Positions 1 through 64,000 of a DNA stretch of 64,000 nucleotides are shown here, in pieces. Under the pieces are notes generated by a model. That model was given only the letters and a program-made list of their open reading frames with translations, was not told the origin of the DNA and made no database searches. The first letter of the stretch is position 1, and the number at the start of each line of letters is the position of its first letter. The DNA lies in the NCBI RefSeq assembly GCF_014837235.1, contig NZ_JACYFT010000004.1, positions 74,883 to 138,882 of the forward strand, read 5' to 3'. This DNA comes from Limnohabitans radicicola. GTDB taxonomy: Bacteria > Pseudomonadota > Gammaproteobacteria > Burkholderiales > Burkholderiaceae_C. The position numbers and the translations under genes were made by a program.

Positions 1-1035
1 TTGTCCAATGCTCAGGCCCTGATCGAAGCGGCACAGCAAGCCGCGTCCAGCCTGGAAGGAGAGGACGACGGCGGTGCCCTGGCGCTGCTGGCTCGCGCGG
101 CGCAAAGCCTGCAAGACCTGGCGGCGGTGGAGCCCGAATTCCAGAGCCTGGCCGAAGTGTTGGCCTCGGCCCAGGCCCAGGCCGAAGACGCGGCCCACAG
201 CCTGCACGCTTACCTGCGCAACACCGATCTGGACCCCGAAGGCCTGGCCCGGCTGGACGAACGGCTGGGCTTGTGGATATCGCTGGCCCGGCGCTACAAA
301 CGCCCACCTGAAGAGTTGCCTGCCGTGCTGGCCCAATGGCGGCAAGAGCTGGCACAACTCGATGCAGCCAGCGACCTGCAAAGCCTGGAAGCGGCCGAGC
401 AAATGGCGCATGCGGCCTACCTGAAAGCCGCACAAGAACTGTCCAAGCAGCGTCAGAAAGCGTGCAAGCCTTTGGGCGAAGCCGTCACCAGCGCCATGCA
501 GCAGCTGGGCATGCAAGGCGGCCGCTTCGAGGTCAGCCTGCAAAAAAGCGAAGCCCCAGCGCAGCATGGGCTCGAAGACATCGGCTTTCTGGTGGCAGGC
601 CACGCGGGCAGCACGCCACGCCCCGTGGGCAAGGTGGCCTCGGGCGGCGAACTCTCGCGCATTGCCCTGGCCATTGCCGTCACCACCAGCGAGCTGGGCG
701 AAGCCGGCACCTTGATCTTTGACGAAGTGGACTCCGGCGTGGGTGGCGCTGTGGCCGAAACCGTGGGCCGCCTGATGAAGCAACTCGGTCGCCACCGCCA
801 GGTGCTGGCTGTCACGCACCTGCCCCAGGTCGCCGCCTGCGCCGACCACCACCTGGTGGTGAGCAAGCGCCTGGTCGCAGGCCAGGTGCAAAGCGGCGTG
901 GCCGCCATCACGGGCGAAGAGCGCGTGAGCGAAATCGCGCGCATGCTGGGCGGCGAAAAACTCTCGGCCACCACCCTGGCCCACGCCCGCGAAATGCTCA
1001 CCCCTGCCCCCACCCGCCAAGCCACCGAGCGCTGA
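1..1035 (+). CDS. recN: DNA repair protein RecN, C-terminal part (cut by window edge)
   Basis: SMC-like ATPase that acts in recombinational repair of double-strand breaks. Only the last 344 residues are present; the reading frame is open from the first base, so the N-terminal Walker A half lies outside the window. The visible part has the end of the coiled coil (rich in Ala, Glu, Gln and Leu, about residues 1-150). It then has the ABC signature [14 protein letters not shown] near residue 210 and the Walker B segment [14 protein letters not shown] near residue 240, followed by the switch HLPQVAA. The TTG at base 1 is not a real start. The stop is 2 bp from the rapZ start, so the two are probably co-transcribed. 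Confidence 0.95.
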
Positions 1036-1037
1036 CC

Positions 1038-1895
1038 ATGGACATCATCCTCATCACCGGCATGTCCGGCTCCGGCAAGTCGGTCGCCCTGCATGCCCTC
1101 GAAGACGCTGGGTACTATTGCGTCGACAACCTGCCCCCCGAGCTGCTGATCTCTTTTGTGCAACTCGAAGAGCAGCAAAAGGAAACCCGTCTGGCCATCG
1201 CCATCGACGTGCGCAGCGCGGCATCACTGCACCTCATGCCCGAGCAGCTCAACGCCCTGCGCGACATGGGCATGACCGTCAAGTCGATCTTTCTGGACGC
1301 CACCTCGGACACCTTGCTCAGGCGCTACTCCGAAACCCGGCGCAAGCACCCGCTGTCGGGCGAGTCCAAGCCGCAAAGCGAAAAAGTCCTGATCGAGACC
1401 ATCCAGTTCGAGCGGGATTTGCTGTCCAACCTGCGCGAGCGCGCCCACGTGATCGACACCAGCTTGCTGCGCTCGGCCCAGCTGCAGACCTACGTCAAGA
1501 GCATGGTGAGTGCCCCCGCTTCGCAACTGACCCTGGTGTTTGAATCGTTTGCCTTCAAACGCGGCATCCCGACCGACGCCGACTATGTGTTCGATGTGCG
1601 CATGCTGCCCAACCCGCACTACGAAAGCGCGCTCAAACCCCTCACGGGTCGGGACGCCCCGGTGCAGGACTACCTGCGCCAATCGGCCGAAGTCGAGCGC
1701 ATGCAACAGCAGATCCAGGATTTTTTGCTGCAATGGATTCCGGTGATCGAAAAAGACCACCGCAGCTACGTGACGGTGGCCATTGGCTGCACGGGTGGCC
1801 AGCACCGCTCGGTGTTCCTGGTGGAGCAACTGGCCGAGGCCTTCAAGGCCCGCTGGCTCACGCTCAAGCGCCACCGCGAGCTGGACGCGCTCTAG
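1038..1895 (+). CDS. rapZ: RNase adapter protein RapZ
   Basis: A 285-residue P-loop protein of the RapZ/YvcJ family. In enterobacteria RapZ binds GlcN6P and guides RNase E to small RNAs. The Walker A motif GMSGSGKS is at residues 8-15. The conserved C-terminal domain carries [10 protein letters not shown] from residue 250. The length matches the family norm. It starts 2 bp after recN. rne itself is also in this window near 53 kb, but whether RapZ acts on it here is unknown. Confidence 0.95.
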
Positions 1896-1905
1896 CCAAG
1901 ACCCC

Positions 1906-3084
1906 TCAAGGCCCTGCGTACAACCAGGGCACGTCCATGACCCGCTCACCCAGCAGGCGCATGGAGGCATTGCGCCCCCAGGCCACAGGCCCTTGGGCAT
2001 GGAAAATTTCACCGTTGCGGATTGCCCGCGCCTGCACGCGGGCATTGCGCTGCCAGCGCACCTGCGCATAGCGATGCAAACGTTCGGCCACGCTGCCTGA
2101 TCCGATCCAGGCCTCGGCCAAGGCATTCGCATCTTCGATCGCCATGCCCGCGCCTTGCGCCAAGTAGGGCCGCATCGGGTGCGCAGCATCGCCCAGCAAA
2201 GCCACATGGCCCCTTGCCATATGCGCAGGACCACTCAAAGGCGGGCGGTCATGCAAGGCCCACAAGCGCCAGCCCTGCATGGCCTGCAGCCGCTCTCGCA
2301 ATTCCGTCGCCACAGGCCCCAAGGCATGAAACAGGCTGGCGGGCTGTGCCATGGCGTCCCAGCTTTGTGCATCGGCGGGCAAGCTGCCATGGACAATCGC
2401 CACCAGATTGAGTCCGCGCCCGGCCTGCACCGGGTAATGCACCACATGCAGACGCGGCCCCATCCAGACCGTGACCTGGTCGGTGCGCCACTGCGCGGGC
2501 AAGCTGTCCTGCGGCACCAAGGCGCGGTAGGCCAGGTGACCTGAAAACCGGGGCGCATCTGTCAAACCCAACTCGGCTCGGGTGCGGCTCCACAAACCGT
2601 CAGCGCCGACCAGTGCCGAAGCCGTCCAACACTCGCCTTGATCGGTCTGCAGGGTCAGCGCATCGCCCTGTTGTGTGAGCCCCGCCGCACCTTGGCCCAG
2701 TTGCAGGTCCACACCCTGGCGCGTGGCGGCAGCCAGCAAGAGCGCATGCAGGTCAGCGCGGTGGATGCAGGCGTAGGGCGCGCCATAGAGGCGCACAGAG
2801 CGCTCGCCCAGCGGCAAAGTGCCCAGCACCTGACCCGTGCGGGCGTCGCGGGCTTGCAAACGTGTGGGCATGGCGGCCAGCTGGGCCAGCTCCGACGCAA
2901 AGCCCCAGCCTTGCAGGATTCGGGTCACGTTGGGCCCGATCTGGATGCCCGCGCCGACTTCGCCCCAGCGCTCAGAGCGCTCGATCAGCCGCACAGAAGC
3001 CCCCGTGCGCGCGAGCGCCACGCCAGCGGCCAAGCCGCCAATGCCGCCGCCCGCCACCAGGATGTCTGTTGCCTGCCAAGTCAT
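1906..3084 (-). CDS. FAD-dependent monooxygenase (UbiH/salicylate hydroxylase-like)
   Basis: Class A flavoprotein monooxygenase of 392 residues. The dinucleotide-binding motif AGGGIGGLAAGVALARTG sits near residue 10, the DG motif is in VGADGLWSRTR near residue 165, and the GD motif is LLGDAAHPMRP near residue 290. The family hydroxylates aromatic acids such as salicylate or 3-hydroxybenzoate using NAD(P)H and O2; the substrate here cannot be read from sequence. The start is the ATG at 3084 just before the FAD motif; a longer frame upstream would run into the trhP promoter region. It is convergent with rapZ (10 bp gap) and divergent from trhP. Confidence 0.85.
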   Translation of the reverse strand: MTWQATDILVAGGGIGGLAAGVALARTGASVRLIERSERWGEVGAGIQIGPNVTRILQGWGFASELAQLAAMPTRLQARDARTGQVLGTLPLGERSVRLYGAPYACIHRADLHALLLAAATRQGVDLQLGQGAAGLTQQGDALTLQTDQGECWTASALVGADGLWSRTRAELGLTDAPRFSGHLAYRALVPQDSLPAQWRTDQVTVWMGPRLHVVHYPVQAGRGLNLVAIVHGSLPADAQSWDAMAQPASLFHALGPVATELRERLQAMQGWRLWALHDRPPLSGPAHMARGHVALLGDAAHPMRPYLAQGAGMAIEDANALAEAWIGSGSVAERLHRYAQVRWQRNARVQARAIRNGEIFHAQGPVAWGRNASMRLLGERVMDVPWLYAGP

Positions 3085-3139
3085 GCGCCGATTGTGCCCG
3101 TAAGGTGAACCGACCCTCAAAAATTGGACAATAGAGGGC

Positions 3140-4507
3140 ATGACGACGATGAAATCCCCTGAACTTTTGTTGCCAGCCGGCTCGCTCGACAAAATGCGCG
3201 CCGCTTACGACTTTGGTGCCGACGCTGTTTACGCAGGCCAGCCCCGCTACAGCCTGCGTGCGCGCAACAACGAATTCAAGCTGGAGCAGATCGGCATCGG
3301 CATTGCCGAAGCGCACGCCCGGGGCAAAAAGTTTTTCGTCACCAGCAACCTGCTGCCGCACAACGACAAGGTGCGCACCTACCTGCGCGACATCGAGCCG
3401 GTGATCGCCATGAAGCCCGATGCGCTCATCATGGCCGACCCCGGCCTGATCATGATGGTGCGCGAGAAGTGGCCCGAGATGCCCATCCACCTCTCGGTGC
3501 AGGCCAACACCGTGAACTGGGCGGCCGTGAAGTTCTGGCAAAAAATGGGCGTGGCCCGCATCATCTTGTCACGCGAATTGAGCCTGGACGAAGTGGAAAA
3601 AATCCGCCAGGAATGCCCGGACATGGAGCTCGAAGTGTTTGTGCACGGCGCGCTGTGCATCGCGTATTCGGGCCGCTGCCTGCTGTCGGGCTACTTCAAC
3701 CGCCGCGACCCCAACCAGGGCACCTGTACCAACGCCTGCCGCTGGAGCTACGGCACGCAAGAGGCCACCGACGAGACCGATTCGGGTGAAGTCAAACCGA
3801 TCAAGATGGACGGCGACTTCAGCTTTGAACAAGAGCAAGAAGCTGCCGAGAAAAACTTCTCGGCCTGCGGCGACGGTCAGCGTCACCCTGCTGCTGACAA
3901 GGTGTACCTGATCGAAGAAGCCAATCGCCCCGGTGCGCTCATGCCCATCATGGAAGACGAGCACGGCACTTACATCATGAACAGCAAGGACCTGCGTGCC
4001 GTCGAGCTGATCGAGCGCCTGGTCAAGATCGGTGTGGACTCGCTCAAGATCGAAGGCCGCACCAAGAGCCTGTATTACGTGAGCCGCACCGCGCAGGTGT
4101 ACCGCCGCGCCATCGACGACGCCGTGGCTGGACGCCCCTTCAACCCCGAACTCATCAGCGAACTCGACGGCCTGGCCTCGCGCGGTTACACATCGGGCTT
4201 TCTGGAGCGCCGCCCCGCGCAGGACTACCAAAACTACGAAACCGGTCACTCGGTGGGCCACCGCAGCCAGTTCGTGGGCGAGGTGCGCGCTGTGCAGGAC
4301 GGCTGGGTCGAAGTGGAGACCAAAAACAAATTCTCGGTGGGCGACACGATCGAGGTCATCCACCCCAGCGGCAACCGCAAGGTGCAACTGAGCGCCATGA
4401 AAAACGCCAAAGGCCAAGCCATCGACGTGGCCCCGGGCAGCCCGCTCAAGGTGTGGATTCCGCTGGACGGCCCGGCTGAAGGCGCGCTGATCGCTCGGAT
4501 GTTCTGA
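3140..4507 (+). CDS. trhP: tRNA U34 hydroxylation protein TrhP (YegQ), peptidase U32 family
   Basis: 455 residues. TrhP/YegQ is needed for prephenate-dependent 5-hydroxyuridine formation at tRNA position 34. The N-terminus has PELLLPAGSLDKMRAAYDFG. The U32 signature is visible near residues 165-205 as VHGALC, YSGRCLLSGYF and GTCTNACRW, with the conserved cysteines that hold an Fe-S cluster in this family. A C-terminal beta-barrel domain ends at FSVGDTIEVIHP and onward. The start is the ATG at 3140; an in-frame ATG three codons later is an alternative. A short cysteine-cluster gene follows 11 bp downstream and probably shares the transcript. Confidence 0.92.
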   Translation: MTTMKSPELLLPAGSLDKMRAAYDFGADAVYAGQPRYSLRARNNEFKLEQIGIGIAEAHARGKKFFVTSNLLPHNDKVRTYLRDIEPVIAMKPDALIMADPGLIMMVREKWPEMPIHLSVQANTVNWAAVKFWQKMGVARIILSRELSLDEVEKIRQECPDMELEVFVHGALCIAYSGRCLLSGYFNRRDPNQGTCTNACRWSYGTQEATDETDSGEVKPIKMDGDFSFEQEQEAAEKNFSACGDGQRHPAADKVYLIEEANRPGALMPIMEDEHGTYIMNSKDLRAVELIERLVKIGVDSLKIEGRTKSLYYVSRTAQVYRRAIDDAVAGRPFNPELISELDGLASRGYTSGFLERRPAQDYQNYETGHSVGHRSQFVGEVRAVQDGWVEVETKNKFSVGDTIEVIHPSGNRKVQLSAMKNAKGQAIDVAPGSPLKVWIPLDGPAEGALIARMF

Positions 4508-4518
4508 CCCAGCCGCAC

Positions 4519-4848
4519 ATGGCCCGCCGCCCCATCGTCTCGGTCATCGAGATCCACCCCCAGGCCCCTGCGCAACCCCGCACGGGCGAGCCCTGCAATG
4601 GCTGCGGGGTGTGCTGCCTGATGTTCCCCTGCCCCTTGGGCATCGTCCTCTCGCACAAGCGCATGGGCCGCTGCAACGCCCTGCGCTGGAGCGACACAGA
4701 GCGCCGCTACCTGTGTGGCGCCATGAGTGAACCGCAAAATGTCTTGCCGTGGGGACTGAAATGGTTCAGCCCCTGGCTGGCCCGCCTGGCGCGCCGCTGG
4801 ATCGCCAGCGGCATCGGCTGCGACACGACATCGCGCATCGCCGATTGA
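4519..4848 (+). CDS. Small cysteine-cluster protein (YkgJ-like)
   Basis: 109 residues with a tight cysteine cluster, CNGCGVCCLMFPC, around residues 27-39 and further cysteines at GRCNAL and YLCGAM. This pattern resembles the YkgJ-type putative zinc- or iron-chelating cluster. No enzymatic domain is visible. The C-terminus, WGLKWFSPWLARLARRW, is basic and aromatic and may be peripheral to the membrane. It directly follows trhP, so a role linked to metal or Fe-S handling is conceivable but only inferred. Confidence 0.7.
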   Translation: MARRPIVSVIEIHPQAPAQPRTGEPCNGCGVCCLMFPCPLGIVLSHKRMGRCNALRWSDTERRYLCGAMSEPQNVLPWGLKWFSPWLARLARRWIASGIGCDTTSRIAD

Positions 4849-4885
4849 GATCGCCCAGCAACGGAACAACAACACCCAACCCCAG

Positions 4886-4918
4886 AAAAAAAGCCCCGCC
4901 AGTTTTCACTGGCGGGGC
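4886..4918 (-). terminator. Intrinsic terminator of the mdh-acnB run
   Basis: Perfect 10 bp stem: gccccgccag (4893-4902) pairs with ctggcggggc (4909-4918) around a 6 nt loop. On the minus strand it is followed by seven T residues (4886-4892). It lies 22 bp beyond the acnB stop. The convergent cysteine-cluster gene ends just before it. Confidence 0.92.
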
Positions 4919-4939
4919 CTGGGTTCAGGTCAGGCCTGA

Positions 4940-7531
4940 TCAGGCGGTCACGCCCTTGGCGGTCTCCACGTACTCTTCAATCTGGTTGAAGTTCAGGTAC
5001 TTGTAGATCGCTGCGCCATCGGCATTCACACCACCCATGGCGGCGTGGTACTCGGCCACCGTGGGGAATTGGCCCATCTTGGACGCGATCGCGGCCAATT
5101 CGGCCGAGGCCAGGTACACGTTGGTGTTCTTGCCCAGACGGTTGGGGAAGTTACGGGTCGAGGTGGACACCACGGTAGCGCCTTCCTTGACCTGCGCCTG
5201 GTTGCCCATGCACAGCGAGCAGCCGGGCATTTCGGTGCGCGCACCGGCGGTGCCAAAGGCGGCGTAATGGCCTTCCTTGATCAGCTCGCTCTCGTCCATC
5301 TTGGTGGGCGGTGCCACCCACAGCTTGACGGGAATGTCGCGCTGGCCGCCCAGCAGCTTGGCGGCTGCGCGGAAGTGGCCGATGTTGGTCATGCAAGAAC
5401 CAATGAAGGCTTCGTCGATCTTGGTGCCGGCCACTTCCGACAGGAACTTGGCGTCGTCCGGATCGTTCGGGCAGCAAACGATGGGTTCCTTGATCTCGGC
5501 CAGGTCGATCTCGATGACGTGCGCGTATTCGGCGTCCTTGTCGGCTTCGAGCAGGTTGGGGGCAGCCAGCCATTGCTCGACCTTCTCGATGCGGCGAGCC
5601 AACGTGCGGGCATCTTTGTAACCGTCGGCGATCATGTTCTTCATCAGAACAATGTTCGACTTCAGGTATTCCTCAACAGGCTCCTTGTTGAGCTTGATCG
5701 TGCAACCGGCGGCAGAGCGCTCGGCAGACGCGTCGGACAACTCAAACGCTTGCTCGACCTTGAGGTTGGGCAGGCCTTCAATCTCCAGAATGCGGCCCGA
5801 GAACTCGTTGATCTTGCCAGCCTTGGCCACGGTCAAGAGGCCTTGCTTGATGGCGTACAGCGGGATCGCGTGCACCAGGTCACGCAGGGTCACGCCAGGC
5901 TGCATTTCGCCTTTGAAACGCACCAGGATGGACTCGGGCATGTCCAGTGGCATCACGCCTGTGGCGGCACCGAAAGCCACCAGACCGGAGCCAGCGGGGA
6001 AGCTGATGCCGATGGGGAAACGGGTGTGCGAGTCGCCACCGGTACCGACGGTGTCAGGCAACAGCAGGCGGTTGAGCCAGCTGTGGATCACGCCGTCACC
6101 CGGGCGCAGGGCCACGCCACCGCGGTTGCTGATGAACGCAGGCAGTTCGCGGTGGGTTTTGACGTCCACAGGCTTGGGGTAAGCCGCGGTGTGGCAGAAA
6201 GACTGCATGACCATGTCGGCCGAAAAACCCAGGCAGGCCAGGTCTTTCAGCTCGTCACGGGTCATCGGGCCGGTGGTGTCTTGCGAGCCCACGGTGGTCA
6301 TCTTGGGTTCGCAGTAAGTGCCGGGACGCACGCCCTGGCCTTCTGGCAGACCCACGGCGCGACCAACCATCTTCTGGGCCAGTGTGAAACCTGCTTTGGT
6401 CGAAACCGGTGCTGTAGGCAGGCGGAACACGGTCGATGCAGGCAGACCCAGGAATTCACGTGCCTTGGCCGTCAGGCTGCGGCCAATGATCAGGTTGATA
6501 CGGCCACCAGCGCGCACTTCGTCAAACAGCACATCGCTCTTGAGCTGGAAGGTGGTGACGGTTTCACCGTTCTTCACGATCTTGCCATCGTAGGGCAGCA
6601 CGTCGATGACATCGCCCATTTCGAGCTTGGTCACATCGACTTCGATGGGCAAAGCACCGGAGTCTTCCTGGGTATTGAAGAAGATGGGGGCAATTTTGCC
6701 GCCCAGGGTCACACCGCCGAAACGCTTGTTGGGCACAAACGGGATGTCTTCGCCAAAGCCCCAGATGATGCTGTTGGTCGCCGACTTACGGCTGGAGCCT
6801 GTGCCCACCACGTCGCCGACATAGGCCACCAGATGGCCTTTTTTCTTCAGCTCCTCAATGAAGGCCATCGGGCCGCGCTTGCCATCTTCTTCAGGCTTGA
6901 ACGCAGTGCCTTCGCGTGTGTTCTTGAGCATCGCCAGGTAATGCAGCGGGATGTCAGGACGGCTCCAGGCGTCGGGCGCGGGAGACAGGTCGTCGGTGTT
7001 GGTTTCGCCAGGCACCTTGAAGACGGTGATGGTGATTTTTTTCTCGACTTCAGGGCGGCTGGTGAACCACTCGGCATCGGCCCAGCTTTGCATGACTTCC
7101 TTGGCCTTGGCATTGCCTGCCTTGGCTTTTTCGGCGACGTCGTTGAAGAAGTCGAACATCAGCAGTGTCTTCTTCAGGCCTTCAGCAGCCACGCCTGCGA
7201 CTTCGGCGTCGTCGAGCAACTCGATGAGGGGGTGCACGTTGTAGCCACCCACCATGGTGCCCAAGAGCTCGGTGGCCTTGGCTTTGGAGATCAGACCCAC
7301 CTTGACTTCGCCATGCGCCACGGCAGCGAGGAACGAGGCCTTGACCTTGGCCGCATCGTCCACACCTGGGGGCACGCGGTGCGTCAGCAGGTCCATCAGG
7401 AAAGCGTCTTCGCCTGCGGGCGGGTTCTTGATCAGCTCGATCAGATCGGCGACCTGTTTGGCGTCCAGCGGCAAAGGTGGGATGCCGAGGGCCGCGCGTT
7501 CGGCGGCGTGTTCACGGTAGGCTTGCAACAT
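4940..7531 (-). CDS. acnB: Aconitate hydratase B
   Basis: Bifunctional aconitase/2-methylisocitrate dehydratase of 863 residues, isomerising citrate to isocitrate in the TCA cycle. AcnB-type domain order is seen: N-terminal HEAT-like part, then the swivel domain, then the Fe-S domains. The 4Fe-4S cysteines are in [10 protein letters not shown] and [11 protein letters not shown] near the C-terminus, and the active-site region includes [11 protein letters not shown]. The start is the ATG at 7531 ([16 protein letters not shown], typical of the family), preceded by a GGAG ribosome site; a longer frame adds six unlikely residues. It is last in a packed run with mdh. Confidence 0.97.
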
Positions 7532-7564
7532 GGTTTTTTCTCCTGTCAAACAAAATCAAAAGGG

Positions 7565-8272
7565 TTATCGCCCCATGCCGGTCGTGTCGAACAGCTTGGG
7601 CGGGGGATTGGTTTTCATGCTCTCGGCGTAGGCCACTTGGTCAGGGTGTGCGCACTCGTCCGCCACACGTCGGCCTTTTTTCTGGTCCATCAGCATCGAC
7701 TTGTTGGCCAGCTGCAACCAGACAGCGCCGGCCTTGGCGTCTTCCAGTCGGATCGCCCCGGTGCTGGTGACCACGGGCCGCATGCGGTAGCGAAAGCCCT
7801 TGCCTTGCACATTGAAATGGCCTGGTTGCGCCGCATCGTGCTCCACACGGATGCTGGTGCCCAGCTCGCAAGGCAGATGCCCCTGGTGCACGCGTTGGGC
7901 AATCGCCAGCTCTTCGGCGCTCACCGCATCATGCGGCGCACCCGCAGATGCGTAAGCCAGCGCAGCTGACGGTGCGGCCGCGGTCAGGGCTTTGACGGGC
8001 ACAGGCGCACTGACCGATGGCGCAACAACCTGAACAGGCGCTGGCACAGGGCGGTTGGCGCTCTGCATCTGGCCCACTGCAGCAGCGGGTCGTTGGCCTG
8101 CAGCCGCGGCAATCGCTTCGGCTTGCGCAGCTGCGGTCGCTTCTTCGCTGGCCGACGTTTTGGGTTTGCTCGCAGCCTTGCTGGCCACGGTTTTGTTTTT
8201 GTTCACCGGGGTTTGCGCCCCTGCCCAAGCCGACCACACGGTCAGCACCGCCAGCACAGCCGCTTTATGCAT
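7565..8272 (-). CDS. Secreted conserved protein, possibly MliC-like fold
   Basis: 235 residues with no family I can name with confidence. Residues 1-20 form a signal peptide ending in AWAGAQ. A low-complexity Ala/Pro/Lys linker runs to about residue 115. A compact C-terminal domain follows, with two cysteines (LPCELG and ADECAHP) and the pattern GAIRLEDAKAGAVWLQ then KSMLMD. That layout, with beta strands between two cysteines and a Trp, loosely recalls periplasmic C-type lysozyme inhibitors; this is an inference. It lies between the CitE-like gene (29 bp) and acnB (33 bp) on the same strand. The start is the ATG that opens the signal peptide. Confidence 0.7.
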   Translation of the reverse strand: MHKAAVLAVLTVWSAWAGAQTPVNKNKTVASKAASKPKTSASEEATAAAQAEAIAAAAGQRPAAAVGQMQSANRPVPAPVQVVAPSVSAPVPVKALTAAAPSAALAYASAGAPHDAVSAEELAIAQRVHQGHLPCELGTSIRVEHDAAQPGHFNVQGKGFRYRMRPVVTSTGAIRLEDAKAGAVWLQLANKSMLMDQKKGRRVADECAHPDQVAYAESMKTNPPPKLFDTTGMGR

Positions 8273-8301
8273 GGAACGCCCCTGAAAGAGTGAAACCCAC
8301 A

Positions 8302-9309
8302 TCATGAACCGAGCACGGCCGCTTGGCCAGGTGCTGCAAAAAACAACTGAACAGCAGCGGGCAATGCGCGCCCCGTCTGGTGCGCGCGCTCGAGCAACTG
8401 CCAGAAGAAACGGTAGCTGGCCCGGTCATGCAGCTGACCGGCATGGCTGATCGGCGCCCAATCGGCGGCGACAGCGGCCAGGATGATCTCGCTGGCCTGG
8501 TCGATCTGCGCTTCGCTGGGGGCCATGGCCTTCAGGATCGGACGGATCTGGTCGGGGTGGATGCTCCACATGCGGGTGTAACCCAGCTCGCGGGCGGCTT
8601 TCTGGGCGGCCACGCGGATGGCATCGGTGTTCTTGAATTCGGTGACCACGCAGTGCGAGGGCACCTTGCCGTGGGCGTGGCACGCGCTGGCAATGTCGAG
8701 TTTGGCGCGCAGCACCAGCGGGTGGGTGAATTGCCCCTGGATGCCCATGCCGTCGGCAGGAATCGCCCCGCCATGGGCCGACACAAAGTCCATCAGGCCA
8801 AAGCTGATCGACTGCACACGCGGGTGGGCGGCAATGTCAAAGGCGCGGTGCACGGCAGCGGGCGACTCGATCAGCACATGCAAAGGCAGATCGTGCGCAC
8901 CGGCCTGAATCAAGGCCTGCTCGGCCAGCTGCACATCGGCCACTGACTCGACCTTGGGCACCATGATGTGCGTCAAGCGTTGGGCCGCCTGGCCTGCAAT
9001 GGTGGCCATGTCGGCCTGGAAACTGGGGTGATCCACGGGGTGCACACGCACACCCACACGGGCATTGGGCGCCGCGCCCAGCGCCAGCTCGGTGACCAGC
9101 GCGGCATGTTCTGCCTCACCGCCCACAGGGGCACCGTCTTCGCAATCGAGGGTCACATCAAAGACGCAGGTTCCAAACTCCTGCGTCATTTCAGCCTGCA
9201 GTTGCAAGCTTTTGCGCATCCTCGCGTCGACACCGCTGTAATGGTCGCAAACCGGCAGCTGAACGCTTGCGGCTTGCGCACCCAACAGGACGTCGCGAGG
9301 ATGGCTCAC
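8302..9309 (-). CDS. HpcH/HpaI aldolase family CoA-ester lyase (malyl-CoA lyase/CitE-like)
   Basis: 335 residues of the CitE/malyl-CoA lyase superfamily, which cleaves or hydrolyses beta-hydroxyacyl-CoA esters with Mg2+. The conserved FDVTLDCEDGAPVGGE is near residue 50, PKVESVAD near 125 and the catalytic-Glu segment VLIESPAAVHRAFD near 155. The start is taken as the GTG at 9309 because it gives the usual SHPRDVLLGAQ N-terminus and avoids an overlap of about 60 bp with mdh. The 20 bp spacing to mdh suggests shared transcription and a role around malate, malyl-CoA or citramalyl-CoA; the exact substrate is not evident. Confidence 0.82.
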   Translation of the reverse strand: MSHPRDVLLGAQAASVQLPVCDHYSGVDARMRKSLQLQAEMTQEFGTCVFDVTLDCEDGAPVGGEAEHAALVTELALGAAPNARVGVRVHPVDHPSFQADMATIAGQAAQRLTHIMVPKVESVADVQLAEQALIQAGAHDLPLHVLIESPAAVHRAFDIAAHPRVQSISFGLMDFVSAHGGAIPADGMGIQGQFTHPLVLRAKLDIASACHAHGKVPSHCVVTEFKNTDAIRVAAQKAARELGYTRMWSIHPDQIRPILKAMAPSEAQIDQASEIILAAVAADWAPISHAGQLHDRASYRFFWQLLERAHQTGRALPAAVQLFFAAPGQAAVLGS

Positions 9310-9329
9310 TGAATGTCTCGGAGAGGCAA

Positions 9330-10316
9330 TCAGATCAAGTGGGCCACGCCAGCTTGCTCGTCGGTCAACTCTTTGAGGGTCTTGTCGATGCAAGCCTGGC
9401 TGAACGCATCGATTTCCAGACCTTCAACGACTTTGTATTCGCCGTTTTCGCAGGTGACGGGGAAGCCGAACATGACGTCCTTGGGAATGCCATACCAGCC
9501 TTGCGACGGGATGCCCATGGTGACCCACTTGCCGTTGGTGCCCAAGGCCCAGTCACGCATGTGGTCGATGGCAGCGTTGGCAGCCGAAGCAGCCGAGGAC
9601 AAGCCACGGGCTTCGATGATGGCCGCGCCGCGCTTGCCCACGGTGGGCAGGAACACGTTGGCGTTCCATTCCTGGTCGTTGATCATGGCCTTGACGGATT
9701 CGCCTTTGATGGTGGCGAAACGGTAGTCGGCGTACATGGTGGGCGAGTGGTTGCCCCACACGCACAGTTTTTCGATGTCGGCCACGGCTTTGCCGGTCTT
9801 GGCAGCGATTTGCGAAGCAGCGCGGTTGTGGTCCAAGCGCAACATGGCGGTGAAGTTGCCGGGCTTGAGATCAGGGGCGGCCTTCATGGCGATATAAGCG
9901 TTGGTGTTGGCGGGGTTGCCCACGACCAGCACTTTGACGTCGCGCGAAGCCACGGCGTTGAGGGCCTTGCCTTGGGCGGTGAAGATGGCGCCGTTGATGG
10001 CCAGCAATTCGGCACGCTCCATGCCTGGGCCACGTGGGCGCGAACCCACCAGCAAGGCGTAGTCAGCGTCCTTGAAGGCGGTCATGGGGTCGCCATGGGC
10101 TTCCATACCCACCAGCAATGGGAATGCGCAGTCTTCCAGCTCCATCATCACGCCCTTGAGCGCTTTCTGGGGGCCTTCAGCAGGCACTTCCAGCAATTGC
10201 AAGATGACGGGCTGGTCTTTGCCCAGCATTTCGCCAGAAGCGATGCGGAACAACAGTGCGTAACCAATTTGACCTGCTGCGCCTGTAACGGCAACGCGGA
10301 CGGGCTTTTTGCTCAT
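9330..10316 (-). CDS. mdh: Malate dehydrogenase
   Basis: 328 residues; NAD-dependent oxidation of malate to oxaloacetate. The NAD-binding motif [16 protein letters not shown] is at residues 10-25. The substrate arginines lie in [16 protein letters not shown] and the catalytic His is in [10 protein letters not shown] near residue 188. The length and the GAAGQI motif fit the cytosolic-type bacterial Mdh common in betaproteobacteria. It is the first gene of the minus-strand run mdh / CitE-like / secreted protein / acnB, and is divergent from the GntR regulator. Confidence 0.97.
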
Positions 10317-10354
10317 TGAAAAACTCCAGAAGTGATAGATGGAAACAACCTGCG

Positions 10355-10384
10355 AGTGTACCCGCGAAAACCCTCAATCGTCAA
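10355..10384 (-). promoter_or_regulatory. Candidate mdh promoter
   Basis: On the minus strand a -35-like TTGACG (10379-10384) is followed after 18 nt by a -10-like TACACT (10355-10360). This would give a start point about 30 nt upstream of the mdh ATG. The 12 bp palindrome at 10396-10407 lies just upstream of this -35. Confidence 0.55.
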
Positions 10385-10385
10385 T

Positions 10386-10413
10386 TTGTCTTATGTCTTA
10401 TATAAGATATGAT
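10386..10413 (+). promoter_or_regulatory. Candidate promoter and operator of the GntR regulator gene
   Basis: A -35-like TTGTCT (10386-10391) and -10-like TATGAT (10408-10413) are separated by 16 nt. Within that spacer is the perfect 12 bp palindrome TCTTATATAAGA (10396-10407). This is the size and AT-rich form typical of GntR-family operators, and its position would block RNA polymerase. Autorepression is inferred; the same site sits upstream of the divergent mdh promoter. Confidence 0.6.
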
Positions 10414-10457
10414 TGCGCACCTGACACGACCCTGACCTGCGGGGTCAAAAAGCCTTC

Positions 10458-11240
10458 ATGAACAACTCAACTTCACTGCCAGACACCCCGTCAGGCGCCG
10501 AAACGCAGGCCGCAACGCCCGCTTTCAGCCCCCTGTACCAACAGATCAAGGGGTTGATCCTGCAAAGCCTGCAATCGGGCGAGTGGAAACCAGGCGAGTC
10601 CATTCCCAGCGAAATCGAGCTGGCCAGCCGTTACCGGGTCAGCCAGGGCACGGTGCGCAAAGCCATTGACGAACTCGCCAGCGACAACCTGCTGGTGCGG
10701 CGCCAGGGCAAAGGCACCTTTGTGGCCACCCATGCCGAGCAGCATGTTCAGTACCGCTTCCTGAAACTGGTGCCCGACACCGGCAACCTCGACAGCGAAG
10801 GCCCGGCCCAGCGAGAAATTGTTGACTGCAAGCGCCTGCGGGCCACGGCCGACATTGCCCGCACGCTGGCCCTGCGCTCGGGCGACCCCGTGTTGCAGGT
10901 GCGTCGGGTACTTTCATTTGCAGGCGAGCCCACCATCCTCGAAGACCTCTGGCTGCCCGGCAACCCCTTCAAGGGGCTGACGGCTGAACGCCTGTCGGAC
11001 TACCACGGCCCCATGTACGCCCTGTTTGAAACCGAGTTTGGTGTGCGCATGGTGCGGGCCGAAGAGAAAATCCGGGCGGTTTTGCCCGATGCCTCGCAGC
11101 AAGCGCTGCTGCGCGTGGCGATTGGCACCCCGCTGCTGAGCGTGGAGCGGGTGGCCTACACCTACAACGACACCCCGATGGAACTGCGCCGGGGCCTGTA
11201 CCTGACCCATAAGCACCACTACCACAACGCACTGAGCTGA
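10458..11240 (+). CDS. GntR-family regulator with UTRA domain, likely TCA-cluster regulator
   Basis: 260 residues. An N-terminal winged helix-turn-helix of GntR type spans about residues 25-95 (PLYQQIKGLILQSLQSGEW, then IPSEIELASRYRVSQGTVRKA). It is followed by a UTRA ligand-binding domain (HutC subfamily) to the C-terminus. The gene sits between mdh-acnB (minus) and sdhCDABE-gltA (plus), so it probably senses a TCA-cycle acid and controls one or both units. A perfect palindrome in its own promoter points to autoregulation. Confidence 0.85.
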   Translation: MNNSTSLPDTPSGAETQAATPAFSPLYQQIKGLILQSLQSGEWKPGESIPSEIELASRYRVSQGTVRKAIDELASDNLLVRRQGKGTFVATHAEQHVQYRFLKLVPDTGNLDSEGPAQREIVDCKRLRATADIARTLALRSGDPVLQVRRVLSFAGEPTILEDLWLPGNPFKGLTAERLSDYHGPMYALFETEFGVRMVRAEEKIRAVLPDASQQALLRVAIGTPLLSVERVAYTYNDTPMELRRGLYLTHKHHYHNALS

Positions 11241-11321
11241 CAGCATTGTGGCGGTTTCGACAACAAGTGTGAAATGCTCATGTCAGTTTGCTGCGTTGCA
11301 ATAGAATATGAGAGTTTGTCA

Positions 11322-11336
11322 TTTGTTAATTACAAA
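11322..11336. promoter_or_regulatory. Inverted repeat upstream of sdhC, possible operator
   Basis: TTTGT and ACAAA arms (5 bp each) flank TAATT, 27 bp before the sdhC start and inside an AT-rich stretch. It differs from the palindrome at the regulator promoter, so it need not bind the same protein. No convincing -35/-10 pair for sdhC was found in the 122 bp gap. The support is weak. Confidence 0.25.
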
Positions 11337-11362
11337 CCCGTTACCAACGAAAAAGCACCACC

Positions 11363-11794
11363 ATGACTGAACTTGCAAGAAAGCGGCCCGAATTCCGCAA
11401 CATCAATGCCCTCAAAGACCTGCCGACCTACCGTCTGCCGGCCGCGGGCTGGGTGTCGATCCTGCACCGCGTGAGCGGTTTGCTGATGTTTATCCTGATG
11501 CCCTTGATCATCTGGCTGTTCGACAACTCGATCACCTCCGAGATCTCGTTTGCCAAGTTCTCTGCCGCATTCAACGTCGGTATCGGCTTTGTTCCCGGCT
11601 GGTTCATGAAGCTGGTGGCACTGGCCCTGATTTGGGGCTATCTGCACCACTTCATCGCTGGTCTGCGCCACCTGTACATGGATGTGTGCCACGCCGTGAC
11701 CAAAGAGTTCGGCAAGTCCTCGGCCATCGTCACCCTGGTGCTGAGCCTGAGCCTCACAGCCGCTCTGGGCGCCAAGCTGTTCGGCCTCTACTAA
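11363..11794 (+). CDS. sdhC: Succinate dehydrogenase cytochrome b556 subunit
   Basis: 143 residues; membrane anchor subunit of respiratory complex II. The signature RLPAAGWVSILHRVSGLLMF (near residues 25-45) contains the conserved Ser and Arg near the quinone site. Three hydrophobic helices follow. The HHFIAGLRHLYMD segment near residue 95 carries the haem-ligand His region. It is the first gene of sdhCDAB-sdhE-gltA. Confidence 0.93.
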   Translation: MTELARKRPEFRNINALKDLPTYRLPAAGWVSILHRVSGLLMFILMPLIIWLFDNSITSEISFAKFSAAFNVGIGFVPGWFMKLVALALIWGYLHHFIAGLRHLYMDVCHAVTKEFGKSSAIVTLVLSLSLTAALGAKLFGLY

Positions 11795-11815
11795 TTCATC
11801 TACAGGAGCACATCC

Positions 11816-12181
11816 ATGTCCGTCAATTACGGCTCCAAGCGCATCGTCACCGGTGCAGGTTATGGCTTTCGCGACTGGCTGGCCCAGCGCGTGACCGGCG
11901 CCCTCATGGCCTTGTTCACCATCATCTTGCTGGTGCAGGTCCTGACCACGTCCGGCCCCATCGGCTACGAACAATGGGCAGGCATCTTCGCCGGCCAATG
12001 CATGAAATTCCTGACCTTCGCGGTCATCATCGCCCTGCTCTACCACGTGTGGGTCGGCATGCGCGACATCTGGATGGACTACATCAAGCCCGTGGGCGTG
12101 CGCCTTGTGCTGCACGTTTTCACCCTCGTCTGGCTGGTCGGCTGTGCTGGCTGGGCTGTCCAGGCCTTGTGGCGCGTCTGA
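11816..12181 (+). CDS. sdhD: Succinate dehydrogenase membrane anchor subunit
   Basis: 121 residues with three predicted transmembrane segments; partner of SdhC in anchoring SdhAB and binding quinone and haem. YGFRDWLAQRVTGALMALF near the N-terminus and LLYHVWVGMRDIWMDYIKP near residues 75-95 are typical. It begins 21 bp after sdhC with an AGGAG ribosome site. Confidence 0.92.
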   Translation: MSVNYGSKRIVTGAGYGFRDWLAQRVTGALMALFTIILLVQVLTTSGPIGYEQWAGIFAGQCMKFLTFAVIIALLYHVWVGMRDIWMDYIKPVGVRLVLHVFTLVWLVGCAGWAVQALWRV

Positions 12182-12222
12182 ACGTTTGTCACCGCGTTGA
12201 TCTCACACCAAGATAAAGAACC

Positions 12223-14028
12223 ATGAGCTACACCAAAGATCAAATCTCCAACCGCAAGTTCGACGTCGTGATCGTCGGCGCTGGCGGCTCCGGCATGCGT
12301 GCCTCGTTGCAGCTGGCCCGCGCCGGCCTGAACGTGGCCGTCCTGTCGAAAGTGTTCCCCACCCGCTCGCACACCGTGGCAGCGCAAGGCGGCGTGTCCG
12401 CATCGCTGGGCAACATGAGCGAAGACAGCTGGGAATACCACTTTTACGACACCGTCAAAGGCTCCGACTGGCTCGGCGACCAGGATGCCATCGAATTCAT
12501 GTGCCGTGAAGCGCCCAAGGTCGTGTACGACTTGGAGCACATGGGCATGCCTTTCGACCGCAACCCTGACGGCACCATCTATCAGCGTCCGTTTGGTGGT
12601 CACACCGCCAACTTCGGCGAAAAGCCCGTGCAACGCGCCTGCGCCGCTGCTGACCGCACCGGTCACGCCATGCTGCACACGCTGTACCAGGCCAACGTCG
12701 CAGCCCGCACCACGTTCTTCGTGGAATGGATGGCGCTGGACCTGATCCGCAACGAAGCTGGCGATTGCGTGGGCGTGACCGCCCTCGAAATGGAAACCGG
12801 CGAGCTGTACACCCTGCAAGCCAAAACCGTGCTGCTGGCCACGGGCGGTGCTGGCCGGATTTACCAGTCGTCCACCAACGCCTTCATCAACACCGGTGAC
12901 GGCCTGGGCATGGCTGCCCGCGCAGGCATCGCGCTGCAGGACATGGAGTTCTGGCAGTTCCACCCCACCGGCGTGGCCGGCGCTGGCGTGCTGCTGACCG
13001 AAGGCTGCCGTGGCGAAGGCGCGATCTTGCTCAACAGCAATGGCGAGCGCTTCATGGAGCGCTATGCGCCCACACTGAAAGACTTGGCCCCACGCGACTT
13101 CGTGTCGCGCTGCATGGGCCAGGAAATCCTGGAAGGTCGCGGCTGTGGTCCTAACAAGGACTACATCCACATGAAGCTGGACCACCTGGGTGCCGACACC
13201 ATCCACAAGCGCCTGCCATCGGTCTACGAAATCGGCGTGAACTTCGCCAACGTCGACGTGACCCGCGAGCCCATCCCTGTGGTGCCCACCATTCACTACC
13301 AGATGGGCGGCATCCCGACCAACATCAATGGCCAGGTGGTCCACACCGTGAACGGTGAAGACCGCCCTGTGAACGGCCTCTACGCTGTGGGCGAATGCTC
13401 TTGCGTGTCGGTGCACGGCGCCAACCGCCTGGGCACCAACTCGCTGCTGGACCTGCTGGTCTTCGGCAAGGCCGCTGGCGACCACATCATCGCCAACAAC
13501 AAGCCGGGCACCCCCGTGCAGGACCTGCCCGCCAACGCCACCGACCTGACGCTGGCCCGCCTGAACCGCCTCGAAAGCGCTCAAAGCGGCGAATACGCCC
13601 AGGATGTGGCCAACGACATGCGCGCCATCATGCAAGCCCACGCTGGCGTGTTCCGCAGCCAAGAAGTCATGAACGAAGGCGTCAAGAAGATCGCTGAGCT
13701 GCGCGCCCGCGTCGCCAACATCGGTCTGCAAGACAACTCCAAAGTGTTCAACACCGCCCGCATCGAAGCGCTGGAAGTGGAAAACCTGATGGAAGCTGCC
13801 CAAGCCACCATGGAAAGCGCTGCTGCTCGCCAGGAATGCCGTGGTGCCCACCTGGTGCGCGACTACGAACACGATGTGACCCACCCCACTTGCCCTCTGG
13901 GCCGCAACGATGCCGAGTGGATGAAACACACCCTGTGGCACAGCGAAAACAACAGCCTGACCTACAAGCCCGTGCGCATGAAGCCTCTGACGGCCGAAAC
14001 CGTGCCACCCAAGCCCCGCACTTTCTGA
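12223..14028 (+). CDS. sdhA: Succinate dehydrogenase flavoprotein subunit
   Basis: 601 residues; oxidises succinate to fumarate with covalently bound FAD. The Rossmann motif VGAGGSGMRASLQLARAG is near residue 20. The flavinylated His lies in SHTVAAQGGVSASLGN near residue 48. Active-site segments are HPTGVAGAGVL near residue 247 and HGANRLGTNSLLDLLVFG near residue 400. The gene order fits complex II, with sdhE, its flavinylation factor, two genes downstream. Confidence 0.97.
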   Translation: MSYTKDQISNRKFDVVIVGAGGSGMRASLQLARAGLNVAVLSKVFPTRSHTVAAQGGVSASLGNMSEDSWEYHFYDTVKGSDWLGDQDAIEFMCREAPKVVYDLEHMGMPFDRNPDGTIYQRPFGGHTANFGEKPVQRACAAADRTGHAMLHTLYQANVAARTTFFVEWMALDLIRNEAGDCVGVTALEMETGELYTLQAKTVLLATGGAGRIYQSSTNAFINTGDGLGMAARAGIALQDMEFWQFHPTGVAGAGVLLTEGCRGEGAILLNSNGERFMERYAPTLKDLAPRDFVSRCMGQEILEGRGCGPNKDYIHMKLDHLGADTIHKRLPSVYEIGVNFANVDVTREPIPVVPTIHYQMGGIPTNINGQVVHTVNGEDRPVNGLYAVGECSCVSVHGANRLGTNSLLDLLVFGKAAGDHIIANNKPGTPVQDLPANATDLTLARLNRLESAQSGEYAQDVANDMRAIMQAHAGVFRSQEVMNEGVKKIAELRARVANIGLQDNSKVFNTARIEALEVENLMEAAQATMESAAARQECRGAHLVRDYEHDVTHPTCPLGRNDAEWMKHTLWHSENNSLTYKPVRMKPLTAETVPPKPRTF

Positions 14029-14059
14029 GCGGCCTGCACGAACACAAGGAATCTGAAAA

Positions 14060-14764
14060 ATGGCAAAACGCACCTTCAAGATCTACCGCTACGACCCGGA
14101 AAAAGACGCCAAGCCTTACATGCAGTCCATCGACGTGGAGCTCGACGGCTCCGAGCGCATGCTGCTGGACGCCCTGGTCAAACTCAAGGCCGTGGACCCC
14201 ACCCTGTCGTTCCGCCGCTCTTGCCGCGAAGGCGTGTGCGGCTCCGACGCCATGAACATCAACGGCAAGAACGGTCTGGCCTGCCTGACCAACCTGAACA
14301 CGCTCAAGGGCGACATCGTCCTTAAGCCCCTGCCTGGCCTGCCAGTCGTGCGCGATCTGATCGTGGACATGACCCAGTTCTTCAAGCAGTACCACTCGAT
14401 CAAGCCTTACCTGATCAACGACACGCCACCGCCTCAGACCGAGCGCCTGCAAAGCCCTGAAGAGCGTGACGAGTTGAATGGTCTGTACGAGTGCATTTTG
14501 TGCGCCAGCTGCTCGACCAGCTGCCCCAGCTTCTGGTGGAACCCCGACAAGTTCGTGGGCCCAGCCGGTCTGTTGCAAGCCTACCGTTTCATCGCCGACA
14601 GCCGTGACCAAGCGACCAGCGAGCGTCTGGACAACCTGGAAGACCCCTACCGCCTGTTCCGCTGCCACACCATCATGAACTGCGTCGATGTCTGCCCCAA
14701 GGGTCTGAACCCCACCAAGGCCATCGGCAAGATCAAAGAGATGATGGTCCGCCGCGCTGTCTGA
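14060..14764 (+). CDS. sdhB: Succinate dehydrogenase iron-sulfur subunit
   Basis: 234 residues carrying the three Fe-S clusters that pass electrons from FAD to quinone. The 2Fe-2S ligands are in [13 protein letters not shown] and GLACLTN (about residues 55-75). The 4Fe-4S and 3Fe-4S ligands are in [12 protein letters not shown] near residue 150 and [17 protein letters not shown] near residue 205. The stop codon overlaps the sdhE start by 1 nt (TGATG), suggesting translational coupling. Confidence 0.97.
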
Positions 14765-15072
14765 TGACTGAAACAGCACTGCTCGAAGATGCGTCCTTGT
14801 TCGGCGCTGACCGCCACGCACCTTTGAGCGAGCGGTCACTCAGCAAACTGCGCTGGCGCAGCCGCCGTGGTTTGCTGGAGAACGATTTGTTCATCGAACG
14901 CTTCTTCGCTCGGCATGATTCTCGCTTGACCGTGGGTCAAGCCCGAGGCATGTATGTGCTGATGGACCTGTCTGACAACGATCTCATGGACTTGCTGTTG
15001 CGCCGCAAGGAACTGCAGCCCGAGATCAGCACCGAAGAGGTGCGCGAAGTCCTGGACATGTTGAGAGCGTGA
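14764..15072 (+). CDS. sdhE: FAD assembly factor SdhE
   Basis: 102 residues of the SdhE/YgfY family, which promotes covalent flavinylation of SdhA. The hallmark RGLLENDLFIERFF near residues 35-48 contains the conserved RGxxE that contacts SdhA. The length is normal. It overlaps sdhB by one base and sits 42 bp before gltA, so flavinylation capacity is made with the enzyme. Confidence 0.92.
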   Translation: MTETALLEDASLFGADRHAPLSERSLSKLRWRSRRGLLENDLFIERFFARHDSRLTVGQARGMYVLMDLSDNDLMDLLLRRKELQPEISTEEVREVLDMLRA

Positions 15073-15114
15073 CCCCATTTGGTTCACGCCCCTGAATTTT
15101 TGAGGAAACCCACC

Positions 15115-16413
15115 ATGAAACTCGCCGATAACAAAGCCACCCTGTCGTTCTCCAACGGCAGCCCCAGCATCGACATGCCCGTGTACTCGGGCAACATCGG
15201 TCCTGATGTGATCGACATCCGCAAGCTGTACGCTCAAAGCGGCATGTTCACGTACGACCCCGGTTTCCTGTCCACGGCTTCCTGCCAATCGGCAATCACC
15301 TACATCGACGGTGACAAGGGCGAGCTGCTGTACCGCGGCTACCCCATCGAGCAGCTGGCCAACAAGGCCGACTACCTCGACACCTGCTACCTGCTGCTCA
15401 ACGGCGAGCTGCCCGTCGGCCAGCAAAGCAAGGACTTCCACAACCTGGTGAACCAGCACACCATGGTGAACGAGCAGATGCAGTTCTTCCTGCGCGGTTT
15501 CCGCCGTGATGCACACCCCATGGCCGTGCTGACCGGTCTGGTGGGCGCCCTGTCGGCCTTCTACCACGACAGCACCGACATCAACAACCCGGACCACCGC
15601 CAAATCGCCGCGATCCGCCTGATCGCCAAGATGCCTACCCTGGTGGCCATGGCCTACAAATACGGCGTGGGTCAGCCTTTCATGTACCCCCGCAACGACC
15701 TGTCCTACGCTGGCAACTTCCTGCGCATGATGTTCGGCACGCCTTGCGAAGAGTACAAGGTCAACCCCGTGCTCGAGCGCGCCATGGACCGCATCTTCAC
15801 GCTGCACGCTGACCACGAGCAAAACGCTTCCACTTCCACCGTGCGTCTGTGCGGCTCGTCCGGCACCAACCCGTTCGCCGCCATCGCGGCGGGTGTGGCT
15901 TGCCTGTGGGGCCCGGCCCACGGCGGCGCCAACGAAGCCTGCCTGAACATGCTGGAAGACATCCAGAAAATGGGTGGCGTCTCCAAGGTCGGCGAATTCA
16001 TGAACCAGGTGAAAGACAAGAACTCCGGCGTCAAGCTGATGGGCTTCGGTCACCGCGTCTACAAGAACTACGACCCCCGCGCCAAACTCATGCAGGAAAC
16101 CTGCAACGAAGTGCTGGCCGAATTGGGCCTGGAAAACGACCCGCTGTTCAAGCTGGCCAAAGAGCTGGAAAAGATCGCGCTGGAAGACGAATACTTCGTC
16201 AGCCGCAAACTCTACCCGAACGTGGACTTCTACTCCGGTATCGTGCAGCGCGCCATCGGCATCCCTGTGAACCTGTTCACCGGCATCTTCGCCCTGGCCC
16301 GCACCGTCGGCTGGATTGCCCAGTTGAACGAAATGATCAGCGACCCCGAGTACAAGATCGGTCGCCCACGTCAACTGTTCACAGGCTCCCCACGCCGCGA
16401 CGTGCAGCGTTGA
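15115..16413 (+). CDS. gltA: Citrate synthase (type II)
   Basis: 432 residues; condenses oxaloacetate with acetyl-CoA. Catalytic regions visible are [15 protein letters not shown], which contains a catalytic His, [13 protein letters not shown], and an Asp in DFYSGI. The start is the ATG at 15115 ([12 protein letters not shown]), preceded by GAGGAAA at 7-13 bp; an earlier in-frame start would add 12 uncharacteristic residues. It is the last gene of the sdh unit and is followed by a terminator. Confidence 0.97.
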
Positions 16414-16436
16414 TCGGTTTTCAACCGAACCCCGAA

Positions 16437-16459
16437 AGCCCGCCTTGTGCGGGCTTTTT
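16437..16459 (+). terminator. Intrinsic terminator of sdhCDABE-gltA
   Basis: gcccgc (16438-16443) pairs with gcgggc (16449-16454) across a 5 nt loop, extended by an A-T pair, followed by TTTTT (16455-16459). It starts 24 bp after the gltA stop. Confidence 0.85.
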
Positions 16460-16475
16460 CATGTCATAAACCACC

Positions 16476-16568
16476 ACTTGAGCGAGTAGGGCCTGGGACT
16501 GTCAGGCCAATTTGCTGGCGCGAAGCGACTGATGAGGCCTGACAGCCCCGGGCCCCGGCCGCTCAAGT
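16476..16568. repeat. Extended imperfect palindrome / long hairpin between gltA and leuC
   Basis: Three nested arm pairs line up: acttgagcg (16476-16484) with cgctcaagt (16560-16568); gggcctggg (16489-16497) with cccgggccc (16547-16555), one wobble pair; and ctgtcaggcc (16499-16508) with ggcctgacag (16536-16545). They enclose a 27 nt loop. The result is a hairpin of about 93 nt and 28 bp, much larger than a terminator and with no T-run. It may be an extragenic palindromic repeat or a structured leader or small RNA; no second copy was recognised in this window. Confidence 0.75.
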
Positions 16569-16656
16569 CCCCGCAGCGACCAAAAGGCCATGGCAGACGG
16601 CCCGATCAAGGCCGCCTATCCGCATAAAATGGCAGGCTGCACAGCAAGGAAGCTTC

Positions 16657-18078
16657 ATGGCACGCACGCTCTACGACAAGATCTGGGACGAACACGTCGT
16701 CCACACCGAAGAAGACGGCACCTCCGTCCTGTACATCGACCGCCACCTGGTGCACGAAGTCACCAGCCCTCAGGCCTTTGAGGGCCTGCGCCAAGCCGGT
16801 CGCAAAGTCTGGCGCGTCAGCTCCATCGTCGCCACCGCCGACCACAACACCCCCACCACCGGCTGGGAACTGGGCTACGACGGCATCACCGACCCGATCA
16901 GCAAAGAACAAATCACCACACTCGACGCCAACATGAAGGAATACGGCGCCGCAGCCTTCTTCCCCTTCATGTCCAAGCGCCAGGGCATCGTGCACGTCAT
17001 TGGCCCGGAAAACGGTGCCACCCTGCCCGGCATGACCGTGGTCTGCGGCGATTCGCACACGTCCACCCATGGGGCGTTTGGCGCGCTAGCCCATGGCATC
17101 GGCACCTCCGAAGTTGAGCATGTCATGGCCACGCAAACCCTGCTGGCCAAAAAAGCCAAAAACATGCTCATCAAGGTCGAGGGCACGCTGGCCAAAGGCG
17201 TGACCGGCAAAGACGTGGTGCTGGCCATCATCGGCAAAATCGGCACTGCTGGCGGGACCGGCTACACCATTGAATTCGCAGGCTCGGCCATCCGCAGCCT
17301 GAGCATGGAAGGCCGCATGACGGTCTGCAACATGGCCATCGAAGGCGGCGCACGCGCAGGCCTGGTGGCGGTGGACGACAAGACCATCGAGTACGTCAAA
17401 GGCCGTTTGCTCTCGCCCACGGGCGTGGAGTGGGACCAGGCCGTGGCGTACTGGAAGACGCTGCAGTCCGACCCCGGCGCGCATTTTGACGCCGTGGTGG
17501 AACTGGACGCCAGCACCATCGTGCCCCAAGTCACCTGGGGCACCTCGCCCGAAATGGTGCTGGGCATCGACGGCCACACGCCCGACCCCGACAAGGAAAA
17601 GGACGACATCAAACGCGATGCCATCGAGCGCGCCCTGACCTACATGAACCTGCAACCCGGCAAGGCACTGGCCGACATCACCATCGACAAGGTCTTCATC
17701 GGCTCGTGCACCAACAGCCGCATCGAAGACATGCGCGAAGCCGCTGCTGTGGTCAAAAAGCTCGGCCAAAAGGTCGCCAAGAACGTCAAGCTGGCCATGG
17801 TCGTACCCGGCTCGGGTCTGGTCAAGGCGCAAGCCGAAGCCGAAGGCCTGGACCAGATTTTCAAGGCCGCAGGCTTTGAGTGGCGCGAGCCCGGCTGCTC
17901 CATGTGTCTGGCCATGAACGCCGACCGTCTGGAGCCCGGTGAGCGCTGCGCCTCGACGTCCAACCGCAACTTTGAAGGCCGTCAAGGCGCGGGTGGCCGC
18001 ACCCACCTGGTCAGCCCCGCCATGGCCGCAGCCGCAGCCGTGCACGGTCACTTCGTTGACGTTCGCAAATTCGCCTGA
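16657..18078 (+). CDS. leuC: 3-isopropylmalate dehydratase large subunit
   Basis: 473 residues; with LeuD it isomerises 2-isopropylmalate to 3-isopropylmalate in leucine synthesis. The 4Fe-4S ligands are in [15 protein letters not shown] near residue 350 and [12 protein letters not shown] near residue 415. The start [15 protein letters not shown] follows AAGGAAG. A -10-like TAAAAT is at 16625-16630, with no clear -35. The long hairpin at 16476-16568 lies upstream. leuD starts 20 bp downstream. Confidence 0.96.
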
Positions 18079-18098
18079 AGCGATCGAGGAATCACAGC

Positions 18099-18752
18099 AT
18101 GCAGAAATTCACCCTCCTCAAAGGCATCGTGGCCCCAATGGACCGCGCCAACGTGGACACCGACGCCATCATCCCCAAGCAGTTCCTCAAGTCGATCCGC
18201 AAGACGGGCTTTGGCCCCAACCTGTTCGACGAATGGCGCTACCTCGACAAGGGCGAGCCCGGCGTGCCCGAATCCGACCGCAAACCCAACCCCGACTTCG
18301 TGCTGAACCAGCCGCGCTACAAAGGTGCCCGCATTCTGCTGGCACGCAAGAACTTCGGCTGCGGCTCCTCGCGTGAGCACGCGCCCTGGGCCATCGACCA
18401 GTACGGTTTTCGCTGCGTGATCGCGCCCAGCTTTGCCGACATCTTCTTCAACAACTGCTTCAAGAATGGCTTGCTGCCCATCGTGCTGCCCGAAACCGTG
18501 GTGGCCCAGCTGTTCGACGAAGTGGCCGCTTTTCCCGGCTACGAGCTGACCGTGGATCTGGAGCGCCAGGTCGTGGTGCGCCCCCAAGGTGAAGAAATTC
18601 CGTTCGAGGTGCAGGCCTTCCGCAAGTACTGCCTGCTCAATGGTCTGGACGATATCGGCCTGACCCTGCGCCACGCCGACAAGATCCAGGCTTTCGAGGC
18701 CGAACGACTGGCCACCAAACCCTGGCTAGCCCACACCGCCACCAACGCCTGA
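18099..18752 (+). CDS. leuD: 3-isopropylmalate dehydratase small subunit
   Basis: 217 residues, the swivel-domain partner of LeuC. It shows [15 protein letters not shown] near residue 20 and the substrate-binding [12 protein letters not shown] near residue 88. The length is usual for the family. It is close-packed between leuC and leuB, which indicates one leucine operon here; leuA is not in the window. Confidence 0.96.
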
Positions 18753-18778
18753 GCCCCCAAGAACACACTGGAAACCCC

Positions 18779-19849
18779 ATGAAAATCGCAGTCCTCCCCG
18801 GTGATGGCATCGGCACCGAAATCGTCGCCGAAGCCGTCAAAGTCCTGAACACGCTCGACCTCAAGTTCGAGATGGAAACCGCGCTGGTCGGCGGTGCCGC
18901 CTACGACGCTTATGGCCACCCCCTGCCCGAAGCCACGCTCAAGCTCGCGATGGATTCGGACGCGGTGCTGTTTGGCGCGGTGGGCGACTGGAAATACGAC
19001 AAGCTCGATCGCCCCCTGCGTCCTGAGCAGGCCATCCTGGGCCTGCGCAAGAACATGGGCCTGTTCGCCAACTTCCGCCCGGCCATCTGCTACGAGCAAC
19101 TGGTGGGCGCATCCAGCCTCAAGCCCGAGCTGATCGCGGGCCTGGACATCCTGATCATCCGCGAGCTGACCGGCGACATCTATTTTGGCCAGCCACGCGG
19201 TCGCCGTGTGGCCACCGACGGTCACTTTCCCGGCGCCGAGGAAGCGTTTGACACCATGCGCTACTCCAAGCCCGAGATCGAGCGCATCGCCCACGTCGCC
19301 TTCCAGGCCGCCCGCAAGCGCAACAAGCGCCTGACCAGCGTCGACAAGGCCAACGTGCTCGAAACCTTCCAGCTCTGGAAAGACGTGGTCACCGAAGTCG
19401 GCCAGCAGTACCCCGACGTGGCGCTGGACCACATGTACGTGGACAATGCGGCGATGCAGCTGGTCAAGGAACCCAAGCGCTTTGACGTGGTGGTGACCGG
19501 CAACATGTTCGGCGACATCCTGTCCGACGAAGCCTCCATGCTCACCGGGTCGATCGGCATGCTGCCCTCGGCCAGCCTGAACACGAAAAATCAGGGGCTG
19601 TACGAGCCCAGCCACGGCAGTGCCCCCGACATCGCGGGCAAAGGCATCGCCAACCCGCTGGCCACCATCCTGTCCGCCGCCATGATGCTGCGTTTCAGCC
19701 TGAATCAGGAAGAAGCCGCCCAGCGCATCGAAGCGGCTGTGCAAAAGGTGCTGGCCCAGGGCCTGCGCACTGGCGACATCTACAGCGAAGGCACCACCAA
19801 AGTCAGCACCCGCGAAATGGGTGATGCGGTGGTCAAGGCCCTCGGCTGA
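18779..19849 (+). CDS. leuB: 3-isopropylmalate dehydrogenase
   Basis: 356 residues; NAD-dependent oxidative decarboxylation of 3-isopropylmalate, the third leucine-specific step. Family motifs are [10 protein letters not shown] at the N-terminus, [21 protein letters not shown] near residue 80, [10 protein letters not shown] near residue 130, and [20 protein letters not shown] near residues 240-260 with the metal-binding aspartates. It ends the leuCDB unit; a strong terminator follows. Confidence 0.96.
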
Positions 19850-19866
19850 TCCATCTCCTGCAAGAA

Positions 19867-19902
19867 AGCCCGGCACCTGTGAAGGTGGCCGGGCTTTTTT
19901 TT
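19867..19902 (+). terminator. Intrinsic terminator after leuB
   Basis: agcccggc (19867-19874) pairs with gccgggct (19888-19895). The stem continues as acct/aggt with one bulged base around a 4 nt loop, and a run of eight T residues follows. It is 17 bp after leuB. Confidence 0.9.
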
Positions 19903-19925
19903 CGCTCCAGACACCGCGCAGCGCG

Positions 19926-21680
19926 TCAGTGCTGCCCCATGCGCACCAGCCGCCCAGGGCGGGCCTCGGTGATCGTGCCGCCTTGCTGCACCGCCTCGCC
20001 CGCCACCCAGGTGGTCACATAGCCTTCGGCCTTTTGCACAAAGCGCTTGCCGCCTGCAGGCAAATCGCGCACCAACCGGGGAACGCCCACGCTCAGGCGG
20101 GCCGGGTCGATGGCATTCAGATCGGCCCGCATGCCCTCGGCGATCACGCCCCGGTCCGTCAAGCCCAGGTACCGTGCATTGCGGCTGGTGAGCATCTCCA
20201 CCGCGGTTTCGAGTGCGATGGCCTCACGCCCGCGGTCGCGCACCCAATGGGTGAGCATGAAGGTGGTGAAGCTGGCATCGCACACGGTGCCCACGTGCGC
20301 CCCCGCATCGCTCAGGCTGCTGAGTGCCCTGGGGTGCCCCAGCATGCGGCGCACCGTGTCGAGTGAGCCTTCGTTGTAGTTGAAGATCGGGAAGTAAATC
20401 AGGCCCGAACCATCGCCCGCACACAGGTGGTCGTAAATCACCGCCAAAGGCGAGACGCCCGCTTGCTTGGCGCGCACCAAGAAGCTCTGCATCACCGAGG
20501 GCTCGTAGTTGAGCGTGTCTTCGAGCGCGAACATGCGTCCGCTGATGAGGTCGATCTTGGCCAGCAGGATGTCCACCAGCGGCGGAATGGCGCTGCCGTC
20601 CCCGGCCAGGCGTTCGGACTTCTCGGACAGGATGCGCGCCTTGCGGGCCGGATCGCGCAGGGCTTCGGCCCGCTGCGCCAGCGGCAGGTGGGCCACCTCC
20701 TTGTAGGACGGGAAGCCCATGAAAGGGTGAAAGCTGGCGTCCAGCCCATTGATCACGCCGATGCCGCGCACGGCAGCCTGCATGTACAGGGGCAAACCGG
20801 CCTGGACGGCGGCCTCGACCCGCTGTTGGATCTTCAGGTACTGCTCACCGCCCGGGTCACGCTGCAACCAGGTCAGTGACACCGGCTTGCCGCTGGCCCG
20901 CGCCAGCGCCTCCACGCAATCGAACTCGGCGTCGAAGGGGTCCGGGCCGCTCAGCAGGTTGTAGTCGCTGACGATCTGGATCACCCCATGGTCCAAACCT
21001 TCAAAGGCCTGCGCCAGCCCGGTCAGCTCGTCGTGGCCTGCGTTGGCCGCAGGCGTGTCCTTGCCCTCGGAGGTGCGGTGGTTGTCGCTGCGCCCGGTGC
21101 TGAAACCGGCAGCGCCCGCCTGCAGCGCTTCGCGCAGCAGGGCCTGCATGGCCCGGATGTCGTCGGCATTGGCCTGCTCGTGGGCCTGCGCCCGCTCACC
21201 CATCACATACATGCGCAAGGGGTCGTGCGGCACCTGCACCAAGTAGTCCAGGCTGCGCGGCGTGGCCGCCAGCGCGTCCATGTACTGCGGAAAGGTCTCC
21301 CAGTTCCAGCGGATGCCTTCATGCAGTGCCGCGCCCGGGATGTCCTCCACACCTTCCATCAGCTTGATCAGATCGTCTTCATGACCGGGGCGTTTGGGCG
21401 CAAAACCCACACCGCAGTTGCCCATGACCAGGGTGGTCACACCGTGGTAAATGCTGGGTGTGAAGCACTCGTCCCAGGTCACTTGCCCGTCGTAGTGGGT
21501 GTGGATGTCCACAAAACCGGGAGTGATCCACAAACCTGTCGCGTCCAGGGTTTGCCGGGCGGGCTCGTCCACCTGGCCCACCGCCACAATGCGGCCGCCG
21601 CGCACCCCCACATCGGCCACACGCGCAGGCGCGCCCGTGCCGTCGACCACAGTGCCGTTTTTAATCAACCAGTCGAGCAT
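19926..21680 (-). CDS. D-aminoacylase-like amidohydrolase
   Basis: 584 residues of the amidohydrolase superfamily, N-acyl-D-amino-acid deacylase branch. The metal-binding HTHYDGQVTWDE is near residue 60, and GNCGVGFAP near residue 90 is typical of the D-aminoacylase subgroup. Further conserved segments are LSDAGAHVG near residue 450 and the C-terminal beta part ADLNAIDPARL. The family removes acyl groups from N-acyl-D-amino acids or related amides; the real substrate is unknown. It overlaps the upstream transporter gene by 20 bp, so the two are co-expressed. Confidence 0.82.
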   Translation of the reverse strand: MLDWLIKNGTVVDGTGAPARVADVGVRGGRIVAVGQVDEPARQTLDATGLWITPGFVDIHTHYDGQVTWDECFTPSIYHGVTTLVMGNCGVGFAPKRPGHEDDLIKLMEGVEDIPGAALHEGIRWNWETFPQYMDALAATPRSLDYLVQVPHDPLRMYVMGERAQAHEQANADDIRAMQALLREALQAGAAGFSTGRSDNHRTSEGKDTPAANAGHDELTGLAQAFEGLDHGVIQIVSDYNLLSGPDPFDAEFDCVEALARASGKPVSLTWLQRDPGGEQYLKIQQRVEAAVQAGLPLYMQAAVRGIGVINGLDASFHPFMGFPSYKEVAHLPLAQRAEALRDPARKARILSEKSERLAGDGSAIPPLVDILLAKIDLISGRMFALEDTLNYEPSVMQSFLVRAKQAGVSPLAVIYDHLCAGDGSGLIYFPIFNYNEGSLDTVRRMLGHPRALSSLSDAGAHVGTVCDASFTTFMLTHWVRDRGREAIALETAVEMLTSRNARYLGLTDRGVIAEGMRADLNAIDPARLSVGVPRLVRDLPAGGKRFVQKAEGYVTTWVAGEAVQQGGTITEARPGRLVRMGQH

Positions 21681-22536
21681 CTTTTCTTCTCCAATACAGG
21701 GCCAGGCCCATGCCGCTCACGATGTGCCAAATGCCCCACAGGCTGGCCAAAGTGACCATGCCCAAGTCGCTGCCAAACTGCACCGCGATGATGCCCAACG
21801 CCAGGCCCGAGTTCTGCATGCCGCCTTCGATCATGATGGCCCGGCGGTCGCGCTCGCTCACGCGCATGGCCTTGGCTGTGGCCCAGCCCAAAAACAGGCC
21901 GCTGGCATTGTGCAGCACCACCAGCAGCAAGGTGGGCAACAGGCCCAGAGTCAGCAATTGCCGCTCCTTGATGAGCCCCGCCACGATGAACAAAATCAAA
22001 GCGCCCACCGCAAAGTGGCCCAGCGGCTTGCGGATGCGCTCGGTCAGCGCTGGCAGCCGATGCGAGAAAACCAAACCCAACGCCAAGGGGATGCCCAGCA
22101 GCGCCACCTGACTCAGCCAGATACCGGACGGGTCGATCGACAGTTGGCGCAACCAAGACGCGGTTTCGGGGTTGGCCGCGATCATCCAGCTGAAGTTGAA
22201 GGGCGTGGCAAAGAGCGCGATCACACTGGCCACGGCCGAGATGCTGACCGACAGCGCGGTGTTGCCGCGCCCCATGTGGGTGACCACATTGCTCAGGCTG
22301 CCGCCGGGGCAAGCCGCCACCAAAATCATGGCCGCCTCGATGTTGGCGGGCAAATCCAGCACCAGCGTGGCAAGCCAAGTGCCCACAGGCAAGAGGATGA
22401 ACTGGGGGATCAGGCCGCACACCACGGCACGCGGGGTTTGGGCCACGCGCCGGAAGTCATCGATCCGCAGCTCCAGCGAGACAGAAAACACCATGGTCGC
22501 CAGCACCAGGCTCAAAATCAGTTGTTGTGTGGTCAT
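21661..22536 (-). CDS. Bile acid:sodium symporter (BASS) family transporter
   Basis: 291 residues, very hydrophobic, with about 9-10 transmembrane segments. Family-typical ACPGGSLSNVVTHMGRGNTALSVS is near residue 75 and EGGMQNSGLALGI near residue 240. These transporters move organic acids with Na+. The 20 bp overlap with the downstream D-aminoacylase-like gene suggests uptake of the enzyme's substrate or export of its product. The start is the ATG at 22536. Confidence 0.85.
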   Translation of the reverse strand: MTTQQLILSLVLATMVFSVSLELRIDDFRRVAQTPRAVVCGLIPQFILLPVGTWLATLVLDLPANIEAAMILVAACPGGSLSNVVTHMGRGNTALSVSISAVASVIALFATPFNFSWMIAANPETASWLRQLSIDPSGIWLSQVALLGIPLALGLVFSHRLPALTERIRKPLGHFAVGALILFIVAGLIKERQLLTLGLLPTLLLVVLHNASGLFLGWATAKAMRVSERDRRAIMIEGGMQNSGLALGIIAVQFGSDLGMVTLASLWGIWHIVSGMGLALYWRRKDARLVD

Positions 22537-22650
22537 GCGTGCTTCCTTTCAAAAAGTATAGACAACACCTGGACCCTGAGGGCAAAGGGTTTACGCGCAA
22601 GCGCCTGTCCCTGCGGCAAGGCCGCGTCAGGCTCATACAAGCCAATCCGG

Positions 22651-22656
22651 TACAAT
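22651..22656 (+). promoter_or_regulatory. Candidate -10 element for the asd leader
   Basis: TACAAT lies 8 nt before the leader-peptide ATG, so a transcript from it would begin almost at that ATG. No good -35 was found 16-18 nt upstream. No Shine-Dalgarno sequence precedes the ATG, which fits a leaderless transcript. Confidence 0.35.
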
Positions 22657-22664
22657 CCCACCCC

Positions 22665-22766
22665 ATGTTCCACGCCCACCTGTTCTGCCTGAACCTGACC
22701 GCTGCCGCTGCAGTGGCTGCCGGTGCGCGTGCAATCACCACCAAAACGACGACCATTAAGGGCTAA
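22665..22766 (+). CDS. Candidate Thr/Ile/Lys-rich leader peptide of asd (33 aa)
   Basis: A 33-codon ORF ending 90 bp before asd. Its C-terminal stretch is ITTKTTTIKG: codons 24-32 read Ile Thr Thr Lys Thr Thr Thr Ile Lys. Threonine, isoleucine and lysine are all made through aspartate semialdehyde, the product of asd. The Thr codons 28-30 overlap the first arm of a set of alternative hairpins. The N-terminal part is hydrophobic and Ala-rich. By analogy with thrL-type leaders this is read as a ribosome-stalling peptide; the analogy is an inference. Confidence 0.7.
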   Translation: MFHAHLFCLNLTAAAAVAAGARAITTKTTTIKG

Positions 22767-22836
22767 CGGCTCTGGTTCGTCGTGCGCCCTCCCCGGCCAG
22801 ACGAGCCGGGGCAAACAGTCAGGTCTCACACTGTTT
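22746..22836 (+). promoter_or_regulatory. Candidate attenuator with alternative hairpins upstream of asd
   Basis: Structure 1:2 pairs acgacga (22746-22752, Thr codons) with tcgtcgt (22777-22783). Structure 2:3 pairs 22769-22781 with 22800-22812 as 13 uninterrupted pairs, three of them G-U. Structure 3:4 pairs ccccggc (22791-22797) with gccgggg (22805-22811). Because 1:2 and 2:3 share bases, and 2:3 and 3:4 share bases, only some combinations can coexist. A further hairpin pairs aaacagt (22813-22819) with actgttt (22830-22836) just before the asd ribosome site. No U-tract follows 3:4, so Rho or translation control is possible. Confidence 0.6.
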
Positions 22837-22856
22837 AACTTTGAAAGGGCAATGAA

Positions 22857-23987
22857 ATGAGCAAGTTGGTAGGTTTGGTCGGCTGGCGCGGTATGGTCGG
22901 CTCGGTTCTGATGGACCGCATGATTCAGGAAAAAGACTTTGACCTGATCGAGCCCTTGTTCTTCTCCACATCGAATGCGGGCGGCAAAGCCCCCTCGATG
23001 GCCAAGAACGAAACCACGCTGCAAGACGCCTTCAACATCGAACAGCTCAAGCGCTGCGAGATCATCATCACGGCCCAGGGCGGCGACTACACCTCGGAAG
23101 TCTTCCCCAAGCTGCGCGCTGCCGGCTGGAATGGCCACTGGATCGACGCGGCATCGACCCTGCGCATGGAAAAAGACGCCGTGATCATTCTCGATCCGGT
23201 CAACATGCCCGTGATCAAGAACGCCTTGGCGCATGGCGGCAACAACTGGGTGGGCGGCAACTGCACCGTCTCCTGCATGTTGATGGGCGTGGGCGCCTTG
23301 TACAAAGCCGGTCTGGTCGAATGGATGAGCACCCAGACTTACCAAGCGGCATCCGGCGGCGGAGCACAACACATGCGCGAGCTGCTGACCCAATACGGCA
23401 CGCTCAACGCCGAAGTCAAAGCCCTGCTGGACGACCCCAAGAGCGCCATCCTCGAGATTGACCGCAAGGTGATCGCCAAGCAACGCGCCCTGACCGGTGC
23501 CGAGACCGCCAACTTTGGCGTGCCCCTGGGTGGCTCGCTGATCCCCTGGATCGACAAGGACCTGGGCAATGGCATGTCCAAGGAAGAGTGGAAAGGCATG
23601 GCCGAAACCAACAAGATCTTGGGGCTCGGCGAGGGCTTCAACTCCACCGCCATCCCGGTTGACGGTTTCTGCGTGCGTGTGGGTGCCATGCGCTGCCACA
23701 GCCAGGCCCTGACTTTCAAGCTCAAAAAAGACGTGCCCGTGGCCGACATCGAAGCCATGATCGCTGCCGACAACGAGTGGGTCAAAGTGGTGCCCAACAC
23801 CCGCGAAGCCACCATCCAAGACCTGACCCCTGTGGCCGTGACCGGCACCATGACCATCCCCGTGGGCCGTGTGCGCAAGCTGGCCATGGGCCCCGAATAC
23901 GTCGGCGCGTTCACCATCGGTGACCAGCTGCTGTGGGGCGCGGCCGAGCCGCTGCGCCGCATGCTGCGCATCTTGCTGGAAGCCTGA
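22857..23987 (+). CDS. asd: Aspartate-semialdehyde dehydrogenase
   Basis: 376 residues; reduces aspartyl phosphate to aspartate semialdehyde for Lys, Met, Thr and Ile and for diaminopimelate. [18 protein letters not shown] is the NADP motif at residues 4-21. The catalytic Cys is in [12 protein letters not shown] near residue 135, and [13 protein letters not shown] near residue 163. It is the gammaproteobacterial-type enzyme. The ribosome site AAAGGG precedes ATG 22857. truA begins 5 bp after the stop. Confidence 0.96.
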
Positions 23988-23992
23988 TTCCC

Positions 23993-24775
23993 ATGCGTTT
24001 GGCCTTGGGGGTCAGCTACAACGGCCAGCCTTATCTGGGCTGGCAAAGCCAACCCTCGGGCCAAACCATCCAGGACCAGCTCGAAAAAGCGCTGTCGCAG
24101 TTCTGCGACCAGCGCGTGCTCACCCACTGCGCAGGCCGCACCGACACGGGTGTGCACGGCTTGATGCAGGTGGTGCACCTGGACACCCCTTTGGCGCGCG
24201 ACATGCACTCCTGGGTGCGGGGCACCAACCGCTACCTGCCACCCGACATTGCCGTGCAATGGGCCCAGGAAATGCCGAGCGATTTCCATGCCCGGGGCAG
24301 CGCGGTGGCCCGGCGCTATGTGTACGTGCTGCTAGAATCGCCCGTGCGCCCTGCGCTCGAGTCGGGCCGGGTCGGCTGGTCCTTTCGCCCGCTCGACGAA
24401 GTCGCCATGCGCGAAGCCGCGCAGCACCTGCTGGGCGAGCACGACTTTTCTTCGTTTCGCGCCAGCGCCTGCCAGGCGCTCAGCCCGGTCAAGACGCTGC
24501 ACCGCATCGACATCCACCGCCGGGGGCCTTACTGGCGCTTCGAGTTCGAAGGCAACGCCTTTTTGCACCACATGATCCGCAACATCATGGGCTGTCTGGT
24601 CTATGTGGGCCAGGGCATGCACCCGCCCAGCTGGCTGCACGAGGTGATCGACGCACGCAGCCGCGATGCCGCAGCGCCCACCTTCTCACCCGATGGCCTG
24701 TATTTTGCGGGCCCGGTCTATGGGCCAGAATGGGGTCTGCCCACGACCACCCCGGCTTTTGACTGGCTGCCATGA
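23993..24775 (+). CDS. truA: tRNA pseudouridine(38-40) synthase TruA
   Basis: 260 residues; forms pseudouridine at tRNA positions 38-40. The catalytic Asp is in CAGRTDTGVHGLMQVVH near residue 50, and the RNA-binding FLHHMIRNIMGCLVYVG is near residue 190. The start is the ATG at 23993 (MRLALGVSYNG). Its stop overlaps the trpF start by 4 nt (ATGA). Confidence 0.95.
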   Translation: MRLALGVSYNGQPYLGWQSQPSGQTIQDQLEKALSQFCDQRVLTHCAGRTDTGVHGLMQVVHLDTPLARDMHSWVRGTNRYLPPDIAVQWAQEMPSDFHARGSAVARRYVYVLLESPVRPALESGRVGWSFRPLDEVAMREAAQHLLGEHDFSSFRASACQALSPVKTLHRIDIHRRGPYWRFEFEGNAFLHHMIRNIMGCLVYVGQGMHPPSWLHEVIDARSRDAAAPTFSPDGLYFAGPVYGPEWGLPTTTPAFDWLP

Positions 24776-25446
24776 GCAATCCACAACGCACCCGCATCAA
24801 AATGTGCGGCTTCACCCGCGAAGCCGATGTCGACGCCGCTGTTCAAGCGGGCGCCGACGCCATCGGCTTCGTGCTCTACCCGCCCAGCCCGCGCAACGTG
24901 CCCATCGAACGCGCCGCTGAGCTGGCCGCACGCTTGCCTGCCTTTGTCACGCCCGTGCTGCTGTTCGTCAACGACAGGCCCGAACGGATTGCCCAAGCCT
25001 GCGCTTCCGTGCCCGGCGCGGTGCTGCAGTTCCATGGCGACGAGACGCCCGAGTTTTGCGCCGCCATGAGCCTGGCCACAGGCCGCCCACACCTCAAAGC
25101 CGCCCGAATCCCCCTGGAATCGGCTGGCGACTTTGACTTGGTAAAATTTGCCCAATCCCACAGCACAGCCCAAGCCATATTGCTCGATGCCCATGTCGAC
25201 GGTTTTGGTGGCGGCGGAAAAACATTCCCTTGGTCACAGCTGCCTCCAAACGTCGAAGCTCACCTCGTTTTGTCTGGTGGACTCACACCTGCAAACGTGA
25301 CCGATGGCATTCGGACACTGCGCTCACACGGCCGCTCACTGGCCGTTGACGTGAGCTCGGGCATCGAAGCAGGCAAAGGCCTGAAAGATGCCGAAAAAAT
25401 GCAGCAGTTTGTCGCTGCCGTGCGCGCCGCCGACAACGCCTCCTGA
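24772..25446 (+). CDS. trpF: Phosphoribosylanthranilate isomerase
   Basis: 224 residues, a TIM barrel of tryptophan synthesis. [26 protein letters not shown] at the N-terminus contains the catalytic Cys, and the catalytic Asp lies in [18 protein letters not shown] near residue 140. The phosphate-binding end is [19 protein letters not shown]. It is translationally coupled to truA by ATGA. Confidence 0.95.
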
Positions 25447-25468
25447 AATCCGTTTTTCCAAGGTCACC

Positions 25469-26752
25469 ATGTACGACTACCAACAGCCCGATGCCAAGGG
25501 GCATTTCGGCATTTACGGCGGCAGCTTTGTGTCAGAGACGCTGACACATGCCATCAACGAGCTCAAAGACGCCTACGCCAAGTACCAGCACGACCCCGAA
25601 TTCATCGCCGAATTCAAGTCCGAGTTGGCGCATTTTGTGGGCCGCCCCTCCCCCGTCTACCACGCGGCCCGCATGAGCCGTGAGATGGGCGGCGCACAGA
25701 TCTTCCTCAAACGCGAAGACCTCAACCACACGGGTGCGCACAAGATCAACAACACCATCGGCCAAGCCATGCTCGCCAAGCGCATGGGCAAAACACGCAT
25801 CATTGCCGAGACCGGCGCGGGCCAGCACGGCGTGGCCACCGCCACCATCTGCGCCCGCTATGGGCTCGAATGTGTGGTCTACATGGGCAGCGAAGACGTC
25901 AAGCGCCAAAGCCCCAACGTCTATCGCATGAAACTGCTGGGCGCGACCGTGATTCCGGTCGAGTCGGGCAGCAAAACCCTCAAGGACGCCCTCAACGAAG
26001 CCATGCGTGACTGGGTCGCCAATGTGGACAACACCTTCTACATCATCGGCACCGTGGCGGGCCCGCACCCCTACCCCATGATGGTGCGCGACTTCCAAAG
26101 CGTGATCGGCGAAGAATGCCTCACGCAAATGCCCGAGATGTTTAAAAGCCTGCACATGGCGGAGCAGCAGCCCGACGCGGTCATTGCCTGCGTGGGTGGC
26201 GGCAGCAACGCCATGGGCATCTTCTACCCCTACATCGCCCACGAAAACACCCGTCTGATCGGCGTGGAAGCCGCAGGCGAAGGCATGGACTCCGGCAAGC
26301 ATTCCTGCTCGCTGCAGCTGGGCAGCCCCGGCGTGCTGCACGGCAACCGCACTTACATCCTGCAAGACGACAACGGCCAGATCACCGAAACCCACAGCGT
26401 GAGCGCGGGCCTGGACTACCCCGGTGTCGGTCCCGAACACGCCTTCCTCAAGGACATCGGCCGCGCCGAGTACGTGGGCATCACCGACAAGGAAGCGCTC
26501 GAGGCCTTCCACTACCTGTGCCGCACCGAGGGCATCATCCCTGCGCTCGAGTCGAGCCACGCCGTGGCTTACGCCATGAAGCTGGCCAAAACCCTGCGCA
26601 CTGACCAGTCGATCCTCGTCAACCTGTCGGGCCGTGGCGACAAGGACATCGGCACCGTGGCCGACCTGAGCCAGGCCGACTTCTATTGCCGTCCCAGCTG
26701 CCGCGGCCAGTCGGTCAAGGGCGGCGAGCAGCCCGTCAACATCGTGAAGTGA
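25469..26752 (+). CDS. trpB: Tryptophan synthase beta chain
   Basis: 427 residues, slightly longer than the common 400 because of a C-terminal tail ([16 protein letters not shown]). It condenses indole and serine using PLP. The PLP Lys is in [16 protein letters not shown] near residue 90, [14 protein letters not shown] is near residue 115, and the phosphate-binding glycines are in [10 protein letters not shown] near residue 240. The start is the ATG at 25469 ([14 protein letters not shown]). Confidence 0.96.
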
Positions 26753-26763
26753 GGGCTGTACAG

Positions 26764-27573
26764 ATGAGCCGCATTGACACCACCCTCTCCCAGCTCAAGG
26801 CCCAAGGCCGCAAGGCATTGATCCCTTTCGTGACCGCAGGCTTCCCCTTCGCAGACAGCACCCCTGCCCTGATGCACGCCATGGCAGGCGCGGGTGCCGA
26901 CATCATCGAGTTGGGGGTGCCGTTTTCCGACCCCTCGGCCGACGGCCCGGTGATCCAGAAGGCGGGCGACAAAGCTCTGGCCATGGGCATTGGCCTCGTG
27001 CAGGTGCTGGCCATGGTGCGAGAGTTCCGGCAGACCAACGCCAGCACCCCCGTGGTGCTGATGGGCTACGCCAACCCGGTGGAGCGTTACGACCAGAAGC
27101 ACGGCGCGGACAGCTTCATCCGCGATGCCTCTGCTGCGGGCGTGGACGGTGTGCTGATCGTGGATTACCCGCCTGAAGAATGTGTGGAATTCGCCGCCAA
27201 GCTGCGCGCCCACAGCATGGACCTGATTTTCTTGCTGGCACCCACCTCGACCGACGAACGCATGCAGCAAGTGGCCCGAGTCGCCAGCGGCTATGTGTAT
27301 TACGTGTCGCTCAAGGGCGTGACGGGTTCTGGCGCCCTGGACATCGACGCCGTGGAAGCCATGCTGCCGCGCATCCGCCAGCATGTGAGCGTGCCGGTGG
27401 GCGTGGGATTTGGCATCCGAGATGCGGCCACGGCCAAGGCGATTGGTCGCGTGGCCGACGCGGTGGTGATCGGTTCACGCCTGATCCAGCTGATCGAAAA
27501 CGAGCCGGCCGACCGGGTCAACACGGTCGCTGCCGACTTCCTGTCTGGCATCCGCCAGGCACTGGACGCCTGA
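26764..27573 (+). CDS. trpA: Tryptophan synthase alpha chain
   Basis: 269 residues; cleaves indole-3-glycerol phosphate to indole for Trp[13 protein letters not shown] near residue 20, with the catalytic Glu/Asp in [19 protein letters not shown] near residues 48-66. The phosphate-binding [11 protein letters not shown] is near residue 218. It starts 11 bp after trpB at the ATG at 26764 and is followed 33 bp later by accD. Confidence 0.96.
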
Positions 27574-27606
27574 ACGGCGATAATCCCAACTTAAGGAGAA
27601 ACCCGC

Positions 27607-28479
27607 ATGAGTTGGCTTGAAAAACTGCTGCCGCCCAAGATTGTTCACACCGACCCGGCCGACCGCCGCTCGGTGCCCGAGGGCCTGTGGATCAAATGCC
27701 CCAGCTGCGAGACCGTGCTGTACAAGAACGACCTCGAAGAAAACGTCAACGTCTGCCCCAGCTGTGGTCACCACCACCGCATTGGCGCACGTGCCCGCCT
27801 GAACGCCTTCCTCGACGGCGAAGGCCGCTATGAGATCGGCCAGGAAGTGGTGCCGGTCGACGCCCTCAAATTCAAGGACAGCCGAAAGTACCCCGAGCGC
27901 CTGAAAGAGGCCATGGACAACACCGGCGAGACCGACGCGCTGGTGGTCATGGGCGGTGCGGTGCAGAGCATCGAGCTGGTCGCGGCCTGCTTCGAGTTCG
28001 ACTTCATGGGCGGCTCCATGGGTTCGGTCGTGGGTGAGCGCTTTGTGCGTGGCGTCGAGACCGCCATCGAGCAAAAAGTGCCTTTCGTCTGCTTCACCGC
28101 CACAGGCGGCGCCCGCATGCAGGAAGGCCTGCTTTCGCTCATGCAGATGGCCAAAACCAATGCGGCCCTCACCCGTCTGGCCAAGAAAGGCCTGCCCTAC
28201 ATCAGCGTGCTGACCGACCCGACCATGGGTGGTGTGTCGGCCGGTTTTGCCTTTGTGGGTGACGTGGTGATCGCCGAGCCCAAGGCCCTGATCGGTTTTG
28301 CCGGCCCCCGCGTGATCGAGACCACCGTGCGCGTGACGCTGCCCGAGGGCTTCCAGCGTGCCGAGTTTTTGCAGACCAAGGGCGCCGTGGACTTCATCTG
28401 CGACCGCCGCGAGCTGCGCAAGACCATCTCCAGCGTGCTGGCAATGCTGCAGCGCCAAAGCGCCGACGCCGTCAGCTGA
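27607..28479 (+). CDS. accD: Acetyl-CoA carboxylase carboxyltransferase subunit beta
   Basis: 290 residues; with AccA it transfers CO2 from biotin to acetyl-CoA to form malonyl-CoA. The N-terminal zinc ribbon CPSCETVL...CPSCGHH is near residues 34-57. The crotonase-like carboxyltransferase core includes [19 protein letters not shown] and GFAGPRVIE. It is last in asd-truA-trpFBA-accD, has a strong AAGGAG ribosome site, and ends at a perfect terminator. Confidence 0.96.
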
Positions 28480-28490
28480 GCAAGCCAGCA

Positions 28491-28534
28491 CCCCCAAAAC
28501 AAAGGCCCTCTTCGGAGGGCCTTTGTTTTGGGGG
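28491..28534. terminator. Bidirectional terminator between accD and the YggT gene
   Basis: Perfect 20 bp inverted repeat (28491-28510 with 28515-28534) closed by a ttcg tetraloop, with A-rich and T-rich runs on the respective sides (ttgtttt on plus). It serves the convergent accD and YggT genes. Confidence 0.92.
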
Positions 28535-28547
28535 CTTGCCGAGTGGC

Positions 28548-29096
28548 TCAGTACATCCAGCCCATCTGCAACTGGGCCAGCGCCATGCCCGCCAACTGCA
28601 AGACCAGCAACAAGGCGATCGGTGACAAATCCACCCCACCGATCAGCGGCACCACGCGCTGAAACGGCTTCAAGAACGGGTCGCACAAACGGGCGGTCAG
28701 GCCGTACATGGGCGAGCCAGGGTTGACCCAGGACAACAACGCCAGCACCAGCACCAGCGCACTGAGCGCAGACACCACCAGTTGGGCCAGGCCCACCACG
28801 GTCACCAGCGGCAACAAACCCCATGCGCCTCGGCCACCCGCCACCAGCCACAAAAGCGTGTACTGCACCAGCTTGATGAGGAAGGCACCCACCAGGCTCG
28901 ACACATCCCAGGACGACCACGGGGGAATCACACGTCGCAAAGGCAGGAGCAACCAGTCGGTGACAGCAAACACAAACCGTCCCAAGGGCTGGTGGAAAGA
29001 GATCCGCTGCCGCTGCATCCAGAAACGCAGCAAACAGGTGCCTGCGATCAAGCCGGCCACCACATCCAAGACCAAACTCACCATCTGAAACAACAT
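28548..29096 (-). CDS. YggT family membrane protein
   Basis: 182 residues with two YggT domains, each a hydrophobic pair. LLRFWMQRQRISFHQPLGRFVFAVTDWLLLPLRRVIPP is near residues 20-55 and the second copy, LCDPFLKPFQRVVPLIGGVDLSP, is near residues 135-160. The repeated pattern (P-L-R-R-V-I-P and P-F-Q-R-V-V-P) is visible. It is an integral inner-membrane protein of unclear role, perhaps in osmotic or cell-envelope functions. The start is the ATG at 29096, with GGAG upstream. Confidence 0.85.
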   Translation of the reverse strand: MLFQMVSLVLDVVAGLIAGTCLLRFWMQRQRISFHQPLGRFVFAVTDWLLLPLRRVIPPWSSWDVSSLVGAFLIKLVQYTLLWLVAGGRGAWGLLPLVTVVGLAQLVVSALSALVLVLALLSWVNPGSPMYGLTARLCDPFLKPFQRVVPLIGGVDLSPIALLLVLQLAGMALAQLQMGWMY

Positions 29097-29127
29097 CGTT
29101 TTCTCCTGCTCGTGCGATGATACCCAG

Positions 29128-29796
29128 ATGCCTGAACGCGATGCCCCTTCCCCCACAACCTTGACGGAATTGCCCCTGTTCCCGCTGGGCACGGTGCTGT
29201 TTCCGGGGGCCTTGCTGCCTTTGCAGTTGTTTGAACTGCGCTACTTGCAAATGATCGGCGAGTGCGAGCGCCAAGGCACCGGCTTTGGCGTCGTCACTCT
29301 GACCCAAGGCCGAGAAGTCCATCGGCCCGGCGAGACCGAGCAGTTCGAACCCATCGGCACCCGCGTGCAGATCGAGCGCATTGAACGCCCCCAGGCGGGC
29401 CTGGTGAGGGTCTGGTGCCGTGGGATGGATAAATTTCGCATCGAGGCCACCCAGCAGCGCAGTGATGGCTTGTGGCTGGGCCGGGTACACGCCTTGCCGC
29501 CCGAGCCCGACGTGCAAGTGCCCGAAGACTTGCAACACTTATCGACCCAGATGCACGAAGCCCTGCGCCAGTTGAGCGGCCAGCCCAGTGTGGTGCCGCA
29601 CTGGAACGAAGCCTGGCGGCTGCAGGACTGCGGCTGGCTGTCCCACCGCTACGGTGAGTTGTTGCCCTTGCCCCTGGCCATGAAATACCGCCTGTTTGCC
29701 CTGCCCGAGCCCCTGATGCGGCTGGAACTGATCGGCGATCTGGTCGCGCCAACTTCTGATGCCGCCTCGGGCGGGAAACCGCCTGCAAACTCTTAA
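29128..29796 (+). CDS. LON substrate-binding domain protein
   Basis: 222 residues with the N-terminal domain of Lon but no ATPase or protease part. LPLFPLGTVLFPGALLPLQLFELRYLQMI (residues 14-42) is the usual signature. Such stand-alone proteins are widespread; the function is unknown. It is divergent from YggT (31 bp) and ends 81 bp before lysS. Confidence 0.82.
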   Translation: MPERDAPSPTTLTELPLFPLGTVLFPGALLPLQLFELRYLQMIGECERQGTGFGVVTLTQGREVHRPGETEQFEPIGTRVQIERIERPQAGLVRVWCRGMDKFRIEATQQRSDGLWLGRVHALPPEPDVQVPEDLQHLSTQMHEALRQLSGQPSVVPHWNEAWRLQDCGWLSHRYGELLPLPLAMKYRLFALPEPLMRLELIGDLVAPTSDAASGGKPPANS

Positions 29797-29877
29797 AATA
29801 GAAGGCTTTGCGCCTTCGCGCACATTTCAACCCCCGGATCGGGCGCCTGTGCGCCCAGGTCCCAACCGCACCTCGCC

Positions 29878-31443
<1,566 letters not shown>

Positions 31444-31460
31444 GCGCACCCAGCCCCCAA

Positions 31461-31490
31461 AACAAACCCGGCCTTGGCCGGGTTTGTTGT
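31461..31490 (+). terminator. Intrinsic terminator after lysS
   Basis: aacaaacccggc (31461-31472) pairs with gccgggtttgtt (31477-31488) around a 4 nt loop (cttg), leading into a T/G-rich tail. It lies 18 bp after the lysS stop. Confidence 0.85.
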
Positions 31491-31507
31491 TTCATTCAGG
31501 CAGATCG

Positions 31508-31819
31508 TCAGCCCTGTTGCCGGGGTGGCAAACGGGGCGCATCGTCCACCACCTCGCGCACTTCCACATCGACGATGTCGTCCTGGCGTGGCACTTCGGA
31601 ACCCGCCCCAAAACCGCGCTGACCGCCCCAGCGTGCGCCCTTGCGCAACTCGCTGAACTGTTGCCAGACCATCACCACCTGGGGCTTGCGGCCAGTGAGC
31701 AACCAGCGCACGGTAGCGAACACGATGTAGAGGCCCAGCGCCGCCAGGAGGCCCGCCAGAAACGCGAGCCCCAGAAGACCCGTGAACAGGCCCATGACGA
31801 TGCGTGCAATCGAGTTCAT
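31508..31819 (-). CDS. Small membrane protein of unknown function
   Basis: 103 residues. One long hydrophobic stretch, about residues 5-40 (IVMGLFTGLLGLAFLAGLL then ALGLYIVFATVRWLL), can form two close transmembrane helices. It is followed by a basic, then acidic, soluble tail (QDDIVDVEVREVVDDAP). No recognised domain. It is 18 bp upstream of the lysS terminator region on the opposite strand and just downstream of nagZ in the same direction, so it may belong to the end of the lepA-nagZ unit. Confidence 0.65.
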   Translation of the reverse strand: MNSIARIVMGLFTGLLGLAFLAGLLAALGLYIVFATVRWLLTGRKPQVVMVWQQFSELRKGARWGGQRGFGAGSEVPRQDDIVDVEVREVVDDAPRLPPRQQG

Positions 31820-31837
31820 TCCAGTGTCCTGTTCAGT

Positions 31838-32923
31838 TCAAGGCAGGCGGTCAAGCGCCTGCATGTAATCGCTCGAGCGCACCAGCTCGTCCCAGGGGCG
31901 GGCAGGTGAACGGGGCAAGAGGTTCAAGCGCCGCTCTTCGCTGATCTCGCTGGGTGTCCAGTGGCCTTTGAGTTGGGCCTCGGCCAGCTGGTCCAGCACT
32001 TCATCCAGCTCAGCGCCGTCGTTCACCGCCGAGCGGTTGCACAGCAGGGCCAGGTCGCAGCCAGCCTGCAGCGCGGTGATCACGGCTTCGGTGTAGCTGA
32101 GGGTGCGCCCGTCCATCTGGCGTGCGGCAGCCATCGACAAGTCATCGGTACAGACCACACCCTGAAAGCCCAGCTGAGCACGCAGGATGTCTTGCAACCA
32201 GCGCGGCGAAAAGCCCGCAGGGCGGCTGTCGACCTTGCTGTAAATCACATGGGCGGGCATGACGGCAGTGAGCACGCTGGTGAGCCAACGGTAAGGTTGT
32301 GCATCGTCGGCCAGGATGGTTTTGAGGCTGCGCTTGTCCACCGGCAGCGCCACGTGAGAGTCGGCCTTGACGGCACCGTGCCCGGGAAAATGCTTGCCGC
32401 AATTGTCCATGCCCGCCTGCAGCAGGCCTTGCATCAGGCTGCGGGCCAGCAGGCTCACGACGCGCGGGTCGCGTGCAAAAGCGCGGTCACCAATCACGCC
32501 GCTCTCGCCGTGGTCCAAGTCGAGCACGGGCGTGAAGCTGAAGTCCACGCCGCAAGCGCGCAGCTCACTGGCCAGCACAAAGCCCGCCGATGTGGCCGCT
32601 TCGCAGGCCTTGAGCACGCCTGAGCCAGGTTGGCCTTTGTCGTCCTGACACCAAAGCTCGCCCAAGGCGCGCATGGGCGGCAAATGGGTGAAGCCGTCGG
32701 TGCGAAAGCGCTGCACACGGCCGCCTTCGTGGTCCACCGCGATCAAGAGGTCGGGTCGGAGGTTTTTGATGTCGGCACACAGCGTGGTCAGCTGCGCACG
32801 GCTGTGCCAGTTGCGGCCAAACAGGATCATGCCGCCCACCAGCGGATGCGCCAGACGGCGGCGGTCCACAGCGGACAGGGTGGTGCCGGCAATGTCGATG
32901 ATCAGGGGGGCGTGCTGTGACAT
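31838..32923 (-). CDS. nagZ: Beta-N-acetylhexosaminidase NagZ
   Basis: 361 residues, glycoside hydrolase family 3; removes GlcNAc from muropeptides in cytoplasmic peptidoglycan recycling. GGMILFGRNW is near residue 30, the hallmark GKHFPGHGAVKADSH is near residue 175, and the catalytic Asp lies in GVVCTDDLSMAA near residue 255. The start is the ATG at 32923 (MSQHAPLIIDIAG); an upstream TTG would add 12 residues. Confidence 0.94.
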   Translation of the reverse strand: MSQHAPLIIDIAGTTLSAVDRRRLAHPLVGGMILFGRNWHSRAQLTTLCADIKNLRPDLLIAVDHEGGRVQRFRTDGFTHLPPMRALGELWCQDDKGQPGSGVLKACEAATSAGFVLASELRACGVDFSFTPVLDLDHGESGVIGDRAFARDPRVVSLLARSLMQGLLQAGMDNCGKHFPGHGAVKADSHVALPVDKRSLKTILADDAQPYRWLTSVLTAVMPAHVIYSKVDSRPAGFSPRWLQDILRAQLGFQGVVCTDDLSMAAARQMDGRTLSYTEAVITALQAGCDLALLCNRSAVNDGAELDEVLDQLAEAQLKGHWTPSEISEERRLNLLPRSPARPWDELVRSSDYMQALDRLP

Positions 32924-32960
32924 GGGGTGTCCATTCAATGTGGGGCGCCAACGCGGCAAA

Positions 32961-33368
32961 TCAAGGGCGCACGGTGCTGGAGGTCTCGACCACGCAAAAA
33001 CTGGCCGCGTATTCGGACTCGTCGGTCACGGTGATGTGTGCGCTCAGGCCCTTGGCTTCAAACCACTCTTTCAAAACACCGTGCAGCACGATGACCGGCT
33101 GGCCACTGGGCAGTTTACCGATCTCGCACAGGCGCCAGGTCATGGGCATGCGCATGCCCAGACCAATGGCCTTGCTGAAGGCCTCTTTGGCCGAAAACCG
33201 GGTGGCGAGATAGCGCACGCCCCGCTCGGGCCAACGGGCGCTGCGGGCTTTCCAGGTGGCCATTTCGGCATCGCTCAAGACCTTGGCGGCAAAGCGTTCG
33301 CCGTGCCGTTCCAGGCTGGCTTGGATGCGCCGGATGTCGCAGATGTCGGTGCCGATGCCGTAGATCAT
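32961..33368 (-). CDS. acpS: Holo-[acyl-carrier-protein] synthase
   Basis: 135 residues; attaches 4'-phosphopantetheine to AcpP, whose gene is also in this window. [16 protein letters not shown] carries the metal-binding Asp, and [13 protein letters not shown] near residue 60 carries the catalytic Glu and Lys. The start ATG at 33368 overlaps the pdxJ stop in an ATGA. Confidence 0.95.
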
Positions 33369-34114
33369 TTTTTCAGGCAAGCGAGGTAGGCCTGCACCGT
33401 GGCGCTGTAGCCCAGCTCCAGCGCATCGGCCATGAAGGCGTGGCCAATCGAGACTTCTTGCAGGCCCTTCACCGCCGCCACAAAGGCGGGCAAGTTATCC
33501 CGGTTCAGGTCGTGGCCTGCGTTCAGGCCAAGGCCGGCCTGCAGCGCGGCCTCGGCCGCATCGGCGTAACGCTGCAACTGGGACGCGTTGTCCGGGGTGC
33601 CAAACGAAGCCGCATAAGGCTCGGTGTACAGCTCCACCCGGTCAGCCCCTACGGCGCGTGCTGCAGCCATTTGCTCTGGAATCGGGTCCATGAAGAGGCT
33701 CACGCGCACGCCCAGGGCCTTGCATTCGTCGATCAGGGGTTTCAGCCGCTCGGCGTCTTGCGGAAACGTCCAGCCGTGGTCGCTGGTGAACTGGCCTTCA
33801 CTGTCGGGCACAAAGGTCACCTGGTGCGGGCGCACGGCACGCACGTGCTGAATCAGGTTGTGGAAGGGGTTGCCTTCGATGTTGAACTCGCGCTCGGGCC
33901 AGGCCTTCATCAGGGCCGTCAACTCGGGCACGTCGCTCGCGCGGATGTGGCGCTCATCGGGCCGAGGATGGATGGTGATGCCCTGCGCACCCGCCTTCAG
34001 GCACAGCTCGGCCGCGCGAGTGACGCTGGGGATGCCCAGGTGGCGCGAGTTGCGCAGCAGCGCGACTTTGTTGACGTTGACCGAGAGGGCAACGCGTTCA
34101 GGGGTGGTGGTCAT
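33365..34114 (-). CDS. pdxJ: Pyridoxine 5'-phosphate synthase
   Basis: 249 residues; last step of the DXP-dependent vitamin B6 pathway, a TIM barrel. [15 protein letters not shown] near residue 10, [11 protein letters not shown] near residue 45, and FIDPIPEQ-like [12 protein letters not shown] near residue 138. The C-terminal [12 protein letters not shown] and [11 protein letters not shown] hold conserved active-site residues. It is coupled to recO upstream and acpS downstream by ATGA overlaps. Confidence 0.95.
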
Positions 34115-34860
34115 AAGGTTTGCAAGTCCAGCATCATTTGGCGGGTGCGCAAGGCTCCCACACCGCAATGGTAGTTGAGGAGGGAGCGCATCGGCCGCTG
34201 CATCTGGCTGAGCAGCTCGGCGCATTCGCGCAACAGCGCGGCCAACGGGCTGGGGGCGTTCAGGGCGTGCTGCAGCGCCAGCCACTGCTGGCCCTGCAGG
34301 GCGTGGCGGCTGTCTTGTGGCACCCATTGCAGCCCGGCCTCAGGCACCAGGGCATACCAGGCCTCAGGCTCCAGCGGTTTCATGGTCAAGGTCTGCACGT
34401 CGAGTGCGGGCAAGAGACCTGTCTCCTTGAGCACCAGCAATTCAAAGGCGCGCAAGGCCCATTGCATGGCGTCCGGGTCGCCACTGGCCAGCAAGCGCAC
34501 GGCAGCGGCATACACCTCGAACAGGTGCGGATGGGGGTCGTCGCGCACCAAGAGGCGCATCAGCAGCTCGTTCAGGTAGTAGCCCGAGAGCAGTGCTTCG
34601 CCCGTGGGCATGACGTGGCCGCCCACCCATTCGGCCGACTTGAGGGTGCGGATGTCGCCGTCACCGCCAAAGCTGAGCGACAGCGGCTGCAGTGGCAGCA
34701 AAACGGGGCGAAAGCTGGAGCTGGGCCGCTTGGCCCCCTTGGCCACCACCGCCACCCGGCCATGGTGGCGGGTGAAGACTTCCAGGATCAGGCTGGTTTC
34801 GCTCCAGTCGTAGCGGTGCAGCACATAGGCTGGCTCGTCTGCGATCCGCTGGGTGGCCAT
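34111..34860 (-). CDS. recO: DNA repair protein RecO
   Basis: 249 residues; loads RecA with RecR in the RecFOR pathway. An N-terminal OB fold ([37 protein letters not shown], here split: [18 protein letters not shown] and [13 protein letters not shown]) is followed by an alpha-helical domain. The betaproteobacterial form lacks the zinc cysteines seen in some species. The start is the ATG at 34860, 11 bp after era. Confidence 0.92.
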
Positions 34861-34871
34861 TGGCAGCGAAA

Positions 34872-35933
34872 TTACTCGTAACCGAAGGAGCGCACGCGCG
34901 CCTCGTCGTCGGCCCAGCCAGAGCGCACCTTGACCCACAACTCGATGAACACCTTGGCGTCGAGCAGTTTTTCAAGTTCCATCCGGGACTCGGTGCCGAT
35001 GCGCTTGAGTTTTTCGCCCTTGTCGCCGATGACCATGGCTTTGTGGCCATCGCGCTCGACCACGATGGTGGCGGCGATGCGCACCATGCGCTTGGCGGTG
35101 TGGGCAGGTTCTTCCTCGAACTTGTCGATCACGACGGTGGAGGTGTAAGGCAGCTCATCGCCCGTGAGGCGGAAGAGCTTTTCGCGCACAATTTCGCTGG
35201 CGAGGAATTTCTCGCTGCGGTCGGTCAACTCGTCGTTGGTGTACCACCAGCCTTGCTCGGGCAGGTATTTCTCGCAAATGCCCAACAGGCGCTCGATGTC
35301 TTTAGGCTGCTTGGCCGACATGGGTACGAACTCGGCAAACGCGTGGCGCTCCTGCATGTCCCGCAACCAGGGGGCAATTTCTGCACGGCGATTCACAGCG
35401 TCAAGTTTGTTGGCGATCAAAAGCGCGGGGATGCCAGGCTTGAGCAGCGACAGCACCTTGGCATCGGCCAGGTTGAAGCTGCCCGCCTCGACCACAAAGA
35501 GCACCAGGTCCACATCGCCCACCGCGCCAACCACGGTCTTGTTGAGCGACTTGTTGAGCGCGGTGCCATGGCGGGTCTGAAAGCCCGGGGTGTCCACAAA
35601 CACGAACTGGGTCTGGTCTTGGTTGCGGATGCCCGTGATGCGGTGGCGCGTGGTTTGCGCCTTGCGCGAGGTGATGCTGATCTTTTGCCCCACCAAAGCA
35701 TTGAGCAAGGTGGACTTGCCGACGTTGGGCTTGCCCACAATGGCCACCAGGCCGCAGCGCTGGCCTTGGGTGGACAGCGGGGCATCGCCCGCCACACCTG
35801 CGGCTTGCGCCTCGGCGTCCGAACGCGGCTCGACCGTCACCCCCGGGATCTCGATGGCACGGCGGGCCACCTTGGGTGACAAGTCCACCTGGGGTTCGGA
35901 GCCTGTCTCGTCTGGCGTGTGTTTGGCGTTCAT
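34872..35933 (-). CDS. era: GTPase Era
   Basis: 353 residues; binds 16S rRNA during 30S assembly. G1 GKPNVGKST is at residues 67-75, G3 is DTPGFQ, G4 is NKLD, and the C-terminal KH domain includes [13 protein letters not shown]. The N-terminus is about 50 residues longer than enterobacterial Era and is polar and unstructured. The start ATG at 35933 overlaps the rnc stop by ATGA, which favours it; a later start cannot be excluded. Confidence 0.93.
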
Positions 35934-36616
35934 GCGGATTTCTTGAGGATGTCGAGCAGGGCCTGGGCTGCGGCCTGTTCGGCAGCTCGGCGGGAGGGGC
36001 CCAGTCCACGTTGGGACTGGCGCAGTTGAGGCACTTCGCAGGCCACTTCGAAGGTCTGGCGGTGCGCCGCACCCGACGTTTCCACCACGGTGTATTGCGG
36101 CAGCGCCAGCTTGCGGCCTTGCAACCACTCCTGGAGTTCGGTTTTGGGGTCTTTGGCAGCCGCCTGCATGGTCGGGTTGATGTCCACCTTCTGGAACAGG
36201 CGCTCCACCAGGGGCTGTGCAGCGGCATAGCCGCCATCCAGGTAGACCGCACCGATCAGGGCTTCGAGCGCATCGGCCAGGATGGACGGGCGCTTTTGCC
36301 CGCCGGAGCGCAGCTCGCCTTCGCCCAGACGCAAGACCGCAGGCAACTCCATCTGCTGGGCCAGCTGGTGCAGCGTGTCCTGCTTGACGAGATTGGCCCG
36401 CACGCGCGAGAGGTCGCCTTCGGGCAGGTCGCTCAGCTGGGTGTAGAGCAGGTGCGCCACCGCCAGGTTGAGCACCGAGTCGCCCAGAAATTCGAGCCGC
36501 TCGTTGTGGTCGGCACTGAAGCTGCGGTGGGTCACGGCCTGCTGCAGCAAGGCGCGCTGCTTGAATGCATAGCCCAAGCGCACTTGCAGGGCGGACAGAA
36601 GATCGGGGTTGGCCAC
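35930..36616 (-). CDS. rnc: Ribonuclease III
   Basis: 228 residues from the GTG at 36616, which lies 1 nt beyond the lepB stop. The upstream in-frame TTG at 36652 would overlap lepB by 35 bp and is less likely. The catalytic signature [17 protein letters not shown] is near residue 39 and the second acidic set is in [17 protein letters not shown] near residue 113. A C-terminal double-stranded RNA-binding domain is at about residues 155-225. It processes rRNA and other double-stranded RNA. Confidence 0.94.
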
Positions 36617-36617
36617 G

Positions 36618-37583
36618 TCAGTCAAAAGCGCCGATGCGCTTGAGGTTGCCAAAGTTCATCCAGACAAAGAAGGCCTTGCCCACGATGTTGGCGTCGGGCA
36701 CAAAGCCCCAGTAACGGGAGTCCAGCGAGTTGTCGCGGTTGTCACCCATCATGAAGTAGTGCCCGGCGGGCACCTTGCAGACCACGCCTTCGACGCTGTA
36801 GCGGCATTGGTCACGGAAAGGGAATTCGTCCGTTCCCGGGATGAAGGCGGGTCGATCGTTGTCAATGATCAGGTTGTGGGTTTTGCCGGGCAGGTTCTCG
36901 CGCTGGTGCTTGAAGTAACGCATCACCGATTCGTCAAAGTAATCGGGCAGGCTCTCGCTGGCCACGGGCTGGCCGTTGATCGTCAGCTTCTTGTTCAGAT
37001 AAGCCACTTCGTCGCCCGGGATGCCGATCACCCGCTTGATGTAGTCCTGGCTAGGGCGCGGCGGGAAACGGAACACCATCACGTCACCGCGCTGCACCGG
37101 GGTACCCTCGGTGAGCTTGATGTTGGCCACCGGCAAACGAACGCCGTAATGGAATTTATTGACCAGGATCAGGTCACCGATTTGCAGCGTCGGGATCATC
37201 GAGCCTGAGGGGATCTTGAAGGGCTCGAACAGGAAAGAGCGCAGGATGAACACCACCACGATCACCGGGAACAGCCCAGCGGTCCAGTCCAGCCACCAGG
37301 GCTGCATCAGCAGCTTGTCGCGGGCTTCGGCCGTGTCGGTGTCGATTTTTTCGATGCCCATGCGGGTGAGTTCGCTGCGGCGCTGGGCCGTGGCTTCATC
37401 GAGTCTGGCTGCAGCGGCTTCACGCTGCGGCAAGAAATAAAAGCGTTCGGCCAGCCAGTAAATACCGGTCACCACGGTGGCCAGCAGCAAGAGCAACGCA
37501 AAGTTGCCCTCGATGTAACCCAGGTACCAGGAGCCCGCATAGCCCACGAACGCGGCCAGCACCAAAGAGGTCAGGAACTGCAT
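36618..37583 (-). CDS. lepB: Signal peptidase I
   Basis: 321 residues; cleaves signal peptides at the periplasmic face. Two N-terminal transmembrane helices lie within residues 1-50 and a further hydrophobic segment is near residue 100. The catalytic Ser is in [14 protein letters not shown] near residue 125, the catalytic Lys is in [13 protein letters not shown] near residue 180, and [18 protein letters not shown] is near residue 285. The start ATG overlaps the lepA stop by one base (TGATG). Confidence 0.95.
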
Positions 37584-39391
37584 CAATCTTCCACCTGCAA
37601 AATGGCCAGGAACGCCTCTTGAGGCACCTCGACCGAACCGATTTGTTTCATGCGCTTTTTACCCGCCTTTTGCTTTTCCAGCAATTTGCGTTTGCGCGTG
37701 ATGTCGCCACCATAGCACTTGGCCAGCACGTTCTTGCGCAAGGCCTTGATGGTCTCACGGGCAATGATGTTGGCGCCAATGGCCGCCTGAATCGCCACGT
37801 CGAACATCTGGCGGGAAATGATCTCGCGCATCTTGGCCGCCACGGCACGGCCCCGATACTGTGCCTGTGTGCGGTGCACGATGATGGACAGCGCATCGAC
37901 CTTCTCGCCGTTAAGCATGATGTCGACTTTGACCACGTCGGACGCGCGGTACTCCTTGAACTCGTAGTCCATCGAGGCGTAACCCCGGCTGACCGATTTG
38001 AGCTTGTCAAAGAAGTCCAGCACGATCTCGCCCAGGGGCATCTCATACGTCAGCATGACCTGGCGGCCGTGGTAGGCCATGTTGATCTGCACGCCGCGCT
38101 TTTGGTTGGCCAGCGTCATCACGGGGCCCACATAGTCTTGCGGCATGTACAGGTGCACGGTGACGATGGGCTCACGGATTTCCTGCAGGCGGCCCTGATC
38201 CGGCATCTTGGAGGGGTTTTCCACCATGATCACTTCGCCGTCGCCCTTGACCACTTCGTAGACCACGCTGGGCGCGGTGGTGATCAGGTCCTGGTCGAAC
38301 TCGCGCTCCAGGCGCTCTTGCACGATTTCCATGTGCAGCAAACCGAGGAAACCGCAACGGAATCCAAAACCCAGCGCTTGCGAGACTTCAGGTTCATAGT
38401 GCAAAGACGCGTCGTTGAGTTTGAGCTTTTCGAGTGCGTCGCGCAGGGCATCGTACTGGTTGGCTTCGGTCGGGTACAAACCGGCAAACACCTGCGGCTG
38501 AATTTCCTTGAAGCCAGGCAGCGCTTCGGTGGCCGGGCCGAGGTTGTTGGGCAATTTCTTTTCGAGTGTGACGGTGTCACCCACTTTGGCCGCTTGCAAC
38601 TCCTTGATGCCCGCGATGATGTAACCCACCTCGCCGGCCTTGAGCATCTCTCGTGGCTGGTTGGCCGGGGTGAACACACCCAGGCTGCCCGCTTCGTAGA
38701 CGGCATTGCTGGCCATCATGCGGATGCGTTCGCCTTTGATCAGTTGACCGTCGACCACACGCACCAGCATGACTACACCCACATAGCTGTCAAACCAGCT
38801 GTCGATGATCATGGCGCGCAAAGGCGCATCGGCCTGCCCTTGGGGTGCGGGCACCTTGGCCACAATCGCTTCGAGGATTTCGTCGATGCCCATGCCGGTC
38901 TTGGCCGAGCAAGGGATCGCATCGGTCGCGTCGATGCCGATCACGTCCTCCACTTCGGCGCGGGCATTGTCCGGATCGGCGTTGGGCAAATCCATCTTGT
39001 TGAGCACGGGCACCACTTCCACACCCAGGTCGAGTGCGGTGTAGCAGTTGGCCACGGTTTGCGCTTCCACACCCTGGCTGGCGTCGACCACCAGCAAGGC
39101 GCCTTCGCACGCCGACAATGAACGCGACACTTCATAAGAGAAGTCCACGTGTCCAGGCGTGTCGATCAGGTTGAGGTTGTAGACCTGCCCATCTTTGGCT
39201 TTGTATTGGAGTGCAGCGGTTTGCGCCTTGATGGTGATGCCGCGTTCTTTCTCGATGTCCATGGAGTCCAGCACCTGGGCTTCCATGTCGCGGGCTTCGA
39301 GTCCACCGCAGCGTTGAATCAAGCGATCGGCCAGCGTGGATTTGCCGTGGTCAATGTGCGCAATGATCGAAAAATTTCTGATGTGATTCAT
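37583..39391 (-). CDS. lepA: Elongation factor 4 (LepA)
   Basis: 602 residues; translational GTPase that back-translocates or aids ribosomes. [19 protein letters not shown] is the G1 region near residue 5, DTPGHVDF is G3, and NKMDLP is G4. The LepA-specific C-terminal domain ends in [23 protein letters not shown]. The start is ATG 39391. It opens the coupled set lepA-lepB-rnc-era-recO-pdxJ-acpS-nagZ. Confidence 0.96.
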
Positions 39392-39435
39392 CAAGGACGG
39401 TCTGCAAGTAGTTGAGGATCAACGATCCACACAAG

Positions 39436-39466
39436 AAAAAAGGGCGCGTCTGGTGTTGACGCGCCC
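39436..39466 (-). terminator. Terminator-like hairpin 45 bp upstream of lepA
   Basis: gggcgcgtc (39442-39450) pairs with gacgcgccc (39458-39466) around a 7 nt loop. On the minus strand six T residues follow (39436-39441). It points into lepA, so it would end any transcript from the degP side, act as an attenuator, or end a small RNA made in this gap. Confidence 0.75.
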
Positions 39467-39582
39467 TGAACCAACAATCAATGGCAACTGCGATAGTTGG
39501 GACTTCATTGTAGGCAAATTGCCCCGTTCGCACAGCCCCGAAAATCGGCTTGGCGGGTCGTTGCGGTGATGCAACACCAAGA

Positions 39583-39649
39583 TTATCCACAGTTTATTCA
39601 CAATTCAGGGGATATCTGATTGAACAACTTGTGGGCCACTTGTGGATCA
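39583..39649. promoter_or_regulatory. DnaA-box cluster
   Basis: TTATCCACA (39583-39591) and TTATTCACA (39594-39602) are two perfect matches to TTATNCACA in the same orientation, separated by 2 bp. Two reverse-oriented near matches follow: TGTGGGCCA (39630-39638, two mismatches) and TGTGGATCA (39641-39649, one mismatch). Binding by DnaA is inferred. Confidence 0.55.
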
Positions 39650-39850
39650 CGGGTGGACTGTTGTTGAACATCCCGTATCGTGAATCCAGACCTGCGCTTT
39701 ATGCCATGAATGATGGGTCAAGACACCGAATTTTAACGAAATTCGTCATGAACAGCTCAAAAAGTTAGCAGTCGCACACTTTCGAAGAGTTGAAAAAACA
39801 GCATAAAAAATTTTCATCTGTTGCATTCATGCCGCCCCGAGCTGCCAAAG

Positions 39851-39868
39851 CCCCCGAAGCTTCGGGGG
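39851..39868 (-). terminator. Probable degP terminator (perfect palindrome)
   Basis: The 18 bp sequence cccccgaagcttcggggg is exactly self-complementary, giving a 7 bp stem with a 4 nt loop. On the minus strand it is followed by only a short CTTT. It lies 22 bp after the degP stop. Confidence 0.6.
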
Positions 39869-39890
39869 ACTCTTGACAAGCGCGTGGCGG

Positions 39891-41342
<1,452 letters not shown>

Positions 41343-41400
41343 TTGGTCCTCCTTGTTGTCCAACGTCCAGCTTCAGCACATGGGGGCGCCCGGCGCAGGA

Positions 41401-41862
41401 TCAAGCCGTGCGTGCCACAGCCGTTCGGCGCGAATATACCGCGCATCGAAAACCGTGCCAGCGTGTGGGCATGTCCGCGCGGCGCACCCAGGCATGCCGC
41501 ACCCCAGCGCCGAAACCCGACTGACCTGTGGAGCGCAGTGACACGAGCATGAAGTGCCCGCCATCGAGCGTCAAAGACAAATGGACCGGGTCTGTGCCCA
41601 CAGCTGCGCTGGGGGCATGCCAGGCTTCGCCATCCCAGGTCAGTTCGCCCTCTTGCTGGAATTCGCGCGGCAACCACCAGGCTGTGGCCAGCACCGCCAC
41701 AAGCCAGACACACACCGCCCACGCCAACACGTATGCAGACGCGTCAGTCCATGCCAGCCAGAGTGCCAAAGCGCCCGAAACTGTGGCGGCCAGCGCCTGG
41801 GCCGAGCGTGGCCCCCAAACAAAACGCCCCACCGGGAAGACCACAGGTGGGGCGTTGTGCAT
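41401..41862 (-). CDS. Small membrane protein, remotely YgfX/CptA-like
   Basis: 153 residues from the ATG at 41862. Two hydrophobic segments at about residues 20-40 and 45-65 are followed by a soluble part with GELTWDGEAWHAP, LSLTLDGGHFMLVSLR and a Trp/Arg-rich end (WVRRADMPTRWHGFRCAVY). This order of a helical hairpin, a WDG.W strand and a W..FR tail resembles YgfX, but the match is by eye only. A fabF terminator overlaps its first 13 codons, so the start or the expression of this gene is uncertain. Confidence 0.55.
   Translation of the reverse strand: MHNAPPVVFPVGRFVWGPRSAQALAATVSGALALWLAWTDASAYVLAWAVCVWLVAVLATAWWLPREFQQEGELTWDGEAWHAPSAAVGTDPVHLSLTLDGGHFMLVSLRSTGQSGFGAGVRHAWVRRADMPTRWHGFRCAVYSRRTAVARTA
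41818..41856 (-). terminator. Intrinsic terminator downstream of fabF, inside the next ORF
   Basis: aacgccccacc (41823-41833) pairs perfectly with ggtggggcgtt (41846-41856), 11 bp, around a 12 nt loop. On the minus strand the stem runs into TTTTGTTT. It begins 30 bp after the fabF stop and lies within the first codons of the small membrane-protein gene. Confidence 0.8.
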
Positions 41863-41886
41863 GGCGGAAACCTGCCGTGAAACGCG

Positions 41887-43131
41887 TCAGATGCGTTTGA
41901 ACACCAGAGAGCCGTTGGTGCCGCCGAAACCGAAGTTGTTTTTCAGGGCCACATCGATTTTCAGATCGCGCGCCGTGTTGGCACAGTAGTCCAGATCGCA
42001 CTCGGGATCGGGGTTGACCAGGTTGATGGTCGGCGGCACCTTTTGGTGGTGCAGCGCCAGCACAGTGAACACGCTCTCGATGCCGCCCGCGCCACCCAAA
42101 AGGTGACCGGTCATGGACTTGGTGGAGCTGACCACGGTTTTGTAGGCGTGATCACCCAAAGCCGCTTTGATGGCATTGGTTTCGTTGATGTCACCCAGCG
42201 GCGTGGAGGTGCCATGTGCGTTGAGGTAATTGATCTGGTCGGCATTGACACCGGCATTGCGCATGGCGTTGAGCATGGCTCGGCGGGGGCCGTCCATGCT
42301 CGGCGCGGTCATGTGACCAGCATCTGCACTCATGCCGTAGCCACCGAGCTCGGCGTAGATTTTGGCGCCACGGGCTTTGGCGTGTTCGTACTCTTCGAGC
42401 ACCATGACGCCCGCGCCTTCGCCCAACACAAAACCGTCACGGTCTTTGTCCCAGGGGCGCGATGCCGCTGTGGGGTCGTCGTTGCGGGTCGACAAGGCGC
42501 GCATGGCGGCAAAACCACCCACACCCAGTGGCGACACTGTGCCTTCGGAGCCACCAGCAATCATCACATCCGCGTCGCCGTATTCGATCAGACGACCGGC
42601 TTCGCCAATGCTGTGCAAACCTGTGGTGCAAGCGGTCACCACGGCCAGGTTGGGGCCTTTGAAACCACTGCGCATCGACACATGGCCCGAGATCATGTTG
42701 ATGATCGAGGCCGGGACGAAAAATGGGGAAATGCGACGCGCGCCGCGCGCCGTGTACTCGATGTGGGTGTCCTCGATCAGCGGCAAGCCACCAATGCCCG
42801 AACCGATCACCACACCGATGCGGCAGGCCTCTTCTTCACTCAGTGCATCGCCTGTGGGCAGCCCGGAGTCCTGTATGGCCTGGGCGGCTGCGGCAATGCC
42901 GTAATGGATAAAGCGGTCCATCGTCCGCGCTTCTTTGGCGCTGATGTAGGACTCGAGATCGAAGTTTTTGACTTCACCCACGATCCGGCAGGACATGGCT
43001 GAAGCGTCAAAACGGGTGATCGGACCAATGCCGGACTGGCCAGCAAGCAGGTTGGACCATGCATCGGCGACCGTGTTGCCCACGGGGCTGATGCATCCCA
43101 AACCCGTGACAACAACGCGGCGCCGGGTCAT
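41887..43131 (-). CDS. fabF: 3-oxoacyl-[acyl-carrier-protein] synthase 2
   Basis: 414 residues; condenses malonyl-ACP with acyl-ACP in chain elongation. The catalytic Cys is in [13 protein letters not shown] near residue 165; the two His are in [11 protein letters not shown] near residue 305 and [10 protein letters not shown] near residue 342. The C-terminal [14 protein letters not shown] is typical. It starts 6 bp after acpP. Confidence 0.96.
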
Positions 43132-43137
43132 CGTCGA

Positions 43138-44176
<1,039 letters not shown>

Positions 44177-44180
<4 letters not shown>

Positions 44181-45127
44181 CCGAGAAGTCCTTTCACTTC
44201 GGCCAGTGTGGCGGGGTCGTACAGCGCCACGCCGTTCAATTCCGCATCAATCCGCTTGGTCATGCCCGCCAGCACTTTGCCGGGGCCGCATTCGACCAGA
44301 GTGGTGACGCCACGGGCCTTGATGGCCTGCACGCACTCCACCCAACGCACCGGGCCAAAAGCCTGGCGGTACAAAGCGTCACGGATGCGGTCGGCATCGG
44401 TTTCGATGGCCACGTCGATGTTGTTGAGCACCGGAATCTGCGGCGTACCCAGAGTCAATGTGCCCAGTTTTTCACGCAGCTTTTCGGCAGCGGGTTTCAT
44501 CAGGCTCGAATGGAAAGGTGCCGACACAGGCAAAAGCAGCGCACGCTTGGCACCCAGGCCTTTGAGTACTTCGCAGGCTTTGTCCACGGCGGCCTTGCTG
44601 CCCGCGATCACGGTCTGCGCCGCATCGTTGAAGTTCACCGCTTCCACCACTTCGGCGCTGTCGGCGGCAAAAGTGGCTTGCGCTTCCTTGCAGCCTGCGA
44701 TGACTTTGTCAGACGCCAGACCCAGAATGGCGGCCATGGCCCCCACACCCACGGGCACGGCTTCTTGCATGGCGGCGGCGCGCAAGCGCACCAGCGGCGC
44801 GGCTTGCGCCAGCGTCAACACACCCGAAGCCACCAGGGCGCTGTACTCGCCCAGCGAGTGCCCCGCCACCACGGACGGCTTGGCGCCGCCTTCGGCCAAC
44901 CAAGCGCGGTAGGCGGCCACGGCCGACACCAGCATCACGGGCTGGGTGTTGGTGGTCATGGCCAAGGCTTCCTTGGGGCCTTCGTGGATCAGTTTGGCGA
45001 CGTCTTCGCCCAGGGCGTCTGAGGCTTCTTTCAAAGTTTCAAGGACCACAGGGTGGTCGCCCCAAGCGTCCAGCATACCCACCGATTGGGAGCCTTGACC
45101 GGGGAAAACAAAAGCAAATGAGGTCAT
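44177..45127 (-). CDS. fabD: Malonyl-CoA-ACP transacylase
   Basis: 316 residues; loads malonate onto ACP. FVFPGQGSQSVGML is near the start, the nucleophile Ser is in VVAGHSLGEYSALVA near residue 92 and the catalytic His is in SAPFHSSLM near residue 205. The start is ATG 45127; an upstream TTG adds two residues. A 79 bp gap separates it from fabH. Confidence 0.95.
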
Positions 45128-45206
45128 GTGCAAATTCTGTATCTGGAAAGAATCCGGGAAAGGGTGCCGCGCATCGCTGACCCGGGCCTGTCAAATCGAT
45201 AGCGGA

Positions 45207-46184
45207 TCAATAACGCAAGAGCACGGAGCCCCAGGTGAAGCCGCCGCCGACACCTTCGAGCATCAGGGTTTGACCGCGTTGGATGCGCCCGTCGCGCACA
45301 GCCGTGTCCAGCGCCAGCGGGATCGAAGCGGCCGAGGTGTTGCCGTGCTGATCAACGGTCACCACCACCTTGTCGGCGCCCAATTTGAGCTTCTTGGCAG
45401 TGCTTTGCATGATGCGGATGTTGGCCTGGTGCGGGATGAGCCAGTCGATGTCGGCATCGGTCAAGTTGGCTTTGCCCAGGCTGGCTCGGGCGGTTTCTTC
45501 GAGCACGCCCACGGCCAGTTTGAACACGGCCTGGCCATCCATTTTGAGCACCGGATCACCCAGAATGCCGCCCCGGTTCACATGCCCTGGCACACACAAA
45601 ATATCTTTGTATTTGCCGTCGGCGTGCAGGTCGGTGGCCAGAATGCCGGGTTGCTCCGAAGCTTCGAGCACGACCGCACCTGCGCCGTCACCAAACAGCA
45701 CACAGGTCGTGCGGTCCTTGAAGTCGAGGATGCGGCTGAACACTTCCGAGCCGATCACCAAAGCGCGCTTGGCCGAGCCGGACTGGATCATCGAATCAGC
45801 GATCGTCAACGCATAAATGAAACCACTGCACACGGCCTGCACGTCAAACGCCGGGCAGCCCGCGGTGCCCAGCTTGTGCTGCACCATGGTCGCCACCGAA
45901 GGAAACACCATGTCGGGGGTGGACGTGGCCACAATGATCAGGTCGAGGTCGTCGGCTGAAATGCCGGCTGCCGACAGTGCTTGGCGGGCGGCTTCGGTCG
46001 CCAGATCGCTGCTGCCCTGCTGGTCGGCCGCAAAGTGGCGGGCGCGAATGCCTGTGCGCTCAACGATCCACTCGTCCGAAGTCTCGACGCCTTGCTGCGC
46101 GAGCTCGGCCGCCAGATCGGCATTGGTCAGGCGTTTTTCAGGCAGGTAACTGCCGGTGCCCAGAATGCGGGAATAAATGCTCAT
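45207..46184 (-). CDS. fabH: 3-oxoacyl-[acyl-carrier-protein] synthase 3
   Basis: 325 residues; starts fatty-acid synthesis by condensing acetyl-CoA with malonyl-ACP. The N-terminal [16 protein letters not shown], the catalytic Cys in [13 protein letters not shown] near residue 115, His in [12 protein letters not shown] near residue 250 and Asn in [11 protein letters not shown] near residue 280 are all present. Its start overlaps the plsX stop by ATGA. Confidence 0.96.
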
Positions 46185-47242
46185 ACAGAGGGGACCGCTT
46201 CTGCCCGCTCGGCCTGCGCGCCCATCAACAGAGGGGCTGCATGCGCGATGCGTTCACGAACGCGGTCCAGCAATTGGTTTCGGGCTGCATCATAAGCCCG
46301 GTTCAGGGCCGTCTCAAAAGCAATCTCGTCGGCCGAGCCGTGGCTCTTGAACACCAGACCCCGCAGACCCAGCAAGGCCGCACCGTTGTAACGGCGATGA
46401 TCCACGCGATCTTTAAAGGCAGATAAAACCGGATAAGCCAAGATGGCAGCAAGTTTCGTGAAAATATTGCGCGAAAACTCGTTTTTCAGGAAGCCGCCGA
46501 TCATGGTGGCCAGCCCTTCGCTGGCTTTCAGGGCCACATTGCCCACGAACCCATCGCAAACCACGATGTCCACCGTGCCCTTGAAAATGTCGTTGCCTTC
46601 CACGTTGCCATGGAAATTCAGATCACCCGAATTGGCTGCAGATCGCAGCAATTCACCAGATTTCTTGATGATTTCATTGCCTTTGATGGCTTCCTCACCG
46701 ATGTTGAGCAAGCCCACCGAGGGCTGATCCTTGTTTTGCAAGACCGACACCAGGGCCGAGCCCATGACGGCAAACTGGAGCAAATGTTCGGGCGTGCAGT
46801 CCACATTGGCCCCCAGGTCGAGCATGGTGGTGCCACCGCCCTTGAAGTTGGGCATCTGTCCTGCAATGGCCGGACGGTCGATGCCGTCCATGGTCTTGAG
46901 CACATAACGGGCAATGGCCATCAGAGCCCCAGTGTTGCCCGCAGACACCGCAGCAGCGGCATTGCCATCACGCACTTGTTCGATGGCCACGCGCATCGAA
47001 GAGTCTTTTTTCTTGCGCAAAGCGACTTCAAGCGGGTCGTCCATCTCGACCACTTCTGTGGTGGCCACCACCGCCACACGGGGGTCATCCAACCCGGCCA
47101 ACGCCTCGGCACGCCCCACCAGCAGCAAACGTGCATCGGGGTGAGTCGACAGAAAACGACGGCAAGCGGCCAGCGTCACGCGGGGACCATGGTCGCCGCC
47201 CATGCAATCGACAGCCACAGTGATCGGGTTGGGCGCAGTCAT
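46181..47242 (-). CDS. plsX: Phosphate acyltransferase PlsX
   Basis: 353 residues; converts acyl-ACP to acyl phosphate for phospholipid synthesis. [17 protein letters not shown] is near residue 12, [17 protein letters not shown] is near residue 100, and [14 protein letters not shown] is near residue 225. The start is the ATG at 47242. The preceding rpmF-plsX gap of 112 bp holds a terminator-like hairpin. Confidence 0.95.
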
Positions 47243-47292
47243 GGCATCCTTGAATTCAAAACCGGACAAGACAAATCAAAAGCCCCAAATAC

Positions 47293-47327
47293 AAAAGCCC
47301 GATGCTACTCAAAAAGTAGCGCCGGGC
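47293..47327 (-). terminator. Weak terminator or attenuator hairpin between rpmF and plsX
   Basis: gctact (47304-47309) pairs with agtagc (47315-47320); after a 2 nt internal loop, gcccg (47297-47301) pairs with cgggc (47323-47327). Four T residues follow on the minus strand (47293-47296). It would trim rpmF transcription before plsX. Confidence 0.5.
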
Positions 47328-47354
47328 CTCTGCAGGCTTGAGGGCTGACGCCGA

Positions 47355-47537
47355 TCAGGCTTCGGATTTGTTTTTCAGCACTTGGCGGCCACGGTAGAAA
47401 CCGTTGGGGCTGATGTGGTGACGCAGGTGGGTTTCACCAGTGGTGGGTTCCACAGCGATGCCCGGCACATTCAGGGCATTGTGCGAGCGGTGCATACCGC
47501 GCTTGGAAGGCGACTTTTTGTTTTGCTGAACAGCCAT
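47355..47537 (-). CDS. rpmF: 50S ribosomal protein L32
   Basis: 60 residues. [19 protein letters not shown] is the characteristic basic N-terminus and CxxC zinc residues are absent, as in many proteobacterial L32 forms. The context yceD-rpmF-plsX is conserved across proteobacteria. A -10-like TATAAT is on the minus strand at 47631-47636, about 90 bp upstream, with a poor -35. Confidence 0.96.
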
Positions 47538-47679
47538 GATGGCTCCTTGGAAGCATGGAGGCCGCGCAAACGAAGACGCAGCTTCTGGTTAATGACAGAG
47601 TATTGCCCGGACATCCGAGCCAAGCCAGCAATTATAGCCTAAGCCAGCCGCTTTGGCCAGGACGGCACCCGGCAAAAAA

Positions 47680-48225
47680 TCAGGCCCGGCCTGTTTTCAG
47701 TCCCGCAAGCACGCCAAACGGGTTGGGTCGCTCGGCTGCTTGCTCAAATTCAGGGTCCATGGCCGACGCAGGCAACACTTCGGGGCAGGCCTGGTGCAAA
47801 GGCACCAAGGGCAGCGACATGATCAATTCGTCCTCCACCAGCGCCAGCGCGTCAAAGTCGCGGCTGATCACCAACAGGTCCTCTTCGGCCTCGTCGTCCA
47901 GGGCCGCGGCCGTGGCCTCATCGGCCACAAAACGGAAAGAGCGCTGGGCCAGCACGGGGCTCAACACCGGTTGCAGGCAGCGCTGGCACTGCATCGGCAA
48001 ATCCACTGCGGCGTCCAGGTCGAGCCAGACCTCGTCGGGCCCGGCCGAGACCGGTTCGGTGCGGCCCTGCAGGCGCCAGCGCACAGCACTGGCCGTTTCG
48101 CCGCCCGCCACCTGCTCCAGGCTCAGACGCGGCCATTGGTCCAACGGCAAGTCGCCCTGCAGTTCGCCTTCGGCTTGGGCGAAGGCTTTGACGTCCAGAT
48201 GTGAGGGGGCGAATTTTTTCTCCAT
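47680..48225 (-). CDS. yceD: YceD (DUF177) family protein
   Basis: 181 residues. YceD affects 23S rRNA accumulation in E. coli and plants. The conserved CQRCLQPV with CxxC is near residue 80, followed by an acidic segment and DELIMSLPLVPLHQ near residue 130. The start is the ATG at 48225 (MEKKFAPSHLDVKAF). A gap of 142 bp separates it from rpmF, in which the rpmF promoter may lie. Confidence 0.88.
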   Translation of the reverse strand: MEKKFAPSHLDVKAFAQAEGELQGDLPLDQWPRLSLEQVAGGETASAVRWRLQGRTEPVSAGPDEVWLDLDAAVDLPMQCQRCLQPVLSPVLAQRSFRFVADEATAAALDDEAEEDLLVISRDFDALALVEDELIMSLPLVPLHQACPEVLPASAMDPEFEQAAERPNPFGVLAGLKTGRA

Positions 48226-48250
48226 GCGGAGAGTGTAAGAGAATCGCCCC

Positions 48251-48856
48251 ATGAGCCAGAACACCCCTCCAACCGTCCAGCGCACCGTGGTGCTGGGCTC
48301 CACCTCCCGCTACCGGCGCGAATTGCTCTCGCGCCTGAACCTGCCCTTCGAAGTCGCCGCCCCGGACGTCGATGAGACCCCACAGGCCGGCGAATCCCCC
48401 CGCGATCTGGCCCTGCGCCTGGCGCTGGCCAAGGCGCGCGCAGTGGCTGAGCGCTTTCCGCAAGCGGTGGTGATCGGCTCCGACCAGGTCGCCGACCTCG
48501 CAGGCCAACCCCTGGGCAAACCGGGCGAACACGCCCGGGCCGTAGAACAGCTGCGCCAGATGCGTGGCCAAACCGTGGTGTTCCAGACGGCGCTGGCCGT
48601 GGTCTGCCTGGCCACAGGCTTTGAGCAGGTCGACCTCGCCCCTGTCAAGGTGCTGTTCCGCCCGCTGAGCGACGACGAGATTGAAAATTACCTGCAGGCC
48701 GAAAAACCCTATGACTGCGCAGGCAGTGCCAAGAGCGAAGGCCTGGGCATCGCCCTGCTCGAAGCCATCGAGAACGACGACCCGACGGCACTGGTGGGCC
48801 TGCCCCTGATCCGCACCGCCCGCATGCTGCGCGCCGCTGGAGTGCAACTGCTGTGA
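48251..48856 (+). CDS. Maf/YceF-type nucleotide pyrophosphatase
   Basis: 201 residues of the Maf family, YceF branch, which hydrolyses modified nucleotides such as 7-methyl-GTP. VVLGSTSRYRRELLSRL is near residue 13, the catalytic Asp is in AVVIGSDQVADL near residue 77, and the adjacent AKSEG and GLPL motifs are near residues 158 and 181. It is divergent from yceD (25 bp) and overlaps the next gene by 4 nt (GTGA). Confidence 0.88.
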   Translation: MSQNTPPTVQRTVVLGSTSRYRRELLSRLNLPFEVAAPDVDETPQAGESPRDLALRLALAKARAVAERFPQAVVIGSDQVADLAGQPLGKPGEHARAVEQLRQMRGQTVVFQTALAVVCLATGFEQVDLAPVKVLFRPLSDDEIENYLQAEKPYDCAGSAKSEGLGIALLEAIENDDPTALVGLPLIRTARMLRAAGVQLL

Positions 48857-49629
48857 ACACCCCCACCCGCCCCCCGCATGGCCGCCTCTTTCTGGTGCCC
48901 ACACCACTGGACTTTGGCTGCGCCGAACAAGCCCCCATCCAGGACGCGCTGCCAGAGGCCACGCTGCGCTGCGCCAGTGGTCTGCAGCACTGGATCACCG
49001 AAAACGCCAAGTCGACCCGGGCCTTCCTCAAGCGCGTGGGCGAAGTCCACGCTCTGAGTGCCCCGATCCAGGCACAACACATCACCGAGCTGCCCCGCGA
49101 GGTTCACAAAAAAGGCGACCACCAAGGCGGGTTTGACGCGCACCCCCTGATGGCTGCGGCCCTGCAAGGCCATGACATAGGTCTGGTGAGCGAAGCGGGC
49201 ATGCCCACCGTGGCCGATCCAGGCAGTTCGGTGGTGCGCGCAGCGCACGACCTGGGCATCGAGGTGGTGCCGCTGGTGGGGCCTGTGTCACTGCTGCTGG
49301 CCTTGGCGGCCAGTGGTCTGAACGGGCAGAACTTTGCCTTTGTGGGCTACCTGCCGCAAGACGCGGCCGATCGCGCGGTCCGCCTGAAACAACTGGAGAG
49401 CCTGGCGCAAAAAACCGGCCAAACCCAGTTGTGGATCGAGACCCCTTACCGCAACGCCGCCATGCTGAGCAGCCTATTGCAGGCCTTGCAGCCAGGCACG
49501 CGCCTGTCGGTGGCCAGCGGCCTGACCCTGCCCAGCGCCCGGGTGCAAAGCCACACGGTGGCGGCCTGGAAAAAAGGGATCACCGGGCCCAATGGCCAAA
49601 CCCCAGCGGTGTACGCCATCGGCCCCTGA
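48853..49629 (+). CDS. SAM-dependent methyltransferase of the RsmI/tetrapyrrole methylase type
   Basis: 258 residues, starting with GTG inside the maf stop (GTGA). GRLFLVPTPLDFG opens the protein, the substrate-site motif SEAGMPTVADPGSSVVRAA is near residue 118, and the SAM-binding GPVSLLLALAASGLNG follows. It resembles RsmI, which methylates 16S rRNA C1402, but the divergent N-terminus and lack of the C-terminal RsmI domain suggest a separate paralogue of unknown substrate. Confidence 0.8.
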   Translation: MNTPTRPPHGRLFLVPTPLDFGCAEQAPIQDALPEATLRCASGLQHWITENAKSTRAFLKRVGEVHALSAPIQAQHITELPREVHKKGDHQGGFDAHPLMAAALQGHDIGLVSEAGMPTVADPGSSVVRAAHDLGIEVVPLVGPVSLLLALAASGLNGQNFAFVGYLPQDAADRAVRLKQLESLAQKTGQTQLWIETPYRNAAMLSSLLQALQPGTRLSVASGLTLPSARVQSHTVAAWKKGITGPNGQTPAVYAIGP

Positions 49630-49645
49630 GGCCGAGCACAGAGAT

Positions 49646-50635
49646 TCAGCGCAAACCAGGCACGCGGCGCATGGCCTGCACAGCGCCTTCGCCCAGCGCC
49701 GCGCCAAAACGCTTGGCCAGGCGCTCGGCCACGTTTTCGTGGCGGCTGTAGTCGATCACGTCTTCGGCCTTGACGACATCCCGAGCCACACTGTCGAGGC
49801 TGCCCAGACCATCGGCCAGTCCCATGTCCACGGCCTGCTGGCCAGTCCAAAACAGGCCAGAGAACATGTCGGGCGTTTCCTTGAGGCGCTCACCCCGGCC
49901 TTGCTTGACCACCGCAATGAACTGCTGGTGGATCTGGTTGAGCATGGCCTGCGCGTGCTTGCGCTGCGCCTCGGTCTGCGGGCTGAACGGGTCCATGAAA
50001 CCCTTGTTCTCTCCGGCGGTCATCAGGCGGCGCTCCACGCCCAGCTTGTCCATCAGACCCGTAAAACCAAAACCGTCCATCAGCACGCCAATGCTGCCCA
50101 CGATGCTGGCCTTGTCGACATAAATGCTGTCGGCCGCAGCAGCAATGTAATACGCCGCAGAGGCGCAGGACTCTTCCACCACCGCATACACGGGCTTGTT
50201 GTGCAGCTTTTTGAGGCGGTGGATTTCATCGTTGATCATGCCCGCCTGCACGGGGCTGCCACCGGGCGAGTTGATCAACAGAACCAGGCCTTTGGAGCCG
50301 GAATCTTCCAGCGCAGAGCGCATGGCGGCCATCACGTTTTCAGCGCTGGCCTCGCCCTCTGAGCCAATTTCGCCCTTGATCGCCACCATCGCCGTGTGTG
50401 GCTGGCTAGGGTCGCTGCTGGGGGCATTGCGGCTGAACAGCAGGCCCGCGACCACCACCAGGAACACCAGCCACGCCAGACGAAAGCCATTTTTCCAGCG
50501 GCGTGCGGCCTGCTGCTCGGCCAGGTTGGCCATGGCCAGCCGCTCCAGGGTCTGCCGCTCCCAATGGGGATCAGAAGTGGCTGTTGACGCGTGGGCTGTC
50601 GTCTGCTGGGCCTCTGGGGCCTGTGTGTCTTGCAT
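49646..50635 (-). CDS. sppA: Signal peptide peptidase SppA, S49 family
   Basis: 329 residues, the short type. A transmembrane anchor is at about residues 48-68 (LAWLVFLVVVAGLLF). The catalytic Ser is in EESCASAAYYIAAAAD near residue 155 and the catalytic Lys is in YVDKASIVGSIGVLMDGFGF near residue 175. It digests leftover signal peptides in the membrane. The Rieske gene upstream ends 2 bp before this start. Confidence 0.9.
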   Translation of the reverse strand: MQDTQAPEAQQTTAHASTATSDPHWERQTLERLAMANLAEQQAARRWKNGFRLAWLVFLVVVAGLLFSRNAPSSDPSQPHTAMVAIKGEIGSEGEASAENVMAAMRSALEDSGSKGLVLLINSPGGSPVQAGMINDEIHRLKKLHNKPVYAVVEESCASAAYYIAAAADSIYVDKASIVGSIGVLMDGFGFTGLMDKLGVERRLMTAGENKGFMDPFSPQTEAQRKHAQAMLNQIHQQFIAVVKQGRGERLKETPDMFSGLFWTGQQAVDMGLADGLGSLDSVARDVVKAEDVIDYSRHENVAERLAKRFGAALGEGAVQAMRRVPGLR

Positions 50636-50637
50636 GC

Positions 50638-51003
50638 TCAGAATTCAAAAGGTTTGAGGTTGTAGGCAGTATGCCAGTGCACCACGCCCCCGTGCTCGCT
50701 CAGGTCAATCTTGATCAAGCCGCCACGGCAGGGTCCGCCCGAGCAGGCCCCGGTGTCCGGGCGGTAAGTGGCACCATGGGTCGCACACATCAACCACTGC
50801 CCTGTGGCATCGAAAAAACGGTCCGGCTGGTAATCCATCTCCATCGCCACATGGGTGCAGCGGTTGAGGTAGGCATGGACCTGTCCTTCAAAGCGGATGG
50901 CGAATGCCCGGCAGGTCTGCCCGGCATACACCACATCGAAAGGCACCGCCAGACCGGAATCCACCAGGTCAGCGCTGTTGCACAAAGGAATCATGGCATC
51001 CAT
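50638..51003 (-). CDS. Rieske [2Fe-2S] ferredoxin-like protein
   Basis: 121 residues. The Rieske ligands are visible as CTHVAME near residue 50 and CATHGATY near residue 73, fitting CxH...CxxH. No partner oxygenase domain is present, so it is probably a stand-alone electron carrier. Its place between a HAD phosphatase and sppA is common in Burkholderiales; the function is unknown. Confidence 0.87.
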   Translation of the reverse strand: MDAMIPLCNSADLVDSGLAVPFDVVYAGQTCRAFAIRFEGQVHAYLNRCTHVAMEMDYQPDRFFDATGQWLMCATHGATYRPDTGACSGGPCRGGLIKIDLSEHGGVVHWHTAYNLKPFEF

Positions 51004-51018
51004 GAGGCTCTCCCGGGA

Positions 51019-51687
51019 TCAGGCGTGGGTCAGCAACCAGTCGCGCAATTCGGCCACCGAATGCGCCACATGGCGCGGTTGAAGGGCGTGAAAGGCATCG
51101 GGCTCGTGGGCACCGTAACTGACGCCGACGCTGGCGCAACCTGCGTTCAGCGCCATCTGCAGGTCGTGCGTGGTGTCACCGATCATCAAGGTGCGCTCGG
51201 GCTCCACACCAAACTCGCGCATCAGCTCGTGCAGCATGCGCGGATGGGGCTTGCCCGCCGTCTCGTCGGCCGTGCGTGACCCATCGAACACATCGCGCAG
51301 CTCCACCGCCTGCAAGGCTTCGTTGAGCCCGGCGCGGCTCTTGCCTGTGGCCACCGTCAGCCAATGGTGGCGCGCCTTCAGATCCGCCAGCAGGGGCAGC
51401 ACGCCCTCAAACAGGCTGATGTCGTGCTGGTGCGTCAGGTAGTGGTGGCGGTAGCGCTCACCCAGCAACGGGTACTTGTCTTTGGGCACATCGGGCGCGG
51501 CATGCGCCAACGCAGGCATCAAGGCCATGCCGATCACGTACGAGGCGGCTTCGCGGGTGGGCATGGCTCCGCCGACATCGACCACCGCGCGCTGGATGCA
51601 GGTGGTGGTGATGGCCGTCGAATCAAACAAGGTGCCGTCCCAATCGAAAGCGATCAGGTCAAACTGGCGGGGGCGAAAGTCAGTCAT
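51019..51687 (-). CDS. HAD-family hydrolase, phosphoglycolate phosphatase-like
   Basis: 222 residues. HAD motif I is FDWDGTLFDST at residues 11-21, motif II is TVATGKSRAGL, and motif IV is MIGDTTHDLQMALNAG near residue 172. The helical cap is typical of the Gph-like subfamily IA. The substrate may be phosphoglycolate or another small phosphate ester. The start is the ATG at 51687, which overlaps the rluC stop by 8 bp. Confidence 0.85.
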   Translation of the reverse strand: MTDFRPRQFDLIAFDWDGTLFDSTAITTTCIQRAVVDVGGAMPTREAASYVIGMALMPALAHAAPDVPKDKYPLLGERYRHHYLTHQHDISLFEGVLPLLADLKARHHWLTVATGKSRAGLNEALQAVELRDVFDGSRTADETAGKPHPRMLHELMREFGVEPERTLMIGDTTHDLQMALNAGCASVGVSYGAHEPDAFHALQPRHVAHSVAELRDWLLTHA

Positions 51688-52660
51688 GGGGACGGATCCG
51701 GTCGATGTGCTGTTGGAGTTCCGGCGGCAAGTCGGCCTGCAGCGCCACGCGCTCGGCCGTGACCGGGTGGTTGAACTGTAAACGCCAAGCGTGCAGGAAC
51801 ATGCGCCTGAGCCCCTGCTTTTGCAACGCCTTGTTCCACTCAAAGTCGCCGTATTTGTCGTCGCCCGCAATCGGGTGGCCGTTGCTGGCCAGATGCACCC
51901 GGATCTGGTGGGTGCGCCCGGTCTTGATCGTGACCTCCAGCAGCGTGGCGCCCGGCAGACGCTCGGCCACCTTGACGAGCGTGATGGAGCGCATGCCGTC
52001 CGGATCTTCGGGCGTGGTCACCTTGACGCGGCGCTCCCCGTCGGGCAATAAAAACTTGTGTAGGGGCTGGTCGATCACCTTGAGCCTGGCGGGCCAGTCG
52101 CCCTGCACCAGGGCCAGGTAGGTCTTGCCGGTTTCGCGTTCGCGGAACTGGTCCTGCAGGTGCTTGAGGGCGCTGCGCTTTTTGGCCACCAGCAAAATGC
52201 CGCTGGTTTCCCGGTCCAGGCGGTGCACCAGCTCCAGCAGCTTGGCCTGGGGCCTGGCCTGGCGCAGCTGCTCGATCACGCCAAAACTCACACCCGAGCC
52301 GCCATGCACTGCCACCCCGGCGGGCTTGTCGATGGCCAGCAGGCTGTCGTCTTCGTGCAACAGCGGGAATTCGCGGCCCGGCGCAGGCCGTGCGGCCTTT
52401 TCGGCTACTTTTTCAGAGATGCGCACGGGCGGCAGACGCACCTCGTCGCCCGCCTCTACCCGCGTCTCGGCCGAGGCGCGGCCTTTGTTGATGCGCACCT
52501 CGCCGCTGCGGATGATCCGGTAGACGTGGGTTTTGGGCACCCCTTTGAGGTGGCGCATGAGGAAATTGTCCAGCCGCTGTCCGGCCGAATCCTCGTCCAC
52601 CACCAGCCATTTGACCGCTGGCGCCGAAACGCCCGGCTTGCCCCCTATAATGTGATTCAC
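51680..52660 (-). CDS. rluC: 23S rRNA pseudouridine synthase RluC
   Basis: 326 residues; in E. coli it modifies U955, U2504 and U2580. An N-terminal S4 domain is near residues 28-85 and the catalytic Asp is in LVHRLDRETSGILLVAKKR near residue 143. The start is GTG 52660 (MNHIIGGKPG). Its first codons overlap a TATAAT-like element for divergent transcription towards rne. No good ribosome site precedes the GTG. Confidence 0.92.
   Translation of the reverse strand: MNHIIGGKPGVSAPAVKWLVVDEDSAGQRLDNFLMRHLKGVPKTHVYRIIRSGEVRINKGRASAETRVEAGDEVRLPPVRISEKVAEKAARPAPGREFPLLHEDDSLLAIDKPAGVAVHGGSGVSFGVIEQLRQARPQAKLLELVHRLDRETSGILLVAKKRSALKHLQDQFRERETGKTYLALVQGDWPARLKVIDQPLHKFLLPDGERRVKVTTPEDPDGMRSITLVKVAERLPGATLLEVTIKTGRTHQIRVHLASNGHPIAGDDKYGDFEWNKALQKQGLRRMFLHAWRLQFNHPVTAERVALQADLPPELQQHIDRIRPHD
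52646..52651 (+). promoter_or_regulatory. Candidate -10 element of rne
   Basis: TATAAT on the plus strand, 601 bp upstream of the rne start and inside the beginning of divergent rluC. The -35 position holds no clear match. If used, rne would have a leader of about 595 nt, comparable in kind to the long autoregulatory leader of E. coli rne. Confidence 0.4.
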
Positions 52661-53251
52661 TGGCTTTTGGCTGTAAGTGGTTGATTTGAATGGAAATGAA
52701 TTCCTGAGGACAGGAGTTTAGTCCACCCACCATGACAAGCCTCACCAGAAGGTCGATGCCACCCCCGGCGTGATTTGCAGACTGAAGGCCCAGAGCCGAC
52801 AGTGGCCAAGCACCCCGAAGGATGGGCCGACGCCCTGAAACACCGATACGGAATACCCAAGCCGAGCAGCCCAACCCCTGTGGTGGAGCTGCCCGGCGGA
52901 TCAAAGCGAGATGGTTGTGTTGTTTGGAACCTTGCTGACCTGGCTGGAGTGGCTCATGAAGCCACAGGCCACCGTCATGCCCTGCGTTGCCGAACCTGTC
53001 CTGGACACCGCAGAACGCCTGCGGCAGTGGACACACCTGAACACCCCCCTGACCTCGCCCCATCCACGCGCCCTGAACCCCATTCCAGAGCCTTCGCTCT
53101 GCTGAATGGCGTTCGCCTACGGCAATTCCCTTCGTTTCTCGGCGTCAGCTTTGGCAACGTGGACCCGTCAATGGGTCGGTTGTAAACCGTGCCGTGCGCA
53201 AGCTGTCCAAGACAGCAGCCCCGGCCGACACTGATAAAGAAGGAACGCATC
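52661..53251 (+). other. 591 bp rluC-rne intergenic region, probable rne leader
   Basis: No credible protein gene is seen; the open frames on both strands lack ribosome sites and family features. The stretch is GC-typical and likely transcribed as the rne 5' untranslated region. I could not fold it reliably by eye and did not find the paired hairpins known from enterobacterial rne leaders. Confidence 0.55.
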
Positions 53252-56098
53252 ATGAAACGGATGCTGATCAACGCCACGCAAGCTGAAGAGCGCCGCCTGG
53301 CCATCGTCGATGGACAAAAACTCCTCGACTACGAAATCGAAATCGAAGGGCGCGAACAGCGCAAGGGCAACATCTACAAAGCCATCGTGACCCGCGTCGA
53401 GCCCTCGCTCGAAGCCTGCTTTGTGGACTACGGTGAAGACCGCCACGGCTTTTTGCCCTTCAAAGAAATCTCTCGCCAATACTTTGCCGAAGGCGTGTCC
53501 GTCAGCCAAGCGCGCATCCAGGACGTCATCAAGGAAGGCCAGTCCCTCTTGGTGCAGGTCGAAAAAGAAGAGCGTGGCAACAAAGGCGCGGCGCTCACCA
53601 CTTTCGTCAGCCTGGCTGGCCGCTACGTGGTGCTCATGCCCAACAACCCCCGTGGCGGTGGCGTCAGTCGCCGCATCGAGGGCGACGACCGGGCCGAGCT
53701 CAAAGAAGCGATGGACCAGCTGGAATACCCCAAGGGCATGTCCATCATCGCCCGCACCGCAGGCATTGGCCGCTCCGCGCCCGAGCTGCAGTGGGACCTG
53801 AACTACCTGCTCAAGCTGTGGAGTGCGATTGACGGTGCCTCACAAGGCAAAGGCGCTTTCCTGATCTATCAGGAATCGAGCCTGGTGATCCGCGCCATCC
53901 GCGACTACTTCAACAACGACATCGGCGACATCCTGATCGACACCGACGACATCTACGAACAGGCTCAGCAGTTCATGAGCCACGTGATGCCCGAGTTCGC
54001 CCCGCGCGTGAAGCGCTACCGCGATGACGCGCCGCTGTTCAGCCGCTTCCAGATCGAGCACCAGATCGAGTCGGCCTATGCCCGCACCGTGCAGCTGCCC
54101 TCCGGCGGCGCCATCGTGATCGACCACACCGAAGCGCTGGTGAGCGTGGACGTGAACTCGGCGCGCGCCATCAAGGGTGGTGACATCGAAGAAACCGCTA
54201 CGCGCACCAACCTGGAAGCCGCTGACGAAGTGGCCCGCCAAATGCGCCTGCGCGACCTGGGTGGCCTGATCGTGATCGACTTCATCGACATGGAAGAGTC
54301 GAAAAACCGCCGCGAAGTGGAAAACCGCCTGCGCGACGCCCTGCGCCAGGACCGTGCCCGTGTGCAATTCGGCACCATCAGCAAGTTCGGCCTCATGGAA
54401 ATGAGCCGCCAGCGTCTGAAGCCTGCCCTGTCCGAAGGCGCGTCCATCCCCTGCCCCCGCTGCGGCGGCGCTGGCCACATCCGCGACACCGAAAGCTCGG
54501 CGCTGCAAATCCTGCGCATCATCCAGGAAGAGTCCATGAAGGACAACACCGCCGCCGTGCACGCCCAAGTGCCCGTCGAAGTGGCCGCCTTCCTGCTCAA
54601 CGAAAAGCGCCCCGAAATTGCCAAGATCGAACTGCAGCAACGCATCAGTGTGCTGCTGGTCCCCAACAAGTCGCTGGAAACCCCGCACTACAAACTCGAG
54701 CGCCTGAAACACGACGACCCGCGCCTGGACCGCATCGAGGCCAGCTACAAGATGGCCGAGGAAATCGAAGACGCCACCACCGTGACCCGTCGTTCGCAAG
54801 AGCCCACCAACAAGCAAACGCCTGTCATCAAAGGGGTGCTGCCCGATGCGCCCGCGCCAGTGGCTCCTCCCAAGCCAGAACCTGCCCCTGCAGCGGTCAA
54901 GGCCAAGCCAGCAGCGGCTGCACCAGCGCCTGCCGCCAGCGGTGGTTTCTTTGGCTGGCTCAAGAGCCTGTTCGGTGGCAGCAGCACCAGCGCTGCGCCT
55001 GCCGCACCTGAAAAGAAAGAAGAAAAGCGCGAAGGCCGCAATGGCCGACGTGAGGGTGGCCGCGAAGGCGGTCGCGATGGCCGCCGTGGTGGCCGTGGCG
55101 AGCGCACTGAACGCGGCGAAGGCGTGCAAGGCGAAGGCCGCAATGGCCGCCGCCAAGCCGGCGAAGGCCGTGGCGACAAGGTCGAAGGCGAACAACGTGC
55201 ACCACGCGGTGAACGCTCGGAGCGTGGTGAACGCGGCGGTCGCCGCCAGGAACCACGCGGTGAAGCCCGCGAAGCCCTGGGCAACAACGAAGCTGGCACA
55301 GAGTCCACCGAGCGCAACGAACGCCCCGCACGTGGCGAGCGCGGCGAAGGTGGCCGCCGTGAACGCAGCGAAAGCGGCCGTGGCGAACGTGGTGAAGGCG
55401 GTCGCCGTGAACGCGGCGAGCGTCGCCAGGAACGCGCCCCCGCCGAGGCCCTGACAGCCGAGACTCCGGTGGCCACCACCGAAGGCCAGGACAACGCCCC
55501 GAGCGACAACGCGGGCACGCCAGAGAACAACGGCGAACGCCGTGAGCGCCGCTCACGCGACCGTTACGGCCGTGACCGCCGCGAGCGCACAGGCGAGCCC
55601 CGCGCAGATGTTGCTGCCGATGGCACAGCCCCGTCAGAAACCTCTGCCGACGCGCCCGAAGCGGCAGGCAACGACCGCCCTCAACGCTCGTACTTCGAGC
55701 GCGCAGCCCAGACGACGGCCGTTGACAGCGCTGCCGCTCCTGCAGCCGAGCCTGTTGCAACCGCCCCCATGGTGGCTGAACCCGCGGTGGCCAGTTCCGC
55801 ATCGGTAGCTGCGCCAACGCCTTCAGCAGGCGCACCTGCGGCATCCACATCGGGCATGCCCCGCGTGGGCAGTTACACCCTGCCCATCGAGTCACTGAAC
55901 CAGATCGCCAAGGACTCAGGTCTGCAGTGGGTGAACTCCGACGCCGACAAGATCGCTGCCGTGCAGGCGGCCATCGCTGCGGAGCCCAAGCCTGTGCATG
56001 TCCCACGCGAACGTCCCCCTGCAGTGGTCATTGACGCGGGCCCCCTGGTTCTGGTGGAAACCCGCAAAGACCTGAAAAACATGAACTTGCCCTTCTGA
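53252..56098 (+). CDS. rne: Ribonuclease E
   Basis: 948 residues. The N-terminal half has the S1 domain (about residues 35-125), the DNase-I-like catalytic region with [18 protein letters not shown] and [10 protein letters not shown], and the zinc link CPRCGGAGH near residue 405. The C-terminal half, from about residue 530, is unstructured. [13 protein letters not shown] near residue 565 is a likely amphipathic membrane anchor, followed by Arg/Gly/Glu-rich repeats (units like [11 protein letters not shown]) and an Ala/Pro-rich part. The last segment, [20 protein letters not shown], is a conserved tail. The start is ATG 53252 after AAGGA. Confidence 0.95.
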
Positions 56099-56137
56099 AG
56101 CAGTTCATGAATGGTCACAGTCGATGACCATGTGCTC

Positions 56138-56169
56138 AAAGGCCTCTCGCGCAAGCGAGAGGCCTTTTT
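56138..56169. terminator. Terminator after rne, usable in both directions
   Basis: aaaggcctctcgc (56138-56150) pairs with gcgagaggccttt (56155-56167), 13 bp, with a GCAA tetraloop and TTTTT on the plus strand (56165-56169). It lies between convergent rne and the MFS gene, whose stop codon begins at 56169. Confidence 0.9.
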
Positions 56170-57401
56170 CATGCCCTGTGTGACAGGCGTCTGGCGCGCC
56201 ACAACAGCCACACCGCAATGCCGAGGTTGAGCGCATTCCACAGCACGCCATTGATGAAGGCCGCATGGTAGGAGCCGGTGAGGTCAAACACCTTGCCCGA
56301 CATCCAGCCGCCCAGCGCCATGCCCACCAGCGTGGCCATGATGATGGCCCCCACACGGGCACCCACCTCGGCCACCGGGAAATGCTCGCGCACGATGATG
56401 GCGTAAGACGGCACCAGCCCGCCCTGGAACAAACCGAACAGGGCCGAAATCACATAGAGCGACACCAGCCCGTCAAACGGCAGGAACAGCAGCAAGGCCA
56501 CCCCTTGCAGGATCGAGCCCATCAGCAAGGTGCGCAGGCCACCAATGCGGTCGCAAATCGCTCCGGAAATCAGGCGACTGACGATGCCGCAGGCGAGCAT
56601 GAGCGAGAGCATTTCCGCACCACGTGCTGCGCCAAACCCCAGGTCGGTGCAATAGGCCACGATGTGCACCTGCGGCATGGCCATGGCCACGCAACAAGCC
56701 AGCCCGGCCACGCACAAAAGCGTCTGAGCCTTGCCCAACGACAGCCCAAAAGGCCGCTGCGACTGCAGGGCCTGCGCACTGCCTGCGGCGGGCATGGCGA
56801 CCCGCGGTGGCCGCTGGCGCATCAGAAAACTCAGCAACACCATGCCCACGCCACACACCACCCCCAGCGCAATGTAGGTGCTGCGCCAGCCGTGCGTCTC
56901 GACACCGCGCTGGGCCAAAGCGGGCCAGATCGTGCCCGCCACGTAGTTGCCGCTGGCACACACCGCCACCGCGATGCCCCGGCGCTTGTCCCACCACAGC
57001 GAAGTGTCGGCCACCAAAGGACCAAAAGTCGATGAACTGCCCAAAAGACCGAGCAGCAGCGCATGGGCTGCGGCAAACCACCAGATGTTGGTGGACAGCC
57101 CGGCCAGAATGAACCCCAGCCCGATGAACACGCCGCCCATGAGCGCCGTGCGGTGCACCCCTGCCCGATCGGCCAGGCGCCCCATGAAAATGCCGCCCAG
57201 GCCAAAGCCCAGCATCATGGCGGTGTAGGGCATGGACGCATCGGCGCGCGAAACACCGAACTCGGCCTGCACCGCAGGCAGCACCACCGCCACCACATAC
57301 ATGCAGCTGCCTCCCAGCGTCATCAGGCCCAGGGTGACCAGCAAACGCCAGGCCGCGTAGCGGGAATCAATGAGGTGCGCTGGGGCGGCTGGAGGTGTCA
57401 T
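56169..57401 (-). CDS. MFS transporter, monocarboxylate/oxalate-formate type
   Basis: 410 residues with 12 hydrophobic helices. The loop 2-3 motif GRLADRAGVHRTALMGG is near residue 75, and its repeat CDRIGGLRTLLMG is near residue 285. The domain type resembles MCT/OFA transporters of organic acids. Substrate unknown. The gene is isolated, with its own promoter region of about 99 bp shared with the divergent PsiF-repeat gene. Confidence 0.82.
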   Translation of the reverse strand: MTPPAAPAHLIDSRYAAWRLLVTLGLMTLGGSCMYVVAVVLPAVQAEFGVSRADASMPYTAMMLGFGLGGIFMGRLADRAGVHRTALMGGVFIGLGFILAGLSTNIWWFAAAHALLLGLLGSSSTFGPLVADTSLWWDKRRGIAVAVCASGNYVAGTIWPALAQRGVETHGWRSTYIALGVVCGVGMVLLSFLMRQRPPRVAMPAAGSAQALQSQRPFGLSLGKAQTLLCVAGLACCVAMAMPQVHIVAYCTDLGFGAARGAEMLSLMLACGIVSRLISGAICDRIGGLRTLLMGSILQGVALLLFLPFDGLVSLYVISALFGLFQGGLVPSYAIIVREHFPVAEVGARVGAIIMATLVGMALGGWMSGKVFDLTGSYHAAFINGVLWNALNLGIAVWLLWRARRLSHRA

Positions 57402-57500
57402 GGTTTCAGGTTATCAGCCCGCAGAACCGCAGCATGGCAAATGCGGGACAAACCGTCGAAATGGAATTATGATTTTGGTGAATAAATCCACAGATTCACT

Positions 57501-57752
57501 ATGAAATCATTTTTATCATTTGTTTTGCTGGCCGGTTTGAGCAGTCTGAGCTGGGCGCAGGAGAGTTCCTGCAACGCCGCCGCTGCCAACAAGAAACTGG
57601 CCGGGGCCGCCAAAAACGCGTTTTTGAAAAAGTGCGAAAAAGACGCCACGGCCAAATGCGAAGCGGCCGCCGCAGAACGCAAACTCGCAGGCGCAGCCAA
57701 GAACAGCAACATCCAAAAGTGCGTCAAGGAAGCTGTCGGCGAAGCCAGCTGA
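57501..57752 (+). CDS. PsiF-repeat secreted protein
   Basis: 83 residues. A signal peptide of about 19 residues ends in LSWAQ. Two tandem PsiF repeats follow: CNAAAANKKLAGAAKNAFLKKC and CEAAAAERKLAGAAKNSNIQKC in shortened form CNAAAANKKLAGAAK and CEAAAAERKLAGAAK, each closed by a cysteine. PsiF is phosphate-starvation-inducible in E. coli; the molecular role is unknown. A -10-like TATGAT occurs upstream near 57468. Confidence 0.85.
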   Translation: MKSFLSFVLLAGLSSLSWAQESSCNAAAANKKLAGAAKNAFLKKCEKDATAKCEAAAAERKLAGAAKNSNIQKCVKEAVGEAS

Positions 57753-57758
57753 CGCGCC

Positions 57759-58052
57759 ATGCGGGCTTGCGCCCCTCACCCGTCCAGTGCAGCAGGCGCG
57801 CGGTGCTGGCTTGCTTGGCTGCTGACGGCGTGCCATGCCCTCAGTGGGGCCGCCCAACTCCAGCCTGGTTGGGCTTGGCATTACAGACAATACCAACACG
57901 AGCAGTCCCCCGAAGACCGTCAAATCTACAGCGAAACCGAACAACTGGCCCGCCAGAACCAACGCGGCCTTTGGCAGGGCAACACCCCGCCCGAGCCGCC
58001 TTGGGACTACCGGGTTCGCATCAAAGCCGAACGCCCCACATCCAAGCCATGA
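57759..58052 (+). pseudogene. Staphylococcal-nuclease-like C-terminal remnant
   Basis: 97 residues. The part from about residue 33 (QLQPGWAWHYRQYQHEQSPE, then LARQNQRGLWQG and PPWDYR) matches the C-terminal end of secreted thermonuclease-like proteins. The catalytic N-terminal beta-barrel with its Arg and Glu residues is missing. A hydrophobic stretch (WLAWLLTACHALSGAA) precedes it and could serve as a signal sequence. It lies 6 bp after the PsiF-repeat gene in the same frame. It is either a broken gene or a reduced secreted protein. Confidence 0.6.
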
Positions 58053-58058
58053 CCGGCT

Positions 58059-59327
58059 TCAACCCGGACGCGCCATGCTGCAACTGCTGGGCAAGCGGGC
58101 CTGCTCGGCGCTGACCTGGCGGATCACGCGAAAGCCGTAGCCCGAGCCCTCGACGTCGAACTTGACACCTGGGGCTCCCTGACGCTCCATGACGCCCACC
58201 GCCAGAGGCTGCTGGAACTGGTGGTCCTCTGCGCGCATGAAGCCGGTCCGCCCGGCCATGCTGACGCGGGCTTTCTCCAGCTGCTGGGCCACGGCCAGGG
58301 GTTCGGCAGTCCCGGCTTTCTCCACCGCCTGGACATAGGCCTCGACCAGGAGCTGCATGCGCAGGTGCACATAGTCCTCGGCGGTCTTGGGAAAGCGCTG
58401 ACGGAAGGACTGGTAAAAAGCTTCGCTGGCTTGCCCCGGCACATTGGGCAGCCAGTCGGCCACCGCGATCACACGGCCCACGCCCGCCTCACCCAAGGCT
58501 GCAGGCGCGCCCAGTGCATTGCCATAAAAGGTGTAGAACTTGCCCTCGTACCCGGCTTCGCGCGCAGCCTTGACCAGGAGCGTCAGGTCGTTGCCCCAGT
58601 TGCCGGTGATGACGGCTTGCGCGCCCGAGGCCTTGATCTTGGAGGCATAAGGCAAAAAGTCTTTCACCCGGCCCATGGGGTGCAGCTCGTCGCCCACGAT
58701 TTTGACGTCGGGCCGCAGGCTTTCGAGCTGTCGGCGCGCTTCGCGCAGCACGGCCTGGCCAAAGCTGTAATCCTGCCCGATCAGGTAGGCGGATTTGACC
58801 GTTTTATCGTCCTTGAGCACCTGCATCAGGGCGGTCATGCGCATGTCGGCGTGGGCGTCAAAACGGAAATGCCAGAAGCTGCATTTCTCGTTGGTCAGCA
58901 CAGGGTCGACGGCCGAGTAATTGAGGAACAGCACCCGTTTGCCCGGTTCGCGTTCGTTGTGCTTGTTGATCGCGTCGACCAGCGCCAGCGCGTTCGACGA
59001 GGAATTGCCCTGCAGCACGACCTGCGCGCCATCGTCCACCGCCGAGCGCAGGGCCGACAGGGCCTCTTCGTTCTGGCCCTTGCTGTCGTAGCGCTGCAGC
59101 TCCAGCAGGCGCATGCCCTGGGCGGTCCGGGCGCCCCCACGGGCATTGACCCGCTCCACCGCCCAGGCGATGTTGCGCACCACGGCCTCTCCTGTGTTGG
59201 CAAAGGGACCGGACAGGCTCTCGATCAACGCGAGCCGAATGGGTGTGGATGTCTGGGAAAAAGCAGGAAACATCGCTGCAGCGCAGGCCAGGCCCAGCAC
59301 CGCACGACGAAACAAGTTCGTTCGCAT
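58059..59327 (-). CDS. Periplasmic substrate-binding protein, branched-chain amino-acid type
   Basis: 422 residues. A signal peptide of about 24 residues ends in AAAMFPAFSQ. The Leu/Ile/Val-binding (type 1 periplasmic) fold is seen in IRLALIESLSGPFANTGEA near residue 30 and YLIGQDYSFGQAVLREARRQ near residue 180. No permease or ATPase genes are nearby, so its transporter is encoded elsewhere or it acts as a sensor. Ligand unknown. It is convergent with the nuclease remnant, and its start is 21 bp downstream of rpiA on the same strand. Confidence 0.85.
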   Translation of the reverse strand: MRTNLFRRAVLGLACAAAMFPAFSQTSTPIRLALIESLSGPFANTGEAVVRNIAWAVERVNARGGARTAQGMRLLELQRYDSKGQNEEALSALRSAVDDGAQVVLQGNSSSNALALVDAINKHNEREPGKRVLFLNYSAVDPVLTNEKCSFWHFRFDAHADMRMTALMQVLKDDKTVKSAYLIGQDYSFGQAVLREARRQLESLRPDVKIVGDELHPMGRVKDFLPYASKIKASGAQAVITGNWGNDLTLLVKAAREAGYEGKFYTFYGNALGAPAALGEAGVGRVIAVADWLPNVPGQASEAFYQSFRQRFPKTAEDYVHLRMQLLVEAYVQAVEKAGTAEPLAVAQQLEKARVSMAGRTGFMRAEDHQFQQPLAVGVMERQGAPGVKFDVEGSGYGFRVIRQVSAEQARLPSSCSMARPG

Positions 59328-59348
59328 GAAAAAACAGTAGAAGAAAAA

Positions 59349-60020
59349 TCAGAACTTCAGGGTCTTGACGCCTTGCGCCGTGCCCAACAAACAGACCTGC
59401 GCTTTTTGCAGCGCAAACACGCCCACCGTGACCACACCCGGCCACTGGCTGACGGTGTTTTCAAAGGCCACCGGGTCGGTGATCTTCAGGCCCTTCACGT
59501 CCACAATGTGCTGACCGTTGTCGGTGACCAGCGGCTGGCCGTCTTTGAGGCGTACGGCGGCGCTGCCGCCCATGGCCGCGAACTGACGCATGACCCGGGC
59601 CGTGGCCATGGGGATCACTTCGACCGGCAAAGGAAAGGCGCCCAGGGCGTCCACCAGCTTGCTCTCGTCGGCAATGCAGACAAACTGCTTGCTTTGCGCG
59701 GCCACAATTTTTTCGCGGGTCAATGCCGCACCGCCGCCCTTGACCATGTGACCCTGGTGGTCGATCTCGTCAGCGCCGTCGATGTAGACCGACAAACTTT
59801 CGACCTCGTTGCTGTCGAACACCGGGATGCCCAGGGCCTTGAGGCGCACGGTGGAGGCTTCGGAGCTGGACACCGCGCCCTGGATCTGGTCTTTCATCGA
59901 GGCCAGCGCGTCGATGAATTTGTTGACTGTGGAGCCCGTGCCCACGCCGACGATTTCGCCGGGGACAACGTATTGCAGGGCGGCCTGGCCCACCAGGGCT
60001 TTGAGTTCGTCTTGGGTCAT
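59349..60020 (-). CDS. rpiA: Ribose-5-phosphate isomerase A
   Basis: 223 residues; interconverts ribose 5-phosphate and ribulose 5-phosphate. [17 protein letters not shown] is near residue 22, [19 protein letters not shown] near residue 80 holds active-site residues, and [19 protein letters not shown] is near residue 150. It is divergent from pyrD with a 49 bp gap. Confidence 0.95.
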
Positions 60021-60069
60021 GGGGAATTCCGGGTCTGAGACAATCTGGGGATCAACCCGGAATTATCCA

Positions 60070-61113
60070 ATGTCCCTGATCCCTTACGCCCTGGCCCGCT
60101 CGTTTTTGTTCAAGATGGACCCCGAAGAGGCCCATGAATTGACCATCGAGGGCCTGGCCCGCACCCAAAATACGCCCCTGGACCGTGTCTACCGCCAGCC
60201 CTTTGTGGCCCAACCCATCACACTGGCGGGTTTGCAATTTCCGAACCGTGTCGGCCTGGCCGCAGGTCTCGACAAAAACGCCCGCTGCATCGACGGCCTG
60301 GGCGCCATGGGTTTCGGTTTTGTCGAAGTCGGCACTGTCACCCCCAAGGCGCAGCCCGGGAACCCCAAGCCCCGCATGTTCCGCCTGCCCGAGGCCAATG
60401 CACTCATCAACCGCCTGGGCTTCAACAACGACGGGCTGGACGCCTTCATCGCCAACGTCAAGCGCTCCAGGTTCCGCCAGCAAGGTCGCCTCTTGGGCCT
60501 GAACATCGGCAAAAACGCCGCCACCCCGATTGAAAACGCCACCGACGATTATTTGATCGCACTGGCAGGCGTGTACCCGCATGCCGACTACGTGACGGTG
60601 AACATCTCCAGCCCCAACACCAAGAACCTGCGCGCCCTGCAAAGCGACGAGGCGCTCGACGGCCTGCTGGGGGCCCTGGTGGCACGGCGCGAAGAACTGG
60701 CTGCCGAACACGGCCGCCGCGTGCCCATGTTCCTCAAAATCGCGCCCGATCTGGACGAAACCCAGGTGGGTGTGATCGCCGCCACGCTGCAAAAACATGG
60801 CATGGACGGCGTGATCGCCACCAACACCACGCTGGCGCGGGACGCGGTGAGCGGCCTGCCGCATGCCGAAGAAATGGGCGGCCTGTCCGGCTCCCCCGTG
60901 CTCGAAGGCAGCAACCGCGTGATCCGTTTGCTGCGTGCAGCACTGGGCAAAGACTTCCCCATCATCGGCGTGGGCGGCATCCTGAGCGGGCACGACGCGA
61001 TCGCCAAGATCGAAGCCGGGGCCGATGTGGTGCAGATCTACACCGGACTGATCTACAAAGGCCCGGCACTGGTCACCGAGGTGGCGAGTGCGCTGCAGCA
61101 GATGAAGCGCTGA
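60070..61113 (+). CDS. pyrD: Dihydroorotate dehydrogenase (quinone)
   Basis: 347 residues; membrane-associated class 2 enzyme of pyrimidine synthesis that reduces quinone. [20 protein letters not shown] is near residue 58, [14 protein letters not shown] is near residue 115, [14 protein letters not shown] near residue 178 contains the catalytic Ser, and [20 protein letters not shown] is near residue 300. The start is ATG 60070 ([14 protein letters not shown]), whose N-terminus is the quinone-binding helix pair. Confidence 0.95.
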
Positions 61114-61117
61114 GCGT

Positions 61118-61936
61118 TCAGTCCTTGAAATACACCAGCTGGTGCGTGCTCGCGAGCAACTGACCTTCGGGGCTCCAGAGTTCGCCCGTCTGGTCAAAGT
61201 AGCCGTGGCGGTAGTTGAGCGCTTTGGCCACGCCCAGCACGTGGCGCTCGCCCACCTGCGCCAGCAAGGCGCTGTCGGCGTGGAAATAGGTCGTCAATGA
61301 CACCGTGCCGATGAGTGCTCGGCGGCGACGGCGAACAAAAATGCGCGGGAAAAAACTGTCGCTCATGGCCGCCAGCGAGGCGAAGTCCATCGCCCGCGCA
61401 GGCTCGTCGCGCACCCACAGGGTGGAGCGCGAGTGGGTTTGTTCTTGTTCGTCAAAGGCCGTCGGGAAAGCTCCTTCGACAAAGCGCATGTCGTAGCGCT
61501 GCGGCCAGGCGGGCATGCCCTTGACAGGCATGCGGTGCAAGGCGTCAGGCGCGGGCACATGGGCGGGCATCACGGCCTCGACATCCGACCAGGTCTCGCG
61601 CCGCACGGCAAACACGGCGGTGGCGGTGGCCACCACGCCTTCTGTCTGGTGGGCTTCGATGATCCAGTGCTGAGTGGAGCGGTTGGTGCGCATGGGCCGG
61701 GCTACAAACCGGATGTCGCCATCGGCCACCGGGGCCGCAAAATTGACCGTGAGCGCCACCGGCTCACCCAGGCGCTCGGGGTGCAGCATGGCCGCCTGCA
61801 ACAACTGCGCTGAGGTGGTGCCGCCAAAGGGCCCGACCATGTTGGCGTAGGCCGGGTGGGTCTGGCCTGTGAATTCGTGGGGCGCGTCCTGCAGTGCAGA
61901 GGCACGCAAATCAATGGCTTCGTCAAACGGATGCAT
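61118..61936 (-). CDS. Acyl-CoA thioesterase, TesB-like double hotdog
   Basis: 272 residues with two hotdog domains. The N-terminal half has MVGPFGGTTSAQLLQAAMLHP near residue 34 and FAAPVADGDIRFVARPMRTN near residue 70. The C-terminal half has a strand pattern with SLTTYFHA near residue 210. The family hydrolyses acyl-CoA esters. Its start is 47 bp from the end of the FAD oxidase gene on the same strand, so co-transcription is likely. It is convergent with pyrD. Confidence 0.78.
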   Translation of the reverse strand: MHPFDEAIDLRASALQDAPHEFTGQTHPAYANMVGPFGGTTSAQLLQAAMLHPERLGEPVALTVNFAAPVADGDIRFVARPMRTNRSTQHWIIEAHQTEGVVATATAVFAVRRETWSDVEAVMPAHVPAPDALHRMPVKGMPAWPQRYDMRFVEGAFPTAFDEQEQTHSRSTLWVRDEPARAMDFASLAAMSDSFFPRIFVRRRRRALIGTVSLTTYFHADSALLAQVGERHVLGVAKALNYRHGYFDQTGELWSPEGQLLASTHQLVYFKD

Positions 61937-61983
61937 GACGACATGATCGCGCAGCTGCACATGCCGCGCTGTCCCGCAAGCGA

Positions 61984-63093
61984 TCAGTTCAAACGTGCGC
62001 AAACCTCGGCCGCGATGGCCAGTGAACTGGTCAGCCCCGGGGACTCGATGCCCAGCAGGTTCACCAGACCGGGCACCCCGTGCTCGGCAGGCCCCTGGAT
62101 CATGAAGTCAGCCGCGGCTTCGTGCGGGGCACTGATCTTGGGGCGCATGCCCGCATAGCCTGGCTGCAAGGCACCGTCTGCCAATGCAGGCCAGTACTTG
62201 CGGACTTCGGCATAAAACGCATCCCCCCGGCGCGGGTCCACCTGCAGGTCGGTGGGGTCATCCACCCACTGCACGTCAGGCCCGAACTTGGCCTGCCCCC
62301 CCAGGTCCAGCGTGAGGTGCACGCCCAGCCCGGCCGCTTCGGGCACGGGGTAAATCAAGCGCGAAAACGGGGCCTTGCCCGCCAGCGTGAAGTAGTTGCC
62401 TTTGGCGCAATAAGCTTGAGGCAACAGGCTGTGGTCCAGCCCATCCATGCCCCGCGCCAATGCCACGGCGTTCAGCCCTGCGGCATTGACCAGCACGCGG
62501 CAAGCCAGCTCGGTACCGTCTTGCGTGGTCACGCGGATCGGGTGGCTGGCAGTTCCTTGACGCACGCCGATGTGCTGCACGGGCGAAACCAGCGCCAGCA
62601 GGCCGCCCGCGTTTTCCATGTCGCCTTGCAGAGCGAGCATGAGGCCATGGCTGTCCACCACGCCTGTGCTGGGCGAGAGCAGCGCCGCTTCGCAGGCCAG
62701 TGCGGGCTCCAACGCCCGGGCCTCGGCGGCGCTGAGTTTTTGCAGGTCATGCACACCGTTGGCTGCGGCCTTGGCGACAATGCCGTCCAATGCCAGCACT
62801 TGCTCGGGGCTCGTCGCTACGATCAGCTTGCCCAAACGCTGGTGCGCCACGCCACGCTCGGCGCAATAGGCGTAGAGCATTTGCTTGCCCTGCACGCACA
62901 GCCGCGCCTTGAGCGAACCCGCCGGGTAATAAATGCCCGCGTGGATGACCTCGCTGTTGCGCGAGCTGGTGCCCGTGCCGATGGCATTTTCCGATTCCAG
63001 CACCATCACCTCGCGGCCCGACAGCGCCAGCGCACGCCCCACAGCCAGACCCACCACCCCAGCCCCGATCACCACTGCGTCAATGTGTTCCAT
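61984..63093 (-). CDS. FAD-dependent oxidoreductase, L-2-hydroxyglutarate oxidase-like
   Basis: 369 residues of the DAO superfamily. [20 protein letters not shown] is at the N-terminus, [17 protein letters not shown] near residue 42 is typical of the LhgO/L2HGDH branch, and the C-terminal [17 protein letters not shown] is typical of the same group. It probably oxidises a 2-hydroxy acid. The start is ATG 63093. It is divergent from the SDR gene. Confidence 0.85.
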
Positions 63094-63203
63094 GCCCCGC
63101 ATTGTGGCGCAGCCGTGCCCCAGCCAATCGGGTGACACACGCAGGACAGACAGCGGCACCAGGCGCAGGCAGACTGCCAGTCATTCAACCAGGAGACCGT
63201 TTC

Positions 63204-63965
63204 ATGTCGCTGTTCAACCTCAAGGGCAAAGTCGCCATCGTCACCGGATCGAGCCGGGGCATTGGCCGATCCATCGCGCACCAGCTGGCCAAGCAAGGTG
63301 CAAAAGTTGTCGTGTCCAGCCGCAAGCTGGACGCTTGCGAGGTGGTGGTCAAGGAAATCCAGGCCGCAGGCGGCGAAGCGATGGCGATTGCCGCCAGCAT
63401 TTCGAACAAGGAGCAGCTGCAAAACCTGGTCGAACAGACGCGCACAAGCTGGGGCCCCATCGACATCCTGGTGTGCAACGCAGCCACCAACCCTTATTAC
63501 GGCCCGACCACAGGGATGAGCGACGAGGTGTTCGACAAGGTCATGCGCAACAACGTGCTGTCCAACACCTGGCTGTGCACCATGGTCTACCCCGACATGA
63601 AGGCCAAGCAGGACGGCGCCATCGTGATCGTGTCGTCGATCGGCGGGCTGCACGGCTCGGCCATCATCGGGGCGTACAACATTTCCAAGGCGGCCGACAT
63701 GCAGCTGGCGCGCAACCTGGCGGTGGAATGGGGACCGGACAACATCCGCGTGAACTGCATCGCGCCGGGCCTGATCAAGACCGACTTTGCCAAGGCCCTG
63801 CACGAGGACCCGGTGCTGAGTGCCAAGTACAACAACGAGACGCCTTTGCGCCGCATGGGCGAGCCCGATGACATTGGCGGTGTGGCGGTGTTCCTCGCCA
63901 GCCCAGCTGGTCGGTATGTGACGGGGCAGACCATCGTGGCGGATGGCGGGATGATGATTCGCTGA
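63204..63965 (+). CDS. Short-chain dehydrogenase/reductase
   Basis: 253 residues, classical SDR. TGSSRGIGRSIAHQLAKQG is the cofactor motif near residue 13, NAATNP replaces the usual NNAG, the catalytic Ser is in VIVSSIGGLHG and YxxxK is YNISKAA. The C-terminal GRYVTGQTIVADGGMMIR is typical. It resembles DHRS4-like or acyl-CoA-associated reductases; substrate unknown. The start is ATG 63204 after AGGAGA. The last 35 bases of the window after it hold nothing recognisable. Confidence 0.85.
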   Translation: MSLFNLKGKVAIVTGSSRGIGRSIAHQLAKQGAKVVVSSRKLDACEVVVKEIQAAGGEAMAIAASISNKEQLQNLVEQTRTSWGPIDILVCNAATNPYYGPTTGMSDEVFDKVMRNNVLSNTWLCTMVYPDMKAKQDGAIVIVSSIGGLHGSAIIGAYNISKAADMQLARNLAVEWGPDNIRVNCIAPGLIKTDFAKALHEDPVLSAKYNNETPLRRMGEPDDIGGVAVFLASPAGRYVTGQTIVADGGMMIR

Positions 63966-64000
63966 GCGTTTGCGTGCTCCGCTGAGCACGGGGTGGGGCC

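Follow-up and report, generated by a model that had tools for sequence, protein, structure and literature searches.

A probable Thr/Ile/Lys attenuator upstream of asd in Limnohabitans and its relatives, whose leader peptide may also be the tail of LeuB

Leader-peptide attenuators of the thr, trp, his and leu type are known from enterobacteria, where thrL of E. coli senses threonine together with isoleucine. In translational attenuators of the erm and cat type, and in the rtpA leader of B. subtilis, the position of a ribosome decides whether the Shine-Dalgarno (SD) sequence of the next gene is sequestered. A survey of proteobacterial attenuators by Vitreschak and others in 2004 is said to deal mainly with gamma- and alpha-proteobacteria, and reportedly names thr but not asd. 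Asd is an early enzyme, at a branch point, of lysine, threonine and isoleucine synthesis, with methionine as the fourth product of the pathway; its gene is also the one upstream of which the asd RNA motif RF01732 is located. In Sinorhizobium meliloti, the trpL leader ORF is described as lying at the extreme 5′ end of a leaderless mRNA and as acting by transcription attenuation on a Trp gene (PMC7298713). The LEU element of actinobacterial leuA is outlined as combining codons for the product with alternative RNA structures, including a stem that contains the Shine-Dalgarno box (PMC1262725). Finally, a table of candidate RNAs gives the asd RNA motif of Lactobacillales as RF01732 and enters the Burkholderiales-1 motif, from the same order as the present genome, as an ambiguous candidate with no Rfam number in that table (PMC2864571). 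Compared by its table line only, the Burkholderiales-1 motif could overlap the asd element described here.

We analysed a stretch of 64,000 nucleotides from Limnohabitans radicicola (the window), in which an initial annotation made from the sequence alone had proposed a ribosome-read attenuator of asd with Thr/Ile/Lys codons. A conserved codon tail and covarying, mutually exclusive helices in relatives support that proposal. The sequence comparison shows a conserved element that very likely works by attenuation at Thr/Ile/Lys codons; a less certain but still probable reading is that a ribosome-mediated attenuator adjusts Asd production to how much charged Thr-, Ile- and Lys-tRNA is available, with translation initiation as the likeliest point of control. 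The element would resemble the enterobacterial attenuators in its short ORF, in its codons for pathway products near the stop, and in the use of ribosome position to pick one of two exclusive helices. It differs from them in that it controls asd, that Lys codons are added, that there is no terminator U-tract, and that the leader is often the end of LeuB. With S. meliloti trpL, as outlined in that account, it would share a 5′-terminal leader ORF before an amino acid gene, although leaderlessness is here predicted from the −10 box alone; unlike trpL, it does not precede a Trp gene and does not appear to use the transcription attenuation reported there. In the LEU element, on the description available, it is the run of codons that pairs with the SD, whereas a separate linker is predicted to do so here, and phylum, gene and structure differ as well. 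The principle would be that of the erm, cat and rtpA leaders, with Thr/Ile/Lys supply as the signal, read through the choice between helices 2:3 and 3:4. RF01732, as tabulated, comes from a different phylum, and the present element has no Rfam counterpart: none of the 4227 models matched positions 20000–26000 of the window up to an E value of 5, and in eight relatives the one hit was a sub-gathering match to an IRES family, 3′ of asd (L050, 5076–5173). We found no description of an asd leader peptide in this bacterial group in searches of an open-access collection with few subscription journals. The features of the locus, all on the forward strand, are as follows.

18779–19849, forward strand: leuB, ending without the Thr/Lys/Ile (T/K/I) tail borne by other family members
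22651–22656, forward strand: −10 box TACAAT, 8 nt 5′ of the leader ATG
22665–22766, forward strand: leader peptide ORF of 33 codons, ATG to TAA, read from the sequence and kept in relatives
22734–22760, forward strand: regulatory codons 24–32, Ile Thr Thr Lys Thr Thr Thr Ile Lys
22746–22752, forward strand: arm 1, pairing with 22777–22783 (7 Watson-Crick pairs)
22769–22781, forward strand: arm 2 of helix 2:3, pairing with 22800–22812 (predicted ON helix)
22786–22790, forward strand: anti-Shine-Dalgarno linker GCCCU, pairing with 22846–22850
22791–22797, forward strand: left arm of helix 3:4, pairing with 22805–22811 (predicted OFF hairpin, 7 Watson-Crick pairs)
22800–22812, forward strand: right arm, used whole by helix 2:3 and through 22805–22811 by helix 3:4
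22813–22836, forward strand: A/U-rich hairpin 5:6, 22813–22819 with 22830–22836, within the predicted OFF junction
22843–22850, forward strand: asd Shine-Dalgarno region GAAAGGGC
22857–23987, forward strand: asd, aspartate-semialdehyde dehydrogenase (NCBIfam asd_gamma equivalog), the controlled gene
23993–28479, forward strand: truA, trpF, trpB, trpA and accD, 3′ of asd

Direct reading confirmed that the 33-codon ORF is present as claimed. It encodes MFHAHLFCLNLTAAAAVAAGARAITTKTTTIKG, stops with the TAA at 22764–22766, and ends in ITTKTTTIKG; the nine residues from Ile to Lys are thus as first reported, but the final Gly had been omitted. A pair-by-pair check also bore out the three proposed helices, the 13 uninterrupted pairs of helix 2:3 including three G-U pairs, and the right arm of helix 3:4 being common to helix 2:3. 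By itself, this sequence hardly stands out from chance: a fold of 22764–22862 gave a z of −1.68, which is not significant and was equalled by 12 of 200 shuffles, and it is the comparison with relatives that carries the case. The identity of the controlled gene is clear (601.1 bits against the asd_gamma equivalog, cut-off 402.9), and the spacing of the genes downstream of it indicates a probable operon. Two minus-strand genes separate leuB from the leader; one encodes a BASS-type transporter (164.9 bits, under the model's cut-off) and the other a 584-residue protein with no NCBIfam match up to an E value of 1e-20.

For the comparison, Asd was searched in the window's family (matches in 147 of 150 genomes) and in a named genome collection, from which 80 of 589 loci were kept. 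The sequence 5′ of asd was examined in 110 of the 147 matched family genomes (leaving 37) and at the 80 named-collection loci; the two sets overlap partly, so that the resulting 190 loci are not independent species, and a count of genomes comes instead from the scan of 250 described below. A tail was scored when at least six of the last nine residues, in frame and directly before the stop, were Thr, Lys, Ile or Met. One row was dropped as a duplicate (L001, of L002). Such a tail was found in 152 of 181 distinct asd upstream regions from the family and its closest named relatives; none turned up in 905 dinucleotide shuffles or in the 181 reverse strands. The tail of the ORF, with its codons for products of the regulated pathway, is therefore conserved in content, with many exchanges among Thr, Lys and Ile. 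When the 190 loci were classified by tblastn, the tail was a C-terminal extension of LeuB in 66 and stood on a separate leader in 97, of which 52 directly follow a normally ended leuB. The remaining 27 have no tail of six in nine, including two with too little upstream sequence (L064 and L075, scored 'none' here and N in the tree below) and one with a degenerate leader and a tail of five in nine (L125, also scored 'none'). In the analyses of linker, SD and helix 1:2, the two forms were instead separated by whether LeuB-like residues precede the tail; we refer to them as LeuB-tail loci and free leaders.

Helix conservation was measured in alignment A1, which holds 77 diverse sequences of 79 representatives (L175 and L202 were left out). 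In helix 2:3, 83.9% of cells are paired and 7 of the 13 pairs show changes on both sides, one of these pairs being, for example, C-G 28 times and G-C 18 times. Its covariation score of 0.181 was reached by none of 500 shuffled versions (0.146) and by no slid version (maximum 0.103). For helix 3:4, 81.9% of cells are paired, both-side changes occur in 3 of 7 pairs, and the score is 0.116; among 500 shuffled versions (0.097) five scored as high, and the best slid version had 0.085; in both tests the shuffles leave the relatedness of the sequences in place. The number of pairs with both-side changes was matched by 22 of 500 shuffles for helix 2:3 and by 229 of 500 for helix 3:4. Slid versions had equally many such pairs for helix 2:3 and equally many or more for helix 3:4, with up to 25 both-side-change cells against 11 in helix 3:4 itself, so that support for helix 3:4 comes mainly from its paired fraction. 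The arms of these two mutually exclusive helices, which lie 3′ of the regulatory codons, therefore vary in relatives with compensation, as the initial annotation had suggested they should. Helix 1:2, the third hairpin it proposed, is present in the window and finds some support in free leaders, where it averages −13.9 kcal/mol against −12.5 for synonymous recodings, but falls within the lowest tenth of recodings in just 16 of 94; in LeuB-tail loci it has none (−9.7 against −10.8 kcal/mol when recoded, lowest tenth in 5 of 63). Support for helix 1:2 is thus weak and limited to free leaders. Another candidate, a stop-codon hairpin at 22761–22782, was dropped, as it averaged 4.68 pairs against 4.65 for swapped partners. 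In 146 of 157 loci, the last codon (GGC or AGC) and the U of the stop can nevertheless form at least four pairs with the 5′ portion of arm 2, a pairing that is kept across loci but without covariation.

A covariance model built on helix 2:3 (R1) matched 203 of 250 genomes of the window's family, and in 30 of the 30 genomes compared the match lay on the asd strand, 24–93 nt 5′ of the gene. In wider scans, R1 matched 9 of 200 genomes of the order, five of them in fact from the same family, and 3 of 185 genomes of the class, two of them from the same family; the remaining matches beyond the family look like weak, chance-like hits. The Limnohabitans genome itself has one extra match (E 0.8), and second matches with E values of 4e-4 to 0.009 occur in 6 of the 203 family genomes. 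One of these (genome G131, L260) is the same element truncated at a contig end after leuB, with 46 25-mers in common with that genome's asd leader. The other five, like the weak matches outside the family, have no convincing tail beside a relevant gene and were taken as chance.

Free leaders have a characteristic promoter. A box with A at position 2, T at position 6 and at least five of six matches to TACAAT or TATAAT was found in the searched range of 94 of 95 free leaders, and a TACAAT-like box lies 6–9 nt 5′ of the ATG in 90 of 94. Since that search took the best ATG and box per locus, the count of exact hexamers is the stricter one: TACAAT or TATAAT at a gap of 5–10 occurs in 77 of 94 free leaders and in 29 of 18,800 mononucleotide shuffles. 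For this sigma-70 box, no −35 consensus was found at spacings of 14–22, either in the window or in the free leaders. Transcription typically starts about 7 nt past a −10 box. In the window, the predicted start is therefore at about 22663, and not downstream of 22665, where it would have spoken against the leader; with the box 6–9 nt before the ATG, transcription should start on or just before that codon and the mRNA should be leaderless. The length of free leaders clusters at 33 codons (60 of 94), and 21 leaders that could not be placed in the MFAARPF type, mostly with unrelated N-termini, are still of 31–42 codons. In the relatives, the −10 box belongs to a longer conserved CATCCGCTACAAT, and GTCAG lies about 22 nt 5′ (22626–22656 and 72 free-leader loci). 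Given this conserved stretch and the lack of a −35 consensus, an activator or an unusual promoter may serve the free leaders.

From the conserved codons, the covarying exclusive helices, the linker:SD complementarity and the LeuB tails of the aligned sequences, we infer where transcription starts, that ribosomes stall, which state is ON and at which level control acts, as follows. On a free leader, transcription would begin at or just before the ATG and a ribosome would load on the leaderless mRNA. When Thr, Ile or Lys is scarce, it would stall on the regulatory codons and leave arm 2 free, so that helix 2:3 could form and trap the GCGCCC linker in its loop; the asd SD would then be open (ON). 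With ample amino acids, the ribosome would reach the stop codon and cover arm 2, the local hairpin 3:4 would form, and the freed linker would pair with the SD around hairpins 3:4 and 5:6 (OFF). In LeuB-tail members, the regulatory codons would be the last codons of leuB, and the ribosome finishing LeuB would be the sensor.

Folds of the window agree with much of this scheme. With a ribosome at the stop codon, helix 3:4 is predicted to be freed, as the initial annotation held (0.99), and SD openness is 0.43; in this state the SD sequence AGGGC (22846–22850) is predicted to pair with GCCCU (22786–22790), enclosing hairpins 3:4 and 5:6. A ribosome whose A site is at codon 28, 30 or 31 raises helix 2:3 to 0.89, 1.00 and 0.80 and SD openness to 0.74–0.78; linker:SD pairing in the 2:3 state, which would be a pseudoknot, lies outside what the folding program can score. 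The stalled folds are not all alike: with codon 24 or 26 in the A site helix 2:3 reaches just 0.27 and 0.23, and with codon 32 it reaches 0.01, so that a ribosome stalled on the final Lys would leave the element of the window unswitched. In the absence of a ribosome, helix 1:2 is at 0.89 and helix 3:4 at 0.99, yet the SD is open (0.82). Across loci, stalling is predicted to make the SD more accessible for 77 of 94 free leaders. Among LeuB-tail loci this is so in 31 of 63, with a mean of 0.447 when stalled and 0.458 at the stop.

The match between linker and SD was examined in 157 loci; the linker was placed by pattern and seems misplaced in five of them (L019, L025, L074, L116 and L180). Pairing to the locus's own SD averaged −11.92 kcal/mol, compared with −11.33 when linkers were swapped between species (0 of 200 swaps as low) and −9.09 for shuffled linkers, swaps and shuffles alike leaving relatedness in place; the advantage over swaps holds within each kind of leader too. 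Helices of at least five pairs including GG are possible in 125 of the 157 loci. Counting helices of any kind, 130 of 157 loci allow five or more pairs and 96 allow six or more, while in 785 random upstream stretches the numbers are 386 and 109. On the sequences, the stronger argument is not these counts but the matched changes specific to single species, such as CUCGCCCU:AGGGCGAG (L126), GCGCCU:AGGCGC (L142) and UUCGCC:GGCGAA (L163). In three LeuB-tail loci (L026, L155 and L159), the SD is barely matched by the linker. By eye, the linker of six LeuB-tail loci (L019, L024, L026, L028, L158 and L165) contains a CUGGACCCC-like stretch that can pair, wholly or partly, with a GGGGUCCGG-like stretch just 5′ of the start codon; this subgroup perhaps has a different expression platform.

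These data bear on the level at which asd is controlled. The geometry is that of trp and thr attenuators, and helix 3:4 (or 5:6) might instead terminate transcription before asd, through Rho or in an unusual intrinsic manner, with helix 2:3 as antiterminator. Such an arrangement would accommodate the LeuB-tail loci, whose output SD pairing does not explain, and a run of at least five T lies somewhere between helix 3:4 and the start codon in 42 of 148 leaders. On the other hand, a T-rich tract (at least six T in 10 nt) directly after helix 3:4, the mark of an intrinsic terminator with its GC hairpin and U-tract, occurs in 0 of 148 leaders (nine of the 157 loci, having no right-arm match, were excluded), and the window holds no terminator-like site, in line with the absence of a U-tract first noted there. 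Termination would also leave the linker:SD match unexplained, and a terminator could silence truA, trpFBA and accD too, since these lie on the same strand 3′ of asd. We therefore regard transcription attenuation as unlikely, though it is the most serious competitor. As there is no U-tract after helix 3:4 and the linker is complementary to the asd SD, control is probably translational; of the two end effects originally considered, Rho-dependent termination and an effect on asd translation, the latter fits better. On sequence and modelling grounds, control of asd at translation is favoured, less firmly than attenuation at the Thr/Ile/Lys codons as such, for free leaders but not for LeuB-tail loci.

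What the leader senses is suggested by the make-up of its tail. Between positions −9 and −2, the 158 tails that score five or more in nine comprise 1264 codons, of which 599 are Thr, 309 Lys and 234 Ile, or 1142 together. Codons starting with A number 1152, including one Asn, two AGC-Ser, seven Met and no Arg (AGR); Met codons are thus scarce (7 of 1264), even though methionine is a product of the pathway. There are 69 distinct eight-residue tails among the 158, with T, K and I permuted, which indicates that codon content is kept rather than one peptide. On these counts, the conserved feature is the set of amino acids made by Asd's pathway, minus Met. It is quite improbable that the C-terminal TKTTTIKG arrests the ribosome as a nascent peptide with its codon content incidental: this exact octamer is present in 41 of 94 free leaders, and 150 of the 158 tails end in Gly or Ser, but the order of T, K and I changes among the 69 octamers, the same cassette stands behind LeuB or unrelated N-termini, and the near lack of Asn, Arg and AGY-Ser codons fits amino acid supply. 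Still less plausible is a tail that senses not tRNA charging but the state of t6A, a threonine-derived modification of the tRNAs that read codons beginning with A. The 1152 of 1264 codons that start with A would suit such a sensor, but it would have no need to exclude Asn, Arg, AGY-Ser and Met codons, and these make up just 10 of the 1152.

The most surprising part is the proposed LeuB-tail sensor. In the outgroup (47 of 48 loci, L214 being a same-family genome), leuB directly precedes asd without a T/K/I tail in 43 of 47 loci, and LeuB ends within a few residues of MGDAVVAAL, as it does in the solved structure 4iwh. The tail borne by LeuB in many Comamonadaceae, Sphaerotilaceae and relatives therefore appears to lie beyond the ordinary end of the enzyme. 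A tree of 124 Asd proteins requires 33 changes among the three states (LeuB tail, free leader, none) and 20 for the LeuB-tail label alone, at least six of the latter forced by starred branches; this is a quick tree with many open forks, of a gene and not of species. Two pairs in it (L282/L283 and L289/L298) differ in form. The two forms thus appear to interchange, the cassette having switched several times. The separate leader starts 11–35 nt past the leuB stop in 8 of 51 adjacent cases, as if the tail had been cut loose by a new leuB stop codon, a promoter and an ATG. LeuB, a full-length metabolic enzyme, is with its Thr/Lys/Ile tail probably itself an attenuator leader peptide for asd, the sensing cassette having switched repeatedly to and from a leaderless mini-ORF of about 33 codons. 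That the whole has no regulatory role and is a conserved RNA or coding remnant simply inherited with the leuB-asd junction can practically be dismissed: the single-sequence fold is unremarkable (z −1.68), but tail and helices persist over about 66–100% Asd identity, compensatory changes included, with leuB adjacent or not and with altered N-termini.

If correct, this model implies amino acid control of a branch-point enzyme across a large freshwater and soil family, with three products of a branched pathway sensed simultaneously, and an attenuator whose sensor may be the tail of an upstream enzyme rather than a dedicated leader peptide. Such sensors may then hide in annotated genes and escape searches for short ORFs.

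The Asd proteins of the family themselves fall into two groups, one about 75–100% and the other about 65–75% identical to that of the window (L112–L125 and L181–L191 versus the rest), and the latter branches with other families in the tree. The leader precedes both, which suggests that asd was replaced under a regulator that was kept. Two contigs titled Akkermansia muciniphila and Singulisphaera (L039 and L070) carry asd loci that group with the window's family, and these assemblies are probably mis-binned or mis-titled. Finally, only two of the 47 outgroup loci have a Thr/Ile/Lys leader, both in family f14, and a third f14 genome has one too. These leaders (L202, 2623–2714; L220, from the same genome as L304; and L303, with its stop at about 1410) end in KRTTTIITKTVMKG, LSTTIITKKTKTTVLV and LSITTIITKKTKTIILV. 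Present in all three f14 genomes, with different hairpins, they represent either a distant relative of the element described here or a convergent attenuator.
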